Assembly: GCA_021298155.1 (NCBI GenBank)
Contig: JAJTEN010000033.1
Span: 1-46,520 of the forward strand
From: Sphingobacteriales bacterium
GTDB taxonomy: Bacteria; Bacteroidota; Bacteroidia; UKL13-3
Length of the DNA: 46,520 nucleotides
Reading direction: 5' to 3'
Shown: one piece after another, positions 1 through 46,520 of the stretch
Layout: each line of letters opens with the position of its first letter
How positions within the stretch are numbered: position 1 is the stretch's first letter
Program-made: the position numbers and the translations under genes
Notes under the pieces: generated by a model
The model's input: only the letters and a program-made list of their open reading frames with translations
The model's database searches: none
What the model was told of the DNA's origin: nothing

Positions 1-28
1 ACTTAAAACTTAAAACTTAAAACTTAAA
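1..28. repeat. Short 7-base tandem repeat at the window edge
   Basis: Four perfect copies of ACTTAAA stand in tandem immediately downstream of the priA stop codon (minus-strand TGA at 31-33). The array may continue outside the window. It is AT-rich and contains no hairpin, so it does not look like a terminator. Function unknown. Confidence 0.75.
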
Positions 29-30
29 AC

Positions 31-2496
31 TCACCCCGGATCTACATCTGCATAAACAATCACACTGCGAAAAACTTTCTCTTCGCCAAGTGCATTCATT
101 TTGTTGCGAATGGTCTTTTTAACAGCTTCTAAATCTGGATTATTTCTATTGATCTTTATTAAAATTTCTTTGATGTAAAAATTGCGAATGCGGCTAACGT
201 GTGGACTTTCGGGACCAAGTATTTGGGCGCTAATTTCTCCATTGAGTAAGTATTTTAAACGCAAGGCAGCTTGCTCTACCGTTTTATAATCTCGGTGTTT
301 AAGCACTAATTTTATTAGGCGATAAAAAGGCGGGTAAGCAAACTTTTGCCTTTCTTCTAATTCGCGTTCTACTAAAGTTTCATATTTATTTTGCTGCAAA
401 ACCTGCAATACAAAATGATTGGGCATACTTGTTTGAATAACTACATTACCCCTACTGTGTTTTCTACCTGCCCGACCACCTACTTGCATGAGCAATTGCA
501 ATGCTTTTTCGTGGGCCCTAAAATCTGGAAATGAAAGCAAAGAATCTGCATTAATTACACCAACCAAACTTACATGTTCAAAATCTAAACCCTTGCTAAG
601 CATTTGGGTTCCTACCAAAATCTCAAACTGCTTCTCTTCAAAACTTCTGATTATTTCTTCGTGACCATGCTTTGTTTTGGCTGCATCTAAATCTAATCGG
701 GCAATGCGCGCTGTAGGGAATAAAACCTTTAATTCGTCTTCTACCTTTTCTGTACCCACTCCTTTTAAAGTTAAGTGCTTAGATCCACAGGCATGGCAGC
801 TAGTAGGCTGCTGTTGCGTATAACCACAATAATGACACTTTAACGAGTCTATGTATTTATGATACGTTAAACTAATGTCACAATGCTGACACTTAGGCGT
901 CCACTCACAGGTATTACAAGATAAGAAAGGCGCATATCCCCTGCGGTTTTGAAACAAAATAACTTGCTCATTTCGGTTCAGGGCAACTGTTATGGCTTCA
1001 AATAATTGCTTACCAATATCTTCGCTAAGCATAGATTTTACCCTTCTCTCTTCTGCTATATTTGCGGTTTCAATTAGGGGCATAGCAATATCGTGAAAAC
1101 GTGCATCTAGCATAACCTTACCATACTTACCTTGTAATGCTTGGTAATACACTTCTAAACTGGGTGTAGCCGAACCTAATATGGTTTTACAGCCATGCAA
1201 ATGAGCCAATACCAAACTGGCATCTCTGGCATGATAACGCGGGGCTGGATCTTGCTGTTTATAGCTTCCCTCATGCTCTTCGTCTACTATAATTAAACCC
1301 AAATCTCTAAAGGGCAGAAAAATAGAACTTCTTGCGCCTATTATAACCTGATATTTCGCTTCTTTAACACCCTGCCAAATCTCTACTCTTTCTTGGTCGT
1401 TGTACTTACTATGGTAAGAGATACAAGCCTCTCCAAAGAACTTTCTAATGCGCTTTATTATTTGAGAAGTAAGCGCAATCTCTGGAAGCAAAAAAAGTAC
1501 CTGTTTACCCAATGCAAGTTGCTCTTGAATGAGCCGAACATATACATGCGTTTTACCACTACCGGTTACGCCTTGTAACAAAACAATATCTTTGGTTTCC
1601 CATGATTTCTGTATGGCTTGTAAGGCAATTTCTTGGGCATCATTCAATTCAAATGTTTGAACAGGAGTTGCATTTATTTGCAAACGATCTACACTAATCT
1701 GATAGGTTTCAAACACCCCTTTCTTAATTAAAGTAGCTAAGGGAGCAAGCGTTCCATTGCATGTTTTTAGGAGCAAAGCTTTGTCAATATCTTGCTGCGG
1801 GTTTATCTGTTTTAAATACAAATAAGCCATTAGTATATTCAATTGCTTTTCGCTTTTGCCAATGCTATCAAATAAATCTTTAAGGGCTTCATCCGACTTA
1901 AATGCCGCTGCCAATTGTATGCAGGTTAACTTGCGTTCTTTGTATTTTTCTTCTAATTCTTCTTTGAGCAATATGACTCCCTTTTTAACCATACTTTTTA
2001 GGATCGGGAATACATTTTTAAGTTGCAGAATTTCCGAAATATCTGCCAAACTTAATTCATGCCTTAGCTCTAATGCTTCATATACCAAATACTCTTTATC
2101 ATCTAAAACGGTATCTTGTAGCTCGAAGGATGGATTGGCAACTATACTGGTTTCGCTTTCTAATTTAAATGCAGCTGGCAAAGCAACTTGCATAACATCC
2201 CCTAAACTACATAGATAGTATTTACTGATCCACTCCCAAAACAAAAAATGCTTGGGTTCTATAATTGGTGTTTCATCAATTACACTATAAATATATTTGG
2301 CTTCATAAGTCTTAGGCGGCTGGTGGTGAATTTGGTAAATTAGGGCGGCATACACCTTTTTAGCACCAAATTGTATCGCCACGCGTTTGCCTATTTCTAT
2401 TTCTGATTCCCACTCTTTAGGTACGCGATAAGTATATACCTGCTGAAGATTCAGAGGTAATATTACGTTTATAAAAGTGGCAAACTGATCTTCCAT
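31..2496 (-). CDS. priA: Primosomal protein N' (replication restart helicase PriA)
   Basis: PriA is a 3'-to-5' DNA helicase that recognises stalled forks and reloads the replisome. The 821-residue product has the family layout: an N-terminal DNA-binding domain with the typical ILPL...YTYRVP opening, a Walker A motif GVTGSGKT (residues 309-316), a DEEH Walker B box (405-408), the GSATPS motif (441-446), and a zinc-binding insertion whose eight cysteines are all present (527, 530, 536, 539, 554, 557, 567, 570). The C-terminal helicase half contains the conserved GGRAGR. The length is normal for the family and nothing is missing. It lies 18 bases downstream of pepD on the same strand, so the two are probably co-transcribed. 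Confidence 0.97.
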   Translation of the reverse strand: MEDQFATFINVILPLNLQQVYTYRVPKEWESEIEIGKRVAIQFGAKKVYAALIYQIHHQPPKTYEAKYIYSVIDETPIIEPKHFLFWEWISKYYLCSLGDVMQVALPAAFKLESETSIVANPSFELQDTVLDDKEYLVYEALELRHELSLADISEILQLKNVFPILKSMVKKGVILLKEELEEKYKERKLTCIQLAAAFKSDEALKDLFDSIGKSEKQLNILMAYLYLKQINPQQDIDKALLLKTCNGTLAPLATLIKKGVFETYQISVDRLQINATPVQTFELNDAQEIALQAIQKSWETKDIVLLQGVTGSGKTHVYVRLIQEQLALGKQVLFLLPEIALTSQIIKRIRKFFGEACISYHSKYNDQERVEIWQGVKEAKYQVIIGARSSIFLPFRDLGLIIVDEEHEGSYKQQDPAPRYHARDASLVLAHLHGCKTILGSATPSLEVYYQALQGKYGKVMLDARFHDIAMPLIETANIAEERRVKSMLSEDIGKQLFEAITVALNRNEQVILFQNRRGYAPFLSCNTCEWTPKCQHCDISLTYHKYIDSLKCHYCGYTQQQPTSCHACGSKHLTLKGVGTEKVEDELKVLFPTARIARLDLDAAKTKHGHEEIIRSFEEKQFEILVGTQMLSKGLDFEHVSLVGVINADSLLSFPDFRAHEKALQLLMQVGGRAGRKHSRGNVVIQTSMPNHFVLQVLQQNKYETLVERELEERQKFAYPPFYRLIKLVLKHRDYKTVEQAALRLKYLLNGEISAQILGPESPHVSRIRNFYIKEILIKINRNNPDLEAVKKTIRNKMNALGEEKVFRSVIVYADVDPG

Positions 2497-2514
2497 TGGT
2501 TCGACCCAAAAAAG

Positions 2515-3975
2515 CTACTGAAGCGGTATTTGTTCTAGGGTTTTTAAGAGATATTTCCAAAATTTTTGAACCGAACTAATTTGTACTTTTTCATCGGGTG
2601 AATGCGCTCCTGTAATGTTTGGACCAAATGATATCATTTGCATGCCGGGGTAATTCGTTCCTAAAATACCACATTCTAGTCCGGCGTGACAAGCATTAAC
2701 GAGCGGCAAACTTTGAAAAACTTCTTGGTAAATTTGGGTCATTAATTTTACTATGGGCGCATCTGGAAGGGGTGTCCAACCCGGGTAACTGCCTTTTAAC
2801 TCTGTTTGCACACCCAGCAAATCGAAAGCCGATTGAATCACCGATGCCAATTCAAACTTCTCCGAATCTACACTGCTTCTGGTTAAACATTGAATGTTTA
2901 CCTGCCCATTTTTAACCAATACGCGAGCTAAATTATTAGAGGTTTGAACCAAGCCAGCTATGCCAGGTGTCATCCTAAAAATACCATTGGGTATTACCTG
3001 AATAACCTGTAGTAAGTTGGTTTGAAAATGAAGATCTAAAACCATATTTGGACAAGCTACCTCTTCTACACTCACCTGAAGTTGGGGATCTGTTAAGCGA
3101 TACTCTTGTTTGTAGGTTTCTAAATAAGATTGAATGGTTTGGTGAATTTTTTGAATTTCGCCGGGCGTTGCGGCTATGTGAGAAACAGATTCTCTTGGTA
3201 TTGCATTTCTTAATCCACCACCATCTATGGATGCAATTTGAACGCAATGCTCTTGTGCTAATTTTAAAAGCAAGCGGTTCATTAGTTTATTGGCATTTGC
3301 TCGGCCTAAAATGATATCCATACCCGAATGGCCGCCTGTTAAACCACTTATTTTAATGCATAAGCCAATACTATTTTTTACCACAGGAACTTCTGTATAG
3401 GTATTACTGCCACTTACATCTATTCCTCCAGCACATCCAATGGTTAATTCGTGGTCATCTTCGGTATCTAGGTTCAATAAAATGTTACCTGAAAGTAATC
3501 CGCCTTTTAATCCCAAAGCACCAGTCATACCCGTTTCTTCATCTATCGTAAAGAGCGCTTCAATAGCGGGGTGTGGAATATCTTTTGAAGCCAAAATAGC
3601 CATGATGGTGGCTACGCCAATCCCATTATCTGCACCCAATGTGGTGCCTTTTGCTTTTACCCAATCTCCATCTACAAACATGTCTATCCCCTGGGTATTA
3701 AAATCAAATTGGGTATCGGCATTTTTTTGATGCACCATATCTAAATGACTCTGCATAACAACGGTCTCACGGTTTTCCATGCCAGCAGTAGCAGGTTTTT
3801 TAATGATTACATTGCCCACTTCATCTTTAAAACTCTCTAAGTTAAGCGACTTCCCAAAGTCTAACATAAATTGAATAACGCGTTCTTCCTTTTTTGAAGG
3901 ACGAGGAACAGCGTTTAGTTCTGAGAAATAATGCCAAAGGGGTTTTGGTTCTAGGAGTGATACAGCTTGGTTCAT
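2515..3975 (-). CDS. pepD: Aminoacyl-histidine dipeptidase (M20 family, PepD)
   Basis: This is a cytosolic metallodipeptidase of the M20/PepD family that splits Xaa-His and related dipeptides. The 486 residues match the usual length. Metal-binding and catalytic motifs are visible: SHLDM (H77, D79), GADNG (D116), DEETGMTGA (E146/E147), LDTED (D170) and a C-terminal HAGLECG histidine. The GGHSGMDI segment marks the lid/dimerisation domain. There is no signal peptide. It sits between a small lipoprotein gene 36 bases upstream and priA 18 bases downstream, all on the minus strand. Confidence 0.95.
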   Translation of the reverse strand: MNQAVSLLEPKPLWHYFSELNAVPRPSKKEERVIQFMLDFGKSLNLESFKDEVGNVIIKKPATAGMENRETVVMQSHLDMVHQKNADTQFDFNTQGIDMFVDGDWVKAKGTTLGADNGIGVATIMAILASKDIPHPAIEALFTIDEETGMTGALGLKGGLLSGNILLNLDTEDDHELTIGCAGGIDVSGSNTYTEVPVVKNSIGLCIKISGLTGGHSGMDIILGRANANKLMNRLLLKLAQEHCVQIASIDGGGLRNAIPRESVSHIAATPGEIQKIHQTIQSYLETYKQEYRLTDPQLQVSVEEVACPNMVLDLHFQTNLLQVIQVIPNGIFRMTPGIAGLVQTSNNLARVLVKNGQVNIQCLTRSSVDSEKFELASVIQSAFDLLGVQTELKGSYPGWTPLPDAPIVKLMTQIYQEVFQSLPLVNACHAGLECGILGTNYPGMQMISFGPNITGAHSPDEKVQISSVQKFWKYLLKTLEQIPLQ

Positions 3976-4011
3976 ACAAAATATTTTTTTGCAATATAAA
4001 CCATGCTTCGC

Positions 4012-4386
4012 TTATTTAACAAGTAAAGTATCTGTAAGGTATGAATTTTCTTTCAGTAAATACTGTATGTAATAGGTGCCTTTTTGGGTGGGGGTAAACG
4101 GAAATACTTTTCTCCCCATTTGATATAATTCAGTGCAGGTGCAACCTGTAAATGAATTTATAATTTCAAGTTGCAGGTAGTTTCCTGTTTGAACCGATTT
4201 AATTTCTTTAAAACTGCCACAACCATTCCCTATTCCAAATTCAATTTCTATACCAGCCGTTTGTCCTAAGCTTATTTCTTTAGGACAAGTAAGCTTAGTT
4301 ATGCGTGCTATTTCTGTGCGCGCACAATTGTCTGTTATTTTACAAGAACCCAATAAAAGTATTAAAAATCCTATCCCCAATTTCAT
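4012..4386 (-). CDS. Small predicted lipoprotein, function unknown
   Basis: The protein is 124 residues long from the ATG at 4386. An ATG at 4413 would add nine residues, but starting at 4386 places a clean lipoprotein signal (MKLGIGFLILLLGSC, acylated Cys15) at the N-terminus. The mature part is cysteine-rich and predicted to be mostly beta-strand, ending in a segment (TQKGTYYIQYLL) that resembles an Ig-like strand. I do not recognise the family. It is first in a probable three-gene minus-strand operon with pepD and priA. Confidence 0.7.
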   Translation of the reverse strand: MKLGIGFLILLLGSCKITDNCARTEIARITKLTCPKEISLGQTAGIEIEFGIGNGCGSFKEIKSVQTGNYLQLEIINSFTGCTCTELYQMGRKVFPFTPTQKGTYYIQYLLKENSYLTDTLLVK

Positions 4387-4462
4387 TATCCAAAGATAAA
4401 TAAATAATGCCATTTTTATTTATTGTACTTCAAAACCAAGTCCCGTAAATTAAAAATAAAAT

Positions 4463-4494
4463 TTTGACTTGCAATTATTTATCTGTTAAATTTG
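4463..4494 (+). promoter_or_regulatory. Predicted Bacteroidota-type promoter for the Ig-repeat protein
   Basis: A TTTG box at 4463-4466 is followed after 20 bases by TAAATTTG at 4487-4494, matching the Bacteroidota -33/-7 pattern (TTTG, then TAnnTTTG). The favoured start codon at 4512 lies 17 bases further on. Predicted from sequence only. Confidence 0.6.
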
Positions 4495-4511
4495 AGTAAA
4501 TGATAATTCAT

Positions 4512-7500
4512 ATGAAAACAAAAATTACAATCTATCTTAGCTTTTTAAGTTTAGCTTTGAGTGTATTCGTTCATGGTCAGACTTTACAAAGTTTTTCTGC
4601 ACCAATTTATGATAATTTACCTGTTCGAAATACAGTTTTCACCAGAAATCTCAGTTTAAACAAATCAAAACAATGTGGTACAGATACGGTGAACTACACC
4701 TACAACAAAACCACTGCTTTAAATACGGTTTCTTTAAATAATGCAACCAGCGGAAATGCTTTTGCCCAATGGTATCCCTCTCCACAAAATATTACCATTC
4801 ATGGTTTCGAATTTTTTGCTTGGCAAACTGCCATGAATAGCACAGTTGTTACACTTACCTGTAGGGTATATTTGGCGGGCATAGATTCTCTGCCTCTTGG
4901 GGCTCCGCTTGCTAGTGTAACTGTTAATGTTGATTCAACTTTTGGAGGTGGAATGTTAACAGCTTTGCGCAAAAGAGCAATTTTCCCAACAGCTATTACC
5001 ACAGCCAATCCAAATGGATACGTACTAACAATTGAAACCTCATCGGCTACAAATGTTGCTGTTGTAGCAAACTCATGGACAGCCTCTCCGCCAAATGGAC
5101 GTTCAGAATGGTTAAGTTCTGTGAGAATTGGTACCGCATTTATTCGTTCCTATAATATCAATATTGGAGGTCCGATTTTTAATGCAGATTTCATTATGCA
5201 ACCTTTTGTTTCATATAATCTGTCCGCTAATTTTACGCCAAGTCAAACCTGCATGAGCGTTGGAAATCCAATAACTTTTACCAATACATCTAGCGCAGTT
5301 TTATTCAATAGATTTTATAATACTAGGGCATTTTTTAATATTCCACAATTTAGTTGCCAGTGGAATTATGGCGATTCTATGGGTAACTTTTTTGCCATAA
5401 ATGGCTTAAGAACCTATAACCACAATGTAACTTACCCAGTTCGTCTATATGATACTTTGTATGGCTGGATGAGTGGTTGTGCAGATGAGATAACAAAGGA
5501 AATTTACCAAACACCAGCACCTACAAATGCCTATAATAATAGTCCGGTTTGCGCCGGAGGAACCCTTCAACTGCAGGCAGATAGTGTTCCAAATGCTAGC
5601 TATGTATGGACCGGGCCCAATGGATTTAGTTCTACCCAAAGAAACCCAAGTATTGCCGGAGCAGGCGTTGGCGCATCTGGACTTTATTCTGTTACTACTG
5701 TCATTGGTCAATGCTCCTCTACGGTTGCAACCACTTATGCAAGTGTTATAAGCAGTTATTCTGCAAGTGGAAATGGCCCACTTTGTGTTGGTCAAAACCT
5801 GAGCTTGCAAGCTACAGATATTACCAATGCGAGTTATACTTGGTTGGGACCCAATGGATTTACCGCCAGCACCAGAACGCCAACTAAAAGCGGTGTAACT
5901 AAATTAGATTCTGGAACTTATCAGGTGATTATTTCTGCACCTGGTTGTACTAATATGGGACCATTTACCACACTTATTGTGGTTAACGATATACCCGTTT
6001 CACCGAGTATTACCAGTAATGGGCCGCTATGTGTGGGCCAAAATTTAAACTTAAGCGCTAGTGGTCCCGCCACTGGTGCCTATAACTGGACTGGCCCAAA
6101 CAATTTTTCATCTACCCAACAAAACCCCGTTAGAACTGCTGTATTAAATTCGTTTGGTGGAAATTATACTGTAATTCTTACCATAAATGGTTGCAGCAGC
6201 TTACCATCTTCAACCAATGTAGTGGTAAACAATATTCCAACGGCACCAAGCGCAGGTAATAATGGTCCGCTTTGCGTTGGACAAACACTTAGTTTAACAG
6301 CTAGTTTAATTGCAAATGCCACTTACAATTGGAGTGGTCCAAACGGATTTACGGCGAGTATACAAAACCCCACGCGAACAGGATTAAGTTTAATAGATGG
6401 GGGCACATATAGTGTTATAGCAACCGTTAATGGATGTCCGTCATCAGCAGCCAATACCATAGTTGCCATAACTTCGAACACTCCTACCCCATTTGCTAGT
6501 AGTAACGGCCCATTATGTCCGGGACAAAATTTACAATTAAGCGCAAGTGGGGTTTCAGGTGCACAATTTACCTGGACTGGCCCCAAAAATTTTAGTTCTT
6601 CACTGGCCAATCCAATAATAAATAATGTAAACGATTCTAATGCCGGCATGTATAGTGTAACAGCCACTACTGCCGCTTGCGGAACTTCTAGTGCAGCCAC
6701 TGTAAATCTTGTAATTAATACCTTACCTCCTGCCCCAAGTATTGGGAATAATAGTCCGCTTTGCACCGGAGACAGCTTAAAACTAATTGCTGCAACCATA
6801 ACGGGTGCCAATTATTATTGGACCGGACCAAACGGATTTAGTTCCAATTTACAAAATCCAAGTTTACATAACATGTCAAAAGCAAAGGCAGGATTTTATA
6901 ATGTTTATGTGATTGTTCCTGGTTGTGGAACATCACCTACCAGCCAAACCGAAGCCTTAGTTAGATCGATTCCCACCACACCCAGTGCTTCAAGTAATTC
7001 ACCTGTTTGTGCTGGCGATACCATTCAACTCATTGCGCAAGGTAGCGGCGTAGGTTCAGGTGCAAGTTACTCTTGGCAAGGACCAAACAACTTTAACAGT
7101 AACGACAGAATCAGCAAAGTGAATAGCGCCGTTGCAACTGATGCCGGACTTTACAGTGTACTAGTTACCGATAGCGGTTGTAAATCTGCCCCAGCAACAT
7201 TAAGTATAGTGGTTCGCAATTTACCTGCATCTCCAACAGCTAGTAGTAATAGTCCGATTTGCGCAGCAGCCAATTTAAACCTAACGGCAAGTGCAATTAG
7301 TGGAGCAAGTTATCTTTGGGAAACGCCATTTGGAACTAAATTAAACGGACAAAACCCCAGTATTATAGGCGCAAACGCTACACAATCTGGCACTTATTCT
7401 GTGAAAGCATTTGTAAATGGTTGTTATTCTATTCCGGCTACCATTAGTGTTTTAGTAAACCCATTGCCTGTTGCGCCTGTAGCTTCAAATACAGGTCCGG

Positions 7501-8474
7501 CTTGTGTTGGCGGCAATATTACTTTAAGGGCTAGCACTATTGCTGGAGCAAGTTACCAGTGGAGCGGACCCAATTTTAGTTCAAACCTACAAAATCCGCT
7601 ATTGGCAAACACCAATAAAAATATGTCGGGAACCTACGCCGTAAAGGCCATAGTGCAAGGTTGTAGTGGAGAAGAGAGTAAAACAGATGTATCTATTAAT
7701 GAATATCCGCTCGCACCTACTCTTAGCAGCTTGCCTGCCACAAGAGTTTGCACCGGAGATAGTTTAAGATTCTTTGCCAATAATGTAAACAATGGTGAGT
7801 TTAATTGGACTGGCCCAATTGGATTTAGTACTACCAAGCAAAATCCCGTTTTATTTATAAATAATGTTGCTCAAGGCGGAATTTATGAGGCCAGTGTAAG
7901 CAGATTTGGCTGCGAATCGCCAAAAAGTGTATTAAATATCTCGGTGTATAATAGACCTAATACAACAGACATTAATGGATTAAGTGAGGTAAAAAGCGGC
8001 GAAAGCAATACATATAGCGTAAGTGGATTAAGCGGTTCAACCTATAATTGGGAAGTAATTGGAGGCAGCATCACTAACGGATCTGGAACCAATACCATAA
8101 ATGTATTATGGGGAAGTAAAGGTTCAGGTAAAATTTCGGTAACAGAAACCAGCATAAATGATTGCAGTGGTGCTGTAAAAACGAAAGAAATCCTTATTGG
8201 AGCTCCGTCAAGCCTAAACAGCCTAAGCCAAAACCTTAAATTAAGCTTGTACCCAAATCCTACTCAAGACAAAATATACTTAACAAGCAATAATAGTGTA
8301 ATCATAAACAGCATAGAATTATTCGACATTCAAGGTAGAAAATTGAATGCACCTATTGAAAAATTAAATGCTGATTGGATCATTGAAACAAATAAGTTAA
8401 CAGTGGGTACTTATTATTTATGTATAAGAACTAACTCAGAAATTACTTCAATGAAATTTACGAAAATAGAATAG
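4512..8474 (+). CDS. Secreted Ig-like repeat protein with T9SS type A sorting domain
   Basis: The start is placed at the ATG at 4512, because it begins directly with a signal peptide (MKTKITIYLSFLSLALSVFVHGQ). An in-frame ATG at 4500 would add MIIH ahead of it. About 1320 residues. After a unique N-terminal region and a PKD-like segment (QWNYGDS), ten Ig-like repeats of about 80 residues follow (pattern SSNGPLCxG...YxWTGPNGFSS...QNP...GxYxV...GC), then one PKD-like domain. The C-terminus has the type A sorting pattern (LYPNPTQDKIYL ... G.YYL.I), which directs export through the type IX system and attachment to, or release from, the cell surface. Likely role: adhesin or surface fibre. A bidirectional terminator follows the stop codon. 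Confidence 0.9.
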   Translation: MKTKITIYLSFLSLALSVFVHGQTLQSFSAPIYDNLPVRNTVFTRNLSLNKSKQCGTDTVNYTYNKTTALNTVSLNNATSGNAFAQWYPSPQNITIHGFEFFAWQTAMNSTVVTLTCRVYLAGIDSLPLGAPLASVTVNVDSTFGGGMLTALRKRAIFPTAITTANPNGYVLTIETSSATNVAVVANSWTASPPNGRSEWLSSVRIGTAFIRSYNINIGGPIFNADFIMQPFVSYNLSANFTPSQTCMSVGNPITFTNTSSAVLFNRFYNTRAFFNIPQFSCQWNYGDSMGNFFAINGLRTYNHNVTYPVRLYDTLYGWMSGCADEITKEIYQTPAPTNAYNNSPVCAGGTLQLQADSVPNASYVWTGPNGFSSTQRNPSIAGAGVGASGLYSVTTVIGQCSSTVATTYASVISSYSASGNGPLCVGQNLSLQATDITNASYTWLGPNGFTASTRTPTKSGVTKLDSGTYQVIISAPGCTNMGPFTTLIVVNDIPVSPSITSNGPLCVGQNLNLSASGPATGAYNWTGPNNFSSTQQNPVRTAVLNSFGGNYTVILTINGCSSLPSSTNVVVNNIPTAPSAGNNGPLCVGQTLSLTASLIANATYNWSGPNGFTASIQNPTRTGLSLIDGGTYSVIATVNGCPSSAANTIVAITSNTPTPFASSNGPLCPGQNLQLSASGVSGAQFTWTGPKNFSSSLANPIINNVNDSNAGMYSVTATTAACGTSSAATVNLVINTLPPAPSIGNNSPLCTGDSLKLIAATITGANYYWTGPNGFSSNLQNPSLHNMSKAKAGFYNVYVIVPGCGTSPTSQTEALVRSIPTTPSASSNSPVCAGDTIQLIAQGSGVGSGASYSWQGPNNFNSNDRISKVNSAVATDAGLYSVLVTDSGCKSAPATLSIVVRNLPASPTASSNSPICAAANLNLTASAISGASYLWETPFGTKLNGQNPSIIGANATQSGTYSVKAFVNGCYSIPATISVLVNPLPVAPVASNTGPACVGGNITLRASTIAGASYQWSGPNFSSNLQNPLLANTNKNMSGTYAVKAIVQGCSGEESKTDVSINEYPLAPTLSSLPATRVCTGDSLRFFANNVNNGEFNWTGPIGFSTTKQNPVLFINNVAQGGIYEASVSRFGCESPKSVLNISVYNRPNTTDINGLSEVKSGESNTYSVSGLSGSTYNWEVIGGSITNGSGTNTINVLWGSKGSGKISVTETSINDCSGAVKTKEILIGAPSSLNSLSQNLKLSLYPNPTQDKIYLTSNNSVIINSIELFDIQGRKLNAPIEKLNADWIIETNKLTVGTYYLCIRTNSEITSMKFTKIE
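5511..7950 (+). repeat. Ten tandem Ig-like repeat units, about 240 bases each
   Basis: Ten consecutive units of 75-85 codons share the core Pro-rich linker, SSN(G/S)PxCxG, YxW(T/S)GP, QNP and GxYxV motifs. The copies have diverged at DNA level, so this is an old protein-domain expansion rather than a recent identical tandem array. Units 2-6 are the most alike (NGPLCVGQ or a close variant). Confidence 0.85.
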
Positions 8475-8480
8475 TAACAA

Positions 8481-8524
8481 AAATAACTTAGCGCTATACC
8501 ACGGAGTATAGCGCTAAGTTATTT
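8481..8524. terminator. Bidirectional hairpin terminator
   Basis: A perfect 19-base inverted repeat (arms 8481-8499 and 8506-8524, core AACTTAGCGCTATAC) closes a 6-base loop. It fills the gap between the stop codons of the convergent genes ending at 8474 (plus) and 8527 (minus). AT-rich flanks on both sides suit termination in either direction. Confidence 0.85.
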
Positions 8525-8526
8525 AA

Positions 8527-11500
8527 TTAAAAGCTTCTGCCAACACCTATAATCCAACGCAATTGCAGGTTTTCTGGACTAGCAAAAGGGGCGTTGCTTA
8601 AGAAAAATGGGGTATCAAATCTAATTTGCAAAGGCTTTACCTCATCTAAAACTCCCCACTTTTTAATGGTTAAAACCAAACCATGTCCACCCGATGCCAT
8701 AAGGCCAGTATTTAACTTTCTACCGCTTTGTGTTAAGGTAAATTCATTATTTACTTGTGTTTGCGTTCCTAAAATGCCAGCATCTAAAAATAGGTAAGCA
8801 TCAACACTAAAATAATTGCTCAACTTACCCAATCTAAGCGGTATGAGTTTATCGTAATCTAATTCTACATTACACGATGCACCTATATTACCTCGGTATA
8901 AATACGTTTGGCTAAGTCCGTCTAATACCGGAACCAAATAGCCCGCATAACCTCTTACGTTTAAACCACCCGCCGCATGATAGCTATTAGATAGTTGGCC
9001 ATATGCAAACCATGTTGCAGGTATTATTCCAGCACTGCGGTGGTATTTATTTTCGAACATTTCTTCCGGATTTGCACCTGCCAAATACAATTGCGATTCG
9101 GGCGCTATATCACCAGTAAGCACACTGGCATAAAAACGCGAACGCCATTCTAATTTACCCATTGGGTGACTTTGAACCAATTGGAGATCAAGGCCAGAAT
9201 AATTAAAGTCTGAGCCCAGCAAAGCAGTTTTTAAATTCATCTGAAATTTAGCTGTTCCCTTGGCATACGTAAAAGGGTATTCATAGCTAGCGTTTAAGGT
9301 ATTATTAAAAGCATGATGTGAGCTCAAATTTGGTATAAATGAACCAATAGAAACTGCTGTAGATTGATAAGCAGGTAGATAATACCTTTGAGCGCGATAT
9401 ACACTTTTTGCAAAAATTTTAAATCCATGTGCGCCCTTTTGCCAAGCTACTCCTAGGGTATTTCGGTTCACCCCATCTAACATAGCACTTTGAAGAAACA
9501 CATCTGTAAACTTAGCAAATCTGTTTTTGTAGTTTACAGAATAATGTATCGGTGAAATGTTATCTTCAAGCCCATACATTTGATTATTGCGTTGGTTCAG
9601 CCAGCCAGAATTATACCAAACAGTGGCAGAAAAAACATGCTTTTGTTTCAAGTACTGACCGTTTACATGCAACCCAAGTTTTAGTCCATCATAATTATTG
9701 AACCACACATCGGGTCGCCATTTTAATAAATAATTATGACGGTTTAAAGGACTGCTAACTTGATGATCGAAAGTAAAAAGCACAGGGCATTTCCAACTAT
9801 TATCTAGCATGTTTATATCTGCTAAACGTTTACTAGGATCTATGATTACATCCGAAACTTTTTTAGTATAAGGCAACTTTAAGGTATATGTTGGATTTAA
9901 TAATCCCCAACCATGCCAAACCTCTGGAGCTTGAATGGTATTAGATTTTACAAAATATTTATTTGGAATAGTTACTTGCGTTTGGCTCGAATCTTTAGCA
10001 ACAATTACTAAATCTATTGGCATTTGCATAGAGCCTTTTCGTATTAATTCTATTTGCAGCGTATCGTTTTTATGCTTCACCTTTTTGATGCCATAGTCAA
10101 TGTTTTTAGTAGTTTCGAGCCATTGGTCAAAAAACCAATTTAAATCTACCTTAGTGTATTGAATAATGCTGTTTCTAAAATCTTCTGTGTATGGATGCGC
10201 CATTTTCCATTGATTAAAATAATGTTGCATAGCGGCTAAAAATAAATCATCGCCCAATACATATTGCAGGTTATATAACATAGTAGCTGTTTTATAGTAA
10301 ACATGTCCGTACCCACCGCCATGGTTCAAGGCACCATTAAAATCGTCGCTGTGTGTGTTTAATGGCATGTCGTTATTATTTATGGCATCTCTCAAATATC
10401 CCATAATTACGGTTTGATCCAACATAGGCATGGGCTTATAATATTTATTAAACCAAGGTGATTTGGTTTTTGCCTGCTTCACTTCGCGCGTTAAGCGACT
10501 CATGGCCCAATGGGTTAAAAATTGTGTAAACCCTTCATCTAAACTGGCTCTGTAGGTTTCATTGGTGCCCACCATTCCAAAAAACCAATTGTGTGCAATT
10601 TCGTGTGAGAATAATCCGTAATAACCCGGACTTCTTCCATTATCTAAGGTAATCATTGGATACTCCATTCCCTCACGGGCATCAGCCACAATCATTTTTG
10701 GGTAGGCGTAGGTTCCAAAATACTTGCTATAGGTTTCAATAATTTTAGAATTAAACAAGGCTGCATCTAACCAACCACTGGCATGCGGTTCTTGCACCAA
10801 AGCAATACAACGCACCTCTCCCCTCGGATTATTTGGCATGGGCAGAACCACTTCATCTAATCTGAATGTAGGATCGCACACCCAAGCAAAATCATGGGTA
10901 TTTACCGATCTGTATTTCCAGGTTTTAAAAGTTCCATTGGGTTCAACAAGCACACTTGCTTTTTCTTCCCAAGGCTTGCTTTTAAAATTCTTAAGGTCTA
11001 ACTTATTGCGCAGCTCTTTAGGCAAAACTTCAGATTCATTTTGAAGCTCGCCTGTTCCATCCATAATATAGTGATTGGGCAAAGTTAATTCTACGAGATA
11101 TTCGCCAAAATCGCCGTAAAATTCTTTACCCAAATGCTGGTCGGTTTCCCAACCAAACTTCCTGTCATACACACAAATGCGCGGATACCAATGTACTACA
11201 TCATACTGCTTATTACCGTCATTATCGCTAAACATTTTCATACGCCTACGTTGATTGCCCCCATTATCAAAATAGGTTTTAAAATCTAATTCAATAGTGG
11301 CTTGACTATTAGGCAAAATAGGTTCAGCCAGAAACACTTTCATAATAGAAAAATCGATGGTATGCAGCGCATCTTTACCATTCACAGTTACCTTTCCAAT
11401 CTCTGTGCCTTTGCCCGCTAATTCATATTTTCCAAACGTCTGTTTGAACCCATTGGCTAAATTAAGCTGTTCTAAATAGCCGCCTTTCAAGAATGCATTT

Positions 11501-11757
11501 TGATACAGATGAAAATATAAAAACCGAAGTGTATCAGGCGAATTATTGGTGTAAACTAAGGTTTGCTTGGCAGATAAAACGTCGGTTTTATCATCTAATT
11601 TTGCTTGAATAATGTATTTCACATCTTGCTGCCAATACCCGGCATAAGGCATTTTATTTTTCCAATAAAAAGGATTATCCTTGCTTTGGTAAGAGAAATC
11701 TTGGGCCCAAGTATTAAAAAATAAACCTACAAAAATGGCTAAAAGTATTTTTTTCAT
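8527..11757 (-). CDS. M1 family zinc metallopeptidase with C-terminal outer-membrane barrel-like region
   Basis: About 1076 residues from the ATG at 11757, which starts the signal peptide MKKILLAIFVGLFFNTWAQ. An upstream in-frame ATG at 11787 would put ten residues ahead of it. The N-terminal half is an aminopeptidase-N-like M1 domain: substrate-binding GMEYPM, zinc site HEIAH (residues 385-389) and LDEGF (Glu408). The last 400 or so residues lack peptidase motifs, are rich in alternating aromatic/polar strands, and end in Phe (GVGRSF), as outer-membrane beta-barrels do. Inference: a membrane-anchored peptidase facing the periplasm or the outside. It is convergent with the Ig-repeat gene and divergent from the zinc-ribbon gene. 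The peptidase assignment is firm; the barrel is inferred from composition and the terminal Phe. Confidence 0.9.
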   Translation of the reverse strand: MKKILLAIFVGLFFNTWAQDFSYQSKDNPFYWKNKMPYAGYWQQDVKYIIQAKLDDKTDVLSAKQTLVYTNNSPDTLRFLYFHLYQNAFLKGGYLEQLNLANGFKQTFGKYELAGKGTEIGKVTVNGKDALHTIDFSIMKVFLAEPILPNSQATIELDFKTYFDNGGNQRRRMKMFSDNDGNKQYDVVHWYPRICVYDRKFGWETDQHLGKEFYGDFGEYLVELTLPNHYIMDGTGELQNESEVLPKELRNKLDLKNFKSKPWEEKASVLVEPNGTFKTWKYRSVNTHDFAWVCDPTFRLDEVVLPMPNNPRGEVRCIALVQEPHASGWLDAALFNSKIIETYSKYFGTYAYPKMIVADAREGMEYPMITLDNGRSPGYYGLFSHEIAHNWFFGMVGTNETYRASLDEGFTQFLTHWAMSRLTREVKQAKTKSPWFNKYYKPMPMLDQTVIMGYLRDAINNNDMPLNTHSDDFNGALNHGGGYGHVYYKTATMLYNLQYVLGDDLFLAAMQHYFNQWKMAHPYTEDFRNSIIQYTKVDLNWFFDQWLETTKNIDYGIKKVKHKNDTLQIELIRKGSMQMPIDLVIVAKDSSQTQVTIPNKYFVKSNTIQAPEVWHGWGLLNPTYTLKLPYTKKVSDVIIDPSKRLADINMLDNSWKCPVLFTFDHQVSSPLNRHNYLLKWRPDVWFNNYDGLKLGLHVNGQYLKQKHVFSATVWYNSGWLNQRNNQMYGLEDNISPIHYSVNYKNRFAKFTDVFLQSAMLDGVNRNTLGVAWQKGAHGFKIFAKSVYRAQRYYLPAYQSTAVSIGSFIPNLSSHHAFNNTLNASYEYPFTYAKGTAKFQMNLKTALLGSDFNYSGLDLQLVQSHPMGKLEWRSRFYASVLTGDIAPESQLYLAGANPEEMFENKYHRSAGIIPATWFAYGQLSNSYHAAGGLNVRGYAGYLVPVLDGLSQTYLYRGNIGASCNVELDYDKLIPLRLGKLSNYFSVDAYLFLDAGILGTQTQVNNEFTLTQSGRKLNTGLMASGGHGLVLTIKKWGVLDEVKPLQIRFDTPFFLSNAPFASPENLQLRWIIGVGRSF

Positions 11758-11864
11758 ATGAGGGCAAATTAAATAAAAAACTAACATTAACTATCACCCC
11801 TTAATGTGGTAACTAATCAAAATTTCTTTTGCCTGATAATCGAAACCAGAAAAAAAACTAAATC

Positions 11865-12224
11865 ATGGGAAAATGCAAATTCTGCGGAGAAAAAGCGGGC
11901 TTCTTAAAAAAGAAACACAAAGAATGTGAACTTAAATTTAATGAAGGACAATTGAAATATATTGAACTGATTAAATCAAGTATTCTAGGAAATCGCGACT
12001 TACAAGAATTGAGTGAAAATCTTTTATCTCTTAAACAATCTAGTTTTTTAAATGATGAACACCATATTAACTTGGTAACAGACGCATTTGACCAAGTGGT
12101 TTCAAAGGTTTTGGAAGATGGTATGTTATCGGTAGCAGAGGAAGAAAAAATTACGCGATTTTGTGATTTCATGCAATTGGGTCAGGATATTTACCCTTTT
12201 TATTTCAAAAATCTGAAACATTAA
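11865..12224 (+). CDS. Zinc-ribbon protein, N-terminal fragment of a split gene
   Basis: 119 residues. It opens with a CKFC...HKEC zinc-binding pair (Cys4, Cys7, His18, Cys21) followed by a helical region ending in FCDFMQLGQD. From memory of the family, this helical domain should lead through roughly 30-40 more residues into a beta-rich domain of the type encoded at 12242-12595 in another frame. The final residues here (IYPFYFKNLKH) do not resemble the family and look like out-of-frame read-through. Function unknown. Probably the front half of a pseudogene or of a misassembled gene. Confidence 0.75.
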   Translation: MGKCKFCGEKAGFLKKKHKECELKFNEGQLKYIELIKSSILGNRDLQELSENLLSLKQSSFLNDEHHINLVTDAFDQVVSKVLEDGMLSVAEEEKITRFCDFMQLGQDIYPFYFKNLKH

Positions 12225-12241
12225 TTTGGGTATTCCCACAG

Positions 12242-12595
12242 GTGGAATATTATGAACAAAGAACCCGAACAGAATATCAAGGAGGTAGCCACGGAGTAAG
12301 CATAAAAGTAGCACGGGGCGTTTATTATAGAACCAGCTCGTTCAAAGGTAAGCCTGTTCAAATATCTGAAATGAAATATATTGGAACTGGCTTACTTGCA
12401 CTTACAACAAAACATGTTTACTTTGGTTCACCCGATAAAAAGTTGAAAATACCTTACAATAAGTTAATTTCAATTGAACCCTACGAGGATGGCATTGGAT
12501 TGCATAAAGATGGTGTTTCAGCGAAACACCAAGTGTTTAAAAATATAGATGGCTGGTTTACACACAATGTAATTGCTAATTTAAATCAGTTATAA
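12242..12595 (+). CDS. C-terminal fragment of the same split zinc-ribbon protein (PH-like beta domain)
   Basis: 117 residues are counted from a GTG codon, but the frame is open from 12167. The upstream residues (YLPFLFQKSETLIWVFPQ) look like genuine family sequence leading into VEYYEQRTRTEYQGG. The rest (YYRTSSFKG, TKHVYFGSPDKKLKIPY, DGIGLHKDG) resembles a small PH-like/GRAM-like beta domain that normally follows the zinc-ribbon helical domain in one chain. No independent start or ribosome site is evident. The frame differs from the upstream fragment, and the junction lies at about 12180-12192. Confidence 0.7.
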   Translation: MEYYEQRTRTEYQGGSHGVSIKVARGVYYRTSSFKGKPVQISEMKYIGTGLLALTTKHVYFGSPDKKLKIPYNKLISIEPYEDGIGLHKDGVSAKHQVFKNIDGWFTHNVIANLNQL

Positions 12596-12672
12596 GTCTG
12601 ATTAGCCCCATAACTCCTTATTGTAGAATTCATAAGGCCACCAAGACACAACTAAAATTTGATTATTTTTTT

Positions 12673-12680
12673 TATATTTG
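12673..12680 (+). promoter_or_regulatory. Possible -7 promoter box (TATATTTG)
   Basis: This is an exact match to TAnnTTTG, 23 bases before the ATG at 12704, inside a 108-base AT-rich gap. No well-spaced -33 TTG box is visible, so support is moderate. Confidence 0.4.
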
Positions 12681-12703
12681 GCAGATTATTATAAAAAATT
12701 TAC

Positions 12704-14815
12704 ATGCGTAAACCTATATCCTTTGTTAACTCAATTGCCTTATTACTCACACTTAGCTGCTTTATTTTTGCCTATTCTAGAATAGAAATAATAGATTTTA
12801 ATAAGCAAGGTATAAGCTTTAATACAAAAACTAAGGTACCAAGAAAAGATAGAATGGACCTAGCTTGGGAGCAAGAATTTGAGCTTACCAAAGATCCATT
12901 GTTAAACGAAGTGCCCAAGGAGCGATTGCTTAAAGCGTGGCAATACCAGCAAACGCTTTTGCAACAACAAAGGGGTTTAGGCAAAGCAGCTATACCAGGG
13001 GTTAATTGGGTGGAAAGAGGTCCGAATAACTGCGGAGGTAGAACCAGAACTTTATTGGTAGACCGCAACGACCCAACCAGAAAAACAGTATGGGCCGGAG
13101 CGGTAGCGGGGGGATTATGGAAAACCACAGACATCACCCAAACAGCACCTAATTGGACACCCTTCGATGATTTCTTTCAAAATTTAGCAATAACACATAT
13201 CGATCAAGCGCCTAACAACGGACAAATTATGTATTTCTGTACCGGTGAGGGAAATAATAATTTAGATGCAGTAAGGGGTTTAGGTGTATGGAAAAGTAGC
13301 AATGGCGGAAATACTTGGAACCAACTTTCAAGTACAAATAATTCTAATTTTCATTATTGCCAGAAAATAGTTTCTATTGGAAATGGAGACACCGTATTAG
13401 TGCTCACAAAAACAGGTTTATACAGATCAGCGAATGGTGGAAACACTTTCACAAGAGTGCTTGGAACAGGTATTGCAAGTGCTGGTGGGAATATTGCGTA
13501 TGACTTAGAAGTAATGAAAAATGGAACCATGTATGTTACCATGAGCAGCGGTGCAAGCAATGGTGGTTCTATGCATAAATCTTTTAATAGCGGGGTTAGT
13601 TGGACCAATCCGCTTACCTTACCAAGCTACCTCAACAAAGATGAAATGGAAATTGCCGTATCAGATAATGATACAAATGTTATTTATTCATTGGTAGAAA
13701 ACAGCGGACGAATAGTTGGCATTATAAAATCTAGTAATGCTGGACTCAGTTTTGATACCACAGCTGCACACCCAATTGATGCAGACCCAGGTGTATCGCA
13801 GGCAGCCTTTCGAAAGGATTTTAGTAGAGGTCAGGGTTGGTACGACTTAAGTTTAGCAGTTGACCCAAACAATACCAATGTAGTAGTTGTTGGAGGAGTT
13901 GATTTATTTAAAACCAGCAATGGAGGCAGCAGCTGGCAACAATTATCGCATTGGTATGGTGGTTTTGGCTTCCAAGAAGTTCATGCCGATCAACATTATG
14001 TGTGTTTTGCACCCGGAAATTCAAATGTATGTTATTTTACAAACGATGGTGGAATGTATGTAAGTACTAACTTTACACAAGCCGGGCCAACCATTACCAG
14101 CAAGGAATTAAATTATAATTCTACCCAATTTTATGCTTGCGACATTCATCCCAATGCGGGCTCAAACCAATATTTAGGTGGAACCCAAGACAATGGATCA
14201 CATGCATTAAATTCTGCCACCGTGGGCAGTTCTATTGAAGTAACTGGTGGAGATGGCGCATTTTGCCATATAGACCAAGATCAACCACAATTTTGGTTCA
14301 CTTCTTATGTATACACCAGTTATTACCGTTCTTCAAATGGTGGCGCAAGCTTTACTAGTGCGTTAAACACCTCGCAGACTGTAGGAAGTTTTATTAGTCC
14401 GAGCGACTATGACGATGCCAACAACAAAATGTACCTGGCGGGTAATAACGGATTCTTTGTAAGGTGGGACAACCCACAAACAGGAAACTCAATTGCATTT
14501 GATACGGTTCCACTATTTAATAACGGACGTGTTACCCATGTAAAAGTATCTCCAAACAATAACAACAGGGTATATTTTGGTTTAAATAATGGTAGAGTCA
14601 TTCGAATAGACAATGCCCATATTTTAGCAGGAACTGATGCGCATATCAATAATGTAACTGGCATGCCAACTGGCAGCGTTTCTTGCATAGAGGTAGAATC
14701 TGGCAATGAAAATCATATTGTAATTACCTATAGCAACTACGGCGTAAACAGTGTATGGGAAACGAAGAACGGCGGAACCAGTTGGACAAGTATTGTAACG
14801 GCTTTGCCAATGTGA
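12704..14815 (+). CDS. BNR/Asp-box beta-propeller secreted protein, N-terminal fragment of a split gene
   Basis: 703 residues with an N-terminal signal/hydrophobic segment (IALLLTLSCFIFAYS). The body is a sortilin/VPS10-like or glycosidase-like propeller: the conserved entry WVERGPNNCGGRTRTLLVD, AGAVAGGLWKT, and several Asp boxes (SNGGNTW, ANGGNTF, SNGGSSW, KNGGTSW). In related Bacteroidota proteins this kind of propeller continues, after the last Asp box and a short 'LP' turn, through one more blade to a segment like ANVRxDML...THGRG. Here the frame stops right after TALPM, and the ANVRTDML segment appears in the next frame. The natural product would be a single secreted protein ending at 16263. 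As it stands this fragment lacks a sorting domain and could not be exported by T9SS. Confidence 0.85.
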   Translation: MRKPISFVNSIALLLTLSCFIFAYSRIEIIDFNKQGISFNTKTKVPRKDRMDLAWEQEFELTKDPLLNEVPKERLLKAWQYQQTLLQQQRGLGKAAIPGVNWVERGPNNCGGRTRTLLVDRNDPTRKTVWAGAVAGGLWKTTDITQTAPNWTPFDDFFQNLAITHIDQAPNNGQIMYFCTGEGNNNLDAVRGLGVWKSSNGGNTWNQLSSTNNSNFHYCQKIVSIGNGDTVLVLTKTGLYRSANGGNTFTRVLGTGIASAGGNIAYDLEVMKNGTMYVTMSSGASNGGSMHKSFNSGVSWTNPLTLPSYLNKDEMEIAVSDNDTNVIYSLVENSGRIVGIIKSSNAGLSFDTTAAHPIDADPGVSQAAFRKDFSRGQGWYDLSLAVDPNNTNVVVVGGVDLFKTSNGGSSWQQLSHWYGGFGFQEVHADQHYVCFAPGNSNVCYFTNDGGMYVSTNFTQAGPTITSKELNYNSTQFYACDIHPNAGSNQYLGGTQDNGSHALNSATVGSSIEVTGGDGAFCHIDQDQPQFWFTSYVYTSYYRSSNGGASFTSALNTSQTVGSFISPSDYDDANNKMYLAGNNGFFVRWDNPQTGNSIAFDTVPLFNNGRVTHVKVSPNNNNRVYFGLNNGRVIRIDNAHILAGTDAHINNVTGMPTGSVSCIEVESGNENHIVITYSNYGVNSVWETKNGGTSWTSIVTALPM

Positions 14816-16263
14816 GAACAGACATGCTAAAGATGCGTGGCTTTGATAAACAAGTTATGGCTGCTACCCACGGAAGAGGAATATTTACAAGCAATGTATT
14901 TATGCCTCCTAGTGCCGACTTTTTTGTAAACAGACGCGTGGCTTATGTGAGTTCTATATTGCAATTTACCAACACCTCTGTAGGTGCACTTAGCTATAAT
15001 TGGGACTTTGGTGATGGCACCTTTAGCACAGCTCAAAACCCAAGCAAGCAATACTTTGCACCTGGATTTTATAATGTTACCTTACAAATTAATGGTGGTG
15101 CACAAACAAAAACAATTAACGCATACATACAAATATTACCGTATAGATCGGTACCCTATTTGGTTGGAAATGGTGGTAATTTTGAAGTTAACCCTACCGA
15201 CTTTGGTCCAGAAACCATTAGCGGAACCGAGTTCCAAAGAGGTAATTCAACCGTTTCTGGTAAAAATGGTGTAAATAGTGGTAGTAATGCATGGGTAACT
15301 GGCTTAGTAGGCAATTACGCCAATAATACCCACAGTATGTTATACTCACCAAATTTCAATTGTACAGCTAGCGGTACATATACATTGCGATTTAGGGTTA
15401 AAAACAGGTTCGAAATAAATTATGATGGGTATATTGTTGAATATAGCACAGATTTAGGTTCAAGCTGGACCAGCCTTGGTAATACTGTTCTTACCAATTG
15501 GTATGACTTTGCAAATGGAACTACCAATACTGCCTTTCCTAGATTTCAAGCATTCTTTAATGCCACCAATACCGCATTTAACCAAAAACAATATAATGTT
15601 TCCTTCTTAGCTGGCAACCCAAAAGTGGCTTTTAGGTGGGTGTTTAAATCTGATGCAGGGGCACAAGAAGTTGGAATGGCCTTGGATGATATTGAATTAT
15701 TAGGACCAAACAATACAGCCTTACCCGTTCAGTTAATTCAATTTACAGGTGTTGTGTTGAGTTCAGACAAAACCCAACTGAATTGGTTGGTTGCAAGCGA
15801 AAAAAATAATGCAGGATTTGAAATAGAGAAAAGTGAAGACGGCTTGCACTTTTATTCGATTGGATTTGTTAAAGGACGGGGAAATAGTGAGCAAACCGCA
15901 GCATACAGATTTACAGATGAAAATGCAGATCAAGAAAAACGCTATTACCGTTTAAGACAAAGAGATATAAATGGCACAGAAAGCTTGAGTAAAGTGATAT
16001 TCTTTGATGGAAATAAATTGAGTCAAAAATTGTTTCAATTTGCCTATCAAACCAATGAAAACACAATCTTACTTACCAGTTTTGAAAATGATTTACAATA
16101 CACCATTTACAGCCAGAACGGCCAACTGGTTCAAAGTGGAAAAACAACAGGTGAACTGAACCTATTGCGTTTAGATAATCTTGCTAAAGGTATTTATTTA
16201 CTAGAGGTAAAAAATAGCAAAGGCCAGAGACAAGTTGAAAAGTTATTGAATCTTGGAAATTAA
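14755..16263 (+). CDS. C-terminal fragment of the split propeller protein (PKD domain and T9SS type A sorting domain)
   Basis: The first 15 or so residues overlap the upstream fragment out of frame and are probably not real coding. Recognisable sequence begins at GFANVRTDML (from about 14799) and ATHGRGIFTS, the last propeller blade. Then come a PKD domain (YNWDFGDGTFS), a jelly-roll-like region with YLVGNGGNFE...ALDDIELLGP, and a fibronectin-like segment (LNWLVASEKNNAGFEIEKS). The end is a type A sorting domain (LLRLDNLAKGIYLLEV). There is no signal peptide, so this half is not a stand-alone secreted protein. It ends 6 bases from the convergent rsmG stop, with no visible terminator. Confidence 0.85.
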   Translation: MGNEERRNQLDKYCNGFANVRTDMLKMRGFDKQVMAATHGRGIFTSNVFMPPSADFFVNRRVAYVSSILQFTNTSVGALSYNWDFGDGTFSTAQNPSKQYFAPGFYNVTLQINGGAQTKTINAYIQILPYRSVPYLVGNGGNFEVNPTDFGPETISGTEFQRGNSTVSGKNGVNSGSNAWVTGLVGNYANNTHSMLYSPNFNCTASGTYTLRFRVKNRFEINYDGYIVEYSTDLGSSWTSLGNTVLTNWYDFANGTTNTAFPRFQAFFNATNTAFNQKQYNVSFLAGNPKVAFRWVFKSDAGAQEVGMALDDIELLGPNNTALPVQLIQFTGVVLSSDKTQLNWLVASEKNNAGFEIEKSEDGLHFYSIGFVKGRGNSEQTAAYRFTDENADQEKRYYRLRQRDINGTESLSKVIFFDGNKLSQKLFQFAYQTNENTILLTSFENDLQYTIYSQNGQLVQSGKTTGELNLLRLDNLAKGIYLLEVKNSKGQRQVEKLLNLGN

Positions 16264-16269
16264 TATCAT

Positions 16270-16905
16270 TTAGAAAATATAGACCAATTTTTTTGTTTCG
16301 AAGAATTCTTCCTCAAAATAATTTTTGAGCGGAATTTCTTCGATTACAAGTTTTTTATTGAGCTGCTTGAGCACTTTAAATTCCTCTTTTAAATCGCCTC
16401 CTTTTAAAAAGATATAGCCATTAATTTTAGTATTAAACTCTTCCTTTGCATCAACATATTGTTGGGTCCAACGGTATAATTGATCTGCAGGGGCAACAGC
16501 TCTGGCAACTATAAAATGAAAGTTTTCTTTAAGCTGCTCTACCCTACCTATAGCAAAATCTGTGTTCTGCAACTGAATGGCTTCAGAAACACCCTCAGCT
16601 ACTTTTATTTTTTTAGCTATAGAATCTACCATAGTAAAAGTAGATTCTGGAAACAGGATTGAAAGTGGAATTCCAGGAAAACCTCCACCTGTACCTATAT
16701 CAAGTATCCGTGTTCCCGGTTTAAAGGAAATAAACTTAGCAATGGCCAAACTATGTAAGACATGTTTTTCGTAAAGCGATTCAATGTCTTTTCGTGAGAT
16801 AACATTGATGCGCGCATTCCAATCTTCATACAAAGTTTTTAACTGCGCAAACTGAGCGTGCTGCGAAGCACTTAACTCAGGAAAATATTTTTCTATGATT
16901 TCCAA
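16270..16905 (-). CDS. rsmG: 16S rRNA (guanine527-N7)-methyltransferase RsmG
   Basis: RsmG (GidB) methylates N7 of G527 in 16S rRNA using S-adenosylmethionine. The 211 residues are full length: EDWNARINVISRKD in the N-terminal helical part, the SAM-binding loop DIGTGGGFPGIPLS (about residues 69-82), VDSIAKKI, and the ARAVAP motif. The start is unusual. The codon is TTG, because a stop (TAA, shared with the upstream glycosyltransferase frame) lies directly before it and the next Met is deep inside the fold, so a non-AUG start is required. The TTG abuts the upstream stop codon, suggesting translational coupling. Confidence 0.95.
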   Translation of the reverse strand: MEIIEKYFPELSASQHAQFAQLKTLYEDWNARINVISRKDIESLYEKHVLHSLAIAKFISFKPGTRILDIGTGGGFPGIPLSILFPESTFTMVDSIAKKIKVAEGVSEAIQLQNTDFAIGRVEQLKENFHFIVARAVAPADQLYRWTQQYVDAKEEFNTKINGYIFLKGGDLKEEFKVLKQLNKKLVIEEIPLKNYFEEEFFETKKLVYIF

Positions 16906-17646
16906 TTACCAATTCTTTTGGTGTTTTCTGAACAAACCAATTGTTCCAAAAACATAAATATAAAACAAATACAATACATCAAGTATTGGGGTAAACCAAA
17001 TAAGCGACATGGTTTTTAACCGTTTGTAAACCCCATATAAAATAACTGTTTGAACCAAATAGCGCAATGCATATACCCCAAGGATTAAACGAAAATCAAA
17101 CGAAGTAAATAACAACAAACCAAATAGCACATAGAAAATAAGCAAAGTAGCATAATAAGCGCCTAAAAAAGCCTTGTCTCTACTTTTGTAAAATTTACCC
17201 GTACTGTTATGCCTACTTTTTTGTCGCTGCCAATCATCAAAATTCCTTTTAGGTTCAGAATAAACAAAACTTTGAGGGTCTATTTGTACACGCACATTAT
17301 TGGATGTTGCAGCCTGATTAACGAACAAATCATCGTCGCCGCTCAAGATATGGTTGTGACTAGCAAAGCCTTTATGTTTAAAAAATAGGGTTTTGTTGTA
17401 TGCTAAATTTCTCCCTACACCCATAAAAGCATGTTTACCTATTGCAGCAGAAAAATAGGCCATAGCTGTAAAAGCCGACTCAAACCTAATAAATAAATTA
17501 AGCAATGAATTATACTTTTTATAAGGGGCATAACCCAACACAATCTCGGTATTGGGCGAGAATTGCGACTGCATTAAACGAAGCCATTGATTGCTTGCAG
17601 GAATACAATCTGCATCAGAAAAAAACATCATCCCAACTACAATCAT
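16906..17646 (-). CDS. Family 2 glycosyltransferase, C-terminal fragment of a split gene
   Basis: 246 residues. The opening residues MIVVGMM overlap the upstream fragment out of frame. Real family sequence starts at FFSDADCIPAS, which carries the metal-binding DxD (DAD). It continues with QWLRLM, FIRFES, the GxGRNLAY segment, the GDDDLFVNQ acid motif and a QKSRH acceptor-side motif. C-terminal hydrophobic segments anchor the enzyme in the inner membrane. The first half of the GT-A fold, including the nucleotide-binding start, is in another frame (17615-17899), so this fragment alone should be inactive. The ORF ends directly against the rsmG start. Confidence 0.85.
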   Translation of the reverse strand: MIVVGMMFFSDADCIPASNQWLRLMQSQFSPNTEIVLGYAPYKKYNSLLNLFIRFESAFTAMAYFSAAIGKHAFMGVGRNLAYNKTLFFKHKGFASHNHILSGDDDLFVNQAATSNNVRVQIDPQSFVYSEPKRNFDDWQRQKSRHNSTGKFYKSRDKAFLGAYYATLLIFYVLFGLLLFTSFDFRLILGVYALRYLVQTVILYGVYKRLKTMSLIWFTPILDVLYLFYIYVFGTIGLFRKHQKNW

Positions 17647-17899
17647 TCACCACAATCACCTCAAAATTAGGGTAATCTTGATCCAAAAATAGATGTAAGT
17701 TTTTTTCTAAATTTTTGTATTCGTTTCTAGCTGCAATGATGATTGAAACCGGGGGTAATTGATTATTAAAATAAACGTCTTTGGGCTTATAAAACGATAA
17801 GCGAGAAAACACACCCGCATAATAAAATATTTGTGCAAAAGCAGCTAGCACAAATAAAACAAATAAAAACAACAGCCAACTATTACTTATTTCCAACAT
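17615..17899 (-). CDS. Family 2 glycosyltransferase, N-terminal fragment of a split gene
   Basis: From the ATG at 17899 the fragment has about 94 residues: a membrane segment (LLFLFVLFVLAAFAQIFYY), then the start of a GT-A domain (PPVSIIIAARNEYKNLE ... FEVIVVNDCSWDD). The usual family continues for about 50 residues before reaching the DxD block. Here NDCSWDD is followed by VFF and a stop, while FFSDADC follows in the neighbouring frame. A TTG at 17950 is also in frame, but the ATG fits the membrane anchor better. Probably the front half of a disrupted gene; it may make polysaccharide or glycolipid when intact. Confidence 0.8.
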   Translation of the reverse strand: MLEISNSWLLFLFVLFVLAAFAQIFYYAGVFSRLSFYKPKDVYFNNQLPPVSIIIAARNEYKNLEKNLHLFLDQDYPNFEVIVVNDCSWDDVFF

Positions 17900-17983
17900 A
17901 TTGGCAAAGGTAAAATTTAAAATAAGTTTGAACCAATCGGATATCAACAAGGTGTGAATAGTTGCAGCAATTCGAATGATTTA

Positions 17984-18535
17984 TTAATCAAATCCCAATT
18001 GTTTTATAATTTGTTCAATCTGCCAATCCTCAACAGGGTCATATTCTTCTTTCAGATTTGCATCAAATACTTTAGCCAAAGCTTGCCAATAATAGGCTGT
18101 TAAGTCGCCCCGATAAGTTTGTAATAAATCGTAAGTAGACTTACCTGTTTCTCTATAAATTAACTTAATTAATATTTTCCCTTGACTTCTAGTAAGGTTC
18201 CTCAAATCATCCATAAACTGATCTTTTATGGCCTTTTCGGTACGTTTTAAATAGGCTTTGCGGGCTTTATCTGAAGGCAATACTTGTAAGTTTTGTTCCA
18301 TCATTTGAAACCTAAAACTAGCCATTTTAGCATAAGGCAATACCTTTTTAACATTATAAATGAGTCGCCTTAATTTCTTTTCATAGTTCGAATCTTGCTG
18401 CGCTTCTACAATAAAATCTGGTAAGGTGTAAGTATAATCTGCAACAACTGGCGAGTCTCTCTCTAATTGAGCCATGGCAAAGCTTGGCAGTATACAACAT
18501 AGCAATACAATAACTTTTTTCACAAACATTTTCAT
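17984..18535 (-). CDS. DUF4294 domain protein, exported
   Basis: About 183 residues from the ATG at 18535; a GTG at 18550 is also in frame. The protein has a signal peptide (MKMFVKKVIVLLCCILPSFAMAQ) and then the DUF4294 region with LRRLIYNVKKVLPYAKMA and the strongly charged helix KARKAYLKRTEKAIKDQFMD. Members are restricted to Bacteroidota and have no known function that I can name. It lies 30 bases downstream of lgt on the same strand and upstream of the broken glycosyltransferase, so it is probably part of a short envelope-related operon. Confidence 0.85.
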   Translation of the reverse strand: MKMFVKKVIVLLCCILPSFAMAQLERDSPVVADYTYTLPDFIVEAQQDSNYEKKLRRLIYNVKKVLPYAKMASFRFQMMEQNLQVLPSDKARKAYLKRTEKAIKDQFMDDLRNLTRSQGKILIKLIYRETGKSTYDLLQTYRGDLTAYYWQALAKVFDANLKEEYDPVEDWQIEQIIKQLGFD

Positions 18536-18565
18536 ACGGCTAAATTTCACATAACAGCATAAAAA

Positions 18566-19723
18566 TTATGCCAATTTCTTCTTGTTATTTGATAACAGCC
18601 AAATCATACCCACTATTGAGCTGATTACAAATGCTGCAGAAATCAATTCTGCCTGGGTAATTTTATATTCAAAAATGGAATAGGTTGTATTTACCCTAAT
18701 CTTTTCAATCAAAAATCTTTCGATGCCATTTAAAAATAAGTAAAACATAAAAAAGGTACCTGGTATGGTAAACTTTTTTCGTATGCCCCATAACAAACCA
18801 AATAAGCCAATACAAATGATTGATTCATATAAAGGCGTTGGAAATACTGGATTGGGTAATTGATTGCAATGCGCTCCTACGCAACCCGCAATAGGTATAC
18901 CCTCATTGAGCACATTATTGGGATAACTATAGGCCCAAACCCAATCAGGAAACGCACTCAACCATTCTGGTTTGGGCATTAAATTGTCTATACCCCAATC
19001 GCCATCCCCACTTAAATGACAACCCAATCTTCCCATTCCATAGGCCAACATTAAACCTGCAGCCGCAGAATCACACATATGCCAAGCGCCAATTTTATAT
19101 TGCCTAACATAAAGTAAAATACCTATTGCTGCTACTATGAGTCCGCCATAAAAAGTTAAACCACTAAATGAAATAAGTGACCCAATTGGATCAGCCATAA
19201 GTTCATCTATGTTTTCTAAATTATGAAAAATCTTTGCACCTAGAATACCTCCAATAGCAGCAATACCAACAATATTCCCCATTAATTCATACGGGTGAGT
19301 ACTTACTTCAATTTCTTTTAACACTTTCCCTTTTAAGGCATCCGCCTCCTTTTTCTTTTGATAATATGCGTAGGTTCCACCCAATAAAGCCCCAAACCAA
19401 CTGCCTTTCCCACTCAAAATAAATTTTTGAGGATTAGCAACCAAGGCATCGTAATCGAGCACCATTTCCAAAAATTTAAATCCAATGAATGAACCAATCA
19501 CAACAGCAGTTGCAAAATCAAGGAAAGTTATGGGTTCATTTTCTTTTCTTTTCATTAAGAATGGCTTTAATAAACCCTCTGCTTCTTTTCTTTTTAACTC
19601 AGAATTTGTAGCCAAATAAGCACCAACAAAAGAAAGGGCCATCATAAACCCAAATGTTTGAATCGGGAGTGGAATAGCTAAACCCAACAAGTCGCGTATT
19701 AAATCTGAAATGGTTGCGTACAT
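18566..19723 (-). CDS. lgt: Prolipoprotein diacylglyceryl transferase, long form
   Basis: Lgt moves a diacylglyceryl group from phosphatidylglycerol to the lipobox cysteine of prolipoproteins, the first step of lipoprotein maturation in the inner membrane. The Lgt signature GRLGCHLSGDGDWG is at residues 231-244, with the PTPLYES segment downstream. At 385 residues it is about 100 longer than the classical enzyme. The extra length lies before the signature and looks like an internal duplication: residues 75-121 resemble residues 155-205. The tail (residues 345-385) is a further hydrophobic segment ending in NNKKKLA. Several proteins in this window carry lipoboxes and would be substrates. Confidence 0.92.
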   Translation of the reverse strand: MYATISDLIRDLLGLAIPLPIQTFGFMMALSFVGAYLATNSELKRKEAEGLLKPFLMKRKENEPITFLDFATAVVIGSFIGFKFLEMVLDYDALVANPQKFILSGKGSWFGALLGGTYAYYQKKKEADALKGKVLKEIEVSTHPYELMGNIVGIAAIGGILGAKIFHNLENIDELMADPIGSLISFSGLTFYGGLIVAAIGILLYVRQYKIGAWHMCDSAAAGLMLAYGMGRLGCHLSGDGDWGIDNLMPKPEWLSAFPDWVWAYSYPNNVLNEGIPIAGCVGAHCNQLPNPVFPTPLYESIICIGLFGLLWGIRKKFTIPGTFFMFYLFLNGIERFLIEKIRVNTTYSIFEYKITQAELISAAFVISSIVGMIWLLSNNKKKLA

Positions 19724-19798
19724 ACTTTTAATATATTGCTACGAATAACGCGTTTTTTTTTATTAGACTATTAAAAATTCCTATTTTGCCCCTGGTAA

Positions 19799-20842
19799 AT
19801 GTTAAAAAAAATGGATAAGATAAAGATAGATCTGAGAAGCGATACGGTAAGCAAACCAACACCAGCCATGAAGCATGCCATGATGGAGGCAGAAGTTGGC
19901 GATGATGTATTTAACGAAGATCCAAGTGTAAATGCACTTCAAGAGTATGCTGCTAATTTATTTGGCATGGAAGCCGCATTGTTTTGCAGCAGCGGTACTC
20001 AAACCAATCAAATTGCCATAAAATTGCATACACAACCAGGTTCGGAAGTGATTTGCGATGCGCGTGCGCATGTCTATTTATATGAAGGTGGTGGAATTGC
20101 ATTTAACAGTAGCGCTTCGGTAAAACTCATCGCATCTGAACGTGGATTATTTACCGCAAATGAAGTGAAAGAATGTATCAATGAAGATAATATTCATTTT
20201 CCAAAAAGCAGCTTAGTTTGTCTTGAAAATACCGTGAATAAAGGTGGCGGTGCATGCTGGGAATGGGAAGAAATTTTAAAAATTAAGGAAGTTTGCAAAC
20301 AACAGGCCATTCCTTTTCATTTGGATGGAGCCAGATTATTTAATGCCTTAATTGCCAAAAACCAGACAGCCAAGCAATATGGTGAAACTTTTGATACCAT
20401 TTCAATATGTTTAAGCAAAGGTTTGGGAGCCCCTGTTGGATCACTATTATTAGGTTCGGCCCAACACATTTATCAAGCAAAAAGAATTAGGAAAGTATTG
20501 GGCGGCGGAATGAGACAAGCAGGATTTTTAGCAGCAGCAGGATTATATGCGCTGCAACATCAGGTGGATAGATTAAAAATTGATCACCAACATGCAGCAT
20601 ACATTGCCAAAATTTTACAAGGAAAATCATGGGTTAAATTCATGTATCCGGTTGAAACCAATATTATTATTTTCCAAACTTCAGCTCATTTGCCTTCAAG
20701 CGAATTAAGCACTTTGCTGCAGGATAAGGGAATTAAAATTTCGAATATGGGCAATAATTTGGTGCGACTTGTTTTCCATTTAAATCAATCGGCTGATGAT
20801 ATCGACTTCTTAGCCAATACAATACAAAGCATTGATAAATAA
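19799..20842 (+). CDS. ltaE: Low-specificity L-threonine aldolase
   Basis: A PLP-dependent fold-type I enzyme that cleaves L-threonine or L-allo-threonine to glycine and acetaldehyde. 347 residues with the family opening [11 protein letters not shown], the [11 protein letters not shown] motif, [15 protein letters not shown] (174-180) and the PLP-binding lysine in [12 protein letters not shown] (Lys207). An ATG four codons later (19811, [12 protein letters not shown]) is an equally good start. The gene is divergent from lgt across a 75-base gap that must hold both promoters. No clear terminator follows. Confidence 0.93.
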
Positions 20843-20881
20843 TAATTTATAATTACTAATTTCTTTAATTTATTAAATATT

Positions 20882-21019
20882 CTTATTTTAAAATAGACAA
20901 TTAACAAAGACATATTGTCTAAAAAAATGGGTAAATACAGGACTATGTGAATCTTAAAATTTACTAAATCCTATGATTACTAAGGGGAATGAGTTAAATT
21001 GTGCCCTTATTTTAAAATA
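20882..21019. repeat. AT-rich intergenic region with paired repeats
   Basis: The 200-base gap between ltaE and the large surface-protein gene holds two identical 14-base copies of CTTATTTTAAAATA (20882-20895 and 21006-21019), each containing the palindrome TATTTTAAAATA. Between them is an inverted repeat TAGACAAT/ATTGTCTA (20894-20901, 20914-20921). The arrangement could be operator-like, but AT-rich sequence makes chance matches easy. No gene is seen here. Confidence 0.45.
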
Positions 21020-21042
21020 AATTTACTTAATAAATTAATAGC

Positions 21043-24000
21043 ATGTTGAAAAAATTACTTTTTGCGACCCTATTGCTTGCAAATTTTTCAGCCTATTCTC
21101 AATATTCTAATGTAATTTCCACCTCGCTATTACCGATTGTGGGTGGAAATATTTTAGATGTAGTTGATTATAACAATGATGGTTTTGAAGATGTAATCTA
21201 CCAAAGTGGAAATCTGAATTCAAGCATTAAGCTATTTAAAAATGTAAATGGTAGGTTTACTGACGTAACTACCTCGGTTGGATTACCCAACATTGCTGGA
21301 AGTGGAAATGGGGATGAAGGTGTAATTTCTTATGATTACAACAACGACGGATTACTCGATCTATTATTTACAAAATCTGGGAATGGTGCGTATATCCGCT
21401 TATTTAAAAATAATTGCGGTACAAATTTTACCGAGGTAAGTACCTTCGCAAATTTACCTACGAGCCTTAACATTGCTGCTCAATTCCAAACCAATGACCC
21501 AATCATCCTAATCATGGATTATGATAAGGATAAAGACAATGATATCGTTTTTGCTGGATTTGGTATTGTAACCGGAGAATATAGCGTTAATGTATTGAAA
21601 AACAATGCAGGTGTTTTTGGTGCACCAACGAGTTTAATCTCGGGATTTGGCGCCACAACAGTTCCCAATTTTGCGGCTATCGATTATGATTTAGATTTAG
21701 ATGAAGACTTACTAATCATTAAAAATAATAACATCAATAATGCTTCACAAATTGATGTATACGAAAACAATGGTGGGGGTAGTTTTACAGTGGTTCCATC
21801 GGGAACCGGACTCACAAATTCTAGTCCAGTTGCATTTGCCAATATAGTAGATTTAAACCGTGATGGATTTATGGATATTCTTTTGGGAACCAAAGAGGTT
21901 GTTAATCCTGGTCCGGGTAATTTAGGATGTAAAGTGTTTTTAAATAAAGGACTTGGAGATGGTTCATTTGTAGATTCTACAGCTAACTACAATACACAAA
22001 CAGCAACAGCAGGAGATTATACCTTTTCTCATCAATTTGACTCAGACAATGATGGTGATTATGATTTTTTATGGGAGTTAAAAACAACTAATTTAAACAC
22101 ACCGCCATTGCTTATGATTAACAATGGTAGCAACATCTTTACCGATCAAAGGTCGTTCAGAATGCCAAGTGCCTCTACCCCATCAATTAGATCGAATAGG
22201 TATTTTATATTCGACTTTAACAACGATGGTTTCATGGATGTTTTTGTGCCAGGTACACCTTCTACCAACGCCCAATTATTAAGAAACAATGGCACAGGTA
22301 GTAATAAGTACCTAAATATTCGTTTACTTTCATGTAACAGTCAGGCAGATCCATTAGGGGCGAAAATTTATATTCGAGCAGGTGCCCTTCGCATGCACAA
22401 GGTATACAATGGCCAAGGAAATACTACAACCAGCACGGGTAAATCTGAGAAAATACATTTTGGTTTAGGATCAAATACGAGCATCGATAGTTTAGTTATC
22501 AACTGGCCAAATGGCTTAACCGAAATTAGAACAGGACTAAATGTGAACCAAAATATAACGCTATATGACGATCCAAATTGTGTTATTGGGGCACCATTAG
22601 TCTTTGATTTAGGTCCAGATACAATTAGTTTTTGTAATGTAAAATCTGGAGATCTTTTTGCTAGTCCGGGTTTTGCCAGCTATACCTGGAACACCAATGC
22701 AAGCACAGAAAGTATTACAGTTAGTAGTAAGGGTTGGTACACGTGTACGGTAACAACCGCTGCTGGTTGTATTGCTACAGATAGTATTTATGCCGCATTT
22801 GGTGAAGGGAAAATTAATCCATCGGATACAAATATTTGTAAAGGATCTTCTGTTACCTTAAATGCATTCCCAAGATACGACTGCTCGCCATCGGGTGCGC
22901 CAGCAAAAAGGACCATCAATGGTGGTGATAATGTAGGTGCCGACTTTGAATACATTGCCTCACTTGATGGACATCACTATTATAAAATTAAAAATGCCAG
23001 TAATTGGTCTACCGCCGAGAGCAAAGCCATTGCAGCAGGTGGGTATTTAGCGGTAATCAATACAAAAGTTGAGGATGATTTCATTTCAACTAATCCAAGT
23101 TTAGCAGGTCAAAATTTCTGGTTAGGCCTTTACAAAGACCGCGGAATAGGCGCAACATTTAAATGGGTTAATTGCGATACTTTCGCCTATCAAAACTGGA
23201 CAAGCACAGCGCTAACCCAATTAGGAGATACCAGTAAGCGTCATGCCTACCTTATTAAAAAGAATTGCCCAGAAGGTGGTTTTTGGAATGTAACCAATCA
23301 AAATGTAAACCTAACAGATACCTGTGAAAATAATTTCTTCGGACTCGTAGAATTTGATGAGTCTACCGATATCAAATATTTATGGTCTAATGGTGATACA
23401 ACCGCATCTACAACAGTTACACCTGCCAATTCAGGAACAGAATCGGTTCAAATTAGACAAAAAGGGGCAGTATGTTTTGCCAATATTAACATCAATTTGA
23501 TTGATGCAAATGATTTAATCCAAGGTGCAACGAACGATACCATTGCAGAATGTAAAACCAGCTTTATTATCCTTGCTGCTAAAACCGGTATGAAAAGTTA
23601 CTCTTGGAGCACAGGCAGCACAAATTCATTCATATTTATTAGCAGCGTAGGTGCCAACAGGTGGTATAAGGTAACTGCTGTTACACCAGAGGGTTGTATT
23701 GGGGTAGACAGTGTATTTGTAAGCATATATAATAGCAATATTTTAACACCAGATACAACAGTTTGTGCTGGTGCTGAAATAACTTTAAGAGGACCATTAC
23801 CTCCTTTTAAATATAATTCAGATTATTTTCAGAACTTCCAGAGCATTCCACCAAACTTTCCAGACTGGGATAAAACAAATGCCATTTCATTCAATGGATC
23901 CCGAGTTTTAGGTCCATTTGGCAATGATTCTGTTACCTATACCATGAATAGTTTACCTCAACATGATTCAATTCGGGTAACCTTTGATTTATTTATACAT

Positions 24001-26637
24001 GATACCTGGGAAGGTAATTGTAGTGTAGTTGGACAAGATCGATTTAGATTTAAAAATGGAAATACGAATGTAATTAGCACCACTTTTTCTAATTCACCAA
24101 GTTGTACGCAAAGCTTTAATGGAACTACTACACCTGGATCTTATCCTGCAACCAGCGGAGCTTCTGCTACAAACCTACCAAGAAGATGTGACATTACTGG
24201 CTTAACAACCAAATATACCATAACCCGTTCGTTCCGTCATACCGCAGCAGCATTAAATCTTGCCTGGGTAGCAGAACTCAACGATACGGTAGATAATACT
24301 AACCTATGTAATGAAAGTTGGAGTTTAGACAATGTGACTATCGAAGTAAGACGTCCGGGAAATTTGGAATGGTCTACTGGAGATTCTACCCAAAATATTT
24401 TGGTAACCCCAACTAATCCAACAACAGAGTACTGGGTTAAAGTACCTTTTGGCAATTCGTTTTGTTACGACACTGTAACCGTAACTACCACTTCTGGCAA
24501 ATTAGATTCAGATTTAATTACAAGCGATACACTCAGAATTTGTTCTGCGCCTGGAACCTTATCATTTGTGAATATGTCTTCAGGCTTCCAAAACTATACT
24601 TGGAGTACAGGTGCAACAACTAGGGCTGCTGAAGTATTTAATGAAGGCTGGTATACAGGATGGGCTTCTACCCTAACGCCAATAACAGGCTGTTATAATT
24701 GGGATAGTGTATATGTAACAAGAGGTGGATATTTTATGGAACCAAACACAGATACTACCATTTGTTATGGAAGTCCTTTTACCTTAAAGTTAAATTTAAA
24801 AAACGATTGTAATCCATTTGGAGCACCTGCTAAAATTACTTACACACCAGCAGATCCAATTACCGGTTATACTTATTTAGGCGAGTACAGAGGTCATTAT
24901 TACTATAAAGCTGATGTAAATAGTTCATGGAGTATTGCTGCTCAGAATGCCTTAGCTGCGGGTGGTTATTTAGCCATTATAAATGACACTACCGAACAAA
25001 ACTTTATAACCGATATGGTTAAAGAAAATGTTTGGATTGGTTCATTTTTGGGTCCAAACGGATACTTCATTTGGATGAATTGTGATAGTATTACTTATTC
25101 AAATTTCACGCCTGGCCAACCACTTCCAAGTCCGGATAATTACACCTTTATTGTAGGTGAAAATTGTGCAAATGGGAAACTATGGGAAACCAATCAAGAC
25201 GATGATCAAGCTAATAATGACGTATGTAAACGTAATATATTCGGACTATTAGAAATTGCGCCAACAGACTATAAATATGATTGGTGGATAGACAATGTAT
25301 CTACTTATAATACTGATTCCATTACCATTTTCCCTACGGCAAATACAAAAGTAAATGCATTTGTGCAAAAATTTGAAGGAGCGCCTAACTGTGGAGCAGG
25401 AATTGCAGTTAACATAGATATTATTGATGAAGGATTTGATATTATTTTGGATAGTGTAGAAAAAATAAGTTGCGCTGGTGATACAGTTATGATTGAAGCC
25501 AAAGCAGGATATTCAAACTATGCTTGGGATAATGGAGAGACAACACAAATTGCAGTATACAGCAATAGAATTGGTTGGGCATATTGCTCATACGATAATG
25601 GAACTTGTGTATTTACAGATAGTATTTACCTCAATGTTCCAGGTAAATTAACAGCAACTCCTACCTTCACCAATATTACTTGTTTTGGATCAGACGATGG
25701 AATAGGTAATGCTACTACCATTAATGGAACTCCGCCATTTACAATTACTTGGTTGCATAATGGTTCAAATAATTTAACCGAAACAGGATTAGCTGCTGGG
25801 GTATATTATTACACTGTTACAGACTCTAATAGCTGTTTTGTAATGGATAGTATTACTATAACAAACCCAGATTCTGCTTTGCAAGTTGACTTAAATCTAC
25901 TTACAGGTGTGAGATGTAATGGGTATGATAGTGCAATAATTGCTCCACTGGTTTTAGGAGGTGAAAGGCCATATACCGGAAATTGGATAGGATATACAGC
26001 TACAGACACACTTTACTTTGTGGGTGCAGGCACATACACTTACAGCATAACTGATGCAAGAGGTTGCAATATCAGTAAAGACATTGTGCTGAGCGAACCC
26101 AACAAGTTAAGTTTAAAAACAACCATTTTAAGTCAGATATTTTGTCCAGAGGATTCCACAGGTATTGTATATTTTGAGGGTAATGGGGGCGTTGGACCGT
26201 ATCAATTTGTTTGGAATTTAAAAGCACTTGCTACTGATACCGCTTTTGGTGTATTCAATGGCTTATCATATGGGTATATTATCGACCAAAACATGTGTAT
26301 CGATTCTGCAGCCATCAATATGGTGGCATCTAATCCGGGTGGAAATTGCGGTGTAGTTGTTTCTGAAGGATTTACTCCAAATGGCGATGGCATCAATGAT
26401 TTCTTATTTGTAAGAGGATTAAGTGAGTTTCCAGATAATGAATTAGTCATATTTAATCGTTGGGGTGAAAGTATCTTTGAGGCCACTAATTATAAAAACG
26501 ATTGGGATGGAAAAGTTAAATCGCCGGGATTAATGAAAGACGCTGGAGGTATTGTGCCAAACGACACGTATTTCTATGTGTTAAAGACCAAAGCAAATAA
26601 CAAAACCTATTCGGGATATATTTATATAACCAAATAA
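21043..26637 (+). CDS. Giant surface protein: FG-GAP propeller, ASPIC/UnbV, two C-type lectin-like domains, T9SS type B sorting domain
   Basis: 1864 residues with signal peptide MLKKLLFATLLLANFSAYSQ. Domains in order: seven FG-GAP/VCBS repeats with calcium-binding DxNxDGxxD loops (first at 42-50, last near 390), an ASPIC/UnbV domain (about 420-510), and Ig-like linkers (SYTWNT.., SYSWSTG.., NYTWSTG..). There are C-type lectin-like domains at about 633-773 and 1275-1406 (GGYLAVIN, GGYLAIIN, WLGL/WIGS, WxN) with a jelly-roll-like region between them. Near 1540-1612 is a SprB-like repeat, and the last 90 residues form a gliding-motility-type (type B) C-terminal domain (GFTPNGDGIND, IFNRWGE, YFYVLK, YSGYIYI). 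Likely a sugar-binding adhesin exported by T9SS. PorP/SprF follows after 16 bases, the usual partner arrangement for type B cargo. Confidence 0.92.
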   Translation: MLKKLLFATLLLANFSAYSQYSNVISTSLLPIVGGNILDVVDYNNDGFEDVIYQSGNLNSSIKLFKNVNGRFTDVTTSVGLPNIAGSGNGDEGVISYDYNNDGLLDLLFTKSGNGAYIRLFKNNCGTNFTEVSTFANLPTSLNIAAQFQTNDPIILIMDYDKDKDNDIVFAGFGIVTGEYSVNVLKNNAGVFGAPTSLISGFGATTVPNFAAIDYDLDLDEDLLIIKNNNINNASQIDVYENNGGGSFTVVPSGTGLTNSSPVAFANIVDLNRDGFMDILLGTKEVVNPGPGNLGCKVFLNKGLGDGSFVDSTANYNTQTATAGDYTFSHQFDSDNDGDYDFLWELKTTNLNTPPLLMINNGSNIFTDQRSFRMPSASTPSIRSNRYFIFDFNNDGFMDVFVPGTPSTNAQLLRNNGTGSNKYLNIRLLSCNSQADPLGAKIYIRAGALRMHKVYNGQGNTTTSTGKSEKIHFGLGSNTSIDSLVINWPNGLTEIRTGLNVNQNITLYDDPNCVIGAPLVFDLGPDTISFCNVKSGDLFASPGFASYTWNTNASTESITVSSKGWYTCTVTTAAGCIATDSIYAAFGEGKINPSDTNICKGSSVTLNAFPRYDCSPSGAPAKRTINGGDNVGADFEYIASLDGHHYYKIKNASNWSTAESKAIAAGGYLAVINTKVEDDFISTNPSLAGQNFWLGLYKDRGIGATFKWVNCDTFAYQNWTSTALTQLGDTSKRHAYLIKKNCPEGGFWNVTNQNVNLTDTCENNFFGLVEFDESTDIKYLWSNGDTTASTTVTPANSGTESVQIRQKGAVCFANININLIDANDLIQGATNDTIAECKTSFIILAAKTGMKSYSWSTGSTNSFIFISSVGANRWYKVTAVTPEGCIGVDSVFVSIYNSNILTPDTTVCAGAEITLRGPLPPFKYNSDYFQNFQSIPPNFPDWDKTNAISFNGSRVLGPFGNDSVTYTMNSLPQHDSIRVTFDLFIHDTWEGNCSVVGQDRFRFKNGNTNVISTTFSNSPSCTQSFNGTTTPGSYPATSGASATNLPRRCDITGLTTKYTITRSFRHTAAALNLAWVAELNDTVDNTNLCNESWSLDNVTIEVRRPGNLEWSTGDSTQNILVTPTNPTTEYWVKVPFGNSFCYDTVTVTTTSGKLDSDLITSDTLRICSAPGTLSFVNMSSGFQNYTWSTGATTRAAEVFNEGWYTGWASTLTPITGCYNWDSVYVTRGGYFMEPNTDTTICYGSPFTLKLNLKNDCNPFGAPAKITYTPADPITGYTYLGEYRGHYYYKADVNSSWSIAAQNALAAGGYLAIINDTTEQNFITDMVKENVWIGSFLGPNGYFIWMNCDSITYSNFTPGQPLPSPDNYTFIVGENCANGKLWETNQDDDQANNDVCKRNIFGLLEIAPTDYKYDWWIDNVSTYNTDSITIFPTANTKVNAFVQKFEGAPNCGAGIAVNIDIIDEGFDIILDSVEKISCAGDTVMIEAKAGYSNYAWDNGETTQIAVYSNRIGWAYCSYDNGTCVFTDSIYLNVPGKLTATPTFTNITCFGSDDGIGNATTINGTPPFTITWLHNGSNNLTETGLAAGVYYYTVTDSNSCFVMDSITITNPDSALQVDLNLLTGVRCNGYDSAIIAPLVLGGERPYTGNWIGYTATDTLYFVGAGTYTYSITDARGCNISKDIVLSEPNKLSLKTTILSQIFCPEDSTGIVYFEGNGGVGPYQFVWNLKALATDTAFGVFNGLSYGYIIDQNMCIDSAAINMVASNPGGNCGVVVSEGFTPNGDGINDFLFVRGLSEFPDNELVIFNRWGESIFEATNYKNDWDGKVKSPGLMKDAGGIVPNDTYFYVLKTKANNKTYSGYIYITK

Positions 26638-26653
26638 TTAATTAGCACAAACC

Positions 26654-27592
26654 ATGAAATTAAATAGATTTTTATCAATACTCAGTTTGGTGCTTTGTAT
26701 ACAAACCACACAAGCTCAACTCAGCGGTGGGAACGAGCACTTTATTTTTAATCCGGTAATGATTAATCCCTCTGTTGCTGGTTTGCACCACAATCAACTC
26801 AGATTAGGTTATGATGCAAGATGGGTAGGACTAGATGGTGCGCCTCAAAATGCATTTCTAAATTATGATAGAATGTTCAATGGCAATTCTGGTTGGAATG
26901 TTTCTGTAATATCAGATAGGCTTGGCCCTATTAGCACCATTTCTATTGCTAATGCTTTTGCTTTTCATATTAAAATTACCGGTGAAACAAATTTATCTTT
27001 TGGCTTAAAACATCATTTAACGCAAAGCAATTTAAATCTGAATAAAAATAAGTTATTAGATCCAAACGATCCGCTTTTAAACGCAGATCAAGATGGCATT
27101 CCCGTTAATAATTTTGACGCCTCAATAGCAGTTAATAATTCAGAAAAGTTCTTTGTAGGACTCAGTTACAGAAATATTATTCCGCAACCAAGATTTAGAT
27201 ATGTGGGCGCTAATGTTGAGCCAATTCTAAGTTTGCAAGCTTGGTATCGCCAAGAATTTGGAGATGCTGCACTCGAAGCATATACAGTAGTATCTGCCTC
27301 TACCAATAATCCGGTGAATACCCAAATTGGGGTAATGGGAACTTTTCAAAACATGGTAGGTATTGGTTTAAATTTTTCTCCCGTTCAACAAGTTGGATTA
27401 TTTACCTTTATTAAATTAACAGATAGGTTCAATGTGTTTTACAACTACAATTTACCTATTTCAGACATTTCGCAAGTTAGCAAGCAGTCGCACGGAATTG
27501 GTCTTGGGTACCGGCTTGGTAAAGAAAGCTTAAAAGGAAATAGCTTTTTCTTACAACCTACCAACGAAAGTTCTAGAACAAGGTTATTTTAA
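26654..27592 (+). CDS. Type IX secretion membrane protein, PorP/SprF family
   Basis: 312 residues: signal peptide (MKLNRFLSILSLVLCIQTTQAQ), the family opening HFIFNPVMINPSVAGLH (about residues 29-45), repeated amphipathic beta-strands, and a C-terminal Phe (TRLF), typical of an outer-membrane barrel. In Flavobacterium, SprF is needed for secretion of the type B cargo SprB. Most Bacteroidota carry several PorP/SprF paralogues, each beside a large type B protein, as here (16 bases after the 1864-residue adhesin). I infer that it shuttles or anchors that adhesin. A strong terminator follows directly, closing the two-gene operon. Confidence 0.93.
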   Translation: MKLNRFLSILSLVLCIQTTQAQLSGGNEHFIFNPVMINPSVAGLHHNQLRLGYDARWVGLDGAPQNAFLNYDRMFNGNSGWNVSVISDRLGPISTISIANAFAFHIKITGETNLSFGLKHHLTQSNLNLNKNKLLDPNDPLLNADQDGIPVNNFDASIAVNNSEKFFVGLSYRNIIPQPRFRYVGANVEPILSLQAWYRQEFGDAALEAYTVVSASTNNPVNTQIGVMGTFQNMVGIGLNFSPVQQVGLFTFIKLTDRFNVFYNYNLPISDISQVSKQSHGIGLGYRLGKESLKGNSFFLQPTNESSRTRLF

Positions 27593-27599
27593 CTAAAAA

Positions 27600-27626
27600 G
27601 GGAGTATTTGATACTCCCTTTTTTTT
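27600..27626 (+). terminator. Rho-independent terminator after porP/sprF
   Basis: Stem GGGAGTAT (27600-27607), loop TTG, and ATACTCCC (27611-27618), followed by eight T residues. An A-run precedes the stem, so the hairpin could extend by A-T pairs. It lies 8 bases after the stop codon. Confidence 0.9.
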
Positions 27627-27659
27627 GGCCTCATTTTAAAGATACTCACTCAATTTTAG

Positions 27660-27667
27660 TATATTTG
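27660..27667 (+). promoter_or_regulatory. Possible -7 promoter box of the ABC-F gene (TATATTTG)
   Basis: This is an exact TAnnTTTG match, 10 bases before the ATG at 27678 and just after a terminator, so a new promoter is expected here. No good -33 TTG box is seen. If used, the leader would be very short. Confidence 0.45.
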
Positions 27668-27677
27668 CAGCCATTTT

Positions 27678-29609
27678 ATGATAGCACTTACTAATATTGG
27701 ATTTGAATTTGGTGGAAGATTCTTATACCGCAATGCAAATTGGCATATAAAACCCAACGAGCGAATTGGCCTTATTGGATTAAACGGTACTGGTAAATCT
27801 ACCCTACTTCGTATAATAACAGGCGAGTATACCCTTACAGAGGGTACCATGAGTAAACCCCGCGATTTAACGATTGGATTCTTTAACCAAGATCAGTTAA
27901 GTTTTGATAGTGATGATACCATTTTAAATGTTGCACTTACTGCTTTTGAAAAACAACTCCAGTTAGAAAAAGAAATTAATGATATTATAGAATTACTTGA
28001 AACCGACCATAGCGAGGAGGTAATTCAAAAATTAAGCGATAAACAAGAGGAGTTTGAACGGTTAGATGGATATAATATACACCACCGAACCGAAAAAATT
28101 TTAGAGGGCTTAGGATTTACAACCGAACAACTAACAAAACCATTCAATAAATTTTCTGGAGGTTGGAGAATGCGTGTTATGCTAGCCAAAATGCTATTGC
28201 AGGAACCAAACCTATTAATGTTAGATGAGCCTACCAATCACTTAGATTTACCCAGTATTGAATGGCTTGAGGAATATTTAAAAAGCTATAAAGGCACCGT
28301 GATAGTGGTGAGTCATGATAAGTTTTTCTTAGACAAAATGGTAAATAAAATTGTGGAGGTTAGTATGCAAAAGATTTTTGAATACCCTGGCAATTATCAA
28401 TTTTACCTAGAATCGAAAGAAGAACGCATGGAACTTCAACAACGTTCTTTCGACAACCAACAACAGTTTATAAAAGAGCAAGAAAAACTTATCAATAGGT
28501 TTAAAGCAAAAGCGAGCAAGGCCTCAATGGCGCAGAGTAGGGTGAAAATGCTCGACAGATTAGATAGAATTGAAGCTCCAGAAGATGATAACAGAGAAAT
28601 TAATATTCAATTTAGGGTAGGTGTTCAACCCGGAAGAACATTAGCAGAACTAAATAATGTAAGCAAAAGTTATCCTGGTGTACCTATTGTTTCTGGTGCA
28701 GAAGGCAGAATAGAAAAAGGAGATAAAATTGCTTTAATCGGTGCTAATGGAAAAGGAAAGTCAACTATTTTGCGCTTATTGGCTCAAACCGATTCATACG
28801 AGGGCGAGATAAAATTAGGACACAATGTGCGCAAAGCTTTTTATGCGCAACACCAACTTGAATCTTTAAACCTACAACATGAAATTTTAGAGGAGTTATC
28901 TAACTTTGCAACAGACAGACCAGAAACAGAATTACGCACCGTTTTAGGTTGTTTCTTATTTGCTGGAGATGATGTATTTAAAAAGATTAAAGTACTCAGT
29001 GGAGGCGAGAAAGCCCGTGTTGCCTTGGCAAAAACGCTTTTAACAGAAGCAAACTTTTTATTGCTCGATGAGCCTACCAACCACTTAGATATGCGTAGTA
29101 TTAATATTTTAATACAGTCGCTACAAAATTATGAGGGAACATTTATTGTTGTAAGTCACGATAGGTATTTTGTATCTGAAATTGCCAATAAAATTTGGTG
29201 GATTGAAGAGGGAAAAATAAAAGAATATCCAGGAACTTTTGCAGAATTTGAATTTTGGAAAGCCAAAAGAGATGCGGAACAAAAATTACAAACTCCCAAA
29301 CCTGAACCTAAAAAAGAAAAAAAGCCTGAACCCTTAGGCGCCGTTGAAACAAGTTCTCAAAAACCAGCAAAAGTTAGTAATAACTATATTCAGTCGCTCA
29401 AGAAAAAGTTTGATGATTACGAGCAGCAAGTAAACCAAATCAAAGGCAAACTTAAGGAATTAGAAACGGCCTTTACCTTGCCAGAGAACAGCAATGATTC
29501 GAAAAAAATTGCTGAACTTAATTCGTTATATGAGGCCGAGAAAAAGGCGCTCACTCAAATCGAAAAAGAAATGGAAGCGGTGATGGAAGAACTGATTGAA
29601 TTGGAATAA
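27678..29609 (+). CDS. ABC-F family ATPase (ribosome-associated, Uup/EttA-like)
   Basis: 643 residues with two ABC domains on one chain and no membrane segments, which defines the ABC-F class acting on ribosomes. Domain 1 has Walker A GLNGTGKST (34-42), signature FSGGW and Walker B LMLDEPTNHLD. Domain 2 has GANGKGKST (about 355-363), LSGGEKAR and LLLDEPTNHLD. The linker between them is the charged helical arm typical of the class. After domain 2 comes a Lys/Pro/Glu-rich spacer and a C-terminal coiled coil (about residues 570-640), as in Uup. Nothing indicates drug resistance; a housekeeping translation or ribosome-quality role is more likely. Confidence 0.93.
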   Translation: MIALTNIGFEFGGRFLYRNANWHIKPNERIGLIGLNGTGKSTLLRIITGEYTLTEGTMSKPRDLTIGFFNQDQLSFDSDDTILNVALTAFEKQLQLEKEINDIIELLETDHSEEVIQKLSDKQEEFERLDGYNIHHRTEKILEGLGFTTEQLTKPFNKFSGGWRMRVMLAKMLLQEPNLLMLDEPTNHLDLPSIEWLEEYLKSYKGTVIVVSHDKFFLDKMVNKIVEVSMQKIFEYPGNYQFYLESKEERMELQQRSFDNQQQFIKEQEKLINRFKAKASKASMAQSRVKMLDRLDRIEAPEDDNREINIQFRVGVQPGRTLAELNNVSKSYPGVPIVSGAEGRIEKGDKIALIGANGKGKSTILRLLAQTDSYEGEIKLGHNVRKAFYAQHQLESLNLQHEILEELSNFATDRPETELRTVLGCFLFAGDDVFKKIKVLSGGEKARVALAKTLLTEANFLLLDEPTNHLDMRSINILIQSLQNYEGTFIVVSHDRYFVSEIANKIWWIEEGKIKEYPGTFAEFEFWKAKRDAEQKLQTPKPEPKKEKKPEPLGAVETSSQKPAKVSNNYIQSLKKKFDDYEQQVNQIKGKLKELETAFTLPENSNDSKKIAELNSLYEAEKKALTQIEKEMEAVMEELIELE

Positions 29610-29641
29610 ATTATAATGAGCCTCCAACTAAATGATAGCAT

Positions 29642-29681
29642 AAAAAAATCCCGATTGAGTGATGCAATCGGGATTTTTTTT
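29642..29681. terminator. Bidirectional terminator between abc-F and htpG
   Basis: Inverted repeat with core TCCCGATTG ... CAATCGGGA, 7-base loop, flanked by seven A residues on the left and eight T residues on the right (arms 29642-29657 and 29665-29680). Both convergent genes can use it. Confidence 0.9.
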
Positions 29682-29702
29682 GTTCGAGTTAAACTATTCG
29701 GT

Positions 29703-31517
29703 TCAGGCCGACAGTTCTTTGGTATTTCTTTGAATAAAAGCAGTTAATTCTTCACCATGTAATAGGTTTTGTGATAAGCGCGCTAAATCAAAAGCTTGCT
29801 TGCTTAATTGTGTTTTTGCATCGCCAGCCGTCATTTTACTTAATTTTAAACTCAATGGGTGGTTCGTATTAATTACTACATTAAAAGTATCAGGCATATT
29901 TCCAAAAATATTCATACCCTGCATTTTTTGCATTTCCTTCATCCTACGCTCCCACTCAGGCTTAATTAAGGTTAGGAAAGAATCATCTGGAGAAAGGGCT
30001 TCAGTGCTAAATTTGTAGGTTCCTGCAAAACTAAAATCTTTCTCGAAAGCTTCTTTTAGGGCTGTTTGATCGGCATCACTTAAAACACTCTCTTTCTTTA
30101 TGTCTTTATCAATCAATTTATCTACGCTATCACTATCAACTCGCTTCCAAGTAACGTTTTCTATCTTATTTTCAACATTGCTAATAAAATGATTATCCAA
30201 TACGCCATCCATAGCCAACACATCGTAGCCACGCTTTTCAACAGCCTGAATAAAGCTATCGTGTGCAACCATATCATTGCTATATAAAAACACTACCTTA
30301 TTGTCTTTATCTGTTTGCGTAGAAGCTACTTTTTCTTTATATTCTTCTAAGGTATAAAAGTCTTTGGCCTTATTTTGAAGCAAGCAGAATTTTACACCAC
30401 GGTCGTAAAACTTCTCTTCGCTAATCATACCATATTTTACAAAAGTACCTACACTCTCCCATTTGGCATTGTATTCTACCCTATCTTGCTTATAAATTTC
30501 TTCTAACTTATCGGCTACTTTTTTGGTGATATGACTATTAATTTTCTTTACATTGGCATCACTTTGTAAATAGCTTCTGCTCACATTTAATGGGATATCC
30601 GGAGAATCAATAACACCATGCAACAACATTAAAAACTCAGGAACTATATCTTGAACCGAATCGGTAACAAATACTTGGTTGCTATATAATTGAATTTTAT
30701 TGCGCGTTGGCTCAAACTCATTCTTAATTTTTGGAAAGTATAATATTCCAGTTAGTTTAAACGGATAATCTACATTTAAGTGAATCCAAAACAAAGGTGT
30801 TTCACTGAATGGATATAACTCTTTATAAAAAGCCTCATAATCCTCTTTGGTGCAATCTGCAGGTGCTTTTGTCCATAATGGAGAAGGGTTATTTAACACC
30901 TTATCTTCAAAAGAAATTTCTACAGGCAAAAACTTACAGTACTTATCTAAAATTCCTTTGATTCTGAAATCATCATTAAACTCCATAGAATCTTCGGCAA
31001 TGTGTAAAATAACTTCTGTGCCTCTTTCCGTTTTTTCTGATTCACTGATCTCAAACTCGGTACTGCCATCGCAAGTCCATTTTACAGCATTTGCACCCTC
31101 TTTATAGGATTTGGTATGTAACTCTACTTTATGCGCCACCATAAAAGCAGAATAGAATCCTAACCCAAAATGTCCGATTACTTGCGCACCTTTGTCTTTA
31201 TATTTCTCCAGAAATTCTTCTGCACTACTAAAAGCCAATTGGTTGATGTATTTACCAACTTCTTCCTCCGTCATACCAATACCCTTATCAATAATATGAA
31301 GGGTTTTAGCCTCTTTGTTTAATTTTACTTCAATTTTTAAATCACCTAACTCGCCTTTTGCTTCTCCACTCCCAGATAAAGTCTTTAACTTCTGGGTAGC
31401 ATCTACTGCATTACTTACCAGTTCTCTTAAAAAGATCTCGTGGTCTGAATACAAGAATTTCTTGATAATTGGAAAAATGTTTTCTGTGTGAACACTAATA
31501 TTACCTTTAGTTGCCAT
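29703..31517 (-). CDS. htpG: Molecular chaperone HtpG (Hsp90 family)
   Basis: 604 residues. Hsp90-type ATP-dependent chaperone in the cytosol. GHKL ATPase motifs are present: FLRELVSNAVDAT with the magnesium-binding Asn, DKGIGM, and the GHFGLGFYSAFM lid/nucleotide motif. The middle-domain catalytic segment LNVSRSYLQSD and a C-terminal dimerisation domain follow; there is no eukaryote-like MEEVD end. Length is normal for Bacteroidota HtpG. It is monocistronic: its own terminator is shared with abc-F and it is divergent from porQ. Heat-shock control is likely but no operator is visible. Confidence 0.97.
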   Translation of the reverse strand: MATKGNISVHTENIFPIIKKFLYSDHEIFLRELVSNAVDATQKLKTLSGSGEAKGELGDLKIEVKLNKEAKTLHIIDKGIGMTEEEVGKYINQLAFSSAEEFLEKYKDKGAQVIGHFGLGFYSAFMVAHKVELHTKSYKEGANAVKWTCDGSTEFEISESEKTERGTEVILHIAEDSMEFNDDFRIKGILDKYCKFLPVEISFEDKVLNNPSPLWTKAPADCTKEDYEAFYKELYPFSETPLFWIHLNVDYPFKLTGILYFPKIKNEFEPTRNKIQLYSNQVFVTDSVQDIVPEFLMLLHGVIDSPDIPLNVSRSYLQSDANVKKINSHITKKVADKLEEIYKQDRVEYNAKWESVGTFVKYGMISEEKFYDRGVKFCLLQNKAKDFYTLEEYKEKVASTQTDKDNKVVFLYSNDMVAHDSFIQAVEKRGYDVLAMDGVLDNHFISNVENKIENVTWKRVDSDSVDKLIDKDIKKESVLSDADQTALKEAFEKDFSFAGTYKFSTEALSPDDSFLTLIKPEWERRMKEMQKMQGMNIFGNMPDTFNVVINTNHPLSLKLSKMTAGDAKTQLSKQAFDLARLSQNLLHGEELTAFIQRNTKELSA

Positions 31518-31617
31518 AATGATATAAAATTTTATCTCAGAAACTCAAATTACGTTCCATTCAAAAAATGCTGTCAATTTGTCTAGAACCTAAATAAAAT
31601 AAGGCAATTTTAACACT

Positions 31618-31645
31618 TGTTATTTCGTTTTATTCCATATTTTTG
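31618..31645 (+). promoter_or_regulatory. Predicted promoter of porQ-cmk
   Basis: TTG at 31618-31620, 17 bases, then TATTTTTG at 31638-31645, matching the Bacteroidota -33/-7 pattern. The ATG at 31653 is only 7 bases further on, so transcription would start at or near the start codon and the mRNA would be nearly leaderless. Confidence 0.45.
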
Positions 31646-31652
31646 AAAACGT

Positions 31653-32693
31653 ATGAAGAAATTTCTGTTCTTGACAGGTTTGTTAGCTTTTAAGCTTGGT
31701 TCAGCCCAAATTGGAGGAATGGGTACATACCAGTTTTTACAAGTACCAACGAATGCAAGAATTAATGCCTTGGGTGGTAATGCCATTTCAACACCTGATG
31801 CAGATATAAACTTAGTAAGCATTAATCCTTCATTACTTAACGAAAAGAATCACAAACAAATTGGAGCAAACTTCATCAATTATTTCAGTGATATTAAGGC
31901 TGGTGAACTTAATATTGGATACCATTCGGATACGCTAAAAACAACTTTTGCAGCTGGTATTCAATACATGAATTATGGAAATTTTGTAAAAACTGCGCCA
32001 GACGGACAAGTATTGGGAACGTTTACTGCAGGAGAATATAATTATCATCTCTCTGCAGCCAGAAGATATAATCAAATATCCTATGGCGCCACCCTCAAAT
32101 TGATTCATTCAAATTTAGAAGTGTACCAATCTTATGGCATAGCTGCAGATATTGGAGCAAATTGGCGCAGTGAAGATGAATTAATTTTAGTTACTGCTGT
32201 TTTGGGAAATATTGGCACACAAATTAGCACCTATACAAATGATAATTTTGAAAACATCCCCTACAATGTTCAGATTGGTTTTTCAAAGAAATTCGCACAC
32301 AACCCGTTTAGATTTGGCATAATTGCTCATAATTTGCAGAGTCCTGGTAAATTATTGTATCAAATTAGTAACAGGCAATATACTAGTTTAGAAACTGGAT
32401 TACCCATTGAAGAAGATTTCAGCTTGTTACAAAAAGCAATGAGTCATTTAATTATTAATACAGAATTACTTTTGGGTAAAACAATACAAATACGTTTTGG
32501 ATATAATACCTTAAGAAATAGAGAACTTAGCTTAAATAATATAAGAGGCATGAATGGTTTTTCATGGGGAGTTGGACTAAAACTCAACCGTTTTCATTTT
32601 GCATATGGGTATGGCGGTTTCATTCCTGGTAGAAATACCAACTCCTTTAGTTTGATTACCAGAATTCAGGACTTTAAACGCGCAAAAAACTAA
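31653..32693 (+). CDS. porQ: Type IX secretion system protein PorQ
   Basis: 346 residues with signal peptide MKKFLFLTGLLAFKLGSAQ. The body has repeated beta-strands of a PorV-like outer-membrane barrel, and the opening GTYQFLQVPTNARINALGGNA is characteristic of PorQ. In Porphyromonas, PorQ and PorZ belong to the T9SS attachment complex that fixes cargo to lipopolysaccharide at the surface, so here it is relevant to the type A cargo proteins in this window. It is followed after 2 bases by cmk, an arrangement I know from other Bacteroidota. Confidence 0.92.
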   Translation: MKKFLFLTGLLAFKLGSAQIGGMGTYQFLQVPTNARINALGGNAISTPDADINLVSINPSLLNEKNHKQIGANFINYFSDIKAGELNIGYHSDTLKTTFAAGIQYMNYGNFVKTAPDGQVLGTFTAGEYNYHLSAARRYNQISYGATLKLIHSNLEVYQSYGIAADIGANWRSEDELILVTAVLGNIGTQISTYTNDNFENIPYNVQIGFSKKFAHNPFRFGIIAHNLQSPGKLLYQISNRQYTSLETGLPIEEDFSLLQKAMSHLIINTELLLGKTIQIRFGYNTLRNRELSLNNIRGMNGFSWGVGLKLNRFHFAYGYGGFIPGRNTNSFSLITRIQDFKRAKN

Positions 32694-32695
32694 TT

Positions 32696-33388
32696 ATGTT
32701 GGCACCAATCATTATTGCTATAGATGGATATTCTTCTTGTGGTAAAAGTACCTTAGCCATACAATTAGCAGAGCGTTTGAGCTATAAATATGTAGATACT
32801 GGAGCGATGTACCGCGCCTTAACCCTGTATTTATTAAAGAACCAAATAGATATTCACCACCCCGATATGGTGGCTGAGGCTTTATCAAATATTCAAATTA
32901 GTTTCGGACTCAACGAAATAACACAAAAGCAGTATACCATTTTAAATGGAGAAAATGTAGAGGATGAAATTAGAATAAATCCCAGAGTAGCCAGTGCTGT
33001 TAGTGTGGTAAGTGCGCAAAGCGAGGTGAGAAAATTTTTGGTTAATCAGCAACAGGCTTTTGGCGCTACTAAAGGCATTGTAATGGATGGGCGCGATATA
33101 GGCACAGTGGTTTTCCCCAATGCCGAGCTCAAACTATTTATTACTGCAGAACCCATGATTAGGGCGCAGCGGAGATTAGATGAATTGCAAGAGAAAGGTC
33201 AACATACTACCTTAGAAGAGGTACTTGCCAATTTACAGAAACGTGATTTAATGGACACCACCCGCGCTGATAGTCCGCTCCTAAAAGCAGCAGACGCCAT
33301 TGAAATAGACAATTCATACTTGAGCAGACAAGATCAACTAAATAAAGTGCTGCAATTGGTTAAAAATCTAAATCAAAACGCGCAATAA
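32696..33388 (+). CDS. cmk: (d)CMP kinase
   Basis: Phosphorylates CMP or dCMP with ATP in pyrimidine nucleotide recycling. 230 residues with P-loop GYSSCGKST (residues 11-19), the DTGAMYRA substrate motif, the central DGRDIGTVVFPNAELKLF block, and the arginine-rich RAQRRLDEL lid. Normal length. It begins 2 bases after the porQ stop, so the two are co-transcribed. It ends 4 bases from the convergent TPR gene, with no hairpin between them. Confidence 0.96.
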   Translation: MLAPIIIAIDGYSSCGKSTLAIQLAERLSYKYVDTGAMYRALTLYLLKNQIDIHHPDMVAEALSNIQISFGLNEITQKQYTILNGENVEDEIRINPRVASAVSVVSAQSEVRKFLVNQQQAFGATKGIVMDGRDIGTVVFPNAELKLFITAEPMIRAQRRLDELQEKGQHTTLEEVLANLQKRDLMDTTRADSPLLKAADAIEIDNSYLSRQDQLNKVLQLVKNLNQNAQ

Positions 33389-33392
33389 TAAG

Positions 33393-34412
33393 TTAACTAA
33401 CCCGATTTAAACCTGCCTTAAATAATTTATTCTCTGGATCTAGATCAAGGGCAACTTTGTATTGAATACGTGCCTCTTGTTTGTTTTTGCGCTCCTCAAA
33501 TACAAGTCCTTTCATATAAAAAGCATTGGCATACATTGGGTTCATTTGCGTACATATGTTCCAATTTCTAAGCGCTTCGTCCATAAATCCGTTTTCATAA
33601 TTAATGTATCCAACATTATAATAGGCTAAGTAGTTTTGGGGATCTAAATCGATTACGCGGCGGTAATCAATGAGTGCAGATTTATAATTTTTTATTTGTT
33701 GGTTAAAAACCGCTCTCCCAAAATAGGCGTCTACCCCTTTTGGTTTCAATTTGAGGGCTGCAGCAAAATATTCAAAGGCAATAGATTTCTTTTTGCCAGC
33801 ATATAAATTGGCAATATATAAAGTTGATTCGTAATCTGTAGGATCATTTTCAATAGCTGTTTGAAAATGATAAATAGCCCTGCTTGTATCACCTAATTCT
33901 TTAAAATTTAAGCCCATCATGTGATAAATAGTTGCCTCTTCAGGGTTTAACTTTCTTAAGTTATTTAGTAATTGAATAGATTTCTGATGCTCCTTTACCA
34001 GAAAATATAAATCGGCCAATTTCATCATTGCCTCCCCATAATCAGGTTTTAACGCAATGGCTTTCTCGTACCAAGTAGCAGATTCTTTGGTTGCATTCAT
34101 GGCATATAGCGTTCTGGCTAAACTAAAAGCATATAATGCATTGCTGCTATCTAATCGGTAAGCCTCTCTATAATCATCTTCTGCCCTATTTAAATATTTC
34201 TCGGCTACATAAATTTGCGCCCTTTGATAATACAATTCGGGGTCTTCTGGATTATCCTCAATAGATTTACTAATTTCTTTAACTGCAGAAATATTGGATA
34301 AGCTATCCGAAATAACTTTTTTGTCTGAACCTACTTTAGGTTCAGAACAAGCCATAATGTGTATAAAAAGAATGACAAAAGTCAGAATTTTTAGAGAAAG
34401 TTTTGCGCGCAT
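33393..34412 (-). CDS. Tetratricopeptide repeat lipoprotein
   Basis: 339 residues from the ATG at 34412, chosen because it opens directly on a lipoprotein signal peptide with lipobox HIMAC (Cys22). A start at 34469 would bury the signal. About eight TPR units of 34 residues follow (YYQRAQIYVAEK.., YAFSLARTLYAMN.., GEAMMKLADLYF.., YHMMGLNFKELGD.., ESTLYIANLYAGK.., DAYFGRAVFNQQ.., LAYYNVGYINYENG.., NAFYMKGLVFEERK). It is probably a protein-binding scaffold on the periplasmic side of the membrane. The partner is unknown. Confidence 0.9.
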   Translation of the reverse strand: MRAKLSLKILTFVILFIHIMACSEPKVGSDKKVISDSLSNISAVKEISKSIEDNPEDPELYYQRAQIYVAEKYLNRAEDDYREAYRLDSSNALYAFSLARTLYAMNATKESATWYEKAIALKPDYGEAMMKLADLYFLVKEHQKSIQLLNNLRKLNPEEATIYHMMGLNFKELGDTSRAIYHFQTAIENDPTDYESTLYIANLYAGKKKSIAFEYFAAALKLKPKGVDAYFGRAVFNQQIKNYKSALIDYRRVIDLDPQNYLAYYNVGYINYENGFMDEALRNWNICTQMNPMYANAFYMKGLVFEERKNKQEARIQYKVALDLDPENKLFKAGLNRVS

Positions 34413-34531
34413 TTTTATATTTTTGGAAGTTCCAATTTTACACAAAGAAAGCATTTGATGAGTAGTCAAACAAATCTTTAAAAAAGTTGGAAGTAAATTA
34501 CTAATTCATCATTACTAATTCAATATTTAGA

Positions 34532-35689
34532 ATGCCATTTTACCATCGCATGGGGCAAATTCCCCAAAAAAGACATACACAATTTAGAAAGCCAGACGGC
34601 AATTTGTTTTCGGAAGAACTAGTGTCTACAGAGGGTTTCAGCAGTTTATACTCTTTAGTATATCATACACATCCGCCAACTTTGGTAAAAGAAATTGAGC
34701 AACCCATAGATGTTACCCCAAAAGCTGCATTGCCCAAAAACATGCAAAACAGAAGCTTTTTAACGTTTAAGGCCGAACCAAAAGATGATTTTTTAGATTC
34801 GCGCGTGGTAATGCTCTTTAATCGTGATTTATATATATCTGTGGCCGCTCCTAAAAAGAGTATGACTCATTATTTTTACAAAAATGCCGATGCAGATGAA
34901 GTAATATTTATCCATGAAGGGAGTGGTACGTTGAAAACCATATATGGAAATATTCCTTTTGAATATGGCGATTATTTGGTTATCCCAAGAGGTGTAATAT
35001 ATCAAATGCATTTTAACTCAGAAAACAATCGCTTATTTATTACCGAAAGCTTTTCTCCAATTAAACCACCCAAAAGATATATGAATCAATTTGGTCAGTT
35101 TTTAGAACACTCACCTTATTGTGAACGTGATATTAAACTTCCAGAAAACCTAGAAACCATAGACCAAATGGGAGATTTTAAAGTAATGATTAAAAAGCAA
35201 GATTTACTTTATCCCTACCACTATGCGAGTCACCCTTTCGATGCCATAGGCTGGGATGGTTACCAGTATCCATATGGGTTCAGCATACATAATTACGAGC
35301 CAATTACAGGAAGAATTCATATGCCACCGCCGATTCACCAAACCTTTGAAGGGCATAATTTTGTAATTTGTTCATTTGTGCCAAGGTTGTATGATTACCA
35401 TCCAGATTCTATTCCTGCTCCATATAACCATAGCAATGTAGATAGCGATGAGGTTTTATACTATGTAGATGGCGATTTTATGAGCAGAAAACATGTAGAA
35501 CGCGGAATGATTAGTTTGCATCCAAAAGGCATTCCACATGGTCCACACCCTGGCACAGTAGAAAAATCTATTGGTAAAAAAGAAACCAAAGAATTGGCTG
35601 TAATGATAGATCCATTTTACCCATTGGAAATAACCCAAGCCGCTTTAAACTGCGAAGACCCACACTATTACAAATCTTGGGTAGAGTAA
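34532..35689 (+). CDS. hmgA: Homogentisate 1,2-dioxygenase
   Basis: Opens the ring of homogentisate to maleylacetoacetate in tyrosine/phenylalanine breakdown. The 385 residues are the usual bacterial length. Iron-site regions are present near the C-terminus: PYNHSNVDSDE (from about residue 297) and HPKGIPHGPHPG (330-341), the segments that carry the His, Glu and His ligands. The opening PFYHRMGQIPQKRHTQFR is typical of the family. The next gene, 66 bases on, makes its substrate. No fumarylacetoacetase is in the window. Confidence 0.95.
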   Translation: MPFYHRMGQIPQKRHTQFRKPDGNLFSEELVSTEGFSSLYSLVYHTHPPTLVKEIEQPIDVTPKAALPKNMQNRSFLTFKAEPKDDFLDSRVVMLFNRDLYISVAAPKKSMTHYFYKNADADEVIFIHEGSGTLKTIYGNIPFEYGDYLVIPRGVIYQMHFNSENNRLFITESFSPIKPPKRYMNQFGQFLEHSPYCERDIKLPENLETIDQMGDFKVMIKKQDLLYPYHYASHPFDAIGWDGYQYPYGFSIHNYEPITGRIHMPPPIHQTFEGHNFVICSFVPRLYDYHPDSIPAPYNHSNVDSDEVLYYVDGDFMSRKHVERGMISLHPKGIPHGPHPGTVEKSIGKKETKELAVMIDPFYPLEITQAALNCEDPHYYKSWVE

Positions 35690-35725
35690 TCCAAATTGTG
35701 TGCAAGTAGATTGTTTTTTCTCATT

Positions 35726-35733
35726 TATATTTG
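35726..35733 (+). promoter_or_regulatory. Possible -7 promoter box upstream of hppD (TATATTTG)
   Basis: This is an exact TAnnTTTG match, 22 bases before the hppD ATG, in the 66-base gap after hmgA. A TTG at 35711-35713 is too close for a normal -33 box. An internal promoter is possible but unproven. Confidence 0.4.
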
Positions 35734-35755
35734 AAGCAAATTTTAACACGAAATT

Positions 35756-36850
35756 ATGAACAACGATTTCCTTCCCTTACACGGAACAGATTATGTAGAA
35801 TTATATGTAGGAAACGCCAAACAGGCAGCCCATTTCTACAAAACAGCCTTTGGTTTTCAAAGTTTGGCCTATGCCGGACCCGAGACTGGGGTTAGAGATA
35901 GAGCAAGTTATGTGTTGGTTCAGAATAAAATGCGTTTGATGTTAACCACTCCATTGCATTCTGATTCGCCCATAGCAGCGCACCATAAGAAACATGGTGA
36001 TGGGGTAAAAACCCTAGCCTTAATGGTTGATGATGCATATAGCGCTTTTGAAGAAACCACCAAAAGAGGCGGCAAGCCTTATATGGAGCCAATAAGCATT
36101 ACGGATGAGCATGGAGAAGTGCGCATGAGTGGTATACATACCTACGGAGAAGTGGTACATGTTTTTATTGAACGTAAAAACTACCAAGGTGTGTTTATGC
36201 CCGGATTTAAAAAATGGGAAAGTTCATATAATCCTGAACCAACAGGTTTGTTATACGTAGATCATTGCGTTGGTAATGTAGGTTGGAACCAAATGAATCC
36301 TTGGGTAAAATTTTATGAAGAGGTAATGGGCTTCAAAAATATTTTGTCATTTGATGATAAAGATATTTCTACCGAATATTCAGCGCTCATGAGTAAGGTA
36401 ATGAGCAATGGAAATGGCTTCGTTAAATTCCCCATAAACGAACCTGCCGAAGGTAAAAGAAAATCACAGGTAGAAGAATATTTAGAATTTTATGAAGGTG
36501 AAGGAACGCAACATATTGCTATTGCCACCGCCGATATTGTTAGCACCGTAAAAGCTTTAATGAGCAGAGGGGTTGAATTTTTAAAGGTACCAAACAGCTA
36601 TTACGATGATTTATTAGATCGTGTTGGCCCTATTGAGGAAGACCTAGAACCTTTGAAGGAATTGGGCATTTTGGTAGACCGCGATGATGAAGGATATTTA
36701 TTGCAATTGTTTACCAAACCAGTTGAAGATAGGCCAACCATGTTTTATGAAATCATTCAACGTAAAGGTGCAAAATCTTTTGGCAAAGGAAATTTCAAGG
36801 CATTGTTTGAAGCCATCGAGCGCGAGCAAGAAACAAGAGGAAATCTGTAG
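35756..36850 (+). CDS. hppD: 4-Hydroxyphenylpyruvate dioxygenase
   Basis: Converts 4-hydroxyphenylpyruvate to homogentisate. 364 residues with two vicinal-oxygen-chelate halves. The N-terminal half starts DYVELYVGNAKQAAHFY. The catalytic C-terminal half carries the three iron ligands expected for the family: His170 (VDHCV), His253 (TQHIA) and Glu332 (FYEIIQRKG). The product feeds directly into the homogentisate dioxygenase encoded just upstream. The gene ends one base before a perfect hairpin terminator. Confidence 0.95.
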   Translation: MNNDFLPLHGTDYVELYVGNAKQAAHFYKTAFGFQSLAYAGPETGVRDRASYVLVQNKMRLMLTTPLHSDSPIAAHHKKHGDGVKTLALMVDDAYSAFEETTKRGGKPYMEPISITDEHGEVRMSGIHTYGEVVHVFIERKNYQGVFMPGFKKWESSYNPEPTGLLYVDHCVGNVGWNQMNPWVKFYEEVMGFKNILSFDDKDISTEYSALMSKVMSNGNGFVKFPINEPAEGKRKSQVEEYLEFYEGEGTQHIAIATADIVSTVKALMSRGVEFLKVPNSYYDDLLDRVGPIEEDLEPLKELGILVDRDDEGYLLQLFTKPVEDRPTMFYEIIQRKGAKSFGKGNFKALFEAIEREQETRGNL

Positions 36851-36893
36851 TAGTAAAAAGTCTGTTGGCTGCAAGCCAACAGACTTTTTACTA
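36851..36893. terminator. Perfect 20-base hairpin between hppD and the DUF3817 gene
   Basis: Arms 36851-36870 and 36874-36893 are fully complementary (core AAGTCTGTTGGCT), with a 3-base loop GCA. A5 and T5 runs lie inside the stem. It starts right after the hppD stop and includes the stop codon of the convergent gene (36891-36893), so it serves both strands. Confidence 0.88.
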
Positions 36894-37172
36894 GATATAC
36901 TTTTTTAATAAAAACGGACCAAAAGGAAGTAATGCAGCTATAACTGCAATGGCAGATTTTTTGAAACTCCAATTGTACTCAATGTTGGCTCGAACCAGCC
37001 AAATCATATACAACACAAATAATAGGCCATGCGCCCACCCAATATATTTTACTAATAATGGATTGCCTAGTAAGTATTTGACAGGCATAGCGATAAACAT
37101 GAGTAAAATAAATGAAACGCCCTCTAGAATGGCGATTTGATGAAATTGCTTATATAATTTTGAATGTTCCAT
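36891..37172 (-). CDS. DUF3817 integral membrane protein
   Basis: 93 residues with three hydrophobic segments: ILEGVSFILLMFIAMPVKYL, GWAHGLLFVLYMIWL and AIAVIAALLPFGPFLL. The EGVSF and WAHG motifs are those of the DUF3817 family. Function unknown. Its ATG overlaps the ccmF stop codon by one base, so translation is probably coupled and the protein may assist the cytochrome c maturation operon. Confidence 0.88.
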   Translation of the reverse strand: MEHSKLYKQFHQIAILEGVSFILLMFIAMPVKYLLGNPLLVKYIGWAHGLLFVLYMIWLVRANIEYNWSFKKSAIAVIAALLPFGPFLLKKYI

Positions 37173-39568
37173 TACGCTGCTTTTAAATCGGAGATGCGTC
37201 TAATAATACTTAACATAAAACCTACAATCATTACTATGGTTCCTACCCAAACCAAATTAATCCAAGGGAAAATAATGGCTTTCATAATCACAAATTCACC
37301 ACTGGTATCTTTTTCTGCGGTTGTAATGGTAATTGTTTTATTCTCTGGATTTACACCCTTAAAATTAAACTTCAATTTAGCCTCCTCTACCAAGGCCTCA
37401 TAACTGGTTGCCGAATTATTTTGAACACCATACATTGGCATTGCATCATATACTTTATCTAAGGTATACACTTTTAACTCAGCACCCAAAAGCACCTGAA
37501 AGTTTTTAAGATCAACATTAGAAACATCAGCGTTAGTATTGATACCTTGCAAGATGGCGTAGGCATTATTGGTGTAAATGGTATCACCTGGTTTTACTTC
37601 ATGTGTTTTTTCATTGATAAACTTGGCACTTGATTTTTGTGAAGGCACAGAGCTCACATAGGTAAACACATCGTGACTAACATAATGTTTGGTATCTGGA
37701 TTGGCAACCAACCCAAATTTAGGATTTATTTGTCCGTTAGGATATAAATTAAATTCGTAATCTACCTCACCTGCATCATTAATCTTCTTATAGTTTACCT
37801 GGTAATAAGTATTTACCCAATGTTGCGAATCGCGCACATATGTAATGATATAATCACCCATTCGGTTTGGCTTTCCGCGCTCCAAAAAGATGTTTTCTAC
37901 GTTTTCTTTAGTATTAAATTCTGGGTTCAAGGCCTCTCCTGTTTGGTTAATTGAAATTACTTGTTTATTGGCAGATGAAACCAATACACCAATTAATAAT
38001 AAACCAAAACCAATGTGTGCCACACTGGCGCCAGCTAATTTAATTTTACCTCTTAAAAAGGGTAACATAATAGCGAAATTACCCACAACGCCAAACACGC
38101 CAGCAAACAACAATCCCAGGTATACATATTTCTTCAGACTAAATGCATAAAATAAGACAATCGTTAATACCAATGAAATAGCTGCATATAAACCAATTTT
38201 CTTGAGGCCTTCTTCTTTATTTTTCTTGTATTTAAGCAAATTGGCAACTGCCGTTAATACGCCAATTAATATTGCCATTGGCATTTGCCATTTGTTGTAA
38301 TGGCCAATAACATCTGCGGGAGGTGCCATATTGGCTCCAAATATTTTATTAAATACTGGTATCGAAGTAGTAAGGGTTACCTGAAAAGAAGAAATAACCA
38401 ATATTAAACTACCAATAAACATCCAAAACTCTCTCGTATATATTTCTTCATCTTTGGCAGAGCGTGGCAGTAATTTCCAACGCCAAACCACCATAGCAAT
38501 AGATAATAATACAAAGGCCAATAAAAAAACAAGTAATTGCCCGCTCATTCCCAAATCTGTAAATGAATGCACAGATGAATTCCCTAATATACCAGAGCGT
38601 GTTAAAAATGTTGCATAAAGCACCAATAAGAAAGTAGCTAAAATAAGTACTACTGCAACTATATATGAGTTACCTGTAGCCTTATGCAAAATCATTACAT
38701 GAACGCCAGCAATTAATATAAGCCAAGGAACCAATGAAGCATTTTCGACCGGATCCCAAGCCCAATAACCACCAAAACTTAGACTTTCATATGCCCAAAA
38801 TCCACCCATAATGATTCCAGCACCCAAGACCATTACACTAATTAATGCCCAAGGTAAGGCTGGCTTCAACCATTCTTTAAAATCTTTGCGCCATAGCGCA
38901 GCAATGGCATAGGCAAAAGGTACAATGGTTGTGGCAAATCCAAAAAATAAGGTTGGGGGATGTATTACCATCCAATAGTTTTGTAATAATGGGTTCAAAC
39001 CGTTACCATCTTTTACTTTACTCAAATAATCTGCTTGCTTAAAAATGGGCGCATCTCCCATTACATTTCTGAGCAATTCAAACGGACTACTGCCCAATTT
39101 ATAGGAAAGGATTTTAACACCCAATAACATAGAGGTTAAAGCAATTTGAGATAACATTACCACTGCCATAACTGGGTTCAACCAAGATTTTGAAGTGCGC
39201 AATAAGATCTGGCCAATAACCATTTGCCAAAAAATCCATAATAAAAAGCTGCCTTCCTGTCCTTCCCAAAAGCAAGAAATCATAAAATGTACGGGCAAAT
39301 CGCGACTAGAATGTTGCCATGCGTAATGATATTCAAAATAGTGACTATAAATAATTTTGAATAGCGCACCAATGATGGTTAAAACCGCCAAACTGTGCAA
39401 ATGGAAAGCGTATTTGGCAATTTTTTCCCAACTTTTATCGAGCGGATTGCGCTCTGCAAAAAGATAACTCAAACTAGCCAGAATAGAAGATATAAATGAA
39501 ACTACAACTGCTGTATGTCCCAAATTACCCCAGAATAAATGCTCTCCGATAAACGTTACTGTACTCAT
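37172..39568 (-). CDS. ccmF: Cytochrome c biogenesis protein CcmF/CcsA (haem lyase subunit)
   Basis: 798 residues with many membrane segments. CcmF takes haem from CcmE and attaches it to apocytochrome c. The family blocks are intact: SCFWEGQEGSFLLW (98-111), YWMVIHPPTLFFG (198-210) and the haem-handling WWD domain GGYWAWDPVENASLVPW (266-282). A soluble periplasmic segment lies towards the C-terminus (about 540-750), followed by a last membrane helix. It is downstream of ccmE (45-base gap) and overlaps the DUF3817 gene. Confidence 0.95.
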   Translation of the reverse strand: MSTVTFIGEHLFWGNLGHTAVVVSFISSILASLSYLFAERNPLDKSWEKIAKYAFHLHSLAVLTIIGALFKIIYSHYFEYHYAWQHSSRDLPVHFMISCFWEGQEGSFLLWIFWQMVIGQILLRTSKSWLNPVMAVVMLSQIALTSMLLGVKILSYKLGSSPFELLRNVMGDAPIFKQADYLSKVKDGNGLNPLLQNYWMVIHPPTLFFGFATTIVPFAYAIAALWRKDFKEWLKPALPWALISVMVLGAGIIMGGFWAYESLSFGGYWAWDPVENASLVPWLILIAGVHVMILHKATGNSYIVAVVLILATFLLVLYATFLTRSGILGNSSVHSFTDLGMSGQLLVFLLAFVLLSIAMVVWRWKLLPRSAKDEEIYTREFWMFIGSLILVISSFQVTLTTSIPVFNKIFGANMAPPADVIGHYNKWQMPMAILIGVLTAVANLLKYKKNKEEGLKKIGLYAAISLVLTIVLFYAFSLKKYVYLGLLFAGVFGVVGNFAIMLPFLRGKIKLAGASVAHIGFGLLLIGVLVSSANKQVISINQTGEALNPEFNTKENVENIFLERGKPNRMGDYIITYVRDSQHWVNTYYQVNYKKINDAGEVDYEFNLYPNGQINPKFGLVANPDTKHYVSHDVFTYVSSVPSQKSSAKFINEKTHEVKPGDTIYTNNAYAILQGINTNADVSNVDLKNFQVLLGAELKVYTLDKVYDAMPMYGVQNNSATSYEALVEEAKLKFNFKGVNPENKTITITTAEKDTSGEFVIMKAIIFPWINLVWVGTIVMIVGFMLSIIRRISDLKAA

Positions 39569-39613
39569 TTATGATAAAAATTAGTAAAAACTAAATTAAT
39601 AATTGGCCAAAAC

Positions 39614-40012
39614 CTATTTGGAAGCATCTGCTGTTTTTACTTCCCCATCGGTATATTTACTTGGGCATTTCAGTAATATTTTATTCGCTAAAAAATGATC
39701 ACCTTCCATACTACCCACAATCACAATCTTTTCCGACCTGTCAAAATCAGCTGGTTCTGGATTATAATAAACCACCTTACTCTCATTTCCCGATTCGTCT
39801 TTTAAGTAAAAACTAAAATAGTTGGGATCCTTCTGAGGATTGTAATATTTTTCCTTTTCTCGGTTGAGCACCCCTACCACATGGTATTCTTTCCCCGGAT
39901 TTTTGCTCGCCATTTCAAATCCTTCATAGGTACTGGCATCGCCGTACATACTCACAATGGCTCCAATAGCAAGGGCAATAACAAGAAGTCCAATAATACT
40001 CGATTTTTTCAT
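39614..40012 (-). CDS. ccmE: Cytochrome c maturation protein CcmE, CxxxY type
   Basis: A periplasmic haem chaperone with an N-terminal membrane anchor (SSIIGLLVIALAIGAIV). 132 residues with an OB-fold core (VVGVLN, FYLKD, VVYYNPEPADF, VIVGSM). The classical enzyme binds haem covalently through a His in a HxxxY motif. Here that position is Cys (KCPSKY, Cys116 and Tyr120), the CxxxY variant known from some bacteria and archaea with a modified Ccm system. The ccmD stop lies one base upstream of its start. Confidence 0.93.
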   Translation of the reverse strand: MKKSSIIGLLVIALAIGAIVSMYGDASTYEGFEMASKNPGKEYHVVGVLNREKEKYYNPQKDPNYFSFYLKDESGNESKVVYYNPEPADFDRSEKIVIVGSMEGDHFLANKILLKCPSKYTDGEVKTADASK

Positions 40013-40013
40013 G

Positions 40014-40178
40014 CTATTTTTTTTCTTGCTTTCTAATTTTCAAATCTAATGAAATAAGATAGGCAACTATACCTAAAAATAGCATTGCAATTACGGCTAT
40101 TACCACATGAAACTTATCTGTACTACCAGCATCAGCCAGCGTACTACTTTGAATTTGATTGATGATAAAATGTGTCAT
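40014..40178 (-). CDS. ccmD: Small haem-exporter membrane protein CcmD
   Basis: 54 residues: a short N-terminal periplasmic part, one membrane helix (VVIAVIAMLFLGIVAYLISL) and a positively charged tail (LKIRKQEKK), as in CcmD, which holds CcmE against the haem-export complex. Identified by position as much as by sequence: it starts 4 bases after the ccmC stop and ends one base before ccmE. Confidence 0.85.
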   Translation of the reverse strand: MTHFIINQIQSSTLADAGSTDKFHVVIAVIAMLFLGIVAYLISLDLKIRKQEKK

Positions 40179-40182
40179 AATC

Positions 40183-40845
40183 TTAGTCTTCATTTTCTTT
40201 TAAGAAAGTCAATTTATTTATTCTAATCTGAAGTTCTGCTATCCAAAATCCGATAAAAATCCAGCCCAAAACCGCCGGATAAAATACCAATCGTAACCTG
40301 CTGTCTAAATCATATGAATTAAATCCTGGGTTGCCCCCATTTCCCGGATGAAGGGAGGCCGTTAGCCTTGGTAAAACAAAAATTAATACAATGAAAACAG
40401 GAAGGGCAAACAAATTGTATACTGCCGAAATTCGTGCTTTTTTCTCCGCATCATCAATAGATCCGCGCAAAACAAAATAAGCAGCATACATTAACATGCC
40501 AATGGCGGCACTATTTAGTTTTGGGTCATTTGTCCAATAAGCTCCCCATGTATTTTTAGCCCAAATCATGCCAGTAACCAAGCCCATTGTCCCAAATAAA
40601 AGGGCAATTTTCGCATAAGCCTCCGAACGAATATCATGCAATAAATCTTTGTAAATCAATCCTTTTGCTGCATAAATAGCAGAAGCAATTAAGAGTGTTT
40701 GCATACCAAACCACATAGGCACATGGTAATACAAGTTTCGTATACTCTGCATTAATATAGGAAGCTGAGGCACAGGCAATAGTAAACCTCCAACTAGGGC
40801 ATACAACACTAAAATAATGCCCGAAATTTTCCACCACTTTAACAT
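40183..40845 (-). CDS. ccmC: Haem exporter protein CcmC
   Basis: 220 residues with six hydrophobic segments. CcmC loads haem onto CcmE. The tryptophan-rich periplasmic loop is present in the variant form WGAYWTNDPKLNS (100-112), with the flanking His41 (YYHVPMWFG) expected to be a haem ligand. It is the first gene of ccmC-ccmD-ccmE-ccmF-DUF3817. No ccmA or ccmB is found upstream; the neighbouring gene is unrelated and separated by a terminator. Confidence 0.94.
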   Translation of the reverse strand: MLKWWKISGIILVLYALVGGLLLPVPQLPILMQSIRNLYYHVPMWFGMQTLLIASAIYAAKGLIYKDLLHDIRSEAYAKIALLFGTMGLVTGMIWAKNTWGAYWTNDPKLNSAAIGMLMYAAYFVLRGSIDDAEKKARISAVYNLFALPVFIVLIFVLPRLTASLHPGNGGNPGFNSYDLDSRLRLVFYPAVLGWIFIGFWIAELQIRINKLTFLKENED

Positions 40846-40940
40846 AAAATCTGTAACAATTAATGAGCCCGAATTGATTTGCGAAGGTAAAGATTATCTC
40901 GGTACATCATAACATAATTTTAATCGGTGATTTTTTTGAC

Positions 40941-40974
40941 AAAAAAAGCGCCTGAGTAACAAAACCCAGACGCT
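40941..40974 (-). terminator. Rho-independent terminator behind the small unknown gene
   Basis: Read on the minus strand: AGCGTCTGGG, an 8-base loop, CTCAGGCGCT and then seven T residues. The stem has G-U pairs at two places. It lies 54 bases after the stop of the 41029-41274 gene and isolates the ccm operon. Confidence 0.8.
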
Positions 40975-41028
40975 CTTATATACAAACAATCCTTCTTTTA
41001 TTTCTATAAAAATACCCCTAATTGGTCT

Positions 41029-41274
41029 TCATTTTTGCCAATGTTTTCGGCAGTATTGGTCTAATAGCTCATTTCCAGTTTTTGGAATTTCAATAGCGCC
41101 TTTCTCAGGGCTTACATTTCCAAATACCATTGTTTCATTTTTCTTCTTTGAAGATTTTCCAAATTTTACAGATCCTGTAAGTTTGGTTCGAACCAAATTG
41201 AATTGATGTTTAACTACCAATGATAAATCTAACGCTGGATTACTCACATTTGATGATGTTAACATAGCTTTCAT
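41029..41274 (-). CDS. Small basic protein of unknown function
   Basis: 81 residues, lysine-rich in the middle (KFGKSSKKKNET), with no signal peptide, membrane segment or recognised motif. It ends in NELLDQYCRKHWQK. It starts 15 bases downstream of the giant PKD adhesin gene, on the same strand, and is followed by a clear terminator, so the two very probably form one transcript. I do not recognise a family. Because it lacks an export signal it would be cytosolic. Confidence 0.55.
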   Translation of the reverse strand: MKAMLTSSNVSNPALDLSLVVKHQFNLVRTKLTGSVKFGKSSKKKNETMVFGNVSPEKGAIEIPKTGNELLDQYCRKHWQK

Positions 41275-41289
41275 AATATTTTTCGTTTT

Positions 41290-44200
41290 TTAATGTATTA
41301 CAATAAATTTTTGTTCTTTGTATTGGCGACTCTCACTTGTGATAAAAAGCATATAGGTTCCCTCACTAAGGTTGTCGATTTCTAATGGGAATAAATTCAT
41401 TCCTACTTCGCTGTGTATCTTATGGTAAACTTGTTTACCTAGCACATCTAAAACAGTAATTGTGATTGGCTCGCGCATGAGCTCCTTAAACTGGATCCAA
41501 AAATTACCCATATTTGGATTTGGAAACAGGCTATATTGCATAGATTCTTCAACAATTGGTATTGAATTTGAAATTTCACCACCACCTAATTTTGGATCTA
41601 CATTCCAATTTGAGCCGTCTTGCAAGTTTACATACTTTAGAACGCCTGAGCATGGTAATGACCTAACTTGAATGAACATACTCATGGTATCCCTGCATCC
41701 TTCAGCGCCTACTGCAACTAAGGTTACTATATAATTTCCAGCATTTGTATATTTCTTATTAAATATAAATGTATTATTGGAATCCATGGTTCCATCTCCA
41801 AAATACCAATAGTATTTATTTATCCATCCCTGACCCATGTATTTGGAGGTATTGTAGAAATTAAAATTATTATTATCTAAACATTGAACCTGGTAATCTG
41901 TATTAAATGAGGCACTAGGTCCACTTAATCCAGCATGTATCTGAATTGGTTTAGTTTGGCTAGACATACATCCAACAGAATCAATAGAAACTAATGTTAT
42001 TTGATAGGTACCAGCTTCAGGAAAACCTTTGCTTGGATTCGTTCTAATGGAACTTGTACCATCTCCAAATGTCCATAAATAAGTATTATTACTACCTCGT
42101 GTTAAGTTATTGAATTTAACTATATTTTGGCATTTACATTCACACAGCGAATTGTCAAAACTAAAATTAGCAACACTCGCATTAAAAGCTCTACTCACAG
42201 TAACTTGTTGAATGGTAGTATCTGCACAACCATACAAATCTCGAGCTATTAAACTTACTTGATATAAACCATTTAAAGGATAGGTATATGCTGCAGTAAC
42301 TCCTTTGGCGGTATCTGATAAAGTATTTAAATCGCCAAAATTCCAATGAAATGTATTAGCGTTTTTAGACAAGTTATTGACTAAAATAGTGTTAGAGCAA
42401 GTATTATTATTTAGGTTAAAATCTGCAATAGGTGCTCCTTGAATATGAAAATATTGGCTTAGCGTATCATAACAAGCCCCATTAGAAACTACAAACGCCA
42501 AACTATGTCCACCGATGCTTGGACTATCTACAACTATGCTATCTCCCCATCCAATTAATTCACCATCCCACAACCACTTTTGCAAACTCACATTTTGGGA
42601 ATTACCAATTGCGATAATGGTATTAGAGCATGGAATTACCTGATAGTTAAATGTTGCACTTGGTGGATAAACACCTAGCCATTGAGGTGCTGTAATATTC
42701 TGTGAAATGGTTTGAGAACAACCAACACCCTGATATGCGGTTAAACTAACCGAATAAACTCCTGCCATTGCAAAACCATGAATGGGAGCCGTTGAGGAAT
42801 CTAATTTAGAGTTATCTCCAAAATTCCATACATAAGATCCACCATTTAGAGAGGTATTATTAAACTGAATAGCTTGAGAACAAGCATCTACACTGTAATT
42901 AAATGACGGAACAGGCTCTAAATTATTATTTACACTAATTCCCCTTCTTAAAGTATCTGTGCAACCATTCTCTGCAACATTTATCATGGTAACCAAATAC
43001 CAATTTACAGCAGTGTAGGTATATGTAAATTCAATAGAATCATAAAACAATGCTCCCCCATCTCCCATATTCCAATAGTTGCCTATACTGTTACTAGATG
43101 TGTTTGTAAAATGAATTGCAGTTCCACAGGTACTTCCGGTAGAAAAATTGGCCGTAGGTGATTCCTTGATTTCTATCACTTGGTAGGCAGTATCATAGCA
43201 ACCGTTTGACCCCATGGCAATCAATTGAACAGCATATACTCCAGAATTTGTATACTTTTTATTGTAAACAAATGAATTAGTGGTATCTGTACTACCATCA
43301 CCAAATGTCCATCTATATCGGTTAATCCAGCCATTACCTTTAAAGTTGGAGGTATTAGAAAAATTAAAGGTGTTTCCATGTAAACATTGAACCGGAATAT
43401 CTGAAAGAAAAGAAGCTGAAATACCATTTCTACTTTGTCCAATGCTAATTGTTTGTGTGGCAGTATCAACGCAATTACTAGAACTAATAGCAACTAATTT
43501 TACCACATAGTCTCCTGCATCTAAAAAACTCTTGCTAACCTGGTTGCCAGATGCCATAGTGCCATCATGAAATAACCAAATCAATGAAGTTGAATGTGAA
43601 GATGTGCTTGTAAACCTAACTTTTTGTGAACAAGAGTCTACAACCAATATATAGCTAAAACTAGCAACAGGATTTACGCCTAATGAAGGGTTAATTTGAA
43701 CAAATCGCTCCATGGTATCTGTACAACCACTTTCATTACGCACAATTAATTGCACCTTGTATGTTCCTGCATTTGAATAAATATGATCCGGATTTTTAAG
43801 CACACTCGTATTTAACAAACCTGCATTTTGATCCCCAAAATTCCATACATATTCACTTGCACCAAAAGAATAATTATTAAACTGAACTGAAGTGGCACAT
43901 TGGTTTGCAGTAAATGAAAATACAGCATTTGGCTTTGGCAATACAGTAAATAAAACGCTCATGGTATCTGCGCAATCCCCTGTTCCTTTTGCTACCAATG
44001 AAACTGTATAATCACCCGGATTTAAATCTAAATCAAAGGTTTGTGTTGTATAACTACAAGTAAACACAAAGCTGCTATTTGTTGATGCAAAAGTCCACTC
44101 GTAGCTATTCGCATTACTAGACAAATTATGTACTGAAATATTACCACTGCATCCAGTTTGATTAAGTTCAAAGGAAGCAACTGGTCCTGCTTGAACATGA

Positions 44201-46520
44201 ACCTGCAAGGTATCGTATGCTACACAATTATTTGATGATCCTATTTCAGCAACCACGTTGTATCTACCTGCAGCATTATATCGATACATCACAGGAGAAT
44301 TTCCAATTACAGTTGTATCAGAACCATCGCCAAAATACCATGTTACACTTCCAATTGAACCAACTGATATACTTGAATAATTTTGAAATGCAAATAGATT
44401 TCCACCAATACATCTCGCTGTATCGTTTTGCCATAATCTTGGTAAAGGTTTTGGCAATATTGTAATTAAAGCGTTCGCAGACGACTGACAAGCAGCAAAT
44501 GTATCAATGCTAAATACCGTAATGGTAAAATTCCCTTCTTGAGTATAGCTATGTGAAAAACTGCTCAAAAAACTTGTATCGCTTTCTCCATCTCCATAAA
44601 GTGCAATGTACTTTACAGCACTTTGTGGATTTTGAATATGCACAGTATACATATTGTTATTCAAGCATTGATTGGCATCATTTAAATTAAATGTAGCCTG
44701 TGGAATTGGCACCAAATTAAGAATTAAACTTACTGTGCTATCACAACCAGCAGCATTCATTAACACTGCACTATATACTCCAGCAGTGTTATAGGTATTA
44801 CCATTAAATAAATAAGAAGAACCTGCACAAATATAGACAGTGTCTGTGCTACTTGTGGGTGTGCAACTATATCCAGCATCAATGGTAGAGTTGTGAATAT
44901 TGACCCCAGTTCCCAATAAATTTAATACAATGGTAGGACTTAAACCTGTAGTGACATTTGCATCACTATTTCCATCTGTTCCGGCCGCTACGCTTTGGCT
45001 TGTAAGTCCTCTTTGTGGAAATAAAATCCTATACTCACCGCTTGAATCAATCAAAAAATTATAATAACCTGGATTCCCCGATGCATCATTTGTGGTAACA
45101 GTAGAATCTATTAGCGTAAAATTAGATCCAATATTTTGAAAAAGATAAATTTTCTCATCATTCATCCCCTCACTAGCTGGCTCATCTTGCAGGCCATTAC
45201 CGTTTAAATCTCTCCATACATAATTACCAATAGAACCACCATTGAAGTATCCTGCATCAATACTCACATTGTCTTTATCAGTGCCAGTTCCTAATTCATT
45301 AATAGTTATTAAACCAGAAATTCCATTTGCATTGGCATCATTATTTCCATTCAACTGTGGAGCCTGATTAATTATTTTTGTGAAGGTATACTGTAAATAA
45401 TTAGGCTCAAACTTTACATAATACTTTCCAGATCTCAGCTCGATAAATTTATAATAACCAGGTTCTCCAGAAAAATTATTTCCGGATACAGTTGAGTCCA
45501 ACAACACATCATCTCCACCCCCAATCATACTGTCTAATCCAGCGCTATATAAATATACCTTTACCCCATTTAAACCATAATTAACTGGTTCGTCTTGTAA
45601 ACCATTTTTATTTGAATCAATCCAAACTAAATTACCAATAGATCCCAGCGATGATGAACAATTGGTAAACATACCTATTTGATTAGGAGAAGCTGGTAAT
45701 AATCTCCCACTAGAGCCTAAAACATCTGCTCTACTCACCTGATAATAAACAGTATTATTCATTACTTTGTTGGAAGGCGTGCCAACAGGAACACGCATTG
45801 GCCATGTAAATACGATACTATCTAATGCGGGTAAATTAGATGACCTCACAATTTTAATTGCAGTAACACTGCTAATATCTGAAGGAGGAGTTGTGGTCCA
45901 AACTGGTGCCGAGCAACCAGTAGGATTGACAGCAGGAGAAAAATCTGAATAACAAGGATTGAAAACCGTGTTATAAAATACCGTTGAATTTATATCATTT
46001 AATGTAACAGGTGCAACCAAATTAGCAAACCATTCTGAACCTCGAGAATCTCCAATAAATGGGAATACATCAATCAAAGTTAGGTCTCTTGCCGCAACAT
46101 TACCTTCATTTCTTACTGATATTTTATAGGTTAATAATCCACCTTCTTTAGCATTAGAATTCAATGGAAAATATACATAATCTGAATCACAAGCTTTTTG
46201 TCCTTTGTAAGCGATGAGTGCTACTGCAGAAATTACAGTTGCAGAAACGCTGCCACTTATTCCTCTTGGGAAAATGGCAGGTGCATCTCCGCTCATATGC
46301 ATTCTATTTAAAATACTTCCAGGGCTAGTGCCCGGTGTAATAACCGCTCTAAAATTAAATGCATATGTAGCGCCATTTGCTGGAATATTTCCTAAATTCC
46401 ACGATAAAATTTGCCCATTTACAACAGGTGTAATTGTATTTGAACCAATTACTATGGATGAAGAACCCGGTACATAGCGTAATCTTGAATCTAATGTATC
46501 TAGCAATACCACATTTTGTG
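41290..46520 (-). CDS. Giant T9SS type A surface protein: DUF11, SdrD B-like and PKD repeats (5' end outside window)
   Basis: At least 1742 residues; the frame runs off the right edge, so the true start and signal peptide are not visible. A GTG at 46512 is only an internal codon. Domains in order: one or two DUF11-like modules (VVLLDTLDSRLRYVPGSS; NEGNVAARDLTLIDVFP), two SdrD B-like calcium domains (GNLVWIDSNKNGLQDEP; GNYVWRDLNGNGLQDEP), a DTVYICAGSSYLFNG linker, twelve PKD-like modules (typical YVWNFGD, YLWTFGDGTS), and a type A sorting domain (YSLFPNPNMGNFWIQF ... LSEGTYMLFI). Likely a long surface stalk or adhesin exported through T9SS. A small basic ORF follows in the same operon. Confidence 0.9.
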   Translation of the reverse strand, partial: QNVVLLDTLDSRLRYVPGSSSIVIGSNTITPVVNGQILSWNLGNIPANGATYAFNFRAVITPGTSPGSILNRMHMSGDAPAIFPRGISGSVSATVISAVALIAYKGQKACDSDYVYFPLNSNAKEGGLLTYKISVRNEGNVAARDLTLIDVFPFIGDSRGSEWFANLVAPVTLNDINSTVFYNTVFNPCYSDFSPAVNPTGCSAPVWTTTPPSDISSVTAIKIVRSSNLPALDSIVFTWPMRVPVGTPSNKVMNNTVYYQVSRADVLGSSGRLLPASPNQIGMFTNCSSSLGSIGNLVWIDSNKNGLQDEPVNYGLNGVKVYLYSAGLDSMIGGGDDVLLDSTVSGNNFSGEPGYYKFIELRSGKYYVKFEPNYLQYTFTKIINQAPQLNGNNDANANGISGLITINELGTGTDKDNVSIDAGYFNGGSIGNYVWRDLNGNGLQDEPASEGMNDEKIYLFQNIGSNFTLIDSTVTTNDASGNPGYYNFLIDSSGEYRILFPQRGLTSQSVAAGTDGNSDANVTTGLSPTIVLNLLGTGVNIHNSTIDAGYSCTPTSSTDTVYICAGSSYLFNGNTYNTAGVYSAVLMNAAGCDSTVSLILNLVPIPQATFNLNDANQCLNNNMYTVHIQNPQSAVKYIALYGDGESDTSFLSSFSHSYTQEGNFTITVFSIDTFAACQSSANALITILPKPLPRLWQNDTARCIGGNLFAFQNYSSISVGSIGSVTWYFGDGSDTTVIGNSPVMYRYNAAGRYNVVAEIGSSNNCVAYDTLQVHVQAGPVASFELNQTGCSGNISVHNLSSNANSYEWTFASTNSSFVFTCSYTTQTFDLDLNPGDYTVSLVAKGTGDCADTMSVLFTVLPKPNAVFSFTANQCATSVQFNNYSFGASEYVWNFGDQNAGLLNTSVLKNPDHIYSNAGTYKVQLIVRNESGCTDTMERFVQINPSLGVNPVASFSYILVVDSCSQKVRFTSTSSHSTSLIWLFHDGTMASGNQVSKSFLDAGDYVVKLVAISSSNCVDTATQTISIGQSRNGISASFLSDIPVQCLHGNTFNFSNTSNFKGNGWINRYRWTFGDGSTDTTNSFVYNKKYTNSGVYAVQLIAMGSNGCYDTAYQVIEIKESPTANFSTGSTCGTAIHFTNTSSNSIGNYWNMGDGGALFYDSIEFTYTYTAVNWYLVTMINVAENGCTDTLRRGISVNNNLEPVPSFNYSVDACSQAIQFNNTSLNGGSYVWNFGDNSKLDSSTAPIHGFAMAGVYSVSLTAYQGVGCSQTISQNITAPQWLGVYPPSATFNYQVIPCSNTIIAIGNSQNVSLQKWLWDGELIGWGDSIVVDSPSIGGHSLAFVVSNGACYDTLSQYFHIQGAPIADFNLNNNTCSNTILVNNLSKNANTFHWNFGDLNTLSDTAKGVTAAYTYPLNGLYQVSLIARDLYGCADTTIQQVTVSRAFNASVANFSFDNSLCECKCQNIVKFNNLTRGSNNTYLWTFGDGTSSIRTNPSKGFPEAGTYQITLVSIDSVGCMSSQTKPIQIHAGLSGPSASFNTDYQVQCLDNNNFNFYNTSKYMGQGWINKYYWYFGDGTMDSNNTFIFNKKYTNAGNYIVTLVAVGAEGCRDTMSMFIQVRSLPCSGVLKYVNLQDGSNWNVDPKLGGGEISNSIPIVEESMQYSLFPNPNMGNFWIQFKELMREPITITVLDVLGKQVYHKIHSEVGMNLFPLEIDNLSEGTYMLFITSESRQYKEQKFIVIH
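41650..44710 (-). repeat. Twelve PKD-like repeat units
   Basis: Twelve modules of 75-90 codons, most with W.FGDG, AG.Y.V.L and GC.DT motifs. Modules 6 (about 43165-43430) and 12 (about 41650-41930) are far more alike than the rest, pointing to a later segmental copy. Confidence 0.8.

Follow-up and report, generated by a model that had tools for sequence, protein, structure and literature searches.

Three consecutive split genes in a draft Sphingobacteriales genome probably reflect local assembly errors of a genome-wide class

The DNA analyzed here, a stretch of 46,520 nucleotides referred to as the window, is the entire contig C57 of a Sphingobacteriales genome of 2.50 Mb in 71 contigs (completeness 98.7%, contamination 0.11%). 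Judging from its relatives, this genome is most likely a MAG, as are all of the 14 named relatives heading the match listing. At 11.9–17.9 kb of the window, three consecutive genes are each distributed over two reading frames, with an intact rsmG (GidB) gene between the second and the third (Table 1). The initial annotation had described these genes as split, and our comparison with related genomes, which have the frames intact, confirmed it. We used G004, the closest relative with the region as a contiguous copy, as the reference throughout.

Table 1. Split genes, junctions and the intact gene between them in the window, together with split genes on other contigs of the same genome.
Feature	Position	Strand	Description
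Gene 1, hypothetical protein, two frames	11865..12595 (11865-12224 + about 12191-12595)	+	Compared with single open frame in relatives
Junction 1 (J1)	12191..12202		103 nt of G004 missing; a few nt at the join fit neither flank well
Gene 2, secreted protein, two frames	12704..16263 (12704-14815 + about 14796-16263)	+	Domains and relatives' frames
Junction 2 (J2)	14785..14800		139 nt missing; held by G004, G006, G001, G007
rsmG (GidB), intact	16270..16905	-	Pfam GidB 4.1e-35; 211 aa in this genome and in G004
Gene 3, family 2 glycosyltransferase, two frames	16906..17950 (17950-17615 + about 17628-16906)	-	Glycos_transf_2
Junction 3 (J3)	17626..17629		137 nt missing; held by G004, G006, G001, G007
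RF3 and SusC-like receptor, both split	C51
TPR-like gene, split	C4
Omp28-like gene, split	C35
gpmI, split, no loss	C2:61671-63198		Exact 16-nt tandem duplication near the C terminus

Of the 59 other genomes searched, 3 contain the first gene, which forms an open frame of 279–281 aa in G004, G024 and G035; the G004 copy gave no Pfam or NCBIfam match at the cut-offs used. Gene 2 combines a weak sortilin/Vps10-like match in its N part with a PKD domain and a T9SS type A sorting tail, and in genus members where it is not cut by a contig it is a single open frame of 1229–1251 aa. The Glycos_transf_2 match of gene 3 lies in the N piece and is also found in the intact G004 copy of 385 aa. Matches to this gene occur in 59 of 60 genomes (this one counted and paralogues included), and the protein has about 374–424 aa in most genomes of the same family, with short frames in G011, G036, G013 and G016.

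Each of the three losses shifts the frame relative to G004. Their lengths leave remainders of 1, 1 and 2 on division by three, so that two are equal, and not all different as the initial annotation had it. The argument made there that no single recombinase or programmed frameshift accounts for the lesions nevertheless stands; a programmed frameshift, which would leave both halves in place with a small slip, was rejected because 103–139 nt of coding sequence are absent at every site. The proposal that each split fits a short-repeat deletion does not hold. Strictly counted against G004, the joins share 1, 0 and 1 nt with the lost flank at J1, J2 and J3, respectively; with mismatches tolerated, the values are up to 2 at J1, 3 with G004 and 4 with G006 at J2, and up to 1 at J3. 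Using G006 DNA, we also searched the rest of the genome for the stretches missing at J2 and J3 and recovered only short, chance-like matches (at most about 30 nt) and, for J3, the junction's own flank.

To place these lesions in context, 1,107,497 bases of the genome (a 44% sample) were compared with 1,226,764 bases of G004. This gave 468 G004 genes with a counterpart in the genome, covering 524 kb of compared coding sequence, and 474 genes in the reverse direction. An in-frame loss was counted if it spanned at least 12 aa, and a frame-shifting loss if the gene gave two separate matches. One row on C26 (a doubtful 21-aa in-frame gap whose surrounding N terminus aligns poorly) was left out before counting, and gpmI was entered as split and excluded from the deletion count. 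Deletions of 48–296 nt affect 10/468 genes of the genome, compared with 1/474 when the direction is reversed (Fisher p = 0.006). The difference persisted after removal of the three window genes (7/465 versus 1/474; Fisher p = 0.037). The deletions lie on contigs C57, C4, C51, C35, C19, C24 and C7.

Split genes numbered 8 of 468, namely the three window genes and those for RF3, a SusC-like protein, a TPR-like protein, an Omp28-like protein and GpmI, and none of the eight is a 1–2 nt frameshift. Three further genes lost 12 aa or more with the frame kept: that for SucB (37 aa), one with weak heptosyltransferase matches (16 aa) and one for an unnamed protein of 849 aa (27 aa). The reverse direction yielded a single split among 474 genes, caused by a small indel, and one in-frame loss of 28 aa. 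Frame-shifting events make up 7/10 of the deletions, compared with the 2/3 expected without selection, a ratio of 7 to 3 that is approximate because the detection thresholds for in-frame and frame-shifting losses differ. Among 16 other genus members, 90 gene-by-locus comparisons turned up neither a split nor an in-frame loss reaching 12 aa, a control that consists of 12 distinct genes, mostly from this region. The initial annotation regarded everything outside the three genes as undamaged. For the window this is borne out, since the 21 other genes with a usable G004 comparison, rsmG among them, agree in length to within 11 aa; for the genome it is not, given the seven affected genes elsewhere.

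Genes for RF3 and SusC-like proteins can be lost in nature. The damage extends to genes with which a cell can scarcely dispense: 36 profile positions are missing from the sole gene above the sucB cut-off (two further E2-like genes fall below it), and the sole phosphoglycerate mutase found is the split gpmI. Searches of the genome gave no match for gpmA, and none for apgM except the same split gpmI gene.

Because similar losses occur throughout the sampled part of the genome and key metabolic enzymes are struck, mistakes of assembly are the most likely source of the lesions, rather than biology. From the sequence comparisons, the three split genes of this draft genome are very probably local assembly errors, belonging to a class that extends genome-wide, and the living organism probably has intact copies. 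The assembly would have fused two sequence ends at scattered points, omitting roughly 50–300 nt, and a few wrong or duplicated bases may sometimes have been left at the join. A living cell with all these lesions is difficult to imagine, and for a draft assembly they are ordinary. The initial annotation had offered systematic dropping of segments by the assembly in this region as one of two readings; dropped segments are now the better supported of the two, whereas the restriction to this region is not supported, since the lesions are spread over the genome.

Errors of this kind are described by Chen et al. 2020 (PMC7111523), who report local assembly errors in MAGs, 13 of them in one genome of 1.13 Mb, and note that uncurated MAGs propagate incomplete or incorrect protein-coding genes. 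The resemblance to those errors lies in wrong joins within otherwise good scaffolds, in the incomplete or wrong genes that result, and in a density of similar order (10 in 524 kb of coding sequence here). In contrast to our cases, which come solely from comparison with relatives, the published errors were found by missing read support. The authors also describe a second kind of error, where Ns are placed although there is an overlap, and duplicate sequence is left behind (PMC7111523). The gpmI duplication resembles this type, minus the Ns, although such duplications are not in excess in the genome.

From sequence features, we infer a technical cause for the joins. Unmerged overlapping contig ends were assessed through exact short tandem duplications, which numbered 6 in 1.11 Mb of the genome and 15 in 1.23 Mb of G004; without an excess, this mechanism is not supported as the general cause. 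In predicted fold the ten missing segments are unexceptional, and their G+C tends only mildly upward (mean rank about 0.68 of 1); as they share no extreme of composition or fold, a coverage dip driven by composition is not indicated.

The alternative that fares best is a real and very recent decay of the whole genome, in which short deletions would have struck many genes too recently for stop codons or relaxed constraint to appear. We consider it unlikely. In its favor, very recent real deletions would likewise be frame-blind and leave constraint visible, the lesions are missing from the relatives compared, and plain sequence runs across the joins, the 731,660 bases of the genome checked being free of the N runs that scaffold joins would leave. 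Natural pseudogenization by short deletions also yields genes split over two frames with DNA lost. It differs from what we observe in that the three genes carry no point lesions, that sole copies of central enzymes are hit elsewhere, and that the losses are frame-blind in size with repeat-free joins. Decay of this extent would have damaged the sole gene above the sucB cut-off along with the one phosphoglycerate mutase found, and the absence of 1–2 nt frameshifts from the eight splits also speaks against it.

All six pieces into which the three genes are split have pN of 0.06–0.17 and pS of 0.54–0.72, similar to their intact neighbors. Decay of these three genes was rejected as a candidate, since neither relaxed constraint nor further lesions were found in them. 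Contrary to the expectation for a decaying genome, internal stops are no more common than in the reverse direction (14 versus 21 genes). Nearly all of them fall within the first 33 residues or beside the last residue, the exceptions being a stop at the lesion of the Omp28-like gene and one in a 109-aa frame of doubtful status (C2, 39532), and the 21 genes of the reverse direction include one doubtful mid-frame case. Early stops of this sort fit start codons placed too far upstream.

Under the strict count against G004, all ten joins have 0–1 nt in common with the lost sequence. The SusC join reaches up to 4 nt with mismatches tolerated and includes some 2 nt of filler; a 7-nt duplication marks the TPR-like join, and several unmatched bases the Omp28-like one. 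Since the joins were scored against G004 and not against the organism's own lost sequence, homology at the noisier ones (J2, TPR and Omp28) could be longer and is less certain. Short-repeat (slippage) deletion was rejected as a source, with no copy of a direct repeat left and 0–1 nt shared at 10/10 joins. Joins with 0–1 nt or filler would suit end joining, but neither Ku (PF02735) nor the LigD polymerase (TIGR02778) was found in the genome, using models that, among 14 control genomes, each detected B. subtilis alone; non-homologous end joining was rejected accordingly. For the deletions to be real, a Bacteroidota-type population would need some 35–50 very young, repeat-independent deletions of 50–300 nt per genome, central metabolic genes included, produced by end joining free of Ku and LigD, which we regard as very improbable.

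A more specific form of assembly error, in which co-occurring strains were assembled as a mosaic and strain-variable stretches bridged wrongly, is highly improbable as the explanation. DNA identity to G004 does depend on the contig (74–86%), and protein identity is high (88–99%) at both lesion sites on C51, as a mosaic could produce; against this, contamination is only 0.11% and the stretches missing at J2 and J3 are not found on other contigs. As a separate observation, protein identity to G004 at the two lesion sites within C51:2080-20000 exceeds that of much of the genome, possibly through recombination or mixed strains.

We also asked how unusual it is for three lesions to lie within 5.44 kb, using simulations based on 7 and 10 events. 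With about 36 lesions per genome, the rate when the three are left out, such clustering arose in 9% of simulated genomes; with 48, the overall rate, it arose in 19%. Within the sampled length alone it had P = 0.01 and 0.04 at the respective rates. At the genome scale (P = 0.09–0.19), the three lesions therefore need no local cause; a mild local excess in the window is possible, and the window was picked for its clustering. Real local decay of the 6-kb region by short-repeat deletion, the other reading in the initial annotation, draws on the sampled-length values and is scarcely credible, given joins without a repeat of useful length, constraint on both halves, the intact rsmG amid the lesions, an unremarkable genome-scale clustering and the same lesion type in 7 of 465 other genes.

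The result offers no new biology and is a caution for draft genomes. Despite high completeness and low contamination, about 2% of the compared genes (10/468) are damaged, and such scores do not reveal short losses. Lost functions, split genes and pseudogenes called from an assembly of this kind can be spurious. Here the problem was exposed by a read-free test, in which frame-shifting losses are compared with in-frame ones, using a close relative and taking each direction in turn.

Two further features lie at the ends of the window. Positions 1–31 form a tandem ACTTAAA array within which the contig end falls, and tandem units of 14 or 21 nt made of near-heptamers occur on contigs C2, C20, C24 and C40 of this genome (G000) and on C1 and C4 of G004. 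At 41290–46518, a frame of 1742 aa, open at the contig end, looks on visual inspection like a surface protein rich in PKD with a tail of T9SS type. Among the G004 stretches compared, none matches its DNA over more than 200 nt, and just past it the G004 gene order is continued by contig C66 of the same genome. Either an insertion or a misjoin may underlie the frame.
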